DNA from: Clostridia bacterium
GTDB lineage: Bacteria; Bacillota; Clostridia; Lachnospirales; Anaerotignaceae
Direction: 5' to 3'
Length of the DNA: 64,000 nucleotides
Assembly: GCA_022786605.1 (NCBI GenBank)
Contig: JALFWW010000003.1
Coordinates: 1 to 64,000, forward strand
Shown piece after piece: positions 1 through 64,000 of the stretch. The notes beneath the pieces are model-generated. The model had not been told where the DNA came from. It saw only the letters and a program-made list of their open reading frames with translations, and made no database searches. How positions within the stretch are numbered: the stretch's first letter is position 1; each line of letters begins with the position of its first letter. The translations under genes were made by a program, and so were the position numbers.

Positions 1-1476
<1,476 letters not shown>

Positions 1477-1829
1477 AATTTACAAACGGCATCGTCGGTT
1501 GGAAATTTTATAAGTGAGTTTTCGTAGAAAAGTCACGCATAAAGCCCAGCGACTTGCACACTTTGAGTTGACCTAGCCAGTTAATCTGGCTATCCTCCGG
1601 TTTTTTCGAAACCGGCAAACTCTTGTCATTATTTTTGTCAGATGTCGTCTTTTTCGCTTTGCGAAAAACCGTTCGCTTCTCACCATTTTGCTCCCTCTGA
1701 CACTTTGCAGTGTTAGGTCGGTCGCTCCATAAACGGTTCGAAACTCACTGACCGAATTGACTATGGGTTGTAAGTTTCATTCACTATTCTATTTTCAAAG
1801 TTCACAGCGCATTTCACAGCGCAGGATTT

Positions 1830-1858
1830 ATTCTAGCAAAGGTTATCCATATTGTCAA
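1830..1858 (-). promoter_or_regulatory. rRNA promoter (-35 TTGACA, 17-nt spacer, -10 TAGAAT)
   Basis: Reverse complement reads TTGACA-ATATGGATAACCTTTGC-TAGAAT, about 350 bp upstream of 16S. The leader contains a boxA-like TGAACTTTGAAAATAGAATAG and several small hairpins (AGCCAGATTAACTGGCT, GCCGGTTTCGAAAAAACCGG). Confidence 0.75.
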
Positions 1859-1915
1859 TACCTTTTTTCATTTTTTTCAGACTTTTTTTCTTTTTTTCCA
1901 AAAACCCTGATTTTA

Positions 1916-2656
1916 TCAGCTTTCTTCCAGCACCACTTTCCGGAAAACTTCACCGATATTTTCCGCAATGACCAGATCCGCCTTTTTATCCATGCTAGTG
2001 GCGGACTTATTGATAAGCACCAGATATTTACCGCGGAAATAATGCAGAAGCCCCGCTGCCGGGTATACATTCAGGCTGGTACCGCCCACAATGAGCATTT
2101 GGGCGTGAGAAATATCATAAACCGCTTCTTCTATGGTCTGTTCGTTCAATCCTTCTTCATAGAGCACCACATCAGGACGCACAATGCCGCCGCATTTGTC
2201 ACAGCGGGTAATGCCCTCGTCTTTGGTCACATAATCCAGATCAAATTCCTTGCCGCACTTCAGACAGTAATTCCGATACAATGTGCCATGAAGTTCCAGC
2301 ACCCGTTTGCTGCCGCCTTTCTGGTGCAGATCGTCGATGTTTTGTGTAACGACAGATTTCAGCTTGCCCATTTCCTCCAGCTTTGCCAATGCTTTATGGC
2401 AGTCATTTGGTTTTGCATCGGGATAGAGCAGATTCTTTTTATAATATTGAAAGAAAATATCGGGATGCGCCTCAAAAAAAGAATGGCTCAATATGATTTC
2501 CGGGCGATAGCCATATTCACTGATGGCTGTAAAAATCCCCTTTTCCCCACGGAAGTCAGGAATGCCGCTTTCCGTAGACACGCCTGCGCCGCCAAAAAAT
2601 ACAATATTGTCACACTCTGCAATCCAGTCTTTCAATTTCTGCAGTTTTTCATCCAT
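1916..2656 (-). CDS. NAD-dependent protein deacylase, Sir2 family
   Basis: GAGVSTESGIPDFRG, TQNIDDLHQKGG and the CxxC pairs (CLKCGKEF / CDKCGG) are sirtuin motifs. Confidence 0.93.
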   Translation of the reverse strand: MDEKLQKLKDWIAECDNIVFFGGAGVSTESGIPDFRGEKGIFTAISEYGYRPEIILSHSFFEAHPDIFFQYYKKNLLYPDAKPNDCHKALAKLEEMGKLKSVVTQNIDDLHQKGGSKRVLELHGTLYRNYCLKCGKEFDLDYVTKDEGITRCDKCGGIVRPDVVLYEEGLNEQTIEEAVYDISHAQMLIVGGTSLNVYPAAGLLHYFRGKYLVLINKSATSMDKKADLVIAENIGEVFRKVVLEES

Positions 2657-2854
2657 GAAAAAGTCCCCCTTTCGGTTCTTTGTCTATGTCCCCATTATAC
2701 GCTTTTTCCTCTGTATCTTCAATGGAAACGAAAAAAGGCAGCCATTTCTCCTCTGCCCTTCAGACTGTCTCTTTTGCAAAAACAGGAGAGGACTTGAGCA
2801 GTGAAAGAAATCCCAAATGAAACCCATAATCAGAATTCACTGATTACAAAGAAA

Positions 2855-2896
2855 ACAGCACGTTTCGCGGCATTTTCTGCCTATAAAACGTGCTGT
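2855..2896 (-). terminator. intrinsic terminator-like hairpin downstream of the CNNM/CorC-like gene
   Basis: acagcacgttt...aaacgtgctgt inverted repeat followed by a T-rich run on the minus strand. Confidence 0.65.
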
Positions 2897-2943
2897 CGAT
2901 TTTTTCGATACCCTCAGGCAGAGAAAAATCCCTGCCATCCCCT

Positions 2944-4269
2944 TTATTCTGTTTCTGTATTTTCTTCTTTTTTCGGTTTCACAAGGACTGTGGTGCCCAA
3001 AATGCGGTGGTTATCCACATTATGCACCTGAATTTGCATTTCTTCCGTATTTACCAAGAAAGATGCGCCGTCATCAGGCACATGCCCCAGCACACCGCAG
3101 ACATAACCGCCGAATGTTTCATATTCTTCTACAGGCAATGTCACATCCAAAGCTTCTGCCACTTCTTCCAGATCCGCACTGCCGGAAATCTTCCATTCCA
3201 AATCACCAGTCTTTAGAATTTCCACTTCTTCCACTTCTTCTTCCTCTTCGTAGAAATCCCCCACCAACAGCTGTATCAAATCACGCAGGGTGATGATACC
3301 ACTCAAGCCGCCGTACTCATCCAGCAAAATAGCAAAATATTTCCGTTCCTGTTTCATATTCGCCAAAAGCACATCTGCTTTCACCGTTTCCGGCACAAAA
3401 TAAGGCTTATCTACGGCATTTGCCATAACGCTTTCCCGACTTCTGTCTGTCAGACGGAAAAAGTCCTTTGTATCCAGCACACCGATGATATCGTCATCAT
3501 CCTCCCCGCTGATGGGGTAATAGGTAAAGCGGCTGTTCTGAATGGTTTCTTCCCAAACAGTCATATCGTCGTCCAAATCCAGCATCACCACATCCACACG
3601 ATGGGTACATACTTCTTCCACAGATGTATCATCAAACGCAAATACGTTCTGAATCATTTCCACTTCTTCTTCATCAAAGGTTCCCTTTTCGTTGCCTGCT
3701 TCCAGCATCATGCGAATTTCTTCCTCGGAAACTTCTTCGCCGTTGTCGTTGGGGTCAATGCCCACCAGACGCAAAATGCCGTTTGTGGAAACAGTCAGCA
3801 GCCATACCAAAGGGGCGGAAATTTTATAAACCGCCGCCAGCAGACCAGAAAGCCCCAATGCCAAAGATTCGGACTTCTTCATGGCCACACGTTTTGGCAC
3901 CAGTTCCCCGAATACCAGGTTGAAGTACGCCAAAACAACGGTAATCACCAGCAGACACACAGATTTCAGCACGTTTTCTGGAATCCCGATGCCTGTAGCT
4001 GCCAAAGCCGCAGCCAGAGGGCCTGCAAAGCTTTCTGCCGCGAACGCACTGGAGAGCATCCCTGCCAGAGTGATGGCTACCTGAATGGTGGCAAGGAATC
4101 TTGCAGGCTGTTCTGTCAGGTTTACCAGTCGTCCTGCCCGTTTATCTCCGTCCTGTGCCATTTTCTTCAATTTCGTTTCATTTGTGGAAATGACCGCGAT
4201 TTCCGCACTTGCGAATATGGCGTTCAACGCAATCAACACTACTTGTAACAATAAAGGTTCCCAACTCAT
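2944..4269 (-). CDS. CNNM/CorC-type (hemolysin-family) transporter with DUF21, CBS and CorC_HlyC domains
   Basis: N-terminal membrane segment, CBS region, and C-terminal FEGGYVCGVLGHVPD-like transporter-associated domain. Start chosen at MSWEP, which is preceded by GGAGG. Confidence 0.85.
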   Translation of the reverse strand: MSWEPLLLQVVLIALNAIFASAEIAVISTNETKLKKMAQDGDKRAGRLVNLTEQPARFLATIQVAITLAGMLSSAFAAESFAGPLAAALAATGIGIPENVLKSVCLLVITVVLAYFNLVFGELVPKRVAMKKSESLALGLSGLLAAVYKISAPLVWLLTVSTNGILRLVGIDPNDNGEEVSEEEIRMMLEAGNEKGTFDEEEVEMIQNVFAFDDTSVEEVCTHRVDVVMLDLDDDMTVWEETIQNSRFTYYPISGEDDDDIIGVLDTKDFFRLTDRSRESVMANAVDKPYFVPETVKADVLLANMKQERKYFAILLDEYGGLSGIITLRDLIQLLVGDFYEEEEEVEEVEILKTGDLEWKISGSADLEEVAEALDVTLPVEEYETFGGYVCGVLGHVPDDGASFLVNTEEMQIQVHNVDNHRILGTTVLVKPKKEENTETE

Positions 4270-4377
4270 ATCTCTCATTCCTCCGTTTTGATTCTTCCAA
4301 AAATTATCTCGTTCTATACATTCTTACAAACACAAAAAGGCATACTCTACCCCTTCCAATTCCGGGCAGACTACACC

Positions 4378-4449
4378 TCACTCTCTTTTTCTGACATCAA
4401 AACGCTTTGGAATTGTTAAGTTGGCGTCCGTATCGCTGTCCGCGTCCAT
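4378..4449 (-). CDS. possible 23-aa leader peptide MDADSDTDANLTIPKRFDVRKRE
   Basis: AAAGGAG upstream (about 13 nt spacing), ATG to TGA, located between a candidate promoter (TTGACA-N17-GATGAT, 4483-4511) and the CNNM/CorC gene. Confidence 0.3.
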   Translation of the reverse strand: MDADSDTDANLTIPKRFDVRKRE

Positions 4450-4555
4450 GCTTTTTGTCACACTCCTTTCAAATTAGAACATATCATCTCATATTTCCTT
4501 TTTCCTGTCAATTAACGAACCGTTAAGAAATCAGTCACAAAAAAACAGGAAAGCC

Positions 4556-4642
4556 TTTCGGGGCATCTTCATAAAAAAGCCGGAATCTTTATCATGACAA
4601 AAGATTCCAGCTTTCTGAATTTACAGGATTTTATAATGTTTT
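4556..4642. repeat. dispersed intergenic repeat, copy A (truncated)
   Basis: tttcggggcatcttcataa plus stem agccggaatcttt...aaagattccagct. Shared with copies at 23.4, 36.6, 45.6 and 49.7 kb. Confidence 0.7.
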
Positions 4643-4646
4643 CTCT

Positions 4647-5828
4647 TTAAGCCTTCAGCCAGCCGTTTTTCTGCAAAAATTCACGGATTTTTTCCATAGC
4701 TGTCTGTAGCTGTTCCATGCTGTAAGCATAAGAAATGCGCACATGTCCTTCGCCGCTTTCGCCGAAAGCATCCCCTGGCACCACTGCAACACCGGCTTCA
4801 TAGAGCAGACGTTCGCAAAATTCCTGGGAAGTCAAGCCTGTCACGGCAATAGAAGGGAATACATAGAATGCCCCTCTGGGTTCAAAGCATGTCAGCCCCA
4901 TATCATTGAGCGCTTTCACCAGATACTGCCGTCTTTCGTCATAAGCCCCACGCATTGCCCCCACATCACTGTCGCAAAGGGCATCATCCCGCAGGGCTTC
5001 CATGGCGCCATACTGGCTCATGGTAGGGGTACACATGATGATATAAGCATGTACCTTATTGATGACTTTCATCAGTTCTTTAGGACCTGCCGCGTAACCC
5101 AGACGCCAGCCTGTCATGGAGAAAGACTTCGCAAAGCCGTTGAGCACCACTGTCCGTTCTTTCATGCCTTCCACAGAAGCGATAGAAACATGATTTTTGC
5201 CGCCGTAAGTCAGTTCCGCGTAAATTTCATCGGAAATCACCAGCAAGTCGTGTTTGATGCAGACAGGCGCGATCCGTTCCAAATCTTCCCGTTCCATGAT
5301 GGCACCCGTAGGGTTATTGGGATACGGCAAAATCAATGCCTTTGTTTTGGGTGTGATAGCCGCTTCCAGTTCTTCCGGCATGAGTTTAAAGTCATTTTCC
5401 GCTTTGGTAGTCACCACCACAGGCACACCATGCTGCAACTGAATAGCAGGTTTATATGCCACATAGGAAGGTTCCACCACCAGCACTTCATCCCCCGGTT
5501 CCAGAACCGTACGCAGTGTTACGTCAATGGCTTCGGACGCACCAATGGTGCAAAGAATCTGGTCTGTGTCATAATCCAGATCAAAACGGCGTTTCAGATA
5601 ATGGGCAATTTCCTCCCGCAGTTTGGGCATGCCCCAGTTGGAGGAATATCTTGTTTTGCCTTCTGCCAGAGAATCCATGGCCGCTTTCCGCACACGTTCC
5701 GGTGTTTTGAAATCCGGTTCCCCAACGCCAAGGGAAATGATGTTGTCCATGGTAGCTACAATATCAAAAAATTTCCGAATACCGGAAGGCGGCAGAACCG
5801 CCACATGTTTTGCTGTAAAATCTCTCAT
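4647..5828 (-). CDS. PLP-dependent aminotransferase, class I/II
   Basis: SLGVGEPDFKTP, YPNNPTGAIM, NGFAKSFSMTGWRLGY (PLP-lysine motif). Confidence 0.93.
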   Translation of the reverse strand: MRDFTAKHVAVLPPSGIRKFFDIVATMDNIISLGVGEPDFKTPERVRKAAMDSLAEGKTRYSSNWGMPKLREEIAHYLKRRFDLDYDTDQILCTIGASEAIDVTLRTVLEPGDEVLVVEPSYVAYKPAIQLQHGVPVVVTTKAENDFKLMPEELEAAITPKTKALILPYPNNPTGAIMEREDLERIAPVCIKHDLLVISDEIYAELTYGGKNHVSIASVEGMKERTVVLNGFAKSFSMTGWRLGYAAGPKELMKVINKVHAYIIMCTPTMSQYGAMEALRDDALCDSDVGAMRGAYDERRQYLVKALNDMGLTCFEPRGAFYVFPSIAVTGLTSQEFCERLLYEAGVAVVPGDAFGESGEGHVRISYAYSMEQLQTAMEKIREFLQKNGWLKA

Positions 5829-5851
5829 TTCTACACCTTCTCTTTCGTAAA

Positions 5852-6844
5852 TTATAATTTCACCTGATACAGAGCGTCACTTTTTGGCTGTTCCAGCACT
5901 CTTTCCACGCCCTGTTCCAAAATGGTCTTTCCTCTTTCTGTAATGCGACCAATGACAGCCGCTTCAATGCCCGCAGTCGCCAGTTTTTCCACCAACTCCG
6001 CTCCGTCAAAAGCAGAAATGATCATAGTACCGCTGGAAATAAGAAGCAAAGGTTCAATGCCTGCTTCTTTGCAGACAGCCTTTGTCACTTCTTTGATGGG
6101 GATGTTGTCCGCAAAGACCTGTACGCCTTTTTCAGAACATTCCGCCAGTTCCCAGACTGCCCCCAAAATGCCGCCTTCTGTGGCATCGTGCATAGCAGTT
6201 GCGCCGTGTTCCATGGCAATGCGGCTTTCGGTGCCTACAGACAAATAGCCTTTCATATCTTTGGCTTCTTCCAGCAGTTCTTTGTCCATGCGCTGTGCCA
6301 GAACATCCTCATGTTCATGGGCAATGATGGCTGTCCCTTCCAGACCTGCCCATTTTGTCATGATGACGTCCTGCCCCACTTCCGCGCCGCCAGTGCAGAC
6401 CATTTTCCGATTTCTGGTCTTACCGATGACCGTAGCGGAGATAACGGGTTTTGTAACAGCGTCTGTCACTTCCGTATGACCGCCCAAGACTTCAATGCCT
6501 AGTTCCGCCGCCGCTTTCAGGGTGCCGTGCATAAGTTCCTCCAGCATAGATTCATCGCTTTGGGGCGGCAGAAGCACCGTCATCAAAATCCCCACAGGCT
6601 CTGCCCCTGCGGAAAATACATCGTTACAGTTGATATGCACCGCCAGATAACCGGTATCTTTTGTCGCTCCAGTAATGGGGTCTGTGGAGAATACGCACAG
6701 TTCCTCTTTGGGGTCCATGGCGGAACAATCCTCTCCTGTTTTTGGACGCACCACAATATCATCCCGATGAACCTTACTGTGAGTCACCGGGTCTAAAACG
6801 ATCCGCTCCAGTATCTGCGGCGGAATCTTGCCAATTTCAAACAT
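5852..6844 (-). CDS. AIR synthase-related (HypE/ThiL/PurM-like) protein
   Basis: GEDCSAMDP, GGHTEVTDAV, HDATEGGILGAVWELAE motifs of the AIRS superfamily. Confidence 0.8.
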   Translation of the reverse strand: MFEIGKIPPQILERIVLDPVTHSKVHRDDIVVRPKTGEDCSAMDPKEELCVFSTDPITGATKDTGYLAVHINCNDVFSAGAEPVGILMTVLLPPQSDESMLEELMHGTLKAAAELGIEVLGGHTEVTDAVTKPVISATVIGKTRNRKMVCTGGAEVGQDVIMTKWAGLEGTAIIAHEHEDVLAQRMDKELLEEAKDMKGYLSVGTESRIAMEHGATAMHDATEGGILGAVWELAECSEKGVQVFADNIPIKEVTKAVCKEAGIEPLLLISSGTMIISAFDGAELVEKLATAGIEAAVIGRITERGKTILEQGVERVLEQPKSDALYQVKL

Positions 6845-7009
6845 ACTATCTTATCTCCCTTTTCTGCCAAAAAGCCGCCTAAAGCAATCCTTCGCCCCAC
6901 GGCTATGTTTCTTTTTTTCTGTGTACTATTTTACCACAGTCTGCATCACAGGAACAGAAATTTTTCGCTCCCATTTCCGAATCTTCCAAAAACCGAATCA
7001 AAATATAAA

Positions 7010-7040
7010 AAAGGTGCCTGCAATATCTGCAAACACCTTT
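7010..7040 (-). terminator. intrinsic terminator of VanW gene
   Basis: aaaggtgcctgcaatatctgcaaacacctt hairpin with T-run on the minus strand. Confidence 0.7.
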
Positions 7041-7046
7041 CTCTGT

Positions 7047-8540
7047 TTATTGAATACCAAAACCTGGTTGTTCTGTTGATGCCGTATTCTCTTTGGATTC
7101 TTCTTTCTTTTCTTCCGCTTTCTTGGTGCCTACAGTCACCTGATCCGCTGTCGCACGATAAGAAGAAGAACTGAACCATTCCCGGCTCACCTGCTTGCCA
7201 TTTTCATATACGATCTTGTAAACGCTTACCTTTGCGCCAGTTTTCCCTTTAGATGTCACCTTCCGTTCCCCTTCGGGCATGTCAGGGTCTTCTGTGACCA
7301 CTTCCGCAGGCTTGGGTATGGTTTCCTCGTAAACGGTTTCATATTCCACACGATGCCCGCTGCTGTGTACTTCATGACCATAGATATTCATGACCAGATT
7401 GCCGCCGCTGGCATAGGCTTCGATCAATACAGGATATTCTGTATTATTCTTGAACTTCAGGTCTTTATAATTGCCTGCCACCGCCGCGTCACGACCCAAA
7501 GGCACATAGCCTACAGTCATGGAATGGGGATGACGCTCCACGATTTCCAGTTCCGCATCAATGACCGCATTATAAAGTGTCGTTGTTACCTGACATACGC
7601 CGCCGGCAACGTCCTGTTCCACTTTGCCGTTGTTATAAACAGCAGCGTCTTTGTAGCCGCCTTCATAGGTCTGGGGACCCAGTTCCACATTGGCAGAGAA
7701 GGTTTCTCCCGGTGCCAATACCGTGCCGTTGATATAATTACAGCCTACTGCCAGATTGGTATTTCTGTTCTTGTCACTCATGGTATAAGTGGTTTTGAAA
7801 GAGCCGATCAGGTCTGTTACATGACTGTTTGCCTCTGCTGTGATCTTGGGTTCTTCCACTTCCGCCTCAATTTTGGCAGTACCACTCATACGGGTATCTA
7901 AAACAGCTGCCGCATTGGCTTCTGTTTTCGCCTGATCCATGATGCGTCCCGTTTCTTCCGGGGTCACCACAAATTTTCCATTTTTCCGGCTGACGGTACT
8001 GTCTACGGCATGGCGATCAAATTCTCCGGCGATCTCTGTGAGTTTTGCTTTCATTTTTTCTGTATCATAGGAATATTCCAGAGGAATGTCAATGCCGTCT
8101 TTCAGCAGCTGGGCACCAGCCTGGAACCGTTCTTTCTCCGTGCCTTCCCGACCTGTGTTATAAGCCTGTTCCACAGCTTCTTCCAGATGATATCCGGCGC
8201 CAAGTTCTGTAAAAGGCACTTCCCATTTTGTTTCCTCATCAAACTGGAAGGTAAGTACCTGCCCATTGACTTCAGTCACATACTTTTCCTCCAGTGTCGC
8301 CAGTGCTTCTTCTTTGCTCATGCCCTCCAGCGGAATACCATCTACAGTAACACCCTGATAGATACCTTCCGCGGAAAGGAGTTTCAGCACCTGATGTCTG
8401 TGATAGAAATAATATCCCAAACCTCCTGCCGCAGCCACCAGAACAACGACCAATGCCCCGATCATTATTTTCTTTTTCTGTGCCTCATGACGTGCTTCCC
8501 GTCTGTGGCTTCTTACACCCTTTTGCAAATAAACCCCCAA
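7047..8540 (-). CDS. VanW family protein with N-terminal TM and peptidoglycan-binding-like domain
   Basis: VanW signature region LAPGETFSANVELGPQTYEGGYKDAAVYNNGKVEQDVAGGVCQVTTTLYNAV. The exact start is uncertain (TTG). Confidence 0.88.
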   Translation of the reverse strand: MGVYLQKGVRSHRREARHEAQKKKIMIGALVVVLVAAAGGLGYYFYHRHQVLKLLSAEGIYQGVTVDGIPLEGMSKEEALATLEEKYVTEVNGQVLTFQFDEETKWEVPFTELGAGYHLEEAVEQAYNTGREGTEKERFQAGAQLLKDGIDIPLEYSYDTEKMKAKLTEIAGEFDRHAVDSTVSRKNGKFVVTPEETGRIMDQAKTEANAAAVLDTRMSGTAKIEAEVEEPKITAEANSHVTDLIGSFKTTYTMSDKNRNTNLAVGCNYINGTVLAPGETFSANVELGPQTYEGGYKDAAVYNNGKVEQDVAGGVCQVTTTLYNAVIDAELEIVERHPHSMTVGYVPLGRDAAVAGNYKDLKFKNNTEYPVLIEAYASGGNLVMNIYGHEVHSSGHRVEYETVYEETIPKPAEVVTEDPDMPEGERKVTSKGKTGAKVSVYKIVYENGKQVSREWFSSSSYRATADQVTVGTKKAEEKKEESKENTASTEQPGFGIQ

Positions 8541-8581
8541 CTTTCTATAACAGTTGTTTTCCTTTTTCCGAATGCAGAAAA

Positions 8582-8663
8582 ACGGCTTCGCCTATACAAG
8601 TTTATTGATTTTCAACAGATAGTATGTCAGAAATCAATACTTCTTCTATCATAGCGAAGCCGT
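8582..8663 (-). terminator. long nested hairpin (terminator or structured 3' UTR) after the vWA operon
   Basis: acggcttcgc(c)tat / atagcgaagccgt outer stem and tattgattt / aaatcaata inner stem. TTTTT follows on the minus strand. Confidence 0.55.
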
Positions 8664-8729
8664 ATAAAAAAAACAATATCAATTATAATAAATTTCCTTA
8701 CATTTTTATTACATAATTGGTACAGAATC

Positions 8730-11486
8730 CTAATTTTTACGGCGTTTTTTTGCGTCCAGAAGCCGTTGGGTTGTATTTTTATGCTCTGCCGCCGTATCCG
8801 CGGTTTTTTCCGCAGGCGTTGTTTTCTGCTCTTTTTCTTTGGGTATCTGTTCTTTTTCCGCCTGTTTTGCAGGGGCTTTCACCGGTTTTTCCGCTTTTTT
8901 CACCTGTTTTCTGTCTTTTCGTACCGCAAGAGCACCTTCCGCTTTCTGCAATGCCATAGGGAATCTCCGCAGGAAAATATCCAGCAAAAGCAGGAGTACC
9001 CCCAGTATCAGCAAGGGATTCTGCATGGACTGATGTTTCACAGACTGCGCCGCGTCTGCCGCGAAAACCTCACTGCCATTTGTCAGCACTCTGCCGCCGG
9101 TGCTTTCGACAATCTGCTGAAGGAGCTGACTGCCGTTTTCTCTGGTGGTCATATCATACTCTTTAGGATAAGACAGATAAAATCCTGTATTGGCATTGGT
9201 GGTGGTTCCGTCTTTTTCCTCCACCTGCACTGCCGCCAGATACGCCCCTTCTTTTGCCGAAGAAAAGACACCTTCATAAACACCCGGAGCCGTAGACTGC
9301 ATCTGTACCGTTTCTGTTTCGTTGTCAGAAGAAACCACCGTCACCTGTACCTGTGATACCTCCTCAGAAAAAGGCATGGTCAGCCGCAGAACGCTGTCCG
9401 CTTCACCGGCTTCCGCCGTCAGGGTCATATCCGTCATAGCATTGTTTTTCATCATCCAGGATACGGCATTGCGGAGGATTTTCACGCCGCTGTCTGATGC
9501 CAGCCATTTCTCCGTCCATTGTCCATGTACGTCAGGTGTCCACGCCACCGTTCTGCCCAGACCATACTGCCACGTTGCCAGAATGGGTTCTTCCTTGTCA
9601 CTGATGAGCACCTGATCGGCTCTTGCTTTTGCTGTGGTGCTGATATAACCATCCAATTCTGTTACAGCGTCAATGCCCGACAAAATGGCAGAAGCATCCT
9701 GCTGCTCAGGATAAAATGTTCGGTTATTGATAAATTCTTTCCCTGCCAAAATGGTTTCTTTTGCGAAAATTTCCGGCAAGTCTGTAAATTCGTCCGTAAA
9801 GTAATACCGCCCATTGCCATTGTCCGCCAAACGCTGAAGCAGTCGTGTATCGGCACTGCCCCCTACGGCTACCGTAGAAAGGGTCATGTTCCGCTGGCGC
9901 ATTTCTGCCAAAACACTGTCGTAGCCGGACTGTTCCGCCTGACCGTCTGTCAAAAGGAGGATGTGCTTCTGTTTGGTATTTTCTTCCTTCATGGCATCCA
10001 CCGCCATTTTCAAGGCGGGCAGAATACTGGTGCCGCCTTCCGCCTGAATACTGCCAATGGCATTGGTCAGAGCGTCTTTGTTTTCTGTGACATTGCAAGG
10101 TTCCATCACCCATTCAGGAAAAGAGTCAAAAGCCACCACGCCTACCCGATCGCCCTGCTGGAAATGATCCAGACTGCGGATAGCCGCTTCTTTTGCCATA
10201 TCTATGCGGGAAACGCCATAATTGCCGTCCATCATACTACCAGAGCGGTCAATGACCATAATCATGGTCAGGTCGGAATTCTGCCCTTCTGTTTTCAAAT
10301 CCATATCCACAGGGAGCATTTCTTCCAGAGGCGTATTCTGATAACCGCCTAAGGCAAAAGCATTTTCGCCGCCGCTGATCAGCAGACCGCCACCAGTGGT
10401 GCGGACATAAGTTTCCAACGCAGGCAAAAAACCTTCCGGCAGATTTTCCGCCGATACATTGGCAAGGATGACCCCATCATAGGCTCCCAGCTGCTCCATG
10501 GCTGTGGGTGCACTGCCTGCTGTCACTTTCTGGACAGCCACCTGACCGGAAAGCATACTTTCCCATTCTCTGCCGCTGTCCTCCTGCTCTACAATGAGGA
10601 TTCTGGGAATATCTTCTATATAAGTATAAGCATAAACCCGGTTGTTTTCTGCCATGGTGTCCTGGGCTGGAATAATTTCCGCCCGATAGGTGACACCACC
10701 GCCAGTAGTGGTCATATCAGAAAATACCATACGGGTTTCCCCTTTATGGATTTCCGCCGATTCATCAGCGATGAGGGTATTGCCTTTGTAAAGCCGTACC
10801 TGCGCTGTAGTATCAATGTTTGCGTCAATCTGCAACGCCAATTCATAGCGGCTGTTGATGCTGATGACTTCTGCCAGTTCCAGCTTCGTCGACTGCACTT
10901 CCGGCTGTTCTTCGGACACCAGAGGATATACATCAACGGTGATGCCTTGTGCCGCCAATGCCCGTGCCTGCTGCAAAGCATTGCCTTCTGTTTCGTTGCC
11001 GTCAGACAGAAGGACAATGCGTTTTGCGGTACCATCCGGCAAAAGAGACGCCGACAGCCGCAGGGCATTTTCCAGAGAACTGCCACCTTTGTCCACCAAA
11101 GACAAAAAGCCTGCCGTTACATTGGTATCTTTATCCGGCGTCAGTTCCACGCCAGCCCGTTTCCCAAAGGAAACCAGCCCCAACTGGTCTCGATTTTCCT
11201 TCGCTTGCTGGGCTTCCTGCAAAAACGCCTGTACCTCCGCTTCCGTTTTCTCCACGCTGGCGGAACGGTCCACGGCGAATACCGTTGTGGTGGTATTGGC
11301 TGTCATAAGCAACGTAGGGTTTGCCATGGCAAGGATCAGCACAAAGCAAAGTACCGCCCGCATGATGGTATGGACTTTTTTCCGAAACGGCGTTGCAAAC
11401 TGTCCGCCTTTGGCAAAAAACAGTATGGCTGCCATTACGGGAATCAATAAAATCAGCCAATATGGCTGCTGCCAATCAATGTTCAC
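8730..11486 (-). CDS. von Willebrand factor A domain membrane protein (BatB/GATase-like N-terminus)
   Basis: MIDAS motif DRSGSMMDG, LLLTDGQAE. N-terminal TM pair and C-terminal TM with a Lys/Glu-rich tail. Confidence 0.88.
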   Translation of the reverse strand: MNIDWQQPYWLILLIPVMAAILFFAKGGQFATPFRKKVHTIMRAVLCFVLILAMANPTLLMTANTTTTVFAVDRSASVEKTEAEVQAFLQEAQQAKENRDQLGLVSFGKRAGVELTPDKDTNVTAGFLSLVDKGGSSLENALRLSASLLPDGTAKRIVLLSDGNETEGNALQQARALAAQGITVDVYPLVSEEQPEVQSTKLELAEVISINSRYELALQIDANIDTTAQVRLYKGNTLIADESAEIHKGETRMVFSDMTTTGGGVTYRAEIIPAQDTMAENNRVYAYTYIEDIPRILIVEQEDSGREWESMLSGQVAVQKVTAGSAPTAMEQLGAYDGVILANVSAENLPEGFLPALETYVRTTGGGLLISGGENAFALGGYQNTPLEEMLPVDMDLKTEGQNSDLTMIMVIDRSGSMMDGNYGVSRIDMAKEAAIRSLDHFQQGDRVGVVAFDSFPEWVMEPCNVTENKDALTNAIGSIQAEGGTSILPALKMAVDAMKEENTKQKHILLLTDGQAEQSGYDSVLAEMRQRNMTLSTVAVGGSADTRLLQRLADNGNGRYYFTDEFTDLPEIFAKETILAGKEFINNRTFYPEQQDASAILSGIDAVTELDGYISTTAKARADQVLISDKEEPILATWQYGLGRTVAWTPDVHGQWTEKWLASDSGVKILRNAVSWMMKNNAMTDMTLTAEAGEADSVLRLTMPFSEEVSQVQVTVVSSDNETETVQMQSTAPGVYEGVFSSAKEGAYLAAVQVEEKDGTTTNANTGFYLSYPKEYDMTTRENGSQLLQQIVESTGGRVLTNGSEVFAADAAQSVKHQSMQNPLLILGVLLLLLDIFLRRFPMALQKAEGALAVRKDRKQVKKAEKPVKAPAKQAEKEQIPKEKEQKTTPAEKTADTAAEHKNTTQRLLDAKKRRKN

Positions 11487-13272
11487 GGCAATTCACCCGC
11501 CATTCTACAAGTAATACCACAAGGAGCAGCAACAGTACCCATTTCAGGATGCTTCTGCTGCCTTGAATTTCTTTGGTTGTGGACTGTGTCTCTTCCGTCT
11601 GTTCTCCCCGCAGGGATAAATCCGATTCCCCTTCGGTTTTCGCATTGACGCCAAAGGGCGTTTCTGTCACATTCTGTGCGCTATCTGTTTCCCGGATGGT
11701 ATAAAGCCCCGGTTCTGCCGTTTCCGTCAAAGTCTGAGGAGGAAATGGCGGCGCAATGGAAATTTCCTTGCCTGCCGCAGTGACTACCTGCGCCGTTTCT
11801 GTGGTAGGCAGCAGAGAAAGGCTCACCTGTTCTCCTGCCGTCACTTGGGAAACCCCTGCGCCGTTGGCAGGGAAATACCATTCCATCAAGCGATACAGCA
11901 GGATAGGAAATTCTGTCCGCAAAGGAAAATCACTGTCATGAAGGTCAAAGCCCAGAACAGCCACTTTTCTGCCATTTGTTTCTCCGTAAAGCCCTAATGT
12001 CTGCCCTTCTGCCTGTAAAAAGGCTGTACCCCAAGAAGCGGAAAGAGGCGTTCCTTTTACCAGCGCAAAAGAAATATCACCGCAGTTTTCCAGACCACTG
12101 TCCGCCAGTCCCCGGACATTTGCCGCAAATTCCCGTTCTGCTCCCGTTTCCACAATACCGTTTCCGCTGGGTGGATTAATGAGGAACCAATGGCCATCGG
12201 TGGGCATGGTTTTGGGCAATACGCCGTCAAACACATACAGACTGTAACCCGATAAATTTTCCTGCAAAGTATCTGTCTGATACAGTTCCACCTGATCGGA
12301 CAGAGAAAGGGCTTTTTCCAAAAAGAGATTGCTTTGAGAAACCAGCAGCACTTTCTGCTGCTTAGCCGCTGCCAATCCCGCAAAACGACTGTTATCTGCC
12401 GTCAGGGCATCTTCTGGAGAAATCCGCACTTCCAGTGTTTTTGTTTCCGTAGGAACGCCACGGAATACCACGTCTGTATCCCCTCCGGCTGCCGCTGTGA
12501 CGGTTTTGGTGTCAAAAGCCGCACCATCCGTATAAAGGGTAACGGTTTTCTCCTGGTCACTTTTGCCATAGTGATGGAGCCTTGCCATGACATACAATCC
12601 ATCTTCCTGGGCTGTGTGAGAAAGGAGTGTCACTGCCGTATTCTCCCCATCTCCGGCGTAGACCTGTTCCGTTGCGGATAATGTGCCAAGATTGCCGTAT
12701 CCGTCTGTATACACCAGAATTTCACCGCCCAGCGCTTCCTGTTCCGCTGAAAGCAGGCTTTTCGCTTCTTCCCAGTTGACGCCGCCGGCTGTAGGAGATG
12801 CGTTTTCCACCATACGCAGAACCACATCTTTTTCCCCGCCGCTGACAGCAAGGATAGGCGTATCTGTGAGCATCACCAGAGAAAAACGAGAGCCCGGCGC
12901 CGTATTTTCCAAAAGTTCTGTCAAATCCGCCTTTGCGGCATCAAAACGGCTTTTTTCCACGTCCGTGGCCTGCATGCTCAAAGAGCAGTCCAAACCAATG
13001 ATATAATCCCGCACCTGTATTTTCCCCATGAGATAAGGACCGGACAAGGCAAGGGCAAGGAGAAGTGCCGCCGCGATCTGCAAAAACATCAGCAGATTTT
13101 TCCGCAGCTTCTGCCATGGCTCCTGTGCCTTTGTCTGGGTCAATACCTTTTCCCAAAGATACAAACTAGGTACTTGTTTTTCTTTATATTTTTGTTTCAG
13201 TAAATACATCAACAGGATCACCGGCACGGCGAGCAGTGCCAATCCTCCCAAAAGGGGCTGTGCAAAGCGCAT
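11476..13272 (-). CDS. BatA/vWA N-terminal domain protein
   Basis: N-terminal MRFAQPLLGGLALLAVPVILLMYLLK and DCSLSMQATD MIDAS-like motif. Overlaps the next gene by 11 bp. Confidence 0.85.
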   Translation of the reverse strand: MRFAQPLLGGLALLAVPVILLMYLLKQKYKEKQVPSLYLWEKVLTQTKAQEPWQKLRKNLLMFLQIAAALLLALALSGPYLMGKIQVRDYIIGLDCSLSMQATDVEKSRFDAAKADLTELLENTAPGSRFSLVMLTDTPILAVSGGEKDVVLRMVENASPTAGGVNWEEAKSLLSAEQEALGGEILVYTDGYGNLGTLSATEQVYAGDGENTAVTLLSHTAQEDGLYVMARLHHYGKSDQEKTVTLYTDGAAFDTKTVTAAAGGDTDVVFRGVPTETKTLEVRISPEDALTADNSRFAGLAAAKQQKVLLVSQSNLFLEKALSLSDQVELYQTDTLQENLSGYSLYVFDGVLPKTMPTDGHWFLINPPSGNGIVETGAEREFAANVRGLADSGLENCGDISFALVKGTPLSASWGTAFLQAEGQTLGLYGETNGRKVAVLGFDLHDSDFPLRTEFPILLYRLMEWYFPANGAGVSQVTAGEQVSLSLLPTTETAQVVTAAGKEISIAPPFPPQTLTETAEPGLYTIRETDSAQNVTETPFGVNAKTEGESDLSLRGEQTEETQSTTKEIQGSRSILKWVLLLLLVVLLVEWRVNCREH

Positions 13273-13297
13273 CGTCCCCCTCCTCTCTGCCTGTTAA

Positions 13298-13885
13298 CTA
13301 AGCGGCACAAGCCTGCAAGTATGCCGCCACATCCTCTGGTACCTGATACACTGCCACAAAATTCTCCTTGGGAATGAGAATGTCCAGATATTTCGTCATG
13401 CCGTCCAGAATCTCCAGTGTCACATACCCCTCTTCATAAACAGTCATCTGGGCAATCTTATAATCCGTATTGGACACCGTTTCACCCAGTTCAATGGTGG
13501 CATTCTGCCGCAGGGCAAAGGTACCGCTTTCTGTCACATCTTCAGGCAATGCGTCCACCTTTGTCCAGTCGGAAACTTGAATGTCTTTCAAAAAGGCATC
13601 CATATCCTCCACTGCCATACCATCACTTTTGATGACACGAACAGGCTTTCCATGGTTGTTTTCTTCCAGAAAAATTTTCTCTGCCCAGTTGATCTTCGCC
13701 ATTTCTTCTTCGATTTCCGCCTGTGCTTTCTCCCAAGCTGCGCCAGCTTCTTCCATGGCACTGCCCAACTGCTGGGAGGCATCCTTCAAACCATCTTTCA
13801 ACTGCTGTTCATCCTCCGCAGAAAGATTCCCGCAGCCTGCCAGCATGCAAAGGGACAATACCCCTGCCATTTTCCAGATTTTCAT
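13298..13885 (-). CDS. predicted lipoprotein of unknown function
   Basis: Signal peptide with lipobox LCMLAGCGN. Confidence 0.75.
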   Translation of the reverse strand: MKIWKMAGVLSLCMLAGCGNLSAEDEQQLKDGLKDASQQLGSAMEEAGAAWEKAQAEIEEEMAKINWAEKIFLEENNHGKPVRVIKSDGMAVEDMDAFLKDIQVSDWTKVDALPEDVTESGTFALRQNATIELGETVSNTDYKIAQMTVYEEGYVTLEILDGMTKYLDILIPKENFVAVYQVPEDVAAYLQACAA

Positions 13886-13902
13886 ATAAAATTCCTTCTT
13901 TC

Positions 13903-15384
13903 TTACCGTTCCAGTGTGGCGAAATAATCAGAAACCAGTTCCCGCATGCCATAGGGCACACTGCTGTTTTCCAGTGTTTCCATGGCTTCGTTGCGGTACT
14001 GCCCATAGACCGTATCATAAGGCACAGAGGTACCTGCCTGCCCCATGGTACGGTGTTCTGTTACAGTGGTCTGACCTTCCTCAGAATCCGTTCCTTTCAG
14101 CTGGGCATCATAACCATCTTTGCCTGCCGCGGAACGGGTATAAATTTTTTCCGGTTCCGTATGACCAAAGCCACGGCCCTGACCGCCTGTGCCATTGCCA
14201 GTGCCGCCATTGCCGCCATTCGTGGTTTTTCCGCCGTTTCCCTGACCTTCGCTGCCCTGACCTTCGCCGCCCTGACCTTCGCCGCCGGTGGACTCACTGC
14301 CGCTTTCCACTTTTTTCGCCAGACTTTGCTGTCCTACGTTCCGGTTGAGTTTTTGCAGGCTGCTTCTGAGGGCACTATTCACCTGTGCCTGAGAAAGGAG
14401 GGCATTTTTCACCGCTTCCCCTGCTTCTGACGGGTCTGCCCCATTTTCCAGAGCTTCTTCCAAGGCTTTCAAGGCTTCCTGCAACTCCTCATCACTGATG
14501 TTTTCCGCAGCTTCTGCCAGCTGTTGTGCTAGGGCTGCCGCCTGCCCTTTATCCATGGCTGCCATTTTCTGCAACAGCTGTTCCATCGCCTGAGAAATGG
14601 CTGCCTCATCCCCTTGTTCCAAGGCTTCAGACAATGCTGCCGTACTTTCTTCCTGCTTCAGTGTTTCCGCCAACTCCTTCAAATCTTTGGGGACACTTTC
14701 CTTTTCCAGCTGTTTCATATTCTGCTGGGCTTTCCGCACAGCTTCCTCGGCGGCTTTTTTGGTCTTTGCTGTTTTCAAATCTTTTTCCAGCGCCTTTGCC
14801 GCCTCCAGAAAGACTTTCTTCTCCTCTTTGGAAAGTTCCGGTGTTTCTTCTTTCTTTACCTGCTCGATTCTTTCCAGCTGGGCATTGGCATAGACTTCCG
14901 CCTCTTTATCCCGCAGTACAGGCACAAAACCGGCACCAATGGTGAGCACCACCACCAGCGCCAGAACACGCATCACCTTCACAGGCAAACACATCCGGTA
15001 AAGTTTCGCGAAATCCATTTCTTTGGCTTTGGCAAACCCATCTGCCACTGCCATTTCTTCCACGGGATTCTGTGTGCCTTTGCCCAGAAGTTCCATAGTG
15101 GTGATCATTCGTTCCGCGCCGCCCAAAGCGTCTGCCGCTTCCGCCGTTTCTTTCTCTGTTACTTTTCGCAGGGAAAACGCTGCTGTGAGTGCTGTGAGCA
15201 GCCCCAGCAAAACAAACACGCCGCAGAGAGACAAAGCCGGAATCTCCGTCCAAAATTTGGACAATACAACAACGGCGAGGCATAAAATGCCTGCCGCCGT
15301 TTCTCCATATATAAACCATTTCAAAAACCGCTCCGCCATGAGTTTATGCCGCAGGGGAGCCAGTAAACGTAAAAATTCTTTCAT
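13903..15384 (-). CDS. membrane protein with Glu/Lys/Ala-rich coiled-coil and Gly/Gln-rich low-complexity region
   Basis: Two N-terminal TM segments, long helical region, GGEGQGGEGQGSEGQGNGG tract. Translationally linked spacing to its neighbours. Confidence 0.75.
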   Translation of the reverse strand: MKEFLRLLAPLRHKLMAERFLKWFIYGETAAGILCLAVVVLSKFWTEIPALSLCGVFVLLGLLTALTAAFSLRKVTEKETAEAADALGGAERMITTMELLGKGTQNPVEEMAVADGFAKAKEMDFAKLYRMCLPVKVMRVLALVVVLTIGAGFVPVLRDKEAEVYANAQLERIEQVKKEETPELSKEEKKVFLEAAKALEKDLKTAKTKKAAEEAVRKAQQNMKQLEKESVPKDLKELAETLKQEESTAALSEALEQGDEAAISQAMEQLLQKMAAMDKGQAAALAQQLAEAAENISDEELQEALKALEEALENGADPSEAGEAVKNALLSQAQVNSALRSSLQKLNRNVGQQSLAKKVESGSESTGGEGQGGEGQGSEGQGNGGKTTNGGNGGTGNGTGGQGRGFGHTEPEKIYTRSAAGKDGYDAQLKGTDSEEGQTTVTEHRTMGQAGTSVPYDTVYGQYRNEAMETLENSSVPYGMRELVSDYFATLER

Positions 15385-15387
15385 GGC

Positions 15388-16284
15388 TTATCCTTCCTTT
15401 TTCCGTACCTTCTTTTTCCGTACTTTCTTTTCCCGTACCGGATTGATGATATACGCAGAAAGCAATACAAACACCACAATGATCGCCAGATCAAATACCA
15501 GATGCAGCAGCCACATATGTGTGCCCATCCACTGATAAATCGCAGATGTCTGGTCCGTCATACGCAGCAAAGAACTGGTCACGTTAATCCCCAGCTGGGC
15601 ATCCATCAAAGAGAAAAACGCCACACCAGGGTTTGGAATCAGGATCAAAATGGTTGCCAGTACAGGAATATCTCCGTTATAAATACCGTCATAAGACATA
15701 TAGTAAAAAGCCAGCAGCACCAAAGTACCGAAGCACAAAAATCCAATGACCAGATACATAAGCACGATGGATACAATGGTGCGTTTAAACAGACAAGAGA
15801 AAAATACAGAAACACTGCCTACCATACAAGCTGTCACCAGCACAAAGGCAAACACTTCCGCTACCTGCACCACAGATACGGCACCAAAGTAAAAGGCAAT
15901 GGCAAAAATAGGCAATGTTGCCACCACCAGCAGCAGCACATACATCAAAGAGGATGCCAGTTTTCCCAGTACAATGGAAAGAGGGCTCATTTTTGTCACC
16001 AGCAGCAGATCCAATGTCTGCCGTTCCCGTTCCCCACTGATACTGCCTGCCGCCACTGCCGGGGCAGTCAAAAGCACCAGCCCCATCTGCACCGCAGCCA
16101 GCACCACATAGAGCCACACCATCGCCGAGGGGTCAAAGCTCAAATCGTGATTCTGGAATATCGCCAAATCAATATACAGCATGGCGCCCACTGCTGAGAT
16201 GATCAGAAACACCACCAACGCCCCATAAGTTTTCCAGCTGCGCATAGTGGTAATGGCTTCTTTCCGCAAAACCGGATTCATCAT
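15388..16284 (-). CDS. ABC transporter permease (ABC-2 family)
   Basis: Six-TM pattern, GSISGERERQTLDLLLVTKMSP motif typical of ABC-2 permeases. Confidence 0.88.
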   Translation of the reverse strand: MMNPVLRKEAITTMRSWKTYGALVVFLIISAVGAMLYIDLAIFQNHDLSFDPSAMVWLYVVLAAVQMGLVLLTAPAVAAGSISGERERQTLDLLLVTKMSPLSIVLGKLASSLMYVLLLVVATLPIFAIAFYFGAVSVVQVAEVFAFVLVTACMVGSVSVFFSCLFKRTIVSIVLMYLVIGFLCFGTLVLLAFYYMSYDGIYNGDIPVLATILILIPNPGVAFFSLMDAQLGINVTSSLLRMTDQTSAIYQWMGTHMWLLHLVFDLAIIVVFVLLSAYIINPVREKKVRKKKVRKKEG

Positions 16285-17207
16285 ACGCCTGCACCTCCTG
16301 TCACCTGCATGAAGATTTCTTCCAGATTGCCTTCTTTCTCACGGAAGGACACAATTCCAATGCCCTTTTCCACCAGATGTTTCAGGATTTCCGCCAGCAT
16401 TTCCTCGCTGCCGTCAAATACAAATTCCAGATCGCTGGTGTTTTCCGTGATTTCTTTTACCGCAGGCATTTCCCGCAGAATTTCCACTGCGCGGGATACT
16501 TCCGCCAGAGGGCGCACATAAATGACGCGTTTCTGGGTCAGCTGCCGCATGATTTCCTGCACCGTTCCCTGTGCCGCCAGTTTCCCTTGGTTGATGATGC
16601 CCACTTCTGTACACATCTCTGCCAACTCCGGCAGGATATGAGAGCTGATGACAACGGTTTTTCCCATGGACTGCAACTGTTTGAGGATTTCCTTCATTTC
16701 CACACGGGCACGAGGGTCAAGACCCGATGCCGGTTCATCCAAAATCAGTAGTTTCGGGTCATGGATGAGGCTCCGTGCCAGACAAAGACGCTGTTTCATC
16801 CCTCTGGAAAGAGAATCCACATAAGCCTCTTTTTTATGGGACAGGTCTACGATATCCAGCAGACCGTCAATGATGTCCTTCCGGTCTTTATAGGGAATCT
16901 CATATGTTCCCGCGTAAAAATCCATGTATTCCGTCACTTTCAGGTTATCGTACACGCCGAAAAAGTCCGGCATATATCCAATTTTCGTCCGCAGCAGTCT
17001 GGGATTTTTTGTCATATCCACGTCATCCATCCAGATGCTGCCTTCTGTTGCCTGCAAAAGTCCTGCCATGATACGCATGGTGGTGGTCTTTCCTGCGCCG
17101 TTTGGTCCTACAAAGCCGTAAATACTGCCATCAGGCACGGTCAGTGTCAAACGATCCACTGCCGTAAAATTGCCGTAGCGTTTCACCAGTTCTTTCATTT
17201 CAAGCAT
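16281..17207 (-). CDS. ABC transporter ATP-binding protein
   Basis: Walker A GPNGAGKTTT, signature LSRGMKQRL, Walker B LLILDEPASGLDP. Confidence 0.96.
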   Translation of the reverse strand: MLEMKELVKRYGNFTAVDRLTLTVPDGSIYGFVGPNGAGKTTTMRIMAGLLQATEGSIWMDDVDMTKNPRLLRTKIGYMPDFFGVYDNLKVTEYMDFYAGTYEIPYKDRKDIIDGLLDIVDLSHKKEAYVDSLSRGMKQRLCLARSLIHDPKLLILDEPASGLDPRARVEMKEILKQLQSMGKTVVISSHILPELAEMCTEVGIINQGKLAAQGTVQEIMRQLTQKRVIYVRPLAEVSRAVEILREMPAVKEITENTSDLEFVFDGSEEMLAEILKHLVEKGIGIVSFREKEGNLEEIFMQVTGGAGV

Positions 17208-19725
17208 ACAGACCGCCTCCTTTCACACGCATTCTGGGTGCATGGATATAAGATCCCGGTTCCAGATACATTTTGAACTGTACCACACGTTCTTCGTTGA
17301 TATAGTCCTCACCGGGGGCATAAGGTGTTTCCACAAAAGCTTCCCATTGTCCCGTTTTCGCGTTATACACCTGAGGGTCTGCATACATACCGGAGTTGTA
17401 GCTTTCATCAAAAGCAAACTGGACCTCATCAATACGCACACCTTCACCGATGGCATAGCGCAGAATCACTTCCTGTTCTGTATCCAAATAGTTATTCACT
17501 TCACAGAAATTATTCCAATTATCATAATGTATGCCATAGTCCCCTGCCTGTTCTGTTGTTTCCGGCAGAACCGTAAAGGGCAGATCGAAGGATTTCTCAC
17601 GGCTCAAATCTTTACTGCCTGCGGTATGGAACATACTCAGACAATTTTCCTTTGCAGGTTTTCCATTCAAATATTTCACACTGTCAAAGATGGGCATGTC
17701 ACTGAAACCGAAAAACTCATACGTAATCTGGCTGTTTTCCCATCCATTCCGTTCTGATGTATCCCAATTATGGAGAATTTCCATCAATTCCTGTTCACGC
17801 AGCAAAGTATATCCTCGTTCTTCCGTAATGGTGCCATTCTGCACCTGTTCCCACATGGAGACACCGTCTTCCGCAAACAGAGAAGACATGCGGGAACCAT
17901 ATCTTTCATGGATATTTTCCGCTTTCAGACTGCAAGAAACATCCATGGTTTCCCCTGCCGGCAGTTCCCCCAAAGGGATATATACATAGTCCAGTTTCAG
18001 ATAGGCATCCATAAAGTTTACAGAGGTTCCGTTTGTCACAGTACCCACAACTTTTTCTCCATCAAATTCCACATGACTGGTCACGCTGCCGCCCAGTTCC
18101 AATGCGGTAGAGGCACTGGCATAATTTGTTTCCCACGCCATATTGTCATAAAACGTGATATCCGTACCATCTCCAATGGTAACTTTATAATCCATTTCTT
18201 CTGCCTTGCCATTGCCGTCATACCAGTTATTATCCACCTGCGGCTGCACAGGAATAGGTAATTCGCTTTTCAGTGTCACATCGCCGCTACCTGGCACTTT
18301 GGCAGCCATGGCGATTCTCGCTTCTCCAATACTGCTGCCTTCTTCCATTTCCACAATGGCTTTTGTACTGATCAAGCCATTATGATAGGTGCTTTTGCCT
18401 GCCAGTATGAACACCACGCCCAAAAATACAACAGATAATACAGGAATGGTGATCCATCCCAGTTCTCTGCGGTCTTTTTTCTTCAGCACAATATACATGA
18501 CAGGACCTGCCAGTACGATATAAATGCCTACAACCAAAAAGATTGCAAACATGGAATTCCCAGCTACAGAAGGAAAGCGGTCCGCGGTGTAACGAAGCTG
18601 ATTGGCGATTTCCACCCTTACATCGTCTCCTCTTACAGTATATAAATCACCGCAAAGTCTTTCCAGTACGTCTGTCTGCTGAGGCATATTAGCAAAAGGC
18701 GCCAATCCCAAAGCAAAATGATGCAGCAGCACATATCCGCCGCCATAAGGAATGAGAGAAGTCAAAGGCGTACCATTTGCTGTCCATTTCACAGTCGCTT
18801 TTTCCGCGGAAAGTCCTGCGACAGTCAAAGGTGCCGGCAAAGAAAATGTCATCCCACCAAGAGCGGAAATACCGCTGACGCTCCGGGTGCCATTCACAGA
18901 TACATCCACAAAATCCAGACCAGAAAGGACTTTCTGCGCCTGCACGCCTGTACCCAATACAAGAAGCCCTCCATTATCCACCCAGTTTTTGAGAGATCTT
19001 TTCTGGGCATCTCCCAATGTGGCTGTATCAAAATCGTCGATGATGAGCACCGAGAAATTATCCATGACATTCTCAGATGCTGGAAAGGTTTCCCGATCCA
19101 AGAAGAACACAGCATTTTTCTCAGACAGGTTCATCCCTGCCAGATATTGTACCTGTGCAGGCTGTTCACTCAGAACGCCCACTGCCACCGTTTCAGGAGA
19201 AAGGGCATCTACGGGTACTTTTTTCTGAAATACCACATTGCCGCCCTCATCCACCAATGACACTTCCATATTGCGCCGTACCGTATTCAGAGCCATTTCC
19301 ATGGAAACCTGTTTGGTGGCGCCTTCCGGCAATTCCAGCTTCTGGCTGTACAGAGCGTATTTCTGATAACCGCTGTCTGTGTTTTCGTAGGTATAGACCT
19401 TTACCTGGAATTCCCCCCGAAAAGCCTCTCCCTGATTGGTCAAGGTAGCTGTCAGAGGTGTGACTTTCTCTACAATATAAGAGTTATCAAAACCTACTTG
19501 CAAATCCAGTGTAAACCGGTCACCGCCAATGGTTTTTTCCTGTTCCTGTTTTGGCTCTGCCGCTGGGTCTGCCACATCCACATTGGTGACTGCTGTCACG
19601 GTCTGTGTGGTCGGAGTTGCGGCAAAAACCGGTGAAAGCAAACCCAATACCATAACCAGAGCAATCACCAACGCAATGACAGCAAAAATCCTTTGTTTGA
19701 ATCTTTGTTTTTGATGATACTTCAT
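17200..19725 (-). CDS. large secreted/membrane protein of unknown function, first gene of ABC/vWA operon
   Basis: N-terminal signal peptide (VMVLGLLSPVFAA), central hydrophobic segments, 8-bp overlap with the ATPase gene. Confidence 0.8.
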   Translation of the reverse strand: MKYHQKQRFKQRIFAVIALVIALVMVLGLLSPVFAATPTTQTVTAVTNVDVADPAAEPKQEQEKTIGGDRFTLDLQVGFDNSYIVEKVTPLTATLTNQGEAFRGEFQVKVYTYENTDSGYQKYALYSQKLELPEGATKQVSMEMALNTVRRNMEVSLVDEGGNVVFQKKVPVDALSPETVAVGVLSEQPAQVQYLAGMNLSEKNAVFFLDRETFPASENVMDNFSVLIIDDFDTATLGDAQKRSLKNWVDNGGLLVLGTGVQAQKVLSGLDFVDVSVNGTRSVSGISALGGMTFSLPAPLTVAGLSAEKATVKWTANGTPLTSLIPYGGGYVLLHHFALGLAPFANMPQQTDVLERLCGDLYTVRGDDVRVEIANQLRYTADRFPSVAGNSMFAIFLVVGIYIVLAGPVMYIVLKKKDRRELGWITIPVLSVVFLGVVFILAGKSTYHNGLISTKAIVEMEEGSSIGEARIAMAAKVPGSGDVTLKSELPIPVQPQVDNNWYDGNGKAEEMDYKVTIGDGTDITFYDNMAWETNYASASTALELGGSVTSHVEFDGEKVVGTVTNGTSVNFMDAYLKLDYVYIPLGELPAGETMDVSCSLKAENIHERYGSRMSSLFAEDGVSMWEQVQNGTITEERGYTLLREQELMEILHNWDTSERNGWENSQITYEFFGFSDMPIFDSVKYLNGKPAKENCLSMFHTAGSKDLSREKSFDLPFTVLPETTEQAGDYGIHYDNWNNFCEVNNYLDTEQEVILRYAIGEGVRIDEVQFAFDESYNSGMYADPQVYNAKTGQWEAFVETPYAPGEDYINEERVVQFKMYLEPGSYIHAPRMRVKGGGLYA

Positions 19726-19807
19726 AGCTGTCCTCCCCGTCTAATAGAAACATGATCGTTTTTCTTTCATTATAACAAGGGGTTTCCTGAAATGTTTTAA
19801 CTCTTTC

Positions 19808-21682
19808 TTACAATTTTCTTCTATTTTCTTTGAAAAACAGACGCTCATCCAATCCCATCTCCATAAGAAACCGGGATGGCTTCAAAGGCTTCTCATAGCG
19901 GTTTTCCGTGAAGGATAAAAACAGTCTGTCCTTGGTGCGGGTCAGCCCCACATAAAACAACCGTCTTTCTTCTTCCAAAGCATTGCCTTTTCTCCCTTTT
20001 TCATAAGGGATAATACCTTCCGCCAGAGAAGGCAGGAACACTGCTCCAAATTCCAGTCCCTTTGCCCCATGGAATGTGGTCAGCGTCACACCATGGGTAT
20101 TTCCTTTCTGCTTAGACTGCTCTTTCATCTGTCGACTCAGCTCTTCCATTTTTCGCACAAACTCTGTGCCGTTTTCCGTTCCTTTTGCCGTTTCCGTGAT
20201 TTCATCGGCAATTTCTATCATATTGGACAGGCTGGCTTTCCGATATGCCGCGTAGTCCGAAAGATATTCATCATACCCCACCACTTTCCGCACATACCGC
20301 AAAGCGTCATATGGCTTTCGTTTCTGTATCTGCCGCAAATCTCCCTCCAGTCCTTCCAGATGTTCCGCCTGCCATTTCTGCAAAGAAGGGCAGACATGAA
20401 GGCTCCGCAAAAGACCATAGGGCATCCCTTCCGCCTCCGCCAACAAATCTTTGCTGATATATCGCTTTGGTTTATTCACGATTCGCAACAAAGATGCGTC
20501 GCTGTCACGATTTTCCGCCAGAAACAGATATGCCGCCAAATCCCGGGCAATCCAATGGTCATACAGATGGAATCCCCCATCTCGCAAATGGTAAGGAATC
20601 CCCCTGCGGAACAAGGCTCTGGCAAAAGCGCCCCCTTGGATATTGGTACGATAGATCACGGCGATTTCTTCTATAGGCATTCCCTCTTCCAATAAACGAG
20701 CGATTTTCTGGGCTGTCAGTTCCGCTTCTTCCCCACTGTCTTTTGTCACAAAAACATTGATACGCTCACCCAAATCTCTGTTGCCTTTGATTTCCTTTTC
20801 ATAACGGCTCACGTTGGTGCCGATGACCTGGGATGCCAATCGGATGATACGCCCGGAACAACGATAATTCACATCCAGAAAAACTTTTTCTGTGCCCGGA
20901 AAATCTTTGGGAAAATCCAGCATAAAGGAAGGACTGGCTCCACGAAAACCATAAATGCTCTGGTCATCATCCCCCACCACAAACAGATTGTTTTTCGGTG
21001 CCGCCAGCATTTGCAGACAGGCATACTGGGCACGGTTCACATCCTGAAATTCGTCTACCAGTATATAATCAAAACGATCCTGCCATGCCTTTCTGGTCTT
21101 TTCGTCCTGTGACAAAATTTCATAACATTCTGTCAGCATATCGTCGAAATCAATTTTTTCATTCCGCCGTTTCCAGCCGTCAAATTTCTTTGATAATGCC
21201 ACAAATTCCTCTTTGGGCAGCCCTTCCGGCATAAAATCCCGCACATCCAGTAACTGATTTTTCATAAGGGAATACTGGCTGAAGAACTGCTGTATGTATT
21301 CTTCCTGATCCTGCACAGAAATATGGGCTTCCGTCACCAGTTTCTGTAAGGTATGCCGCCGTTCTTCTTCTGACAGGACCTGTTCCAAACTGTAACCGCA
21401 GGATTGGCGCAGGATACGGAAAAAGACACTATGGAATGTGCCGAACATCACACCCGTTTTTCCCCGCAAAGCGGCATATCTTGTTTTCATCTGTTCTGCC
21501 GCCGCTTTTGTGAAAGTAATGACCAGTATCCGGTGGGGAGAAACGCCCATTTTTTCCGTCAGACGGCGAATTCGCTGTATAATGACGGTAGTCTTTCCGC
21601 TGCCGGGACCTGCCAGCACCAGCATGGGACCTGTCCCATGGGAAATGGCACGTATTTGGTTGGGATGTAACGTCTGCGCCAT
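19808..21682 (-). CDS. ATP-dependent DNA helicase, UvrD/Rep/PcrA-like
   Basis: LAGPGSGKTTVI, VDEFQDVNRAQ, GDDDQSIYGFRGA, TFHGAKGLEF. Confidence 0.94.
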   Translation of the reverse strand: MAQTLHPNQIRAISHGTGPMLVLAGPGSGKTTVIIQRIRRLTEKMGVSPHRILVITFTKAAAEQMKTRYAALRGKTGVMFGTFHSVFFRILRQSCGYSLEQVLSEEERRHTLQKLVTEAHISVQDQEEYIQQFFSQYSLMKNQLLDVRDFMPEGLPKEEFVALSKKFDGWKRRNEKIDFDDMLTECYEILSQDEKTRKAWQDRFDYILVDEFQDVNRAQYACLQMLAAPKNNLFVVGDDDQSIYGFRGASPSFMLDFPKDFPGTEKVFLDVNYRCSGRIIRLASQVIGTNVSRYEKEIKGNRDLGERINVFVTKDSGEEAELTAQKIARLLEEGMPIEEIAVIYRTNIQGGAFARALFRRGIPYHLRDGGFHLYDHWIARDLAAYLFLAENRDSDASLLRIVNKPKRYISKDLLAEAEGMPYGLLRSLHVCPSLQKWQAEHLEGLEGDLRQIQKRKPYDALRYVRKVVGYDEYLSDYAAYRKASLSNMIEIADEITETAKGTENGTEFVRKMEELSRQMKEQSKQKGNTHGVTLTTFHGAKGLEFGAVFLPSLAEGIIPYEKGRKGNALEEERRLFYVGLTRTKDRLFLSFTENRYEKPLKPSRFLMEMGLDERLFFKENRRKL

Positions 21683-21856
21683 GATTCATTTGCCTCCTTT
21701 TGGGTTCTGTTTTCAGTATATCATATTTTCCTCCTCTGTCGTAACACAATAGAAGCTTAAAAAAATCTTTATATGTTCGTAACGCTTTGTTACTTGTCAA
21801 AGAATGTCTTTTATATTAAAATCGCATAAGAGAGTGAAAAACAGGAGGTGGCAAAA

Positions 21857-23173
21857 TTGAATATCGGGATCTTTACCGATACCTATTTTCCCCAGCTCAA
21901 CGGCGTCGCAACTTCCGTTCAGACATTGCGGCGAGAACTGGAAAAAAAGGGACATCAAGTATATATCTTCACGCCTTATGACCCACGACAGCAGCAGGAA
22001 ACGGATGACCATATCTTCCGTTTGCCCAGCATGCCTTTTATTTTTGTCAAAAACTATCGGGCTTGCTTTGTCTGCCCGCCCCATATTCTGCGTAAGATTC
22101 ACCGGTTAAAACTGGATATCATTCATACACAAACAGAATTTTCTCTGGGATTTTTAGGAAAACTCATTTCTAAAACATTCAGCATTCCCATGGTACATAC
22201 CTACCACACCATGTACGAAGATTATGTACATTATATTGCCGGAGGGTATCTCATTTCTGCCGAAGGTGCCAGAGAATTCAGCCGAATCTTCTGCAATACA
22301 GCTATGGCAGTCATTGCGCCCACCCAAAAGACAGAGCGGCTTCTTCGCAGTTACGGCGTCAGCAAGCCCATTTCCATCATCCCTACAGGCATTGACACTT
22401 CCCACTTCCGCAAATCCAATTATGACCCTGCGGAAATATTGGAACTGCGTCACAGCCTTGGCTTGAAAGCAGATACACCGGTGCTTCTTTCCATCGGACG
22501 TATCGCCAAGGAAAAAAGCATTGATGTGATCATTGGCGCGCTTCCCAAACTACTGGAAAAACTGCCCGGCACCATGATGGTCATTGTAGGGGAAGGCATG
22601 GAAACAGAAAATTTGAAAAAACTCGCCGATACTCTCGGCATTGGTGATCACCTGCTTTTTACAGGTGGGAAGCCTTGGTCGGAAATCGGAAAATATTATC
22701 AGTTGGGTGATGTTTTTTGCAGCGCTTCTTTATCAGAAACCCAGGGGCTTACCTTCGCGGAAGCCATGGCAGGGGGCATCCCTGTTGTTGCCAGACGGGA
22801 TGACTGCATCGTCAATTTCATGACCCATGGAGAAACAGGCATGTTCTTTGATGATCCTGCGGAACTGCCTGATCTGCTTTATCGTGTCCTGACTGATACA
22901 TCTTTACGGGAACATCTTTCCATAACATCTCAAAATACCATGGAAAATCTCTCTGTGGAAACATTCGGAAATCATGTAGAAGAATTATACGAAAAAGTCG
23001 TACGGGCATGCCAAAACGCGGAAAGCATTCCTCTGCCCTCTCTGCCTGTCATCAAAGGTGTTCGAGTTGCCAACCGCATTTCCAGAATACCTCAAAAGCT
23101 GGCGCATCGCAGTCGTTCCTATTCTTCACATATTGCACAAAGGCTGTCCTTCTTGCCCAGACACCGTTCCTAA
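21857..23173 (+). CDS. glycosyltransferase family 4 protein (diacylglycerol glucosyltransferase-like)
   Basis: IGIFTDTYFPQLNGVATSVQTL, GT4 C-terminal E-x7-E motif (SETQGLTFAEAMAGG). AGGAGG at 21843 favours a TTG start at 21857 over the GTG at 21848. Confidence 0.92.
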   Translation: MNIGIFTDTYFPQLNGVATSVQTLRRELEKKGHQVYIFTPYDPRQQQETDDHIFRLPSMPFIFVKNYRACFVCPPHILRKIHRLKLDIIHTQTEFSLGFLGKLISKTFSIPMVHTYHTMYEDYVHYIAGGYLISAEGAREFSRIFCNTAMAVIAPTQKTERLLRSYGVSKPISIIPTGIDTSHFRKSNYDPAEILELRHSLGLKADTPVLLSIGRIAKEKSIDVIIGALPKLLEKLPGTMMVIVGEGMETENLKKLADTLGIGDHLLFTGGKPWSEIGKYYQLGDVFCSASLSETQGLTFAEAMAGGIPVVARRDDCIVNFMTHGETGMFFDDPAELPDLLYRVLTDTSLREHLSITSQNTMENLSVETFGNHVEELYEKVVRACQNAESIPLPSLPVIKGVRVANRISRIPQKLAHRSRSYSSHIAQRLSFLPRHRS

Positions 23174-23294
23174 AAGAGCAAGCCATTTTCGAGGGGACAG
23201 AAACATGTCCCTTCGAAAATACAAAAAAATCTCAAAAAACCTATTGACAAAATATGTGCTTTCCTGTATTATATTTCTTGCGTGAATCACGTAT

Positions 23295-23368
<74 letters not shown>

Positions 23369-23370
23369 TT

Positions 23371-23399
23371 AGGAGCTGTTCAAATGAACAGCTCTTTTT
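23371..23399 (+). terminator. tRNA-Arg terminator
   Basis: aggagctgttcaaatgaacagctctttttc hairpin with T-run. Confidence 0.85.
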
Positions 23400-23433
23400 C
23401 TTTTTCCTCAATCAAATACAAAAAAAGAAACTT

Positions 23434-23597
23434 CTTTCGGGGCATCTTCATAAGAAAAAGAAGGCGGAAATTTTCTTAGACAAAGACTTCCAGCCTTCTT
23501 TTTTTACAGCATTTTTGCTTCCAAAAACAGTCATCACCGTTTCCCTGAAAAAACCAAGGTAAAGGTAAAATGATATTTTCTTATGGGAAAACAGCTT
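23434..23597. repeat. dispersed intergenic repeat, copy B
   Basis: ttcggggcatcttcataagaaaa, stem around aggcggaaattttctt...aagacttccagcctt, and tail cttccaaaaacagtcatcaccgtttccc aligning with copy C. Confidence 0.75.
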
Positions 23598-23624
23598 TTT
23601 ATAACGATTTTATGCAAAAATACA

Positions 23625-23650
23625 AAAGGCGGCTTTGAAAAGCCGCCTTT
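23625..23650 (-). terminator. terminator of symporter gene 1
   Basis: aaaggcggctttgaaaagccgccttt perfect hairpin with T-rich run on minus strand. Confidence 0.8.
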
Positions 23651-23675
23651 CTTTTCGTGGTAGTATAAAATTTGA

Positions 23676-25046
23676 TTATTTGTCAACAACAGGAATTTCG
23701 TCATCAGACCATGCATCCATATTGTCGTCGAACAGATATTTCTTGGTTTCAGATGCGATTACACCACTCAGACCAAGCAGAGCAACCAAGTTGGGGAATG
23801 CCATAGATGCATTCAGGATGTCCGCAATGCCCCAAACAACGTCCAGGCTGACTACGGAACCGATGAATACAACGATGGTCCATGCGATACGGAAAGGCAT
23901 GATTGCTTTCTGACCACACAGGTATACCCAACATCTTTCACCATAATAGCTCCAGCCCAGAATTGTGGACCATGCGAAAGTGATCAGACCGATTGTCAAT
24001 ACGATAGGTCCAATAACAGGGATGTTGCCGAATGCTGCGGAAGACAGAGAACCACCTGTCAGACCAGCCATACCTTCGGGGTCTTTCATGATAGAAGATA
24101 CCAGAACCAGACCTGTCAGCGCACATACGATAACTGTATCCCAGAATACACCAGTCATAGCGATCAGACCCTGACGAACGGGGTTTCTTGTTACAGCTGC
24201 CGCGTCAACGATAGGAGCGGAACCCAAACCAGATTCATTGGTGAACAGACCGCGGGCAATACCGAAGCGGATCGCCATCATAACTGTGGAACCGATGAAA
24301 CCGCCGCCTGCTGCCTGAGGTGTGAATGCGCTGGAAACGATCAGTTTCAGTGCGGGCAGTACATAAGAACCATTCAGAACCAGAATGATGATACAGCCAA
24401 TGATGTAGAAACCAGCCATGAAAGGAACCAGTTTTTCACATACTTTTGCGATAGACTTAACGCCGCCCAGAATAACCAGACCTGTCAAAACAGTGATAAC
24501 TGCGCCTGTGATGTAAGGAGATACGCCGAATGTATCGTATACCATACCAGTAATGGAGTTACCCTGTGTACCGTTACCGATACCGAAGCAGGCAAAACCA
24601 GCAAACAGCGCGAATACTACGCCCAGCCATTTCTGTTTCAGACCTCTTTCCAGAGCATACATGGGACCACCGATCATGCCGCCATCTTTGCCTTTTACTC
24701 TGTACTTGATCGCCAGAACGGCTTCGCCGTATTTGGAAGCGATACCGAAGCAGCCTGTCAGCCATACCCAGAATACCGCACCAGGACCACCGGATGCGAT
24801 GGCTGTAGCAACGCCGACGATGTTACCAGTACCGATGGTCGCTGCCAGTGCAGTTGCCAGCGCACCGAAACCAGATACGTCACCTTCTGCTTCTTTGTCG
24901 GGTGTTACGGAAAGCTTGATGCCTTTGAATACATATCTCTGAATCACTCTTGTACGCAGTGTCAGGAATACGTGTGTACCAAACAGCAATACGAGCATAA
25001 CTGGACCCCATACTACCCCTTGGATACTAGAAATAACATCCATCAT
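23676..25046 (-). CDS. alanine/glycine:cation symporter family protein (AGCS), copy 1
   Basis: ATIGTGNIVGVATAIASGGPGAVFWVW signature of the sodium:alanine symporter family. Confidence 0.95.
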   Translation of the reverse strand: MMDVISSIQGVVWGPVMLVLLFGTHVFLTLRTRVIQRYVFKGIKLSVTPDKEAEGDVSGFGALATALAATIGTGNIVGVATAIASGGPGAVFWVWLTGCFGIASKYGEAVLAIKYRVKGKDGGMIGGPMYALERGLKQKWLGVVFALFAGFACFGIGNGTQGNSITGMVYDTFGVSPYITGAVITVLTGLVILGGVKSIAKVCEKLVPFMAGFYIIGCIIILVLNGSYVLPALKLIVSSAFTPQAAGGGFIGSTVMMAIRFGIARGLFTNESGLGSAPIVDAAAVTRNPVRQGLIAMTGVFWDTVIVCALTGLVLVSSIMKDPEGMAGLTGGSLSSAAFGNIPVIGPIVLTIGLITFAWSTILGWSYYGERCWVYLCGQKAIMPFRIAWTIVVFIGSVVSLDVVWGIADILNASMAFPNLVALLGLSGVIASETKKYLFDDNMDAWSDDEIPVVDK

Positions 25047-25580
25047 ATAAATTCCCTCCCATTATGAAAAATTAAAATGATTTCGCTGGTAGAAACCAAC
25101 TTTCTGCCCTCAAAACAGCAAACCATACAATGTCCCACGAAAACATCGTCTGTTTTTATCCATTCTGATTATGCATACTTGTTAATTTCTTCACCTGTTA
25201 CTATTTTATCTTATTTTTTGAAAATTACAAGAAGTTTTTTACGAAAGAAATTTTTCAAAATACATCTTTCAATACAAAAATATACAAATTCTATCAACAC
25301 ATCTTCATTTTTTTATGCCCTTTTTATGAATATATTCTACAACTGTAATTTTTATTTGTGAAAAGCTTTTAATATACTTCTAACAAAATACGCATACGCA
25401 AATCCAATGGAAGTTGGAAATATCAAACAAGAAAATGCCCGTTTTAGCCAATTATCGCGCACATTTGTACTTCCCAAGACGAACACTGGAAAAAAATGTA
25501 AATTCTCACATTGCACAAATGTATAATTTTCCATAAAAATGGAATTTTCTTCCATTTTTATAGGCAAAATAAGCAAAAAA

Positions 25581-25615
25581 AAGTGACTGTACACATTAAT
25601 TTTGTACAGTCACTT
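25581..25615 (-). terminator. terminator of symporter gene 2
   Basis: aagtgactgtaca...tgtacagtcactt with T-run on minus strand. Confidence 0.82.
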
Positions 25616-25666
25616 CATTTTTGTTTAGTTTATATTATGGAAGTTTGGTATCTATCCGTACCTATC

Positions 25667-27037
25667 TTATTTATCAACAACAGGGATTTCGTCATCAGAC
25701 CAACCATCCATATTGTCGTCGAACAGATATTTCTTTGTTTCGGATGCGATTACACCACTCAGACCAAGCAGAGCAACCAAGTTGGGGAATGCCATAGATG
25801 CATTCAGAATATCCGCGATACCCCAAACAGCGTCCAGCGTCATTACGGAACCAACGAATACAACCAGTGTATAGATGATACGGAAAGGCATGATTGCTTT
25901 CTGACCGCACAGGTATACCCAACATCTTTCACCATAGTAGCTCCAGCCCAGAATTGTGGACCATGCGAAGCAGATCAGACCTACTGTCAGAACGATAGGA
26001 CCAATAACAGGGATATTTGCAAATGCTGCGGAAGAGAGCGCACCGCCGGACAGACCGCTCATACCTTCGGGGTTTCTCAGGATAGAGGAAACCAGAACCA
26101 GACCTGTCAGCGCACATACGATAACTGTATCCCAGAATACGCCAGTCATAGCGATCAGACCCTGACGAACGGGGTTTCTTGTGGATGCAGCCGCGTCAAC
26201 GATAGGCGCAGAACCCAGACCAGCTTCGTTTGTGAACAGACCACGGGCGATACCAAAACGAATTGCCATCATTACTGTGGAACCGATGAAACCGCCGCCT
26301 GCTGCCTTCGGTGTGAATGCGCTGGAAACGATCAGTTTCAGTGCGTCCAGAACATAAGCATGGTTCAGGAACAGGATGATGATACAACCAATGATGTAGA
26401 AACCAGCCATGAAAGGAACCAGTTTTTCACATACTTTTGCGATGGATTTTACACCACCGATGATAACAACCCCTGTCAGGATTGTCAGAATCGCACCTGT
26501 GATGTAAGGAGAAACATGGAATGTATCGTTTACCATACCTGTGATGGAGTTGCCCTGTGTACCGTTACCGATACCGAAGCAGGCAAAACCAGCAAACAGT
26601 GCAAACAAAACACCCAGCCATTTCTGTTTCAGACCTCTTTCCAGAGCGTACATGGGACCACCGATCATGGAGCCGTCTTTTGCTCTTACTCTGTATTTGA
26701 TTGCCAGAACGGCTTCACCGTATTTAGAAGCGATACCGAAGCAGCCTGTCAGCCATACCCAGAATACCGCACCAGGACCACCAGATGCGATGGCTGTAGC
26801 TACACCGACGATGTTACCGGTACCAATGGTTGCCGCAAGGGCTGTTGCCAGCGCACCGAAACCAGATACGTCACCGCTTGCTTCTTTATCGGGTGTTACA
26901 GAAAGTTTGATACCTTTGAACATGTATCTCTGAATAACTCTTGTACGGATTGTCAAGAATACATGGGTACCAAAGAGCAGTACCAGCATGACAGGTCCCC
27001 ATACAACCCCTTGGATACTAGAAATAACGTCCATCAT
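25667..27037 (-). CDS. alanine/glycine:cation symporter family protein (AGCS), copy 2
   Basis: Same length (456 aa) and roughly 90% identical by eye to the copy at 23676-25046. Confidence 0.95.
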   Translation of the reverse strand: MMDVISSIQGVVWGPVMLVLLFGTHVFLTIRTRVIQRYMFKGIKLSVTPDKEASGDVSGFGALATALAATIGTGNIVGVATAIASGGPGAVFWVWLTGCFGIASKYGEAVLAIKYRVRAKDGSMIGGPMYALERGLKQKWLGVLFALFAGFACFGIGNGTQGNSITGMVNDTFHVSPYITGAILTILTGVVIIGGVKSIAKVCEKLVPFMAGFYIIGCIIILFLNHAYVLDALKLIVSSAFTPKAAGGGFIGSTVMMAIRFGIARGLFTNEAGLGSAPIVDAAASTRNPVRQGLIAMTGVFWDTVIVCALTGLVLVSSILRNPEGMSGLSGGALSSAAFANIPVIGPIVLTVGLICFAWSTILGWSYYGERCWVYLCGQKAIMPFRIIYTLVVFVGSVMTLDAVWGIADILNASMAFPNLVALLGLSGVIASETKKYLFDDNMDGWSDDEIPVVDK

Positions 27038-27065
27038 ATTAATTCCCTCCCTAGTTTAAAAAAAT

Positions 27066-27122
27066 AAGTCCTTTTGCTCGCAGAGATGCCCGGCAAGCCG
27101 CGGTTCCTGCTGGGTATCTCCT
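27066..27122 (-). promoter_or_regulatory. candidate variant glycine-riboswitch-like leader
   Basis: Minus strand: GGAGATACCCAGCAGGAACCGCGGCTTGCCGGGCATCTCTGCGAGCAAAAGGAC. The outer GGAGA...TCTC stem and AAAAGGAC resemble a glycine aptamer, but the canonical CCGAAGG core is not recognisable. Confidence 0.3.
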
Positions 27123-27150
27123 TCATATAATTTGATTAGAACTCACTGCC

Positions 27151-27179
27151 ATTTTATCCAGAAATTGTAAGTTCTGCAA
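27151..27179 (-). promoter_or_regulatory. promoter of symporter gene 2 (TTGCAG-N17-TAAAAT)
   Basis: TTGCAG-AACTTACAATTTCTGGA-TAAAAT on the minus strand, giving a ~107-nt leader. Confidence 0.65.
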
Positions 27180-27471
27180 TAGGGACCACCATATTTTAAC
27201 AGTTTCTTTATACCATTAATGCCAAAATATGTAAAAAATATCTATTTTTTTCTGATTTTTCTATGGAATTTTTCAGCCTCGAATCCTGTAAAATCCAGCG
27301 ATTCCATCAATCAAGCACAAATTTCCACCGCACATGGAGATAAATAACTTCATTTTTCACATTCGTATACAATGTCCATTTTTTCCGCACTTTTAATAAA
27401 TTATATTACAGTAAATAGAATATTTTTTATTTATTTTTGAAAGTTTATATCTTTTTTATTTACCATACGAA

Positions 27472-27499
27472 AAAAGTGTGGAAAAAATTCCACACTTTT
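27472..27499 (-). terminator. terminator of phosphoesterase operon
   Basis: aaaagtgtggaaaaaattccacactttt hairpin. Confidence 0.75.
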
Positions 27500-27517
27500 G
27501 CAAAAACCATTTTTGAT

Positions 27518-28597
27518 TCATTCAGAAATATCTTTCAATTGGAAAGTCATCACCAAGGGATTGTGATCAGAAAATTCATATCCCGTGTCGATGACTTCCA
27601 GATTCTCACAAACCACATTATCAGAAATCAAAAATCCATCCACTGTTGCCTGGAAAGAAGTTTCCGGGTCATAGGGAATGTCTGTATAACGGGTGCTCTG
27701 GGGCATATTTGCCTTTTGCTCATCCGTCAAAGTATCCATAGCAACGGTAAAGCCCTCCGGCAGCATCTCTCTGGGGAAAATGTGCGCCCAGCTGTAGGCT
27801 TCCCCCTCCTGAGATTGCGCACGCATCTCATGGTTGAAATCACCGCCGCAAACAACATAATTGCCCTTTTCCCGTTCTGCCTGCATATCCGCCGCCAACA
27901 TGCCGATCTGCCCTGCCCGCACGGAATCATCATGTCCATAAGCGGAAAGATGCACATGATACAAGCAGAGATATTTCCCATTTTCCACGGGGATTTTCAC
28001 CACCTGATAACAGCGGTCCAAATCCAGCAGTTTTTTGAAGCCTTCCTGAATGGGCAGACTTCTTCTGATGGCGCTTTCCATGGGATAAGATGAAAAAACA
28101 GCCATGCCCGACAGGGATTTTCCATGGGGTTCCCAAGGCGGTACCATCAGATACGCAGAATCATAATTGACAGCAAACGTAGTGTCCTGCGCCGGAAAAA
28201 ATTCTTTCAGCATACCATATTCATTGATATGGTGGCTTCTGGTGGCATCCAGGTCCACTTCCTGAAACAGGGCAAAATCCGGCGATATTTTCGCGATTTC
28301 CTCTCCTGCCCCTTTTACGCAGGCTACAACGCTTTCAGGGCTTTCTGCCACCGATTGCTTTCCGCCATCCATAAAAAACGTAAATTCAGGCGTATATGCC
28401 CCAAAACCGATATTATAACTGGAAATTGTATAGGAATGTCCTTCTTTCAGTGCATGCCTTTCCGTTTTTTTCTCAATTCCAGTTTCCTTCATATCAGGAA
28501 TCCGGTGATAAGTCAGCAGTACATAAGCAGCGTAGCCCAACACTGCCGCCACCGCAATACCGCCGCATAACGCCGCAATCTTCTTTTTTCTTCCCAA
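27518..28597 (-). CDS. endonuclease/exonuclease/phosphatase family protein, membrane-anchored
   Basis: SSYNIGFG, LFQEVD, VCGGDFNHE, SDHNPLV motifs. N-terminal TM. Confidence 0.9.
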   Translation of the reverse strand: MGRKKKIAALCGGIAVAAVLGYAAYVLLTYHRIPDMKETGIEKKTERHALKEGHSYTISSYNIGFGAYTPEFTFFMDGGKQSVAESPESVVACVKGAGEEIAKISPDFALFQEVDLDATRSHHINEYGMLKEFFPAQDTTFAVNYDSAYLMVPPWEPHGKSLSGMAVFSSYPMESAIRRSLPIQEGFKKLLDLDRCYQVVKIPVENGKYLCLYHVHLSAYGHDDSVRAGQIGMLAADMQAEREKGNYVVCGGDFNHEMRAQSQEGEAYSWAHIFPREMLPEGFTVAMDTLTDEQKANMPQSTRYTDIPYDPETSFQATVDGFLISDNVVCENLEVIDTGYEFSDHNPLVMTFQLKDISE

Positions 28598-28610
28598 TCG
28601 CTCTCCTCCT

Positions 28611-30167
28611 TTATGCCTGATAAATGGTCTGACCGTCTTTGACCGTCAGCATGACCTGTATGTTGCGTATTTCATTTGGTTCTATTGTCATAGGGTCTTT
28701 GTCCAGCACCACAAAATCTACTCGTTTGCCGGGAGCAATGGTACCTTTTTCCTGTTCTTCCCCATACTGCTTTGCGGCATTGACGGTGATTGCCCGCAAC
28801 GCTTCATAAACAGACAGTTTCTGTTCTCCTCCCAACACAACACCGTTTTTCGTTTTCCGATTCACCGCGCACCATACTGTTTCCATCATGTCCGGCAGAA
28901 TCACAGGAGAATCCTGATGGAGTGTGAACGGAATGTGATTTTCCTTGGCATCTCTCACGGGACTGATGCGTCTTGCCCGCTCCACGCCCAGATTTTCCAT
29001 ATGCACATCCCCCCAATGGTACACATGGGCAAGGAAAAAGGATGGCGTAATATCCAGTCTTGCCAGTTCTTCCACTTGGTCATGGCGCATGATCTGTCCA
29101 TGGATCAAAACAGGACGGATACCGGGTCCCCATTTTTTCACAACTTTGTCATATACCCGCAGATACTGGTCAGCGGTCGCATCCCCATTTGTGTGCATCA
29201 AAAGCTGCTGCTGCTCCCGCACCGCCCGTTCCACCAACGGTTCCAATTCTTCGTCGGAATATATGGGATAACCCTTAGTACCATCAGTGTAAGGCTTTGT
29301 CACCCATGCAGTCTTGCTCTGGGGAGAACCATCCAGCAGGACTTTGTAGCCGCCCACTTTCAAATGGCGGTCGTACTTTCCTTTGCAGGAAGGGAAAGCG
29401 TCAATGAGTTCGGGACTGTTTTTCAAATCCATATATGCCACCACATCCAGCCACAGACGATTCTGTTCATACAGCATGGCATAAATGCCTTTGATCTGCT
29501 CCACGAACATGCCTTCCTGGACAGTGGTAATTCCTTTTGAAGCGTACAAAAGCTGGGCTTTTTCAAAGGCAGATACCAACTCCGCTCCTGTAGGCAGAGG
29601 AAACTTGTCCATATTCTGAATGAGGGCGTTTTCTTCCAGCAAACCTGCCCCAAAGTCAATGCGTCCGCCTTCTGGGTCAGGGGTTTCGGCTGTAATACCC
29701 AATTCCGCCAGTCCCATGGAATTCAGTACACCAGAATGACCACTGGTATGCTGGATGAGTAAAGGATGTTCCGTTGTGATTCCATCCAGAAACGCTTTTT
29801 CCGGCAAGCGTTTTTCTTTCAGATTGCCGTGATTGATACCCTTTGCCAGCACCCATTTGCCTTTGGGCACCTGATTTTCCTGAATAAAATCCTCAATCCG
29901 TTCTTTCACTTCTCCAAAAGAGGATGCCTCCGCCAAATCCACCTGAAGCATACCATTTGCAACGCCCATCAAATGGCTATGGCTGTCAATAAACGCCGGC
30001 AGCATAGTTTTGCCTTCCAAATCCACGACTTTCTCCGCGTCCTTTTCCAGCTCCGCTCTTTTGCCCACTGCCTGAATCCGCCCGTTTTCCACCAGCACCG
30101 CTTCCGCTGTTGACACACCCGGCTCCATGGTGTAAATGTTTCCGCCTGTATATAATGTACCTTTCAT
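28611..30167 (-). CDS. amidohydrolase family protein (YtcJ-like)
   Basis: PAFIDSHSHLMG, HQDSPV, GKRVDFVVLDKDP. Confidence 0.92.
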   Translation of the reverse strand: MKGTLYTGGNIYTMEPGVSTAEAVLVENGRIQAVGKRAELEKDAEKVVDLEGKTMLPAFIDSHSHLMGVANGMLQVDLAEASSFGEVKERIEDFIQENQVPKGKWVLAKGINHGNLKEKRLPEKAFLDGITTEHPLLIQHTSGHSGVLNSMGLAELGITAETPDPEGGRIDFGAGLLEENALIQNMDKFPLPTGAELVSAFEKAQLLYASKGITTVQEGMFVEQIKGIYAMLYEQNRLWLDVVAYMDLKNSPELIDAFPSCKGKYDRHLKVGGYKVLLDGSPQSKTAWVTKPYTDGTKGYPIYSDEELEPLVERAVREQQQLLMHTNGDATADQYLRVYDKVVKKWGPGIRPVLIHGQIMRHDQVEELARLDITPSFFLAHVYHWGDVHMENLGVERARRISPVRDAKENHIPFTLHQDSPVILPDMMETVWCAVNRKTKNGVVLGGEQKLSVYEALRAITVNAAKQYGEEQEKGTIAPGKRVDFVVLDKDPMTIEPNEIRNIQVMLTVKDGQTIYQA

Positions 30168-30320
30168 TTCTCCGCCTCCTGTCCCACCTTTTTTGTAATG
30201 GTATTATGATACCACAAAAAAATGAAATTCCATGGCTTTTTGCGAAAAATTTATTTTTCTTAGGAAAACATTCATAAAAAAGAAAGAAAACAATCATTTT
30301 GATAAATCAAACAAAGAAAA

Positions 30321-30357
30321 AGCCGAAACTCCATATCTGAAAGTAGGAGTTTCGACT
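30321..30357 (-). terminator. terminator of NifX-like operon
   Basis: agccgaaactcc...ggagtttcgact hairpin with T-run on minus strand. Confidence 0.75.
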
Positions 30358-30384
30358 TCTGATAGACTTCAAAAAATATGTTTT

Positions 30385-30789
30385 TTAGTGACCGCAATGA
30401 CCGCCGCAATGGTGATCATGTTCACCGCAGTTTTCATGGTCGTGATGGTGATGGTCTGCACATTCCGCGTTTGCGTTGAATACCAGTGTACCTGCCAGAT
30501 AATCTTCCACCACTTTTCTGGTTTCGCCTGTTACGCCGCCGAATACCGCAATGTTTTTCTGTGCCAGCGCCATTTTTGCGCCGCCGCCGATACCGCCGCA
30601 GATCAGGACTGTTGCGCCCTGTACTACCAGGAAATCTGCCAGCAGGCTATGACCGCTGCCGTTTGTGGATACGATTTCTTCAGACAGGATTTTGCCATCT
30701 TCTACAGTGAAAATCTGGAACTGTTCTGTATGACCAAAGTGTTGGAATACCTGACCATTTTCATAAGTAACTGCTACTCTTGTTTTCAT
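30385..30789 (-). CDS. NifB/NifX-type dinitrogenase cofactor-binding domain protein with His-rich tail
   Basis: NGQVFQHFGHTEQFQIF...GTDx-like fold; C-terminal HHHHDHENCGEHDHHCGGHCGH. Confidence 0.88.
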   Translation of the reverse strand: MKTRVAVTYENGQVFQHFGHTEQFQIFTVEDGKILSEEIVSTNGSGHSLLADFLVVQGATVLICGGIGGGAKMALAQKNIAVFGGVTGETRKVVEDYLAGTLVFNANAECADHHHHDHENCGEHDHHCGGHCGH

Positions 30790-30801
30790 GATAGTTCCTC
30801 C

Positions 30802-31626
30802 TCAAATTTTTTCCAAAAAGTCGATCATAGGGTTCAGCCATTCGCCTTCATAGCTTTCCGCTTCCCCATTGTCACATCTTGCGGCGATTTCAGGATTGAT
30901 GGGCAGTTTGCATACAACAGGAATGTTGTGTTTTGCCGCGATTTCTTCGATATGGCTTTCACCGAAGATCTGATGTTTCTTGCCGCAGTCAGGACAGACG
31001 AAATAAGACATGTTTTCTACAATACCCAAAATAGGCACGTTCATCATTTCTGCCATTTTTACCGCTTTGTCAACGATCATGCCAACCAGTTCCTGAGGGG
31101 AAGTTACAATGATGATGCCGTCGATGGCGATAGACTGGAATACAGTCAGGGGAACATCACCTGTTCCGGGGGGCATATCGATGAACATATATTCTTCATT
31201 TTCCCATACAACGTCACGCCAGAACTGTTTGACGGTTTCCGCAATGACAGGACCTCTCCATACAACGGGGTCAGTTTCGTTATCCAGCAGCAGGTTTACG
31301 GACATCACGTCAATGCCTGTTTTTGTTTTGCAGGGCATCATACCCAGTTCTGTACCGTAAGCTTTTTCCTTCATACCAAAAGCCTTGGGAATGGAAGGAC
31401 CTGTGATATCCGCATCCAGAATAGCTGTCTGTTTGCCTTTTCTCTGGGTCAGTACCGCCAATGTGCTGGTGACCATAGATTTACCAACGCCGCCTTTGCC
31501 GCTGACAACACCGATGACTTTCTTGATGCTGCTGTGGGGATTGGGTGCCACCAGAAAATCCGCTGGTTTGCGGTTGCTGCAGTTAGAGGAGCAGCTGCCG
31601 CAGTTATGGGAACAATTTTCGCTCAT
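30802..31626 (-). CDS. Mrp/NBP35 family Fe-S carrier ATPase
   Basis: SGKGGVGKSMVTS, IDMPPGTGDVPLT, FVCPDCGKKH. Cys-rich N-terminus CSHNCGSCSSNC. Confidence 0.94.
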   Translation of the reverse strand: MSENCSHNCGSCSSNCSNRKPADFLVAPNPHSSIKKVIGVVSGKGGVGKSMVTSTLAVLTQRKGKQTAILDADITGPSIPKAFGMKEKAYGTELGMMPCKTKTGIDVMSVNLLLDNETDPVVWRGPVIAETVKQFWRDVVWENEEYMFIDMPPGTGDVPLTVFQSIAIDGIIIVTSPQELVGMIVDKAVKMAEMMNVPILGIVENMSYFVCPDCGKKHQIFGESHIEEIAAKHNIPVVCKLPINPEIAARCDNGEAESYEGEWLNPMIDFLEKI

Positions 31627-31994
31627 AAGGTTACATCTCCTTCGTGTTTTTCATCTTTTTTGCAGCAGATGGGATGACATTTTCTGCCGCAAGGTCTTGC
31701 AGTGCCTTCACAAAGGTCATAGTCGCCGCCTTTGATCACCAGCACCTTGCCGTCTACCAGGGACTCTGCCACTTTTCGTCTGGCGTCGTTATATACCCCC
31801 TGCACCGTTGTCCGGGCAACGCCCATCTGTGCCGCGCATTCTTCCTGAGTATATCCTGCCAGATCAATGAGCCGCAGGGTTTCGTACTCGTCTACGGTCA
31901 TAATCACCTCACCAGAGCAGCTGCCGTTCAAAGGACCAAATCGACTGCTCTTTGGCATGGCGCAAACCCTTCTGCACTTTCTCGGTCTGGGCAT
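31623..31994 (-). CDS. DUF134 family helix-turn-helix protein
   Basis: MPRPRKCRRVC start and EYETLRLIDLAGYTQEECAAQMGVARTTVQGVYNDARRKVAESL. 4-bp overlap with Mrp. Confidence 0.9.
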   Translation of the reverse strand: MPRPRKCRRVCAMPKSSRFGPLNGSCSGEVIMTVDEYETLRLIDLAGYTQEECAAQMGVARTTVQGVYNDARRKVAESLVDGKVLVIKGGDYDLCEGTARPCGRKCHPICCKKDEKHEGDVTL

Positions 31995-32012
31995 ATGACA
32001 CCTCCTGTTTTC

Positions 32013-32062
32013 GACATATGTTACTTACTACTTCAGTATACTCTGTTTATGACATATGTCAA
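32013..32062 (-). promoter_or_regulatory. DUF134-operon promoter with two GACATATGT(C) operator-like sites
   Basis: -35 TTGACA (32057-32062), -10 TATACT (32035-32040). gacatatgtc at 32051-32060 and gacatatgt at 32013-32021. Confidence 0.65.
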
Positions 32063-32269
32063 TATAATTCCTGCATTTTTTCCAAAACAAATATCACATG
32101 ATTGAGGAGAAGGACTTTTGGTACACATATGTTTTTTCGAAAGAAAAAAATATATTATTTTCAAAAATAAATGTTATTTTAAGCATAATAATTGACGTTT
32201 TATGTGAAAATAATAGTATTTTTAAAAGGATTTCTTCCTATTAAATAGGAGATGATTTTACAAAAAAAA

Positions 32270-32297
32270 GAGAGTCTGAATCTCCATCAGAACTCTC
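32270..32297 (-). terminator. terminator of XDH-family operon (overlaps stop codon of last gene)
   Basis: gagagtctga...tcagaactctc followed by T-run on minus strand. Confidence 0.7.
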
Positions 32298-32868
32298 TCA
32301 AATCTTTTTTCTCATCTATATCATAGAAAGCATTTTCCCGCTCACAGTCAAATACAAACACCTGCTCCGGTGATTCCAGAAGTATTTTTTTGCCGCCCTG
32401 ATCTCCTTCCAGTGAAAGGAGCCTTTTTACATACTTACCGGAAAAAATCGCCGGATTTCCCCACACCTCCTGGTGTGCCATACAGCCCATAGCTTTGCTG
32501 GAACGGAGAAAGCCTTCTATAAACGCCCCCAGATCTTCCCGCCTTAAAAATGGCTGATCTGCCACGGAAAACAGATAAGCAACATCCTCTGCGATGCCCA
32601 GATGCCGGATGGCACAATGAATAGAGGAGGCAATGCCTGTTTCCGCCATAGGATTCCAGACCACTTCCGCCTTCTCTCCTGCCAGTTCCTTCCGAATGGC
32701 TTCATGGGAAGTGACCACCACCAGACGTTCCTGCCGCTCCTCTGCCAACGCCGCCATGCGTTCCAGACTGTAGCGGTAGAGTTTTTTCCCATCGACGGGA
32801 TAGAGCAGTTTATTTTCCCCGAATCGTCTGCTCAATCCCGCCGCCAGTAATATCCAGTGGATTTTCAT
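32287..32868 (-). CDS. nucleotidyltransferase family protein (MobA/MocA-like, molybdenum cofactor)
   Basis: LLAAGLSRRFGENKLLYPVDGKKLY, SVADQPFLRREDL. Last gene of the Mo-hydroxylase operon. Confidence 0.88.
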   Translation of the reverse strand: MKIHWILLAAGLSRRFGENKLLYPVDGKKLYRYSLERMAALAEERQERLVVVTSHEAIRKELAGEKAEVVWNPMAETGIASSIHCAIRHLGIAEDVAYLFSVADQPFLRREDLGAFIEGFLRSSKAMGCMAHQEVWGNPAIFSGKYVKRLLSLEGDQGGKKILLESPEQVFVFDCERENAFYDIDEKKDLREF

Positions 32869-35147
32869 TTATCCATCATGCCCATAGCGATTTTTTCCGG
32901 TGTGATGGGCAGTTCTGTAAAGCGCAGACCTGTTGCGTTATAAATAGCCTGCGCGATGGCAGGTGCCGGTGTATTGATAACGATTTCCCCGATGGATTTC
33001 GCACCAAAAGGACCGGTAGGTTCATAACTGCTGTCAAATTCCACACGCAGTTTGCCCATATCCATACGGGTAGGGATTTTGTACTGCATCAAAGAATTTT
33101 CAGCCAGTTCGCCTTTTTCGTTATAGGTGATATTTTCATGGAGCGCCATACCGATACCCTGTACCAGACCGCCTTCTACCTGTACTCTTGCCAGATTGGG
33201 GTTCACAACAGTACCGCAGTCTACCACTGCCGCAAAGTCCATAAGTTTCACACTGCCTGTTTCCGGGTCAACTTCCACTTCCACAGCGCCAGCCATGAAA
33301 GGCGGAGGAGAAACCGGTGAAGAATGGGCTTCTGTGGCAAAGAGGGCATTTTCCCCTGCGCACATGATGGCATTGCCGATGTCTTTCCGGCTGATGCTGC
33401 TGCCATCTTTCAGGCTGTATACTTTTTCCCCGTCAAATTCCACATCATCTACGGAGCAGCCCAGTTTTTCCGCGCCATATGCTTTCATTTTGTCCACCAG
33501 TGTCTGGCAGGCTTTTACAGTCGCCATACCTGTTACATAAGTGGTGCTGGATGCGTAAGAACCGCTGTCATAAGGAGAAACGTCTGTATCAACGCCATAC
33601 ACGATGATGTCATCCACAGAGCAGTCCAGACAATCCGCTGCCATCTGAGACAAAATGGTATCACAGCCGGTACCCATATCAGAAGCACCAATGGTCAGAG
33701 CATAGAAACCATCGTCGTTGATTTTGATGGAAACGGAACCAGTGTCCACACTGGGGATACCGGAACCCTGCATTGCCATCGCGATACCAACGCCACGGAT
33801 TTTGCCGTCAGGCATGACACGTCTGGGATATTTTTCTTTCCAGCCGATCATTTCCGCTGTTCTTTCCAGACAACGATCCAGCGTACAGCTGGTGGCTGTT
33901 TCACCGTAATAGCCGTGCATTACGTCGCCTTCTCTGGTCAGGTTCATTTCACGCAGTGCCACAGGGTCCATATCCAGCTTCACTGCCAGTTCATTGATGG
34001 CAGATTCCACCGCGAAAATACCCTGTGTTGCGCCGTAACCACGGTAGGCACCTGCGGACATTTTGTTGGTATAAACAACATCGTACTGGAAACGGAATGC
34101 TTCCGCCTTGCTGTAAAGAGGAATGGATTTATGACCAGACAGACCAACTGTCGTAGGACCATGTTCCCCAAATGCACCTGTATTGGACAGTGTTTTCACT
34201 TCGATGCCACGGATATGACCATCTTTGTTGGCACCGATGCGCACTTTGATTTCCATTTCATGTCTGGGAGAAGAAGCGATAAGGCTTTCTTCTCTGGTAT
34301 AAATGATTTTCGCAGGTCTGCCTGTTTTCAGTGTGACGATAGCAGGATATACCTCCGCTACAACAGTCTGTTTCGCGCCGAAACCGCCGCCGATTCTGGG
34401 TTTAATGACACGAATCTTGGACTTAGGAATATCCAGCGCGTTAGACAGGATACGGCGTACATGGAAAGGCACCTGTGTGGAGCTGATGATATTCAGTCTG
34501 CCGTAAGTATCCATCTGAGTATAAGTACGGAAGGTTTCCATCATGGTCTGCTGTACGGCTTTTGTGTGGTAAGTGTTTTCCACAACCACATCACTTTCCG
34601 CAATGACTTTATCCACATCGCCATGTTCTTCCAAACCGCTTGCACACAGATTGCGCTTGTTGTCCGCGCCTACAGGGCAAAGTGCCTGCCAGTTATCTTC
34701 GGGATGCACCAGAATGGGATTATCCTTTGCTTCGTGGAAATCCAGCACAGGTTCCAGTACATTGTATTTTACTTTAATAACTTTCATTGCCTGATCTACA
34801 GCTTTTTCTGTTTCCCCTGCCACAATGGCAACGGCATCCCCAACGAAACGGACACGCTTGTCCAGAATCAGTCTGTCATAGGGGCTGGGTTCAGGATATG
34901 TCTGCCCTGCCATGGTGAAACGCTTCTGAGGCACGTCTTCATAAGTCAGAACGCAAACGATACCGGGCAGTTTTTCAGCGATATCTTTTTTGATTTCCAG
35001 AATTTCCGCATGGGCATGGGGGCTGCGCAGCACCTTTACCACCAGACAATCCTTGGGCGCAATATCATCGGTGTAAACAGGTTTGCCTGTTACCAATGCC
35101 ATGGCGTCTTTTTTCCGAATGGGCTGATTTACATATTTCATTCTCAT
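32865..35147 (-). CDS. xanthine dehydrogenase family protein, molybdopterin-binding subunit
   Basis: GGGFGAKQ, SAGAYRGYGATQGIFAVES, GAKSIGEIVINTPAPAI (Mo-proximal Glu). Confidence 0.95.
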   Translation of the reverse strand: MRMKYVNQPIRKKDAMALVTGKPVYTDDIAPKDCLVVKVLRSPHAHAEILEIKKDIAEKLPGIVCVLTYEDVPQKRFTMAGQTYPEPSPYDRLILDKRVRFVGDAVAIVAGETEKAVDQAMKVIKVKYNVLEPVLDFHEAKDNPILVHPEDNWQALCPVGADNKRNLCASGLEEHGDVDKVIAESDVVVENTYHTKAVQQTMMETFRTYTQMDTYGRLNIISSTQVPFHVRRILSNALDIPKSKIRVIKPRIGGGFGAKQTVVAEVYPAIVTLKTGRPAKIIYTREESLIASSPRHEMEIKVRIGANKDGHIRGIEVKTLSNTGAFGEHGPTTVGLSGHKSIPLYSKAEAFRFQYDVVYTNKMSAGAYRGYGATQGIFAVESAINELAVKLDMDPVALREMNLTREGDVMHGYYGETATSCTLDRCLERTAEMIGWKEKYPRRVMPDGKIRGVGIAMAMQGSGIPSVDTGSVSIKINDDGFYALTIGASDMGTGCDTILSQMAADCLDCSVDDIIVYGVDTDVSPYDSGSYASSTTYVTGMATVKACQTLVDKMKAYGAEKLGCSVDDVEFDGEKVYSLKDGSSISRKDIGNAIMCAGENALFATEAHSSPVSPPPFMAGAVEVEVDPETGSVKLMDFAAVVDCGTVVNPNLARVQVEGGLVQGIGMALHENITYNEKGELAENSLMQYKIPTRMDMGKLRVEFDSSYEPTGPFGAKSIGEIVINTPAPAIAQAIYNATGLRFTELPITPEKIAMGMMDK

Positions 35148-35608
35148 TTCGCCCCTTTCTTGTAATCCAGATAGGCATGAATGGCACGGAGCTGACCTTC
35201 ATAGCCGGAACAACGGCAAAGGTTACCGGAAAGGTATTCCCGAATTTCATCATCTGTGGGGTCATCCATTTCCTTGCACATTGCCAGTACATTCATAATA
35301 AAGCCGGGGCTGCAGTAACCGCACTGTTCTGCCCCCTGATCTGCCAGAAACGCGCCGAATTCTTCCGCTTCTGCCTGACAGCCTTCCATGGTCACCACTT
35401 CATGACCGTCTGCGCGAGCCGCCAGTGTGGAGCAGGACAAAACAGGCTTGCCATCCATGAGAACGGTACACAGACCGCAGTTGGATGTTTCGCAGCCTCT
35501 TTTGACGCTGTAACAGCCGTGGTCTCTGACAAAATCCAGCAGAGCCATATCCGGTGCCACTTCAGCAGTCACATTTTTTCCATTGAGTTTTAAAGTAATC
35601 TGCATCAT
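35144..35608 (-). CDS. (2Fe-2S)-binding protein, xanthine dehydrogenase small subunit type
   Basis: GCETSNCGLCTVLMDGK and CGYCSPGFIM...CRCSGYEG 2Fe-2S motifs. Start at MMQITL. Confidence 0.95.
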   Translation of the reverse strand: MMQITLKLNGKNVTAEVAPDMALLDFVRDHGCYSVKRGCETSNCGLCTVLMDGKPVLSCSTLAARADGHEVVTMEGCQAEAEEFGAFLADQGAEQCGYCSPGFIMNVLAMCKEMDDPTDDEIREYLSGNLCRCSGYEGQLRAIHAYLDYKKGAK

Positions 35609-36402
35609 TTGTCCCCTCCCATGAGCTGTTTCAGTCCTCTTTTCACCAGAACGCCTGCCACATGTCTGCGGTATGCGCCGCTGCATCTGGTATTGTCGGC
35701 AAAGTCCATGCTGTTTTGCACTTTGGACGCAAAAGCCGCCATATCTTCCGCTGTCACTTCCGCTTTCGCCAAAATGCCTTCGCTGTCACGAACCACAACA
35801 GGCTGACAAGGTCTTGCGCCAATGACCGCGTAATACCCTTCCGCGTCCTTTGTCACTGCGCAGGATACCACAGGAAAGTCTGTTTCTGTGTTTCTCTGAG
35901 ACAGATAGACCGTTTCCAGCGGTGTCTTTTTGATAATGACACGCACCAGAATGTCATTATCTTTTTTCATTTTCGCAAAATCCGCCAAAGACATTCTGCC
36001 CTGTTTATACAGTTCCACGTCGCAGTCCAGACCCAGCAGACAGCAGAGGATATCGGAAAAACCGAATCTGCCGTAAATGCTGCCGCCGACTGTTGCACAG
36101 TTACGCATCTGCACCCCTACAATGTGGCGCAGGCTTTCTTTCACCGCACCTTTTGTGTAAGCGTCAATGCCTTTGTGGGTTTCCAACTGACGCAGGGAAA
36201 CCATACAGCCCACAGAAAATTCCTTTTCATCCTCTGTAATTTCATCCAGACCCAAGCCGGACAGATCAATGGCTGTCTGGATATTCTTTCTGCCCAGACG
36301 CAGCCATACGCCGCCGCCAAATACCACGTTTGCCTTTTTCTGATTCAATTCGTATGCTTCTTCCAGACTGGAAACTTTCACATACTCCCGAATGGTAAAC
36401 AT
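35605..36402 (-). CDS. xanthine dehydrogenase FAD-binding subunit family protein
   Basis: VVFGGGVWLRLG, NCATVGGSIYGRFGFSDILC. Start at MFTIREYV, preceded by GGAGG. Confidence 0.92.
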   Translation of the reverse strand: MFTIREYVKVSSLEEAYELNQKKANVVFGGGVWLRLGRKNIQTAIDLSGLGLDEITEDEKEFSVGCMVSLRQLETHKGIDAYTKGAVKESLRHIVGVQMRNCATVGGSIYGRFGFSDILCCLLGLDCDVELYKQGRMSLADFAKMKKDNDILVRVIIKKTPLETVYLSQRNTETDFPVVSCAVTKDAEGYYAVIGARPCQPVVVRDSEGILAKAEVTAEDMAAFASKVQNSMDFADNTRCSGAYRRHVAGVLVKRGLKQLMGGDK

Positions 36403-36508
36403 GTTGTTCCTCCTTCCACATTCCTTCATGTATCTTTTCCGGCAAATCACCCTGTTTTTGCCGTTTTTCTCATTTTTCCGCTTTTTATGCAAAAAAGCAC
36501 CATTGCTT

Positions 36509-36537
36509 AGTATATCATCCAAAGATAGCCGCCGCAA
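36509..36537 (-). promoter_or_regulatory. XDH operon promoter (TTGCGG-N17-TATACT)
   Basis: Minus strand TTGCGG CGGCTATCTTTGGATGA TATACT. Confidence 0.55.
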
Positions 36538-36616
36538 TGCTTTTTTACGGAAAATCTTCTTCTTTTATGATACCATATTCTTCGCAAAAAAACAGACCTT
36601 GTTTGCATTTCCATAC

Positions 36617-36830
36617 AAAAAGGAGTGTGTTTTCGGGGCATCTTCTGAAGAAAACAAAGAAAGCTGAAATCCTTATGATATACTGAGGATTCCAGCTTTC
36701 TTATCTTTGCCGAGATTTTATTAGATAGTTTTCTTCCAAAGACTGTCGTCACAATTCCCCTTAAGAAATCAAGGAAAAGAAAACCTAATGTTTTCTTAAA
36801 GGGAAGTTGCTTTTCAAACACACTCCTTTT
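36617..36830. repeat. dispersed intergenic repeat, copy C (full-length, inverted-repeat ends)
   Basis: 15-bp perfect inverted repeat aaaaggagtgtgttt (36618-36632) / aaacacactcctttt (36816-36830) enclosing the shared ggggcatcttc, hairpin and tail modules. Confidence 0.8.
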
Positions 36831-36833
36831 GGC

Positions 36834-38738
36834 TTATTCCAGTTCGAACGCCCCTGTATAAAGCTGATAATATTTGCCTTTTTCCGCAATCAAATCTTCG
36901 TGGGTACCACGTTCGATGATGCGTCCCTGTTCCAGAACCATGATCACATTGGAGTTCTGAACCGTAGACAGGCGGTGTGCAATGACAAATACGGTTCTGC
37001 CTTGCATGAGGGCATCCATACCTCTCTGTACAATGGCTTCTGTACGGGTATCAATGGAGGATGTGGCTTCATCCAGAATCATAACAGGAGGGTCTGCCAC
37101 CGCCGCACGGGCAATGGAAATGAGCTGCCGCTGCCCTTGAGACAGACCGGAGCCATCACCGGAAAGGACAGTATTATATCCATCGGGTAGCATACGGATG
37201 AAGCTGTCAGCATTGGCAAGTTTTGCCGCCGCAATACATTCCTCATCGGTAGCGTCCAGTTTCCCGTAGCGGATATTATCCATAACGGTGCCTGTAAACA
37301 AATTCACATCCTGCAATACGATCCCCAAGGAATGACGTAGGTCTTCTTTTTTGATTTTATTGATATTGATGCCGTCGTAACGGATTTTACCATCGGCAAT
37401 ATCATAAAAACGGTTGATGAGGTTGGTAATGGTGGTCTTGCCAGCACCTGTCGCGCCAACGAAAGCCACTTTCTGACCGGGTTCGGCATACAGGGTAATG
37501 TTATGCAGGACGATTTTTTCTTCGGTGTAACCAAAGTCCACATCAAAGAACCGTACATCCCCTGTGAGTCGGGTATATGTGATGGTCCCATCTTCATGAG
37601 GCTGTTTCCATGCCCACAGACCCGTATGTTCTTTGCATTCCGCCAATTGACCGTTGTCATCGTATTTTGCGTTGACCAGTGTCACATAACCCTCATCGGC
37701 TTCTTCTTCCTCATCCAGCAATTCAAAAATCCGTTTCGCGCCCGCCAATGCCATTACCACAGAGTTGATCTGCTGAGAAACCTGGCTGATGGGAGCGGAA
37801 AAGCTCTTGGACAGCTGCAGGAAAGAAGCGATGGCGCCCAATGTCAGACCGCCGATGCCGTTGACTGCCAAAGCGCCGCCTACGATGGCAATGAGGATAT
37901 ACTGCAAGTTCCCCAAGTTCATCATGATGGGCATGAGGATATTGGCATACTGGTTGGCTTTGGTAGCGTTTTCGCACAGCGCGTTATTTTTCTCACGGAA
38001 AACTGCTTTGGCTTTTTCTTCGTGACAGAAAACTTTGACCACTTTCTGTCCATTGATCATTTCTTCAATATAACCGTTCACATCGCCCAGTGTTTCCTGC
38101 TGTTTGATGAAGTATTTCCCACTGTGGCTGGCAATGAATTTGAAGACCTTCATAATGAAGAACACCACAACTGCCACCAGAATGGTCAGATACACACTGG
38201 TATAAAGCATGGCGCAGACAACTGCCACAATGGTCACGATAGAAGAAAACATCTGGGGCACACTCATGGAAAGCATCTGCCGCAGGGTATCCGTATCGTT
38301 GGTGTAACGGCTCATAATATCCCCATGGGTATGGGTATCAAAGTACCGGATGGGCAGACGCTGCATGTGGGAAAACATCTGGTCACGGATTTTTTTCAAA
38401 ATGCCTTGGGAAATAGAAACCATGGTGCGGTTGTAAAAGAGGGTCGCAAAAATACCAATCAGATAAATACAGCCCATGGTCAGCACCGCCCGAAACAGTC
38501 CCGCAAAATCAGGAGAGGCCGCTTGCAGCAAGGGCGTGATATAATCGTCGATAACTACCTGCAGAAACAGGGAGCCTGCCACACCTGCCACAGCACTGAT
38601 CAGAATGCAGATCAAAACGAATGTAAACCGCATTTTATACTCCTTCAGATATTGAAGCAGACGATTCATGGTGACTTTGTCCATTTTTGCCCGACCCATG
38701 GGTACGCCACGTCCGGGTCCTCTCATGTGTCCACTCAT
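36834..38738 (-). CDS. ABC exporter, fused permease/ATPase (heterodimer partner)
   Basis: GATGAGKTTI, LSQGQRQLISIARA, MILDEATSSID. Confidence 0.95.
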   Translation of the reverse strand: MSGHMRGPGRGVPMGRAKMDKVTMNRLLQYLKEYKMRFTFVLICILISAVAGVAGSLFLQVVIDDYITPLLQAASPDFAGLFRAVLTMGCIYLIGIFATLFYNRTMVSISQGILKKIRDQMFSHMQRLPIRYFDTHTHGDIMSRYTNDTDTLRQMLSMSVPQMFSSIVTIVAVVCAMLYTSVYLTILVAVVVFFIMKVFKFIASHSGKYFIKQQETLGDVNGYIEEMINGQKVVKVFCHEEKAKAVFREKNNALCENATKANQYANILMPIMMNLGNLQYILIAIVGGALAVNGIGGLTLGAIASFLQLSKSFSAPISQVSQQINSVVMALAGAKRIFELLDEEEEADEGYVTLVNAKYDDNGQLAECKEHTGLWAWKQPHEDGTITYTRLTGDVRFFDVDFGYTEEKIVLHNITLYAEPGQKVAFVGATGAGKTTITNLINRFYDIADGKIRYDGININKIKKEDLRHSLGIVLQDVNLFTGTVMDNIRYGKLDATDEECIAAAKLANADSFIRMLPDGYNTVLSGDGSGLSQGQRQLISIARAAVADPPVMILDEATSSIDTRTEAIVQRGMDALMQGRTVFVIAHRLSTVQNSNVIMVLEQGRIIERGTHEDLIAEKGKYYQLYTGAFELE

Positions 38739-40483
38739 TCTTCCAGTCCCCCTTTCCGCTGTGATTCATATACTTCGCCATAGATTGCGTTATTGGCAAG
38801 GAGTTCCTCATGGGTGCCCATGCCATTGATCCTGCCGTCATCCAGTACCAAAATCAAGTCCGCGTCTTCTACGGAAGAAATACGCTGGGCAATGATGATC
38901 TTTGTGGTGTTCGGGATTTCTTCCCGGAATGCCATACGGATGAGGGCATCTGTTTTGGTATCTACGGCACTGGTGGAATCGTCCAGAATGAGGATTTTCG
39001 GTTTTTTCAGCAATGCTCTGGCAATGCAAAGACGCTGTTTCTGCCCACCGGAAACATTGGTACCCCCCTGTTCGATATAAGTATCATAGCCATCAGGGAA
39101 GGTCTGGATGAATTCATCCGCCTGTGCCAATTTGCAGACATGACGCATTTCCTCGTCAGTAGCGTCCTCTTTCCCCCAACGCAGGTTGTCTTTGATGGTA
39201 CCGGAGAAAAGCACGTTTTTCTGTAATACCATGGCAACTTCTTCTCTCAGGGATTCGATGTCGTATTCTCTGACATCTCTGCCGCCCACTTTCACAATGC
39301 CCTCTGTAGCGTCATACAGACGGGGAATGAGCTGTACCAATGTACTCTTGGAACTGCCTGTACCGCCGATGATACCCACTGTCGCGCCGGAAGGGATTTT
39401 CAGACTTACGTTATCCAGACAAAGTTTGTCAGCGTTTTTGCCATAAGCGAAATTGACATGTTCAAATTCGATGCTGCCATCTTTGACTTCATAAATAGGA
39501 TTTTCTGGATTATGCAGGTCGCTTTTTTCGTCCAGGATTTCTTCCGCTCTTTCCATCGACGCGTACGAAATGGTGATCATAACGAATACCATGGAAAACA
39601 TCATCAAACTCATCAAAATCTGCATGGTGTAAGAGAACATACTGGTCAAATCCCCTGTGGTCATGCCAACAGCAGGGTTATTGCCGGAAGCCACAATGAG
39701 TTTTGCCCCCAGCCAGGAGATCAGCAGCATACAGCCATAGGCACAGAACTGCATCAAAGGGGCGTTGAACGCCAATATTTTCTCCGCCTTGGAAAAATCC
39801 TGATAAATATCTTGGGATACAGAACAGAATTTTTCTGTTTCATGGTCTTCACGCACAAAAGATTTCACAACACGGATGCCGTGAAGGTTTTCCTGCACCA
39901 CGTTGTTCAGTTTATCATATGTGCGGAATACCCGCTCAAATATCCGCTTTGCGTTGGAAATAATGAATACCAGACCAACTGCCAAAATAGGAATGGCAAT
40001 GACGAATATAGGCGCCAGTTCAGAATTGATCTGAAACGCCATAAATAACGCGAAAATCAACATGATGGGACAGCGTACCGCTACACGGATGGACATCATA
40101 TAAGCATTCTGGATATTGGTGATGTCCGTTGTCAAACGTGTGACAATGCTTGCGGTGGAGAACTTATCGATGTTGGAGAAAGAATATTCCTGTACTTTGT
40201 TATACATATCTTCCCGCAGGTTTTTAGCGAAGCCCGCCGATGCCACCGCCGCGTATTTCCCAGACAGCGCGCCTAATGTCAGAGAAAGGATACAACAGAT
40301 GACCAACGCCAAGCCCATTTGTAAGATGTACTGCATATTGCCTGCCTCGATCCCAAAGTCAATGAGTTTTGCCATCAACATGGGAATGATGACTTCCAAA
40401 ATAACCTCACCGGTTACAAACAGTGGCGCCAGCAAGGAACTGGTTTTATATTCCCTGACGCTGCGAAGCAACTTTCTTATCAT
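38735..40483 (-). CDS. ABC exporter, fused permease/ATPase (heterodimer partner)
   Basis: GGTGSSKSTLV, VSGGQKQRLCIARAL, LILDDSTSAVDT (degenerate catalytic Glu to Asp, typical of asymmetric heterodimers). Start at MIRKLL. Confidence 0.95.
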   Translation of the reverse strand: MIRKLLRSVREYKTSSLLAPLFVTGEVILEVIIPMLMAKLIDFGIEAGNMQYILQMGLALVICCILSLTLGALSGKYAAVASAGFAKNLREDMYNKVQEYSFSNIDKFSTASIVTRLTTDITNIQNAYMMSIRVAVRCPIMLIFALFMAFQINSELAPIFVIAIPILAVGLVFIISNAKRIFERVFRTYDKLNNVVQENLHGIRVVKSFVREDHETEKFCSVSQDIYQDFSKAEKILAFNAPLMQFCAYGCMLLISWLGAKLIVASGNNPAVGMTTGDLTSMFSYTMQILMSLMMFSMVFVMITISYASMERAEEILDEKSDLHNPENPIYEVKDGSIEFEHVNFAYGKNADKLCLDNVSLKIPSGATVGIIGGTGSSKSTLVQLIPRLYDATEGIVKVGGRDVREYDIESLREEVAMVLQKNVLFSGTIKDNLRWGKEDATDEEMRHVCKLAQADEFIQTFPDGYDTYIEQGGTNVSGGQKQRLCIARALLKKPKILILDDSTSAVDTKTDALIRMAFREEIPNTTKIIIAQRISSVEDADLILVLDDGRINGMGTHEELLANNAIYGEVYESQRKGGLEE

Positions 40484-40537
40484 TCCGAAACCTCCTTTTT
40501 GTTCGAAAGCACACAAAAATGCTGAAAAAAATCTAAT

Positions 40538-40975
40538 TTAATCCACTTCTTCCATATTATGCTCCAGTTTCATCAAAAGACGCCGCAATGTTTCCGTTTC
40601 TTCCTCCGAAAAATTCCGAAACAATTTTTCTTCCAGCACTTTTACATTCCCTACGGCTGCCTCATGGATTTTACGTCCATAGTCTGTCAAAACGATCTGC
40701 TTCAAGCGGGCATCATCATGAACAGGCAGACGCGCAATCATGCCTTTTTCCTCCATCAAACGCAGCACCTTGGAAACGGTGGAACGACGCACAAAAAAAT
40801 GGTTTTCCAAATCCCGCTGATAGACAGGTTCTGTATGATGTATCAAATATTCAATGACAATCATATTATGCCCGGAAACCGGTACCTGCAATTGCTCCGT
40901 ATTCATCGCGTCCAGTTCACGAAAAAACAGATTGATTACTTTTTTCATCATCAATATGGGTTCCTTATTCTGCAT
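40538..40975 (-). CDS. MarR family transcriptional regulator
   Basis: Winged-helix region HTEPVYQRDLENHFFVRRSTVSKVLRLMEEKGMIARLPVHDDARLKQIVLTDYG. AGGGAG precedes MQNKEP. Confidence 0.9.
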   Translation of the reverse strand: MQNKEPILMMKKVINLFFRELDAMNTEQLQVPVSGHNMIVIEYLIHHTEPVYQRDLENHFFVRRSTVSKVLRLMEEKGMIARLPVHDDARLKQIVLTDYGRKIHEAAVGNVKVLEEKLFRNFSEEETETLRRLLMKLEHNMEEVD

Positions 40976-41025
40976 GATCTTTTCTCCCTCACTTTTGTTA
41001 GCCATCGAACTGTTTTACAGGAAAC

Positions 41026-41054
41026 ATTATAGATAGTTCCATAAAAAATGTCAA
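41026..41054 (-). promoter_or_regulatory. consensus sigma-A promoter (TTGACA-N17-TATAAT) of MarR-ABC operon with inverted repeat
   Basis: TTGACA TTTTTTATGGAACTATC TATAAT. GGAAC...GTTTCC inverted repeat (41020-41040) overlaps the -10. Confidence 0.8.
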
Positions 41055-41101
41055 CTTTCTTTCCCTGTTTTAATGATTTTCTCATTTTTCGCAAATAAAA
41101 A

Positions 41102-41119
41102 AAGACTCCACAGAGCCTT
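41102..41119 (-). terminator. intrinsic terminator
   Basis: aagactc-caca-gagcctt hairpin with T-run on minus strand. Confidence 0.6.
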
Positions 41120-41120
41120 T

Positions 41121-41639
41121 TTATTCCAGATTGGTTTCTTCCTGAGGTTCCTCTCCCTCTTCTTTCGGCAGTTTGCTGCGGATGACCCCAAGAAAATAAA
41201 TCCTCGCGAAAAACACAATGACTGCTCCCACATACACCATGAAATTGATATTCAACCCCATGCCCACAGCAACAATCCCTACGGCATACAAAACCAGCAG
41301 TATTTTCCGCTGCAGCAGCAGACCATCTGCCTGTGTCCGCTTCCATATTCCCACAGTCAATCCATGGAACAGCAACATCTCCAACACCATAATGGCACCC
41401 ATAAACAGCCAGGTAAACAGTCGATGTTCTGTGTCTATAAAAAATCCTATAAAGCTCAGACATGCCGCGCAAACTCCGGCAACTGCCATGCGGCTGCCTT
41501 GGTCTTCATCCATTTTTTTCGCATCATATGCCAGCAGCAAATATCCCAGCCAGTTAGGAAGCAAATTGATGAATCCAATGCGCACATCCAGCAGCAGCAA
41601 AATTCCGCCAAGCAATATCCGATTTCTTGCCTTTTGCAT
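41121..41639 (-). CDS. predicted membrane protein of unknown function
   Basis: ORF with about four to five TM segments, adjacent to and co-directional with the next ORF. Confidence 0.65.
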   Translation of the reverse strand: MQKARNRILLGGILLLLDVRIGFINLLPNWLGYLLLAYDAKKMDEDQGSRMAVAGVCAACLSFIGFFIDTEHRLFTWLFMGAIMVLEMLLFHGLTVGIWKRTQADGLLLQRKILLVLYAVGIVAVGMGLNINFMVYVGAVIVFFARIYFLGVIRSKLPKEEGEEPQEETNLE

Positions 41640-42470
41640 TTATACCGCCTCCTTCATGTGCAAAATGCGGTAAATCTCCACGACACTCCACTCCGGCACA
41701 TATCTGGCGCTTTCTTCCATGAAAAACCGCATGGGTTTTCCATCAGCTCCTACACCTTCCAGTACAGGCTTCAACGCCAATACACTGTGGGAACGGACAT
41801 CGTCTTCAGGTATCACAAACTGTGTCTGCATATAAAACGTATCATTTTTTTCCTGTACAAGGGGGAATGTAATTTCATTCCCGTTCTGATCTGTCACAGT
41901 CAGCAGGTCACCATAGGCATCTTGCAAGGGCATATTCACACCTGTCAGTGTTACATCCTCCAGAAATGTCTTTTCATAACTATTATAGGGAATATGATCG
42001 AAAAAAACAATGCCCTCATCAGCCCAATCTTCCCTTGGTATCTTGCTTTCAGCAAATATGTGAAGTTCTCCCACATCCGCCAGTGTTTCGGTTCCGTCGG
42101 ACCACTTGATCTGCATCTGCGTCAATATCATTTCGTTTTCTATGGGCAATTCATCTAAAAAATCATAGGTCAGCGCAAATGTCCGTACAGAATAGGTGCC
42201 GCGCGTTTTTTCTTCCATACACCAGAATGGCTCCTCGCCGGAAATATCCTCGCCCAATTCCGGCCAGAATACCCATACTGGTGTCCGTTGGTCATCTTCG
42301 TTTGCAATATAGTAAAATTTATTCAGATTCCCGTCACCTTGCTCCGCCGTAAAGACATGGGTCAGAAAAACAGGTTCCTTCAGATACGCCAGTCGAAACA
42401 CCATAAAATTCATGATAAATACCAAAAGAATAACTCCAAGCAGTATTGGCAGTTCCCTTGTTTTTTTCAT
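41640..42470 (-). CDS. predicted membrane-anchored protein of unknown function
   Basis: ORF with N-terminal TM (ILLGVILLVFIMNFMVF), abutting the previous ORF. Confidence 0.65.
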   Translation of the reverse strand: MKKTRELPILLGVILLVFIMNFMVFRLAYLKEPVFLTHVFTAEQGDGNLNKFYYIANEDDQRTPVWVFWPELGEDISGEEPFWCMEEKTRGTYSVRTFALTYDFLDELPIENEMILTQMQIKWSDGTETLADVGELHIFAESKIPREDWADEGIVFFDHIPYNSYEKTFLEDVTLTGVNMPLQDAYGDLLTVTDQNGNEITFPLVQEKNDTFYMQTQFVIPEDDVRSHSVLALKPVLEGVGADGKPMRFFMEESARYVPEWSVVEIYRILHMKEAV

Positions 42471-42709
42471 GATATCCCGGCTCCTTTCCTGTCTGATTCA
42501 GCTTCAGTATAACAGAAAGTTTTTGACAAAAACAACATTTTCTATGGACTTTTTCATATTCCTTCAGAAAAAATACTTTTTTCTCTGCAAAAAACTTCTT
42601 TTTCCTTACAGATATTGGAAATCATAGCAAGAAACAACAATTCCAAAAATACAGTATCCATTTTTTCCATCGCTGTCAAATATATGGCTTTGCATTTGTG
42701 TGTAAAAAA

Positions 42710-42738
42710 ATCCCGAAGACCCATAGGATCTTCGGGAT
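42710..42738 (-). terminator. terminator of rplM-rpsI transcript
   Basis: atcccgaaga...tcttcgggat hairpin with T-run on minus strand. Confidence 0.88.
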
Positions 42739-42757
42739 GATGTTCCCAGATAAATGA

Positions 42758-43150
42758 TTATCTCTTGGAGAACTGAGGAGCACGTCTTGCTGCTTTGAGA
42801 CCGTATTTCTTTCTTTCTTTCATACGAGGGTCTCTTGTCAGGAAGCCAGCTTTTTTCAGAGCGGGTCTGAAGTCGCCGTCAGCCTGCAGCAGAGCTCTGG
42901 AGATGCCGTGTCTGATAGCACCTGCCTGACCTGTGAAGCCACCGCCGTGTACGTTCACCAGAACGTCGAATTTAGCTGTTGTTGCTGTCAGTTCCAGGGG
43001 CTGACGAACAATAACTTTCAGTGTTTCCAGACCGAAATATTCATCAATGTCTCTTTTGTTGATTGTGATTTTGCCGTTACCGGGTACCAGGTAAACTCTA
43101 GCTACAGAAGATTTTCTTCTGCCTGTGCCGTAATATCTAGCTGCTGCCAT
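42758..43150 (-). CDS. rpsI: 30S ribosomal protein S9
   Basis: [16 protein letters not shown]...[17 protein letters not shown]. Confidence 0.98.
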
Positions 43151-43168
43151 GATGCCTTCCTCCTTCGA

Positions 43169-43606
43169 TTAAAATTTCAGTTCCAGTGCTTCAGGTTTCT
43201 GCGCTGCGTGGGGATGTTCTGCGCCAGCATATACATGCAGTTTGCTGAACATTTTTCTGCCCAGAGCGTTTTTAGGAAGCATACCTTTTACAGCATGTTC
43301 GATGACTCTTTCAGGGTGTGTTTCCAGCATTTTGTCCAGTCTTACTGTTTTCAGACCACCGATGTAGCCTGTGTGGTGGTGATACAGTTTCTGTGTCAGT
43401 TTTTTACCTGTCACAGCTACCTTTTCAGCGTTTACAACGATTACATAGTCGCCCATGTCCACGTTGGGTGCATACTGGGGTTTGTTTTTACCTCTTAAGA
43501 TGTTTGCGATTTCGGAAGCCAGACGGCCCAGTGTCAGGTCTGTTGCGTCAACAACGTACCATTTTTTTGTTACATCTGCTTCTTTCGCAATGTAAGTAGT
43601 TCTCAT
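43169..43606 (-). CDS. rplM: 50S ribosomal protein L13
   Basis: [34 protein letters not shown]. Confidence 0.98.
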
Positions 43607-43639
43607 GGTCTTTTACCTCCCTTATATTATTTTCCTTTG

Positions 43640-43770
43640 ACTCTTTGACTTTACGAACGATACGGGAATACCGCCGCAATCTCCATTATGTGATCTGCAC
43701 ATAACTTATTGAGTCCCACCTTGAGAAACATATATTCAAAGCGTGAAACACGCTTCAAAATCAAAATAAC
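43640..43770 (-). promoter_or_regulatory. candidate structured leader upstream of rplM (L13-leader-like)
   Basis: Upstream region with GAAGCGTGTTTCACGCTTT hairpin and GTTATGTGCAGATCACATAA hairpin on minus strand. Class not assignable by eye. Confidence 0.35.
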
Positions 43771-43815
43771 AGCTTTATTATTATAATACCTGAAAATGCC
43801 GCTGTCAAGGGATTT

Positions 43816-44565
43816 TTAAGGCAAATCGTAATAAATTTCCCGTAAAGTCAAGCCTTGAGGCTCTGCTGTCTGCCCTGCCTGTCTGCGGTCTTTGCCGGCA
43901 ATGATTTCTGCCACCTTTTCCGGCTGGATTTTCCCCTGTCCCACAGCAATGAGGGTACCAGCCAAAATCCGTACCATATTATACAAAAAGCCATCCCCAG
44001 TTACCAAAATGCGGATATGAGACCCCTCCTGCTCCACATGGCAGTCAAAAATGGTACGAACGGTAGTGGAAACAGAACTGCCTGCGGCGCAGAATGCCGC
44101 AAAATCGTGGGTTCCCACAAAAGCCTTTGCCCCTTCGTTCATTTTTTCCAAATCCAAAGGAGTATATACAAATGTGCTGTAGAGCCGTTCCTTGGGATTT
44201 TTATAGGGGCTCTGGTAGATATGATATTCGTATGTTTTTTTGATACAGTCATAGCGCGGGTGGAAATCCCTAGGCACTTCCCTTGCCGCTGTCACCACAA
44301 TATCCTCCGGCAAAAAGGGACGGATAGCCAAAGGGATTTTTTCCGGCGGAATGGTAGTTTCCACATCAATAACCGCACGCTGCCCCAAAGCGTGAACGCC
44401 TCTGTCTGTGCGACTGGCACCAATACATTCCAGTTCTGGATCGCGAAAGAGGGTCCGCAGGGCTTTTTCCACTTCCCCCTCCACCGTCAGCACTTCCGGC
44501 GATTTCTGTTTCTGCCACCCACTGTAACGGGTGCCGTCATATGCGATTGTCAGTAATATCCTCAT
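43816..44565 (-). CDS. truA: tRNA pseudouridine(38-40) synthase TruA
   Basis: IAYDGTRYSGWQKQ, GASRTDRGVHALGQ. Confidence 0.96.
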   Translation of the reverse strand: MRILLTIAYDGTRYSGWQKQKSPEVLTVEGEVEKALRTLFRDPELECIGASRTDRGVHALGQRAVIDVETTIPPEKIPLAIRPFLPEDIVVTAAREVPRDFHPRYDCIKKTYEYHIYQSPYKNPKERLYSTFVYTPLDLEKMNEGAKAFVGTHDFAAFCAAGSSVSTTVRTIFDCHVEQEGSHIRILVTGDGFLYNMVRILAGTLIAVGQGKIQPEKVAEIIAGKDRRQAGQTAEPQGLTLREIYYDLP

Positions 44566-45596
44566 GGGTTTTGTTTCCCCTTTCTCTTTTTCCAATACCA
44601 TGCCAAAAGCCCCACTACAGCCGTCATAGCGTAACAGCAGACCGCCCGCAGCAAAAGCCCTTTGGCAGGACCCACACCAAAGCGGTTCAAAAAGGCATCC
44701 TGCACATAATACAGGAAAATGCCATGATACAAATACAAATAAAAACTCATACGGTCAATGCCCTGCACCACGTTCCACGCCATAACACGTTCTGCCAGAT
44801 GTTTCCCCAACCAAAACACAAACAATATGGCACAAAACACATAAAGGGTATGGACATCCTCCAGAAAGGACACCCAGAAAAAGCCACGGCTGCTGGCATA
44901 ACTCAAAAGCCCGTCAGCCAGTGCAAAAACCACAAAGCCAGTCAGCAACACGCCCTGATTTTTCCCAATGCCTTCCAGAAATCTGTCGTAATATTTCCCA
45001 GCGTAACAGCCCAATACCCAATAAGCAAGATAGAATGTAAATACACGGTCATTATAGATAAATTCCGTTCCCGGAGAAATCAATCCAATCATGGCAGGCA
45101 GTCCACCATGGAACAGGCGCATCAAAAGTACAGATGCCAAGGCCGCTACCCAAAAATCTACTTTTTCCGTCATTTTCCGCCACAAAGGCATCAAGAGATA
45201 AAACTGAAAAATGATGATGACGAAATAAAAAGGTGAAATCATATTTCCCAGGAGCAAAGATTCTACCAAAAATCCAAAATCAAAGGTATAATACCCCAAA
45301 TCAATGAGTCCCAAATAGGAAATGATGACGGCAATGACATAAGGTATGCCAATTTTCCGTATCCTGCCCCAGAGAAAAGAGCCATAGGAAAAAGCACCTT
45401 CCTTACGGAAATATTTCAGGGCAGACAGGAAGATAAATCCCTGCACCACAAAGGCAGACAGCCGCCAAGGCATATACACTCCAAAAAAGGAGATATTTTC
45501 CTTAGGCAGTCCTGTCACCGCCACAGAACAAATATGAATCCACATGACCAACAGGCAAAGCACCACGTTGACAAATGAAATTTCCCGATTTCGCAT
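44562..45596 (-). CDS. acyltransferase family protein (Acyl_transf_3-like)
   Basis: Multi-TM, REISFVNVVLCLLVMWIHI start typical of family 3 membrane acyltransferases. Confidence 0.82.
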   Translation of the reverse strand: MRNREISFVNVVLCLLVMWIHICSVAVTGLPKENISFFGVYMPWRLSAFVVQGFIFLSALKYFRKEGAFSYGSFLWGRIRKIGIPYVIAVIISYLGLIDLGYYTFDFGFLVESLLLGNMISPFYFVIIIFQFYLLMPLWRKMTEKVDFWVAALASVLLMRLFHGGLPAMIGLISPGTEFIYNDRVFTFYLAYWVLGCYAGKYYDRFLEGIGKNQGVLLTGFVVFALADGLLSYASSRGFFWVSFLEDVHTLYVFCAILFVFWLGKHLAERVMAWNVVQGIDRMSFYLYLYHGIFLYYVQDAFLNRFGVGPAKGLLLRAVCCYAMTAVVGLLAWYWKKRKGKQNP

Positions 45597-45615
45597 GTTT
45601 TCCCCTCCCGAAAAC

Positions 45616-45794
45616 AAAAGGTGTTGACTTTATAAAAAAATAGCCGGAATCCTTAGGAATCAAAGGGCTTCCAGCTATCTTCTTTTTACTTGAATGATTA
45701 TAAGGAATGTTTTACGGTCCGTTTCCCTTCAGAAATCAAGAAAAAGACAACTATCGTTTTTGAATGGAAACCTGTTTTTTGCCAACACCCTTTT
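45616..45794. repeat. dispersed intergenic repeat, copy D
   Basis: Ends aaaaggtgttg / caacaccctttt are inverted. Stem agccggaatcctt...gggcttccagct, tail gtttcccttcagaaatcaagaaaaag. Confidence 0.75.
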
Positions 45795-45796
45795 TC

Positions 45797-46621
45797 TCAA
45801 ATCATAAATGGCAGATAATTCCCCGCAATACGCAGTGCCACCACAAACACAAGATACACTGCCGTCAGCACAACTGCCCGATAATCCCGATTTTCCAGAT
45901 GCATCACATTCATACGTGTTCTGTGTTCATCCCCATGGTAACATCTGGCTTCCATAGCCATGGCAAGTTCTTCTGCCCGGCGGAATGCGGAAATGAACAG
46001 AGGTACCAGAATGGGAATCATACTCTTAGCTTTCTGCATCAGGTTCCCGGTATCAAAGTCTGCACCTCTTGCCTGCTGTGCTTTGATGATCTTATCTGTT
46101 TCATCCAGCAGTGTAGGAATGAAACGCAGTGCAATGGTCATCATCATAGCGATTTCATGGGCAGGCACACCAATGCGTTTCAAAGGACGCAGGATGTACT
46201 CAATGCCGTCTGTAAGCTGGATGGGTGTTGTGGTCAGTGTCAGTACAGAGGAGCCCACAATGAGCAGTACCAGACGCACACACATTTTCACAGCCATGTA
46301 AATGCCTTCCCATGTGAGATGCAGGAAGCCAAATTCCCAGATCACCCGTTCCCCTTGAGTCAAAAAGAGGTTGATGACCGCTGTAAAGAGAATGATGATG
46401 ACGATACTTTTCAGCCCTCTTAACATAAATTTCAAAGGCACTTTGGATACTTTGATCACCACGCCCAAAATGGCTGTCACGCAGACATAAGCCGCAAGGG
46501 TATTGACTACGAACAGCGAAATGATAAACAAAAATGTCACGACAATTTTGACTCTGGCATCCAGCCGATGAATCGGCGATTCTGCCGGATAATATTGTCC
46601 GATGGTTATATCCCGAATCAT
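45797..46621 (-). CDS. ecfT: energy-coupling factor transporter transmembrane protein EcfT
   Basis: LDARVKIV, RRAEELAMAMEARCY EcfT motifs; gene order. Confidence 0.94.
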   Translation of the reverse strand: MIRDITIGQYYPAESPIHRLDARVKIVVTFLFIISLFVVNTLAAYVCVTAILGVVIKVSKVPLKFMLRGLKSIVIIILFTAVINLFLTQGERVIWEFGFLHLTWEGIYMAVKMCVRLVLLIVGSSVLTLTTTPIQLTDGIEYILRPLKRIGVPAHEIAMMMTIALRFIPTLLDETDKIIKAQQARGADFDTGNLMQKAKSMIPILVPLFISAFRRAEELAMAMEARCYHGDEHRTRMNVMHLENRDYRAVVLTAVYLVFVVALRIAGNYLPFMI

Positions 46622-47475
46622 GATTTCACCTGCTTTGCCAGTTTTAATAATACTTCTTTTGCTTCTTTGACGGTATATACGTCTGTGGGCACATCAAAGC
46701 CCCGTTTTTTCAGCTCCGCGAACACATAGCTTACCTGAGGAGCCGCCAGACCCATCTGTTCCAGTTCTTCCACATGGGAGAAAATTTCCTTGGGTGTGCC
46801 CTGCATAGCCGCCTTGCCGCGGTGCATTACGATGATACGATCCACCAGCTTTGCCACGTCCTCCATACTGTGACTCACCAGAATGACGGTGATGCCCCGT
46901 TTGTCATGGAGGTCTTTGATTGCCTGGAGGATTTCGTCACGACCTTTAGGGTCCAGACCTGCTGTGGGCTCGTCCAGAATGAGGACTTCGGGATTCATGG
47001 CAAGCACCCCCGCAATGGCTACACGGCGTTTCTGACCGCCGGAAAGCTCAAAGGGGGACTTTTCGTAAATCTCCTCAGAAATACCAACGGTTTCCAATGC
47101 GGAAACCACGTTTCGATGGATTTCTTCCTCTGTCAGTTTCAGGTTTGTAGGACCAAAAGCCACATCTTTATATACTGTCATTTCAAAAAGCTGGTATTCG
47201 GGATACTGGAAGGCCAGACCAATACGGCGGCGCACTTCCTTCAGCTTTGTTTTGTCTTTATGAATGTTTTCCCCGTCCAGCAGGATTTCCCCGGATGTAG
47301 GAGAAATGATGCCGTTGAGATGCTGGATCAATGTGGACTTGCCGGAGCCTGTATGACCGATGAGGCCAATGAACTCCCCTTTCTGGATTTCCAGTGTCAC
47401 ATCATCCAAAGCAACTTTTTCGAATGCCGTACCGGGATTGTAAACATGGGTCAAGTGGTTGATTTTAATTGACAT
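46618..47475 (-). CDS. ecfA2: energy-coupling factor transporter ATP-binding protein EcfA2
   Basis: [26 protein letters not shown]; position in ecfA1-ecfA2-ecfT. Confidence 0.94.
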
Positions 47476-48332
47476 ATCGCACCTACCATTTCTTCAATCG
47501 TTAATATATCCGCAGGCAGGTCAATGCCTTCCTTCCGCAGCAAATAAGCCACTTCCGTCACCTGCGGCACGTCCAGACCATATTTCTGCAGTGTTTCTAC
47601 CTGAGAGAAAATCTCTTTCGGTGTGCCCTGCATCACCAAGTCCCCGTCATCAATGACAAAGACCTTGTCTGCCCGTACGGCTTCATCCATATAATGGGTA
47701 ATAAGGATCATAGTGATCCCTTCTTCCCGATTCAATCTTTCAATGGTTTCCATGACATCTCTGCGTCCCACAGGGTCCAGCATGGCTGTAGGCTCGTCCA
47801 GCACGATGCACTGGGGCTTCATTGCCAATACCCCTGCAATGGCGATACGCTGTTTCTGACCGCCAGAGAGCTTAGAGGGGGTATGGGTGGCATATTCCGT
47901 CATGCGCACCGTTGCCAGCGCATCATCTACACGCTTACGGATTTCCTTAGGCTCCACACCCATATTTTCAGGACCGAAGGCAATGTCTTCTTCCACCACT
48001 GTAGCTACCAACTGGTTATCGGGATTCTGGAATACCATCCCCGCTGTCTGGCGGATTTCCCAAACCAGTTCGTCATTTTTTGTATCCATATCATCTACCC
48101 AAAGGGTACCGCCGGTGGGCTGCACCAGAGCGTTGATATGTTTCGCAAAGGTAGATTTACCGGAGCCGTTATGTCCCAGCACCGCCACAAAATCACCTTT
48201 GTTGATTTCAATGTTTACGTTTTTCAAGGCCGCAACCTTTTCTTCCACTGTACCATGATCCGTTTCCAAAACCCTTACATATTGGTAAGTCAGATCTTTG
48301 GCCTTCACCATTTTCATTGCTTCTTTGTTCAC
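47451..48332 (-). CDS. ecfA1: energy-coupling factor transporter ATP-binding protein EcfA1
   Basis: [38 protein letters not shown] 8 nt before a GTG start. Confidence 0.94.
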
Positions 48333-48502
48333 CTTTTTCCTCCGCGAAATGTTTATTTTCCGCATTTATAAAGTCTATGGTAAAATAACTCACAGCTATC
48401 AATAAGATACCTTTTTTCCGCGGAAAAGTCAAGAAAAAACCTTGTTTGTGGCTTTTCGATTCCCCCATGGCGAAACCTTAAAACCGCGATATTTTCTGAG
48501 TC

Positions 48503-49129
48503 TTACGGTTTCCTTCCTTTACAAAAAAACATAACGGGATGGATTTGATGCCAATACACCTGAAAAAAACCCTGATCTTCCATCAAACGGCAAATCTCAC
48601 GGCGACCATATGTATGTACATCCCCCATGTGCAGCCATTTGAGCAGAAATCTGTTTTCCAAAGCACGTATCCATCTGTTTTTCACATACATATCATAAAG
48701 CAAAAATCTGCCGCCCGGACGCAGTACCCGATATACCTCCTCCAGAACACCTTCTGGATTTGGATAATGATGAAAACTCTGCATACAAAGAACCACATCA
48801 AAAAACTGATCTGGATAAGGCAGGAATTCCGCGTCACCCACACAAAAAGCCGTATCTGGAATTTGTTTCTCCTTCGCTATGCGAATCATTTCCGATGACA
48901 AATCCAGTCCCCATAGCATCATATGCGGATGCTTCCTGCGTAGCAGCCGAATCATCTCCCCTGTCCCGCAGCCTAAATCCAGCAGCCTTTCCGTTTTATA
49001 TCGCCTTAGTTCTTTCTCCGCAAAGGCATAGCACATTTTCGGAAACTTAGAAACAGTTGTAGTGGCTTTTACATCATAATATGCCGCCTGATTATCAAAA
49101 TGTTTTCTTGAAAGGGCTTTGTAGTCCAT
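48503..49129 (-). CDS. class I SAM-dependent methyltransferase
   Basis: LLDLGCGTGEMIRLL, VLRPGGRFLLYD. Confidence 0.9.
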   Translation of the reverse strand: MDYKALSRKHFDNQAAYYDVKATTTVSKFPKMCYAFAEKELRRYKTERLLDLGCGTGEMIRLLRRKHPHMMLWGLDLSSEMIRIAKEKQIPDTAFCVGDAEFLPYPDQFFDVVLCMQSFHHYPNPEGVLEEVYRVLRPGGRFLLYDMYVKNRWIRALENRFLLKWLHMGDVHTYGRREICRLMEDQGFFQVYWHQIHPVMFFCKGRKP

Positions 49130-49172
49130 AAAATCACCTCTTTTACCTTATTGGTTAGCAATAACTAACTAA

Positions 49173-49201
49173 AGGATATGCCGAGATGCGCAAAATGTCA
49201 A
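49173..49201 (-). promoter_or_regulatory. methyltransferase promoter (TTGACA-N17-TATCCT) with downstream inverted repeat TTAGTTATTGCTAA
   Basis: Minus strand TTGACATTTTGCGCATCTCGGCATATCCTTTAGTTAGTTATTGCTAACC. Confidence 0.6.
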
Positions 49202-49235
49202 GGCAGGAACGGTTTTTTCTTTTCTGAGATATTCC

Positions 49236-49312
49236 TGTAACAAAAGCGCAACGAAGATGTAACGGTAACTTTACCTGCCTGTAACCTATGCATGATTTTT
49301 TTGTGGTATGAT
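49236..49312 (+). promoter_or_regulatory. 11-bp-periodic TGTAAC direct repeats plus extended -10 (TGG-TATGAT)
   Basis: TGTAAC at 49236, 49258 and 49280 with weaker CGCAAC (49247) and CTTTAC (49269) in phase. TGGTATGAT at 49304-49312. Confidence 0.6.
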
Positions 49313-49355
49313 ACTGACATGAAAAGAAAAAATTCGACAAAGGAGGTTTTCCAGT

Positions 49356-49529
49356 ATGAACATGAAAAAATTAGTAATTGCAGCAACCGTAGTATTTTCC
49401 CTGTCTTTTGCCACAAGCATGACTTATGCTTTTCAGGCATCAAACGCATTGGAAAACGCTCCTGTCGCGGAAACATCCACACCGGAAGAATCTCTGGCAC
49501 TGATTACCGCCAATACTTCCACTTATTAA
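49356..49529 (+). CDS. small secreted peptide, 57 aa (not in supplied ORF track)
   Basis: AGGAGG at 49341-49346, ATG, translation MNMKKLVIAATVVFSLSFATSMTYAFQASNALENAPVAETSTPEESLALITANTSTY*. Signal peptide and downstream terminator. Confidence 0.75.
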   Translation: MNMKKLVIAATVVFSLSFATSMTYAFQASNALENAPVAETSTPEESLALITANTSTY

Positions 49530-49572
49530 ACGCAAATAAGCATCACATTCATTGTATATCTCCTTACCTAAT

Positions 49573-49608
49573 AAAAAAGCCGAAATCCTTAAGGATATCG
49601 GCTTTTTT
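49573..49608 (+). terminator. terminator of small secreted peptide gene (possibly bidirectional)
   Basis: aaaaaagccgaaatccttaaggatatcggctttttt. Confidence 0.85.
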
Positions 49609-49649
49609 ATGTTCTCTGATAAAACAATGCCATAAAAAGCAAAAAAGAC

Positions 49650-49796
49650 AGACAGAAAACATTTTTTACTGATTTCTGAACGGAAACTGCGGCAGCTGGC
49701 TCCAGAAGAAAACGCGTCTGAAAAATCCAAAAAAATAAGCTGGAACCCTTGCTCAAGGATTCCAGCTATATTTCTGTCTCTTATGAAGCAGCACCT
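49650..49796. repeat. dispersed intergenic repeat, copy E (inverted orientation)
   Basis: Reverse complement: GCTGCTTCATAAGA, stem AGCTGGAATCCTTGAGCAAGGGTTCCAGCTT, tail GTTTCCGTTCAGAAATCAGTAAAAAATGTTTTCTG. Stem plus T-run also serves as a terminator after rplQ. Confidence 0.7.
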
Positions 49797-49823
49797 AATC
49801 GTGTCTGCCTGAATTCATAAAAA

Positions 49824-50366
49824 TTAAACCAGTTCGATGATAACTTCCATCGCACCGTCGCCTTTACGAGCGCCCAGTTTCACAATTCTTGTGTAACCGC
49901 CGTTACGACCAGCGTATTTAGGAGCGATTTCGTCGAACATTTTTGCAGCCATGTCAACTTTTTTGCTGTTCTTTCTTACTTTCTTGCCATCAGCAGGAAC
50001 TTCTGTAACAGGGTACAGGTAAGCCAGCATCTGACGTCTAGCTGCCAGTCTGGAAGGTTTATCCTTCTTAACTGTTTTCTTAACTTCGTCATAAACAGTT
50101 ACTTTTTTGCCGTTTACAACTTCTTTCACTCTTTTGCCGTTCGCGTCTTTTTTCGCTACTTTTGCTGTTACTTCAACTTCTTCGAAGTTTTCTCTTTCTT
50201 TCACAGCCAGAGTGATCAGTTTTTCAGCGATTCTTCTTACTTCTTTCGCTCTTGTTTCTGTTGTTTTGATTTTACCGTGGTACAACAGGTTTGTAACCTG
50301 GTTTCTCAGCAGAGCTTTTCTCTGAGGAGTTGTTTTACCCAGTTTTCTATATCCGGATGCATGCAT
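49824..50366 (-). CDS. rplQ: 50S ribosomal protein L17 (long form, 180 aa)
   Basis: [50 protein letters not shown]...[25 protein letters not shown]. Confidence 0.97.
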
Positions 50367-50466
50367 TGTTGAATCCTCCTTGTTCTCACCTGCAAAACTT
50401 ACCCCGACCCCACTGCTTCTTCGGGCTTACGTGTGTCGTAATTTCGCAGTAAATAATAGTAGCCGA

Positions 50467-51426
50467 TTATTCGTCGCTGGGTCTGAGTGCCAGTCCCAGT
50501 TCCGCCATTTTGTTCAGTACTTCTTCCAGGGACTTGCGGCCCAGGTTTCTTACCTTCATCATTTCTTCTTCTGTCTTGTTTGCCAGGTCTTCCACAGTGT
50601 TGATGCCTGCACGTTTCAGGCAGTTGTAAGAACGCACGGACAGATCCAGTTCTTCAATGCTCATTTCCAGAACTTTTTCTTTCTTGCCTTCTTCTTTTTC
50701 CACCATGATGGAAGCATCTTTCGCATTGTCAGAAAGATCGATGAACAGGTTCAAATGCTCATTCAGAATCTTTGCACCGTAGCTAACTGCATCGTCGGGC
50801 GCAATGGTTCCGTTTGTCCAGACTTCCAGAGAGAGCTTGTCATAGTCAGTGATCTGACCAACACGAGTATTTTCAACCAAGAAGTTTACTCTTGTAACAG
50901 GTGTGAAAATACTGTCTACCGGAAGCATGCCGATTGGCTGATCGTCTTTTTTGTTCTTGTCGGCACCAACATAGCCGCGGCCTTTCTGAATGGTGATTTC
51001 CATATACAGTTTGCTGCCAGGGCCACCGGAAAGTGTCGCAATGTGATGGTCAGGGTTCAGGATTTCGATGTCGCTGTCTGCTTTGATGTCAGAGCCTTTG
51101 ACTTCGCCTTCGCCTTCCATGTCAATGTACGCAATTTTCGGTTCGTTGCCTTCGCTGGTGTTTTTGATTGCCAGCCCTTTCAGATTCAGGATGATTTCTG
51201 TAACGTCTTCTTTCACGCCGGGAATCACGCTAAATTCATGAAGTACGCCGTCAATTTTTACGTTGCTGACTGCTGCGCCAGGCAGGGAAGAAAGCAGGAT
51301 TCTTCTCAGGGAGTTGCCCAGAGTTGTGCCATAGCCTCTTTCCAGAGGTTCTACCACAAATTTGCCATAAGTTCCGTCCGGTGCCATCTCAGCAATTTCA
51401 ATGCGAGGTTTCTCAAATTCAAACAC
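50467..51426 (-). CDS. rpoA: DNA-directed RNA polymerase subunit alpha
   Basis: [28 protein letters not shown], alpha-[22 protein letters not shown]. Confidence 0.98.
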
Positions 51427-51516
51427 TCATTCAAACCTCCCTTTTTTATGATAGATGGCCGCAAGGAAAAATGCCTTGCGGCTTTAGAATTGACTTCACT
51501 GCACAATCGAGATTGA

Positions 51517-52119
51517 TTATTTGGAGTACAGTTCGACGATCAGTGTTTCTTCAACGGGAACATCGATCTGTGCTCTTGTGGGTTTTGCAACTACGGTGCC
51601 GCTCAGTGCATCGTGGTTAGCTGTCAGCCATTCGGGTACCAGTCTGCCGTCTGTTACAGCCAGCACGTCTTTGTATCTCTGAATGGTTTTGTATTTTTCT
51701 TTTACTTCAACAACGTCGCCAACTTTCACCTGGTAAGAAGGAATATCTACAGGTTTGCCGTTTACTGTAACGTGTTTGTGGCGAACGATCTGTCTAGCTT
51801 CTTTTCTTGTTCTGCCGTAGCCCAGACGGAACATAACGTTGTCCAGTCTCATTTCCAGCAGCATCAGAAGGTTTTCACCAGGGATACCTTCTTTTTTCGC
51901 GATTTTTTCAGCCTGTGCATAGTAGCCGCGGAACTGTTTTTCCAGTACGCCGTAGATGAATTTTGCTTTCTGCTTTTCTCTCATCTGCAGACCGTATTCG
52001 CTCATTTTTCTATTTGCTTTCAAGTTCTGTTTTTTGGATTTTTTATCAATACCCAGGTAGATGGGATCCAGATTCAGGGATCTGCATCTTTTCAATACTG
52101 GTACTCTATCTCTAGCCAT
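51517..52119 (-). CDS. rpsD: 30S ribosomal protein S4
   Basis: S4 domain LLMLLEMRLDNVMFRLGYGRTRKEARQIVRHKHVTVNGKPV. Confidence 0.98.
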   Translation of the reverse strand: MARDRVPVLKRCRSLNLDPIYLGIDKKSKKQNLKANRKMSEYGLQMREKQKAKFIYGVLEKQFRGYYAQAEKIAKKEGIPGENLLMLLEMRLDNVMFRLGYGRTRKEARQIVRHKHVTVNGKPVDIPSYQVKVGDVVEVKEKYKTIQRYKDVLAVTDGRLVPEWLTANHDALSGTVVAKPTRAQIDVPVEETLIVELYSK

Positions 52120-52140
52120 TATTCTTACACCTCCTGAAAA

Positions 52141-52542
52141 TTATACTCTTCTGCGTTTGGGTGGTCTGCAACCATTGTGAGGAACGGGTGTAACGTCTCT
52201 GATAAGTGTTACATCCAGACCTGCAGCCTGCAGCGCGCGGATTGCAGCTTCACGGCCGCTACCGGGACCTTTAACGAAAACTTCGATTGTTTTCAGACCG
52301 TAGTCGGAAGCAGCTTTAGCAGCTGTGTCTGCTGCCATCTGTGCAGCATAAGGAGTAGATTTTCTGGAGCCTCTGAAGCCCAGCTGACCTGCGGATGCCC
52401 AGGACAGAGCATTACCTACTGCGTCAGTGATTGTAACGATTGTATTGTTAAAAGTAGACTGGATGTGAGCCTGACCACGTTCTACTTTTCTTTTGTCACG
52501 GCGTCTGCGAGTTGTAGCTTTTTTCACAGTTTTCTTAGCCAT
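52141..52542 (-). CDS. rpsK: 30S ribosomal protein S11
   Basis: [20 protein letters not shown]...[13 protein letters not shown]. Confidence 0.98.
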
Positions 52543-52569
52543 TTCTTCAAACCTCCTTCATGAAATCAA

Positions 52570-52938
52570 TTATTTCTTCTTGTTCGCAACAGTCTTTCTA
52601 GGACCTTTTCTTGTTCTTGCGTTAGTTTTTGTTTTCTGACCTCTTACAGGCAGGCCTTTTCTATGACGAATGCCTCTGTAGCAGCCGATTTCAATCAGTC
52701 GTTTGATGTTCAGAGCGATTTCTCTTCTCAGGTCACCTTCTACAGTCTGAGTTCTGTCGATGACGTCACGGATTCTAGCAACTTCTTCATCAGTCAGATC
52801 TCTAACTCTTGTATCCAGGTCTACGCCTGCTTCTTTCAGAATACGAACAGCACTGGAATGGCCAATGCCATAAACGTATGTCAAACCAACTTCAACGCGT
52901 TTTTCTCTTGGTAAGTCTACACCAGCAATACGTGCCAT
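52570..52938 (-). CDS. rpsM: 30S ribosomal protein S13
   Basis: [26 protein letters not shown]...[30 protein letters not shown]. Confidence 0.98.
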
Positions 52939-53162
52939 GTATATCTTGCACCTCCTATGATAATTCCTCTATCTATAACAAAAAAAGTTCAAAATAATAT
53001 TCGCATAAATTATGTTGTAAGCGTTGGGCATTACAAACGGGAAGAACAGCCGTCAGTCTGCCTGCTGCTCCCGCTGTTAACTGTATGCTCCTTCGTCCTA
53101 CTTTGACGGATTTACCAACGACTTCCGAGGACGTTTACCCCCGTAAAGCCATAACGAAATCA

Positions 53163-53276
53163 TCAGCCTTGTTTCTGTTTATGCTTGGGATTTTCACAAA
53201 TGACCATTACACGACCTTTTCTTTTGATGATTCTGCATTTTTCACACATGGGTTTTACAGATGGTCTTACTTTCAT
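53163..53276 (-). CDS. rpmJ: 50S ribosomal protein L36 (37 aa; below ORF-track cutoff)
   Basis: [37 protein letters not shown]. Confidence 0.97.
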
Positions 53277-53292
53277 TGTGATCGCTCCTTCC

Positions 53293-53511
53293 TTATTTCG
53301 CTCTCCAGATGATTCTGCCCTTTGTCAGGTCATAAGGAGACATTTCCACTAACACTTTGTCACCGGGCAAAATACGGATGAAATTCATACGCAGCTTGCC
53401 GGAGATATGCGCCAAAATCTGATGGCCGTTTTCCAGTTCCACCTGAAACATGGCGTTCGGTAATTTTTCCAGCACGGTTCCTTCTACTTCAATAACGTCA
53501 TTTTTTGACAA
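53293..53511 (-). CDS. infA: translation initiation factor IF-1 (TTG start)
   Basis: (L/M)[71 protein letters not shown]. Confidence 0.97.
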
Positions 53512-53530
53512 GACCAAGAACCTCCTTAAA

Positions 53531-53803
53531 TTATGTTTCCGCCAACTTCTTGTACTTTTTGATGGCCTTTGCGATATCCGCATCCAGGACATAAGCCCCT
53601 TCGGCCAGTTTATCGGCCAAAACCGTGTCCACATATCCGGTTGGCTGCACGTGGATCATCTTCTTGCGTTTTGGCTTCTCAATCTTGCGGCGTTTGCCGT
53701 CTGCCAGATAGACATAAGCCCCTTCCACAAAAAGCACCATCAACGTATCGCCCTTGTCGTGGCCGCTTTTGGAATAAACCACTTGCCCGCTCTGATATTC
53801 CAT
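53531..53803 (-). CDS. KOW domain RNA-binding protein (L14E/L27E-like)
   Basis: [48 protein letters not shown]; position next to infA. Confidence 0.88.
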
Positions 53804-53966
53804 CGTTCTCACCTCATTACATTCGTGGGATAACGTAAGGATTTTGACTTTTCAGCCGCCATCAAAACGGTATCATTTCTATTTCGTGGAGTCTTTCTCC
53901 ACCGAAGCCGCTCTTCGCCGCTCCCCGAAAATTTCACATTGACTCAAGCAACGCGTTCCCTTTTGC

Positions 53967-54596
53967 TCAGGCATCCAAACCAGCGATGATCGCTTTTGTG
54001 ATCTCGTCGATGGGCATGGTACCGTCTACTTCAAAGAGAATACCTTCTTTTTCATAAAAGCCTACCAGAGGTTCGCTCTGTTCGTGGAATGTCTGGATAC
54101 GTTTCTGACCAGCTTCCACTGTGTCGTCTTTACGCTGCGTCAATTTTTCGCCGCATACATCACAGATACCCTCAACTTTAGAAGGAAGGAACATTTTGTT
54201 GTATGTCGCACCGCATTTGGGACAAGTCTGTCTTGCTGTCAATCTTTCCAGCATCACTTCGTCAGGTGCATTGATATAAACAACTTTATCCAGTTTTACC
54301 ATTTCTTCCAGTTTTTCCGCCTGTACTACTGTACGAGGGAAACCATCCAGAATGAAACCTTTTTGGCAGTCGTCTTTTTTGATTCTTTCCTGAACGATGG
54401 CAATGATCAGTTCATCGGAAACCAAACCGCCTGCTGCCATAATGGATTTTGCCTGATTACCAAGCTCTGTTCCTTTTGCCACTTCTTCTCTGAGCATATC
54501 GCCTGTAGAAATATGAGCGATGCCGTAATGTTTCACCAGTCTTGCTGCCTGTGTGCCTTTGCCGGCTGCAGGCGCACCAATGAGTACCAATTTCAT
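53967..54596 (-). CDS. adk: adenylate kinase
   Basis: LIGAPAAGKGTQAARLV, GFILDGFPRTVVQAE, zinc LID cysteines CPKCGATYN...CDVCG. Confidence 0.97.
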   Translation of the reverse strand: MKLVLIGAPAAGKGTQAARLVKHYGIAHISTGDMLREEVAKGTELGNQAKSIMAAGGLVSDELIIAIVQERIKKDDCQKGFILDGFPRTVVQAEKLEEMVKLDKVVYINAPDEVMLERLTARQTCPKCGATYNKMFLPSKVEGICDVCGEKLTQRKDDTVEAGQKRIQTFHEQSEPLVGFYEKEGILFEVDGTMPIDEITKAIIAGLDA

Positions 54597-54695
54597 ATAC
54601 GAATCAACCTCTTTTCTTTATAGGCCTTCTCTCTGTTTTTCTCCCCAAGTAACAACCGGCGGGAAATGCATGCTGCATTCCCCAGGCGGCTGCTA

Positions 54696-55961
54696 TTATT
54701 CGCTCAAAAATCCTTTATAGTGACGCATCAGCAACTGGCTTTCCAGTGCTTTTACGATATCCAGTGTAACGCCAACGACGATGATCAGTGTTGTACCACC
54801 GAAGCCAACATTCACTTTGAAAATCCACTGCAGCGCAACAGGCACCATAGCCAGAATTGCGTAGCAGATTGCGCCAACCAGTGTGATTCTGCTTACCACT
54901 CTGGTGATATAAGCGCTGGTGGGCTGACCGGGTCTGATACCAGGGATGAAGCCACCGTTCTTCTTCATGTTCATCGCGATTTCATTGGGGTTGATCACGA
55001 TGGATGTGTAGAAATATGTGAAGAAGATAATGAGTAATACATACAGACACGCACCGATGGGGTGTGTCATATTCAGAACTTCAATCACCTTTGTGAAAAC
55101 TTCGCCCTTATTGGGGATGAAGTTACCAATCTGCTGCGGGAACTGCAGCAAAGAGATAGCAAAGATGATGGAGATAACGCCGGAAGTATTTACTTTGATC
55201 GGCATTGTTGTGTTTCTGCCGCTGGACTGTTTTCTGCCAACCATTTTGGAAGAATACTGTACAGGCAGTCTTCTTTCACCACGGTTTACGCAAACGATGA
55301 ATGCCAGAACAATGAGCAGAATCACCAGAATTGCTGCAACCTTTACCGCACCTTTTGCGCCGGAACCGCTGATCATATAGTACAGGCTAGCTGCACCTGT
55401 AGGCAGACCGGAAACGATGTTGATAAAGATTACCATGGAAGAACCATTGCCAATGCCTTTTGCTGTAATCTGTTCTGCCAGCCACATAACGAATGTGGAA
55501 CCACAAACCAGAGTTACAACAGAAGCGATATAGTACAGCATATTTGCTTCCACATACATGTTCTGATAGGTATATGTTAACCCAATACCCTGTATGAGCG
55601 CAAGTATTACTGTCAAATATCTGCTGTAAGACTGCAATTTTTTTCTGCCTTCGGGGCCTTCTTTGGAAAGCTGTTCAAATTTGGGAATCGCAATGGTCAA
55701 CAGCTGCATGATGATGGACGCATTGATATAGGGACCAATACCCATTGCAAAGATTGACCAGCTGGAGTTCGCGCCACCAGCAATCATGCTGTAGAGTGTG
55801 CCAACACCTGCGGATTCTCTTGCCGCAACAACGCTTGCTGCGTCAATACCGGGCAGAGCAATTTGTGTACCGATTCTGATGATTGCGAAAATCATCAGTG
55901 TGTACAGAATCTTGTTTCTGATTTCTTTCGTCTTCCAAGAATTTACGAAAATCTTAAACAA
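54696..55961 (-). CDS. secY: protein translocase subunit SecY
   Basis: Ten-TM SecY pattern, SRYLTVILALIQGIGL, GIGNGSSMVIFINIVSGLP. Confidence 0.98.
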   Translation of the reverse strand: MFKIFVNSWKTKEIRNKILYTLMIFAIIRIGTQIALPGIDAASVVAARESAGVGTLYSMIAGGANSSWSIFAMGIGPYINASIIMQLLTIAIPKFEQLSKEGPEGRKKLQSYSRYLTVILALIQGIGLTYTYQNMYVEANMLYYIASVVTLVCGSTFVMWLAEQITAKGIGNGSSMVIFINIVSGLPTGAASLYYMISGSGAKGAVKVAAILVILLIVLAFIVCVNRGERRLPVQYSSKMVGRKQSSGRNTTMPIKVNTSGVISIIFAISLLQFPQQIGNFIPNKGEVFTKVIEVLNMTHPIGACLYVLLIIFFTYFYTSIVINPNEIAMNMKKNGGFIPGIRPGQPTSAYITRVVSRITLVGAICYAILAMVPVALQWIFKVNVGFGGTTLIIVVGVTLDIVKALESQLLMRHYKGFLSE

Positions 55962-56402
55962 TTAGATCACCTCTGCTTTGCCGCCGGCTGCTTCGATTTT
56001 TTCCTGAGCTGTTTTGCTGTAGAAGTTTACTTTAACTGTCAGCTTTCTTTCCAGATCGCCTTCGCCAAGAATCTTCACGCCATCTCTAGGATTACTGATC
56101 AAACCTACGGCTTTCAAAGCATCGATATCTACTACTGTATCATTTTCAAATACATTCAGCATGGAAACGTTGATGGCAACGATTTCTTTGCTGTTTCTGC
56201 ATGTGAAGCCTCTTTTAGGGAGTCTTCTGTACAAAGGCATCTGACCGCCTTCGAAGCCGCACTTGCCGCCGGAACCGGAACGCTGGCCCTGACCTTTGTG
56301 ACCTCTGCCTGCTGTCTTACCGTTGCCGGTTGCATGACCTCTGCCTCTTCTCCAATTTTTTTCTCTGGAGCCTTCAGCAGGTCTCAATTCGCATAAGTTC
56401 AT
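55962..56402 (-). CDS. rplO: 50S ribosomal protein L15
   Basis: MNLCELRPAEGSREKNWRRGRGHATGNGKTAGRGHKGQ. Confidence 0.98.
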   Translation of the reverse strand: MNLCELRPAEGSREKNWRRGRGHATGNGKTAGRGHKGQGQRSGSGGKCGFEGGQMPLYRRLPKRGFTCRNSKEIVAINVSMLNVFENDTVVDIDALKAVGLISNPRDGVKILGEGDLERKLTVKVNFYSKTAQEKIEAAGGKAEVI

Positions 56403-56419
56403 TATGGCACCTCCTAAAA

Positions 56420-56605
56420 TTAAACTTCTTCAACTTTTACAAGGTGGCTAATCTGATGAATCATGCCTCTGATAGCCGCGTTGTCCTGTTGAATCACGCT
56501 GCTGTTTGTCTTTCTCAGACCCAGCGCCTGTACTGTTTTTTTATGTTTCGGAATTGCTCCGATTGTAGATTTCACCAATGTGATTTTAATTTCAGCCACT
56601 GTCAA
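56420..56605 (-). CDS. rpmD: 50S ribosomal protein L30
   Basis: [33 protein letters not shown]. Confidence 0.97.
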
Positions 56606-56612
56606 TTCCTCC

Positions 56613-57116
56613 TTAACCCAAGAGTTCTTCTACAGTAATGCCACGCAGTTTTGCTACTGCTTCAGGTGTTGTCGCTCTGGACAGACCTTCGATTGTAGCG
56701 CTTACTACGTTACGTTTGTTGTTGGAACCCAGGGATTTTGTTCTGATGTTGCGGATACCTGCCAATTCCAATACGGCACGAGCAGGGCCACCAGCGATGA
56801 TACCGGTACCTTCTGCAGCAGGCATCAGCAGAACGCTTGCGCTGCCGTATGTGCCTGTAACGCCGTGGAAGATGCTGTCTACATCATTTCTGTTTACTTC
56901 GATGATGTTTTTCATAGCGTCTTCTTTCCCTTTGCGGATAGCATCGGGGATTTCAGCAGCTTTACCAACGCCGCAGCCTACATGACCGTTGCCGTCGCCA
57001 ACAACAACCAGTGCGGAGAATCTCATGGTACGACCGCCTTTAACAACTTTTGTTACGCGGTTGATGGTAACTACTTTATCTTTCAGATCTAAAGTGCTTG
57101 GATCGATTCTTTTCAA
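56613..57116 (-). CDS. rpsE: 30S ribosomal protein S5
   Basis: [35 protein letters not shown]. Confidence 0.98.
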
Positions 57117-57134
57117 CTTGCTTTCCTCCTTGCC

Positions 57135-57503
57135 TTAGAATGTCAAACCGGCTTCTCTTGCTGCTTCCGCCAGGGCTTTGATTTTGCCGTGGTAAATGAA
57201 ACCGCCACGGTCAAATACAACTTCTGTGATACCTTTTTCTACTGCTTTTTTCGCAATAGCTTCGCCTACAGCTGCTGCAGCTGCTACAGTATCAGTATGT
57301 TCCAGTGTGCTAGCGATTTCAGATTCCATTGTGGAAGCTGCTACCAGTGTATGATGTGCAACGTCGTCGATGATCTGTGCATACATGTGTTTGTTGGATC
57401 TGAACACTGCCAGTCTGGGTCTCATTGCTGTACCCTTCACATGGTTGCGGATTCTGTAATGTCTTTTCTTACGAGCCGCTGCACGAGATGGCTTGTTAAT
57501 CAT
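57135..57503 (-). CDS. rplR: 50S ribosomal protein L18
   Basis: [37 protein letters not shown]. Confidence 0.98.
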
Positions 57504-57572
57504 AGTATTTTCACTCCGTTTCTTTCAAATCAGTCACTTTCCGATATAAACAATCACGCTGCCCGCGTCAGA

Positions 57573-58115
57573 TTATTTCTTACCGGTCTTACCAACTTTA
57601 CGTCTAATATGTTCGTCAGAGTATTTAATACCTTTGCCTTTATAGGGTTCGGGGGGACGTTTTGTTCTGATTTCAGCAGCAAACTGTCCAACTTTTTCTT
57701 TATCAATACCCTTAACAATGATTTTGTTTGTGCCTTCTACGATGGATTCGATACCTTCGGGATCTTCCATTTCTACAGGGTGAGAGTAACCCAGAGTCAG
57801 GGTCAGCTTCTTACCGGATTTTGCAGCTCTGTAACCAACACCGTTGATTTCCAGTGTTTTTTCATAACCCTGAGTAACGCCAACGATCATGTTGAAGATC
57901 AGAGTTCTTGTCAGGCCGTGTAATGCTTTATTTCTTTTCAGGTCGTTGGGTCTTGTTACCACAATCTGACCATCTTCCATTGCGATATGCATGTCAGCGG
58001 ATAATTTTCTTTCCAGTGTGCCTTTGGGGCCTTTCACTGTCAGCAGATTGCCTTCGCCGATTTTTACTTCAACACCGGCAGGTACTGCTACGGGCAATTT
58101 ACCGATTCTAGACAT
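57573..58115 (-). CDS. rplF: 50S ribosomal protein L6
   Basis: [19 protein letters not shown]...[31 protein letters not shown]. Confidence 0.98.
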
Positions 58116-58147
58116 GGTCTGCACCTCCTAATACTTGTCGATTTATA

Positions 58148-58555
58148 TTACCAAACGAAAGCAACAACTTCGCCGCCAACGCCTGCTTTTCTTGCTTCTT
58201 TATCTGTCATCAAGCCATTGCTTGTGGAAATGATGGCAATTCCCAGACCGCCCAGAACTTTAGGCAGTTCGTCTTTGCCTGCGAAAACTCTCAGACCGGG
58301 TTTGGAAATTCTTTTCAGACCTGTGATAACTTTTTCATTTTTGTCTGCACCATATTTCAGGCTGATACGCAGTGTGGATTTGATGCCATCTTCGATGACT
58401 TCATAACCTTTTACATAACCTTCTTTAGTTAAAATGTCCGCAATTGCTTTCTTCATCTTGGAAGAAGGAACATCTACTGTATCGTGTTTCGCAATATTAC
58501 CGTTTCTGATTCTAGTGAGCATATCTGCGATAGGGTCGCTCATGGACATTGTCAA
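58148..58555 (-). CDS. rpsH: 30S ribosomal protein S8
   Basis: [37 protein letters not shown]. Start codon ambiguous between nearby Met residues. Confidence 0.97.
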
Positions 58556-58570
58556 TTCCTCCTTTCGTTC

Positions 58571-58756
58571 TTACCAGCTTGCTTTCTTTACGCCGGGAAT
58601 CTGACCTTTGTATGCCAGTTCACGGAAGCAAATACGGCAAATTCCATATTTTTTCAGTACAGAGTGAGGTCTGCCGCACACTCTGCAACGTGTGTAAGCT
58701 CTTGTAGAGAATTTAGGTTTTCTCTGCTGCTTTACAACCATAGATGTTTTAGCCAT
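58571..58756 (-). CDS. rpsN: 30S ribosomal protein S14 type Z (zinc-binding)
   Basis: [25 protein letters not shown] (CxxC...CxxC). Confidence 0.97.
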
Positions 58757-58773
58757 TTTTGTCCCTCCCTTGA

Positions 58774-59313
58774 TTATTTTGCGAATGGCATACCGAACAA
58801 TCTCAGTAATTCTCTTGCTTCTTCGTCTGTTTTCGCTGTTGTTACGAAAACGATATCCATACCTCTGATTTTGTCTACTTTATCGTATTCGATTTCAGGG
58901 AAGATCAGCTGTTCTTTGATACCCATTGTGTAGTTACCTCTGCCGTCAAAGCTGTTAGCTTTCACACCACGGAAGTCACGTACACGAGGCAGCGCAATGT
59001 TGATCAGTCTGTCAGCGAATTCGTACATTCTGTCGCCTCTCAGTGTAACTTTGCAACCGATGTTCATGCCTTCACGCAGTTTGAAGTTCGCAACGGATTT
59101 TTTTGCTTTTGTTACCAGAGGTTTCTGACCGGAAATGGTAGCCATATCCTTTACAGCGCCGTCCAGAACTTTCGCATTTTCTTTTGCTTCGCCTACGCCC
59201 ATGTTGATGATGATTTTTTCAATCTTGGGTACAGCCAGCTTGTTTGTATATGAAAACTTTTTGGTCATTTCAGGGATAATTTCTGTGTTATAGAAATCTC
59301 TTAATCTGCTCAT
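58774..59313 (-). CDS. rplE: 50S ribosomal protein L5
   Basis: [40 protein letters not shown]. Confidence 0.98.
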
Positions 59314-59335
59314 TGTTTACCTCCTTTCACAGGGA

Positions 59336-59647
59336 TTAGTCGATAACTTCGCCTGTTTTTTTCGCTACTCTTACTTTTTTACCGTCTTTGATCATTGCAC
59401 CCAGGCGTGTTGCTTTGCCGTTGTGCAGGTACATTACGTTGGAAGCGTGGATGGAACCTTCTTTTTTCACGATGCCGCCCTGCTGATTCTGCATGGAGGG
59501 TTTTGTGTGTTTGGAAATCATGTTTACGCCTTCAACGATGACACGGTTGTTTTTTCTATCTACATGAAGGATCTTGCCTTCTTTGCCTTTGTCTTTACCA
59601 GCGATGACAACAACTTTGTCACCTGTTTTCAATTTCATGTTAGCCAC
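59336..59647 (-). CDS. rplX: 50S ribosomal protein L24
   Basis: [38 protein letters not shown]. Confidence 0.98.
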
Positions 59648-59660
59648 CTAGCACACCTCC

Positions 59661-60029
59661 TTATAATACTTCCGGTGCCAGAGAAAGAATTTTCATGAAC
59701 TGTTTCTCTCTCAGCTCTCTTGCAACGGGCCCGAAGATACGAGTACCTCTGGGGTTTTTGTCTTCTTTGATGATAACCGCTGCGTTTTCGTCGAATCTGA
59801 TATAGCTGCCGTCTGCTCTGCCTACGGGATGAACGGTTCTAACGACTACTGCTTTTACAACGTCGCCTTTTTTAACAACACCGCCGGGTGTTGCGTCTTT
59901 AACTGCAGCTACGATAATATCGCCAACTCCTGCATATCTTCTGGTGGAACCACCCAGTACTCTGATGCAAAGGAGTTCTTTTGCTCCTGAATTGTCTGCT
60001 ACTTTCAATCTGGTTTCTTGCTGAACCAT
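59661..60029 (-). CDS. rplN: 50S ribosomal protein L14
   Basis: [27 protein letters not shown]. Confidence 0.98.
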
Positions 60030-60052
60030 CTAAATTCCTCCTCTCTGCAGGA

Positions 60053-60310
60053 TTATTTTGCTTTTTCGATGATGCTTACAAGTCTCCATCTCTTGTCTTT
60101 GGACAGAGGTCTTGTTTCCATAACCTTTACACGGTCGCCGATACCGCATTCGTTGTTTTCGTCATGGGCTTTCAGCTTGTAAGTTCTGTTTACGATCTTA
60201 CCATACAAAGGGTGTTTTACTTTATCTTCTACAGCAACTACGATTGTTTTGTCCATCTTGTCGCTGACTACTCTACCGATTCTGGTTTTACGAAGATTTC
60301 TTTCTTCCAC
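60053..60310 (-). CDS. rpsQ: 30S ribosomal protein S17
   Basis: [34 protein letters not shown]. Confidence 0.98.
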
Positions 60311-60342
60311 GTTGTGTGCCTCCTTTCGCTAAACCGTGTCTA

Positions 60343-60552
60343 TTATTTTACTTCTCTTGCTTTCTGTGTCATTACTGTCTGGATTCTTGCGATGTTCTTA
60401 CGAACTTCCTTGATTCTTGCTGTGTTATCCAACTGATTTGTTGCGTTCTGGAATCTCAGGTTGAACAGTTCTTTTTTAGCGGAAACAAGGTCCTTCTGTA
60501 ATTCATCAGCAGTTTTACCCATCAATTCACTTACATAACCTTTTGTTTTCAC
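60343..60552 (-). CDS. rpmC: 50S ribosomal protein L29
   Basis: [11 protein letters not shown]-type motif ([37 protein letters not shown]). Confidence 0.97.
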
Positions 60553-60986
60553 TGATGATCACCTGCCATTTCTGCTGCTTCTGCCTTGGAAACGATTTTG
60601 CACTTGATGGGCAGTTTGTGGATTGCCAGTCTCAGTGCTTCTCTTGCTGTTTCTTCTGCAACGCCGCCGATTTCAAACATAACTCTGCCGGGTTTTACTA
60701 CTGCTACCCAATATTCGGGAGCGCCTTTACCGGAACCCATACGAGTACCGATAGGTTTTGCGGAAACGGGTTTGTCAGGGAAAATTTTGATCCAAACGTC
60801 ACCGCCACGTTTAATATGTCTTGTCATCGCAACACGAGCTGCTTCGATCTGATTGGATGTGATCCATGTGGGTTCCATAGCCATGATACCAAAGTCGCCG
60901 TAAGTAACTTTGTTACCTCTGTAAGCGCGACCTTTCATGGAACCTCTCTGCTGTTTACGATGTTTTACTCTTTTAGGCATTAACAT
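60549..60986 (-). CDS. rplP: 50S ribosomal protein L16
   Basis: [48 protein letters not shown]. Confidence 0.98.
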
Positions 60987-60988
60987 AA

Positions 60989-61648
60989 TTACTTAGCGCC
61001 TCCTTCCTTTTTCGCTGCTTTTACAGGAAGTACCTCACCTTTGTAAATCCAAACCTTTACGCCCAGTTTGCCGTATGTTGTATCAGCTTCTGCGAAGCCG
61101 TAGTCGATGTCTGCGCGCAGTGTCTGCAGGGGGATGGTACCGTCATGGTAGCTTTCAGTACGAGCAATATCAGCGCCGCCCAGACGACCGCTTACTGCTG
61201 TTTTGATACCTTTTGCACCGAATTTCATTGTTCTGCCCATTGCCTGTTTCATTGCACGACGGAATGTTACACGGTTTTCCAGATCCAGTGCGATTCTTTC
61301 AGCAACCAGCTGAGCGTCTGTTTCGGGTCTTTTGATTTCTTCGATGTTCACAGCAACCTTCTGGCTTGTCATCTTCTGGATTTCGCCTTTGAGTTCTTCG
61401 ATTGCCTGACCATTTTTACCGATAACGATACCGGGTTTTGCTGTATATACGCTGATCTTTACGCGGCCAGCTGTTCTTTCGATAGCGATTTTGGAAACGC
61501 CTGCTGCGTAGAGTTTCTTTTTGATGAATTTTCTGATTTTAACGTCTTCTACCAGGTAATCAGCAAAGTCTTTTTCAGCATACCATTTGGTATCCCAGTC
61601 TTTGATGATACCGACTCTTAATCCATGTGGATTTACTTTCTGTCCCAT
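60989..61648 (-). CDS. rpsC: 30S ribosomal protein S3
   Basis: [34 protein letters not shown]-domain [16 protein letters not shown]. Confidence 0.98.
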
Positions 61649-61659
61649 TGTGTACCTCC

Positions 61660-62049
61660 TTATCTCTCATTGAGAATGATGGAAATGTGGCAAGATCTTT
61701 TCAGAATGCGGTAAGCTCTGCCCTGTGCTCTGGGGCGGATTCTCTTCATTGTAGGACCCTGATCCGCACTTACCTCTTCTACATACAGTTTGCTCACGTC
61801 CATACCCAAGTTGTTTTCTGCGTTTGCCATTGCGGATTTCAGAACTTTCGCAATGATTTCAGAAGCATATCTTGGAGAATAATTCAACATCGCTGCTGCT
61901 GTTACAACGTCTTTGCCTTTGATCTGATCCAAAACGATTTTTGCTTTTGTTGCAGGGATACCTACATATTTCGCAGTAGCGTGGGGTCTTTTTTCCTGTG
62001 TTGCGATATTTCTTTCTTTCTTAATTTGGCTTCTATGACCTTTTGCCAT
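61660..62049 (-). CDS. rplV: 50S ribosomal protein L22
   Basis: [25 protein letters not shown]...[16 protein letters not shown]. Confidence 0.97.
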
Positions 62050-62078
62050 GAACGAAACCTCCTTTCGTTTCAAACTTA

Positions 62079-62363
62079 TTACCGAACTCTAGATTTCTTT
62101 TCTGCGTCTTTGCCGTGGCCTCTGTAAGTTCTTGTCAGAGCGAATTCGCCCAGTTTGTGGCCAACCATGTCTTCTGTGATATATACGGGAACATGTCTTC
62201 TGCCGTCATAAACCGCGATTGTATGACCGATCATATCGGGGTAGATTGTAGAACGGCGAGACCATGTTTTGATTACGTTCTTTTCGCCTGCTGCGTTCAT
62301 TGCGTCGATTTTCTTCAGCAGATGATCGTCAGCGAAAGGTCCCTTTTTCAGTGATCTGCTCAT
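62079..62363 (-). CDS. rpsS: 30S ribosomal protein S19
   Basis: [20 protein letters not shown]...[14 protein letters not shown]. Confidence 0.98.
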
Positions 62364-62416
62364 TATTTCATCCTCCTTGTTTCATGCTCTGTGCTCATGC
62401 GGCACATCGAAATTCA

Positions 62417-63256
62417 TTAGCCGTTTCTACGACGAATGATATATTTGTTGGAAGCTTTGTGTTTGTTTCTTGTTTTGTAGCCCATTGCAGGTTTGCCCCA
62501 AGGTGTCATAGGAGATGGACGACCGATAGGTGCTCTACCTTCACCACCACCGTGAGGGTGATCGTTAGGGTTCATTACGGAACCTCTTACGGTAGGTCTG
62601 ATACCCATGTGACGTTTTCTACCTGCTTTACCGATGTGAACCAGTTCGTGGTCGATGTTGCCAACCTGACCGATTGTTGCTCTGCATTCGATGGGCAGCA
62701 GTCTCATTTCGCCGGAGGGCAGTTTAACTGTTGCATATTTGCCTTCTTTTGCCATCAGCTGTGCAACGTTACCAGCGGAACGAACCAGCTGGCCGCCTTT
62801 GCCGGGTTTCATTTCGATATTGTGGATGCTTGCACCAACGGGGATCATGCTCATAGGCAGTGTGTTGCCCAGTTTAACTTCGGCTTCAGGACCGTTCATG
62901 ATGTGGTCGCCAACATGCAGACCAACGGGAGCCAGAATGTAGGATTTTGTACCGTCAGCGTAAACGATCAGAGCGATGTTTGCTGTTCTGTTGGGATCGT
63001 ATTCGATTGCTTTTACTGTTGCAGGAATACCATCTTTGTTGCGTTTGAAGTCTACCAGTCTGTATTTGATGGCAGCGCCGCCGCCTTTGTGACGAACTGT
63101 GATTTTACCCTGGTTATTTCTACCGGAGTTTTTCTTCAGGTGTACCACCAGAGATTTCTCGGGTGTGGATTTTGTGATTTCATCAAATGCGGACACTGTC
63201 ATGTGTCTTCTGGACGGTGTATATGGCTTATATCTTTTAATTGCCATTTTTTCCAC
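62417..63256 (-). CDS. rplB: 50S ribosomal protein L2
   Basis: [22 protein letters not shown]...[24 protein letters not shown]. Confidence 0.98.
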
Positions 63257-63321
63257 TCCTTTCGATAAGTGATTATCTGTCTACACGTTTCCGTGTGTTT
63301 TGCGTTCAAGTGCCTTCCGGA

Positions 63322-63621
63322 TTACATACCCTGGAAGATTTCGATGTCTTTGCTGTCAGCAGTCAGTTTCACAACTGCTTTTTTGAATTTTTTTGTTTTG
63401 CCGAAGATATAACCTCTTCTTTTGGGTTTGCCGCTGTAGTTCATTGTGTTAACAGCTGCTACCTTCGCGCCTTCGAACATTTTTTCAACTGCTTCTTTTA
63501 CCTGAGCTTTAGTCGCTTCGGGATGAACCAGGAAAGTATATTTTTTATCATCCAGAACAGCCATACTGTTTTCTGTGATAACGGGTCTCAAGATTACGTC
63601 ATAATATTTCAGATCTGCCAT
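63322..63621 (-). CDS. rplW: 50S ribosomal protein L23
   Basis: YYDVILRPVITENSMAVLDDKKYTFLVHPEATKAQVKEAVE. Confidence 0.98.
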   Translation of the reverse strand: MADLKYYDVILRPVITENSMAVLDDKKYTFLVHPEATKAQVKEAVEKMFEGAKVAAVNTMNYSGKPKRRGYIFGKTKKFKKAVVKLTADSKDIEIFQGM

Positions 63622-64000
63622 TATGCGTACACCTCCTCGATTTTCGCTACCGCGTCTTTTGTTACAACCAGTGTGTTGTATTTCAGCAGGTCGTAAACGT
63701 TGATTGTGCTTACGGAAGCTGTTTTTACATCAGGGATGTTTCTAGCGGACAGCATTACGTTTGTGTTTGTACCGTCCATAACGATCAGCGCTTTGCCGCA
63801 GTTGATGTTAGCCAGTACTTTAGCCATATCTTTTGTCTTAACTTCTGCCAGGTTCAGTTCATCCAGAACGATGATTTTGCCTTCAGCAACTTTTGTAGAC
63901 AGTGCGGACTGCAGTGCCAGTCTTTTTACTTTTTTGTTCAGTTTGAAGGAGTAATCTCTGGGCTTGGGAGCGAATACTACGCCACCGCCAACCCACTGAG
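63621..64000 (-). CDS. rplD: 50S ribosomal protein L4, N-terminus cut off by window edge
   Basis: In-frame WVGGGVVFAPKPRDYSFKLNKKVKRLALQSALS...VTKDAVAKIEEVYA. The ORF track reports only an internal Met. Confidence 0.97.
   Translation of the reverse strand, partial: QWVGGGVVFAPKPRDYSFKLNKKVKRLALQSALSTKVAEGKIIVLDELNLAEVKTKDMAKVLANINCGKALIVMDGTNTNVMLSARNIPDVKTASVSTINVYDLLKYNTLVVTKDAVAKIEEVYA

Follow-up and report, generated by a model that had tools for sequence, protein, structure and literature searches.

The intergenic repeat at positions 36617-36830 of the window, the 64,000-nucleotide stretch of DNA that was analysed as a whole, is most probably (roughly 0.77) one copy of a mobile, non-autonomous repeat, ~182 nt long, whose insertion target is the loop of existing intrinsic (Rho-independent) terminator hairpins. 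The complementary ends seen at the repeat are the halves of a pre-existing, locus-specific intrinsic-terminator stem, arranged as A-tract/arm ... arm'/T-tract. The original prediction of a dispersed, structured and mobile repeat was borne out, as conservation across the genome extends to the left block and the tail, and empty sites were found, which is clearly not the picture of a generic hairpin conserved by itself. The inverted-repeat ends that it took for the termini of the element are, however, the split stem of the host terminator, and are found without the element in relatives.

The window comes from the draft genome (2.3 Mb, 89% completeness) of a gut bacterium of the genus Anaerotignum, here termed G000; the genus was assigned from a search with the neighbouring gene at 45797-46621. 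A covariance model was built from 39 copies, of which the copy under study (copy C) was the sole member from the window. The model recovered exactly the five loci that had been proposed, each on the expected strand and with E values from 7e-57 to 5e-13, and its other matches in the window were mainly the reverse strand of the same palindromic loci. All five loci, whose sequence was also read directly, lie directly beyond the 3′ end of a minus-strand gene. Copy C was matched at 36617-36827 on the plus strand (207 bits, E 6.8e-57), and the whole occupied terminator, that is, split stem plus core in orientation A, covers 36617-36830 on the plus strand with the genes alongside on the minus strand. 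The previously noted 15-bp inverted repeat of this copy was located by an inverted-repeat scan at 36618-36632 (AAAAGGAGTGTGTTT, the left half of the host stem with its A-tract) and 36816-36830 (AAACACACTCCTTTT, the right half with its T-tract), both on the plus strand and together forming helix P1; no other perfect 15-bp inverted repeat with arms up to 260 nt apart is present in the window. The mobile core, TTT CGGGGCATC ... GTTGCTTT, spans 36631-36813 (+), its terminal Ts being ambiguous by 1-2 nt. Within it, on the same strand, lie the 5′ arm of P2 (helix 1; 36641-36655), the terminator-like hairpin P3 inside P2 (helix 2; 36656-36703), the 3′ arm of P2 (36728-36742) and the hairpin P4 (helix 3; 36751-36810), which is of the type GCAA..TTCCCCTTAAGAAA / TTTCTTAAGGGGAA..TTGC.

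The remaining four copies in the window are old, degraded or internally deleted. Copy A (4542-4720, plus strand, E 5e-13) is truncated, with its right part missing, and its covariance-model match runs beyond the recognisable 4556-4642. Copy B (23421-23612, plus strand, E 1.6e-27) is diverged and has no recognisable complementary arms, and a separate plain terminator lies downstream of it. Copy D, old and with a strongly diverged core, occupies the terminator AAAAGGTGTTG/CAACACCCTTTT at 45610-45794 on the plus strand (match 45610-45792, E 1.5e-13); this end pair, which had been noted to differ from that of copy C, was located at 45616-45626 and 45783-45794 and is perfect over 7 bp. Copy E, also old and in the opposite orientation (49622-49813, minus strand, E 8.2e-16), sits 3′ of the gene at 49824-50366. 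Elsewhere in the window, a 300-nt direct repeat with 91% identity (23676-23975 and 25667-25966) was observed in two adjacent 456-aa genes and probably reflects gene duplication.

Across copies, the core begins after (Y)TT in the loop and ends in a nearly invariant CTTT. In orientation A it consists of (C)TTTAGGGGCATCTTCATAAGAAAAC, the P3 hairpin, a spacer, GTTTTCTTATGAAGACAGCC and then GTCGCAATTCCCCTTAAGAAA...TTTCTTAAGGGGAAGTTGCTTT. The element starts with TTAGGGGCATC... on the left and finishes with ...GTTGCTTT on the right, and the core ends, TTAGGGG.. and ..GTTGCTTT, are not inverted repeats of each other. In the alignment of copies, 92.8% of the cells were paired in P2, 95.9% in P3 and 94.9% in P4. 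Double changes were present at 10 of the 17 pairs of P3, and 15 pairs had changed on both sides, compared with 5.8 in shuffles that ignore relatedness among the copies; slid controls likewise remained well below the observed value. Full copies fold as P1[P4, P2[P3]], whether as RNA or as DNA. For one of them (L005) the fold gave z = -13.6 as RNA and z = -11.6 as DNA, while copy C reached a z of about -8 on each strand, with its left and right arms paired on both. The core is thus made of the hairpin branches P2/P3 and P4, both conserved and covarying, with the host stem P1 closing them. Internal deletions removing P3, P4 or the middle part were seen in four copies (L275, L280, L281 and L290) and apparently arose between TGTTTTCTTA direct repeats. 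At the site corresponding to copy D, genome G002 (L096) has only a P4-like hairpin in the terminator loop and genome G006 (L099) has a bare terminator; the P4 of G002 may be a separate short insert or the remnant of a deletion.

Most copies carry their own complementary arm pair outside the core, together with an A-tract and a T-tract. The arms of 64 copies from three species were tested using mismatched arms, taken from different copies, as the control. The longest Watson-Crick run had a mean of 9.5 nt for a copy's own arms and 6.15 +/- 0.16 nt for mismatched arms, the joined arms gave -12.9 kcal/mol and -4.1 kcal/mol, respectively, and 48 of the 64 copies exceeded the 5% level of the mismatched arms. 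Covariation of the end pairing, which had been put forward as a check, was weak for P1 in the fixed register of the alignment (A1) owing to shifts of 1-3 nt in the arm register among copies, and that measure was set aside for the register-free tests, in which own arms match far better. Once joined, the arms mostly form near-perfect terminator hairpins with loops of ~3-5 nt; hairpins rebuilt in this way include AAAAAAGTGGGTATGGATTTCCATGCCCACTTTTT (L007), AAAAACCCGAAACACAATTTTGTGTTTCGGGTTTT (L028) and AAAGGGATAAAACCTTTCGGTTTTATCCCTTT (L025, ends trimmed). Split-terminator ends were also present in other genera (L040, L041, L042, L055, L057 and L059). In about one quarter of the copies the arms are poorly matched, which we infer to stem from decay or from recombination between copies, and L020 and L006 would be products of such recombination. 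The right end reads TTT in all 64 copies and is preceded by C in 63 of them, regardless of the left flank, and TT is present at the left end of ~60. No target-site duplication had been noticed originally, and one of 3 nt or more is excluded because the left flank varies and the right CTTT hardly does; a TT duplication would be indistinguishable within the T-runs, which leave the cut ambiguous by 1-2 nt.

Occupied and empty versions of the same sites were then compared by searching five 20-kb stretches for synteny with G001 and G004 (Anaerotignum lactatifermentans), after which the sites were read. At nine loci, 12 empty alleles were identified in which a plain terminator takes the place of the occupied one in these two related species. 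The empty alleles were those of G001 at sites D and E, C18:40500, C18:45737 and C18:44478, that of G004 at C23:44691, and those of both G001 and G004 at C12:48870, C14:67888 and C14:78286, so that the last three loci are empty in two of the three species. Occupied and empty alleles have a recognisably shared stem at D, C12:48870, C18:40500, C18:45737, C23:44691 and C14:67888 (left arm). At site D, AAAAGGTGTTGACTTT[core]...TTGCCAACACCCTTTTT in G000 stands against AAAAGGTGTTGACTTTCGCCAACACCCTTTTT in G001, where the empty counterpart of copy D is AAAACAAAAGGTGTTGACTTTCGCCAACACCCTTTTT. Similarly, the empty AAAAAGACCGAATCTTTATAGGTTCGGTCTTTTTT of G004 at C12:48870 corresponds to AAAAAGACCGAATCTTTAGGGAC[...]GTTGCTTTACGGGTTCGGACTTTTTT in G000, and the empty AAAAAGCACGAAATCCTTTCGACTCCGTGCTTTTTT of G001 at C18:45737 to AAAAAGCACGAAATCCTTAGGGG[...]TTTACTTTCGACTTCGTGCTTTTTT in G000. 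Eight of the 12 empty alleles were folded and all were hairpins, several with an opposite-strand GAAA loop; the four at C14:67888 and C14:78286 were judged by eye. A precise loss in G001 is suggested at site D, since G000 and G004 share an old, diverged copy there and G001 is clean; this loss would perhaps have occurred by slippage between the flanking CTTT motifs.

Some loci departed from this arrangement. At C12:52252 the element lies next to a terminator, outside its loop, and the L214:5031 region was rejected as a candidate empty site in G000 as no clean pair was found. The empty terminator at C14:67888 (L285 and L286) has the loop TTTT in G004 and AAAA in G001 on an identical stem, a difference that resembles an inversion of the loop. 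Separately, a hairpin-rich insert of ~290 nt, which is a different type of element, was observed right after a terminator at L215:6619-6912 (G000:C23 ~34118-34411) and is absent from G001 and G004.

The five copies expected from the window are all present there, but the family is much larger: at least 150 copies were scored with the covariance model in G000, and at least 150 in G004. With copy C as the query, ~40 full-length relatives of 80-85% identity were found in the window's genome. The repeat was detected in 18 of 58 genomes and 5 of 17 genera of the host bacterial family, including all seven Anaerotignum genomes, with G000-G004, G006, G012, G014 and G027 being rich in copies; contig NZ_FRAH01000034.1 of A. 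lactatifermentans DSM 14214 bears one (E 4e-41). Searches of viral contigs, plasmids and phages returned no match to the repeat, and no Rfam family matched it at the gathering score. As far as was searched, the repeat is limited to a single bacterial family. Two pairs of copies in G001 are 100% identical, which indicates recent spread.

Gene orientation around the 64 copies was counted from codon-scored, uncurated gene calls made with our own script. The flanking genes are convergent for 28 copies, co-directional for 35 (usually with the copy near the 3′ end of the upstream one) and divergent for one, which places 63 of 64 at 3′ gene ends. Both orientations relative to transcription occur (-- 23, ++ 12), which disfavours targeting at the RNA level and makes a DNA strand the likelier target. 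The orientation bias would fit terminators with a GAAA loop in the RNA.

The sampled loci yielded no long, autonomous, transposase-bearing version that shares the ends of the repeat. One explanation, to which we give a rather low probability, is that of a REP/REPIN-like repeat moved in trans by a RAYT or another Y1 (IS200/IS605) transposase; it is compatible with insertion into terminator loops, because it only names the enzyme. Y1 TnpA genes were present in six of the nine genomes tested and in G000, and the lack of a clear duplication, the one-strand site 3′ of a T-rich motif and the hairpin-rich ends are all Y1-like. The Y1 loci inspected were, however, IS200-like with ends of their own, and the resident IS200 elements were set aside as the obvious mobiliser because they target (T)TTG after terminators and not (Y)TT loops. 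Moreover, no Y1 gene was detected in the repeat-rich G003, G012 and G014, drafts that may be incomplete, and at the inspected Y1 loci no repeat adjoined a TnpA as its own flank. Two of these loci were located inside copies of the repeat. At 10 of 10 left ends inspected in G001, G004 and G005 (L235, L236, L238, L241, L242, L247, L251, L253, L258 and L262), the IS200-like element directly follows a terminator-like hairpin, in most cases 3′ of a (T)TTG within the T-tract. Two IS200 copies, L103 (G000:C5 ~91400-92350) and L253 (G004:C31), immediately follow P3 of the repeat, as if IS200 treated this hairpin as a terminator.

The strongly covarying structure and the near-constant position at 3′ gene ends could also be read as those of a selected multicopy 3′-UTR RNA or terminator module, in which P1 would be a true covarying helix kept for its function and rarely spreading. 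Orthologous copies are often 97-99% identical where their flanks are ~90% identical, but this comparison is biased, as the copies were chosen for top scores, and selection on the element is not claimed from it. Copies with 85-97% identity elsewhere have unrelated arms, a pattern that compensatory mutation could not readily yield, the same arms occur without the element in relatives, and sites are polymorphic between species; we consider such a module improbable. An ordinary MITE with a short TT duplication, found near gene ends through tolerance and not through targeting, is less probable still. The repeat is indeed short (~180 bp), non-coding and present in many intergenic copies, in which respects the proposed MITE-like character stands, and a 2-bp TT duplication would be compatible with the T-runs, but the shared terminal inverted repeats (TIRs) of a classical MITE are missing, the core ends do not pair as such, and mere tolerance does not account for the precision with which the hairpin apex is hit at most sites. 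That ordinary terminators merely resemble one another by chance is refuted for practical purposes: the P3 hairpin is like common terminators, but at least 40 copies share 80-98% identity across ~180 nt and the model has at least 150 matches.

The closest known systems are each partly like the repeat and partly different from it. SPRITE of Streptococcus pneumoniae (PMC3049150), compared by description, is likewise short, intergenic, enriched at 3′ ends and terminator-like, with AAAA/TTTT ends and no established target-site duplication, but it has one 18-bp duplex with a U-rich tract and no empty sites available, whereas the repeat has a branched core that splits locus-specific terminators and empty sites are shown. 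BOX and RUP (PMC3049150), also compared by description, are structured, with ends that pair when folded, and BOX is modular too; these have TIRs of their own and cause duplications, whereas in the present repeat the ends that pair are those of the host site and duplications of 3 nt or more are excluded. REP/REPIN sequences with RAYT (PMC3116915) share the many extragenic, palindromic copies, probably moved in trans; REPs are ~20-60 nt with a conserved palindromic core beside a single-copy RAYT, while the present repeat is ~182 nt with three helices and no RAYT association was seen. IS1397, IS621 and ISKpn1 (PMC1525189) also insert into hairpin-forming intergenic sequence but recognise one family of REP palindromes, unlike the unrelated hairpins with a T-rich loop entered here. 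Group IIC introns (PMC7923331) likewise target intrinsic terminators, but their insertion sites are downstream of the stem-loop or in attC, and they are reverse-transcriptase-bearing ribozymes, whereas the repeat lies in the loop, is ~182 nt long and has no Rfam intron match.

In the proposed mechanism, insertion would take place on whichever strand has 5′-(Y)TT in its loop, leaving both stem halves and the A- and T-tracts intact, and the host stem, as P1, would then close a larger structure with the P2/P3 and P4 branches. The terminator would remain at least partly functional, so that terminators could serve as safe landing sites. The portable terminator of the original prediction is retained in so far as the internal P3 looks terminator-like, but the element mostly enters terminators that are already present. 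The P1 stem, A-tract and T-tract are retained in many copies, even in the old copy D, and termination is therefore probably kept under selection; it may be brought about by P1 around its structured loop of ~180 nt or by P3. Less certainly, movement may occur at the DNA level through a recombinase acting on a single-stranded or extruded hairpin loop; the T-rich, strand-specific target, the fixed 3′ end and the lack of a long duplication would point to HUH/Y1-like or site-specific recombination.

In an incomplete literature search, no earlier description of insertion into terminator loops was found. It is conceivable, at somewhat less than even odds, that the repeat represents an undescribed class of mobile DNA, in which a recombinase reads the apex of sequence-unrelated hairpins (T-rich terminator loops, cut 3′ of YTT) in place of a target sequence, terminators form a genome-wide safe harbour and loss can restore the terminator precisely. 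Terminator predictors that expect short loops will miss occupied terminators, whose loops have grown to ~180 nt. The finding suggests that an enzyme able to recognise hairpin loops exists, and such an enzyme would be attractive for directing insertions to gene ends; each copy can be tested as an occupied or empty site in relatives. The usual account of small mobile repeats in bacteria is that intergenic DNA tolerates them; in the present case a structure common to many gene ends is targeted, and preservation of the stop-signal stem on insertion would explain how a 2.3-Mb draft genome bears so many copies.
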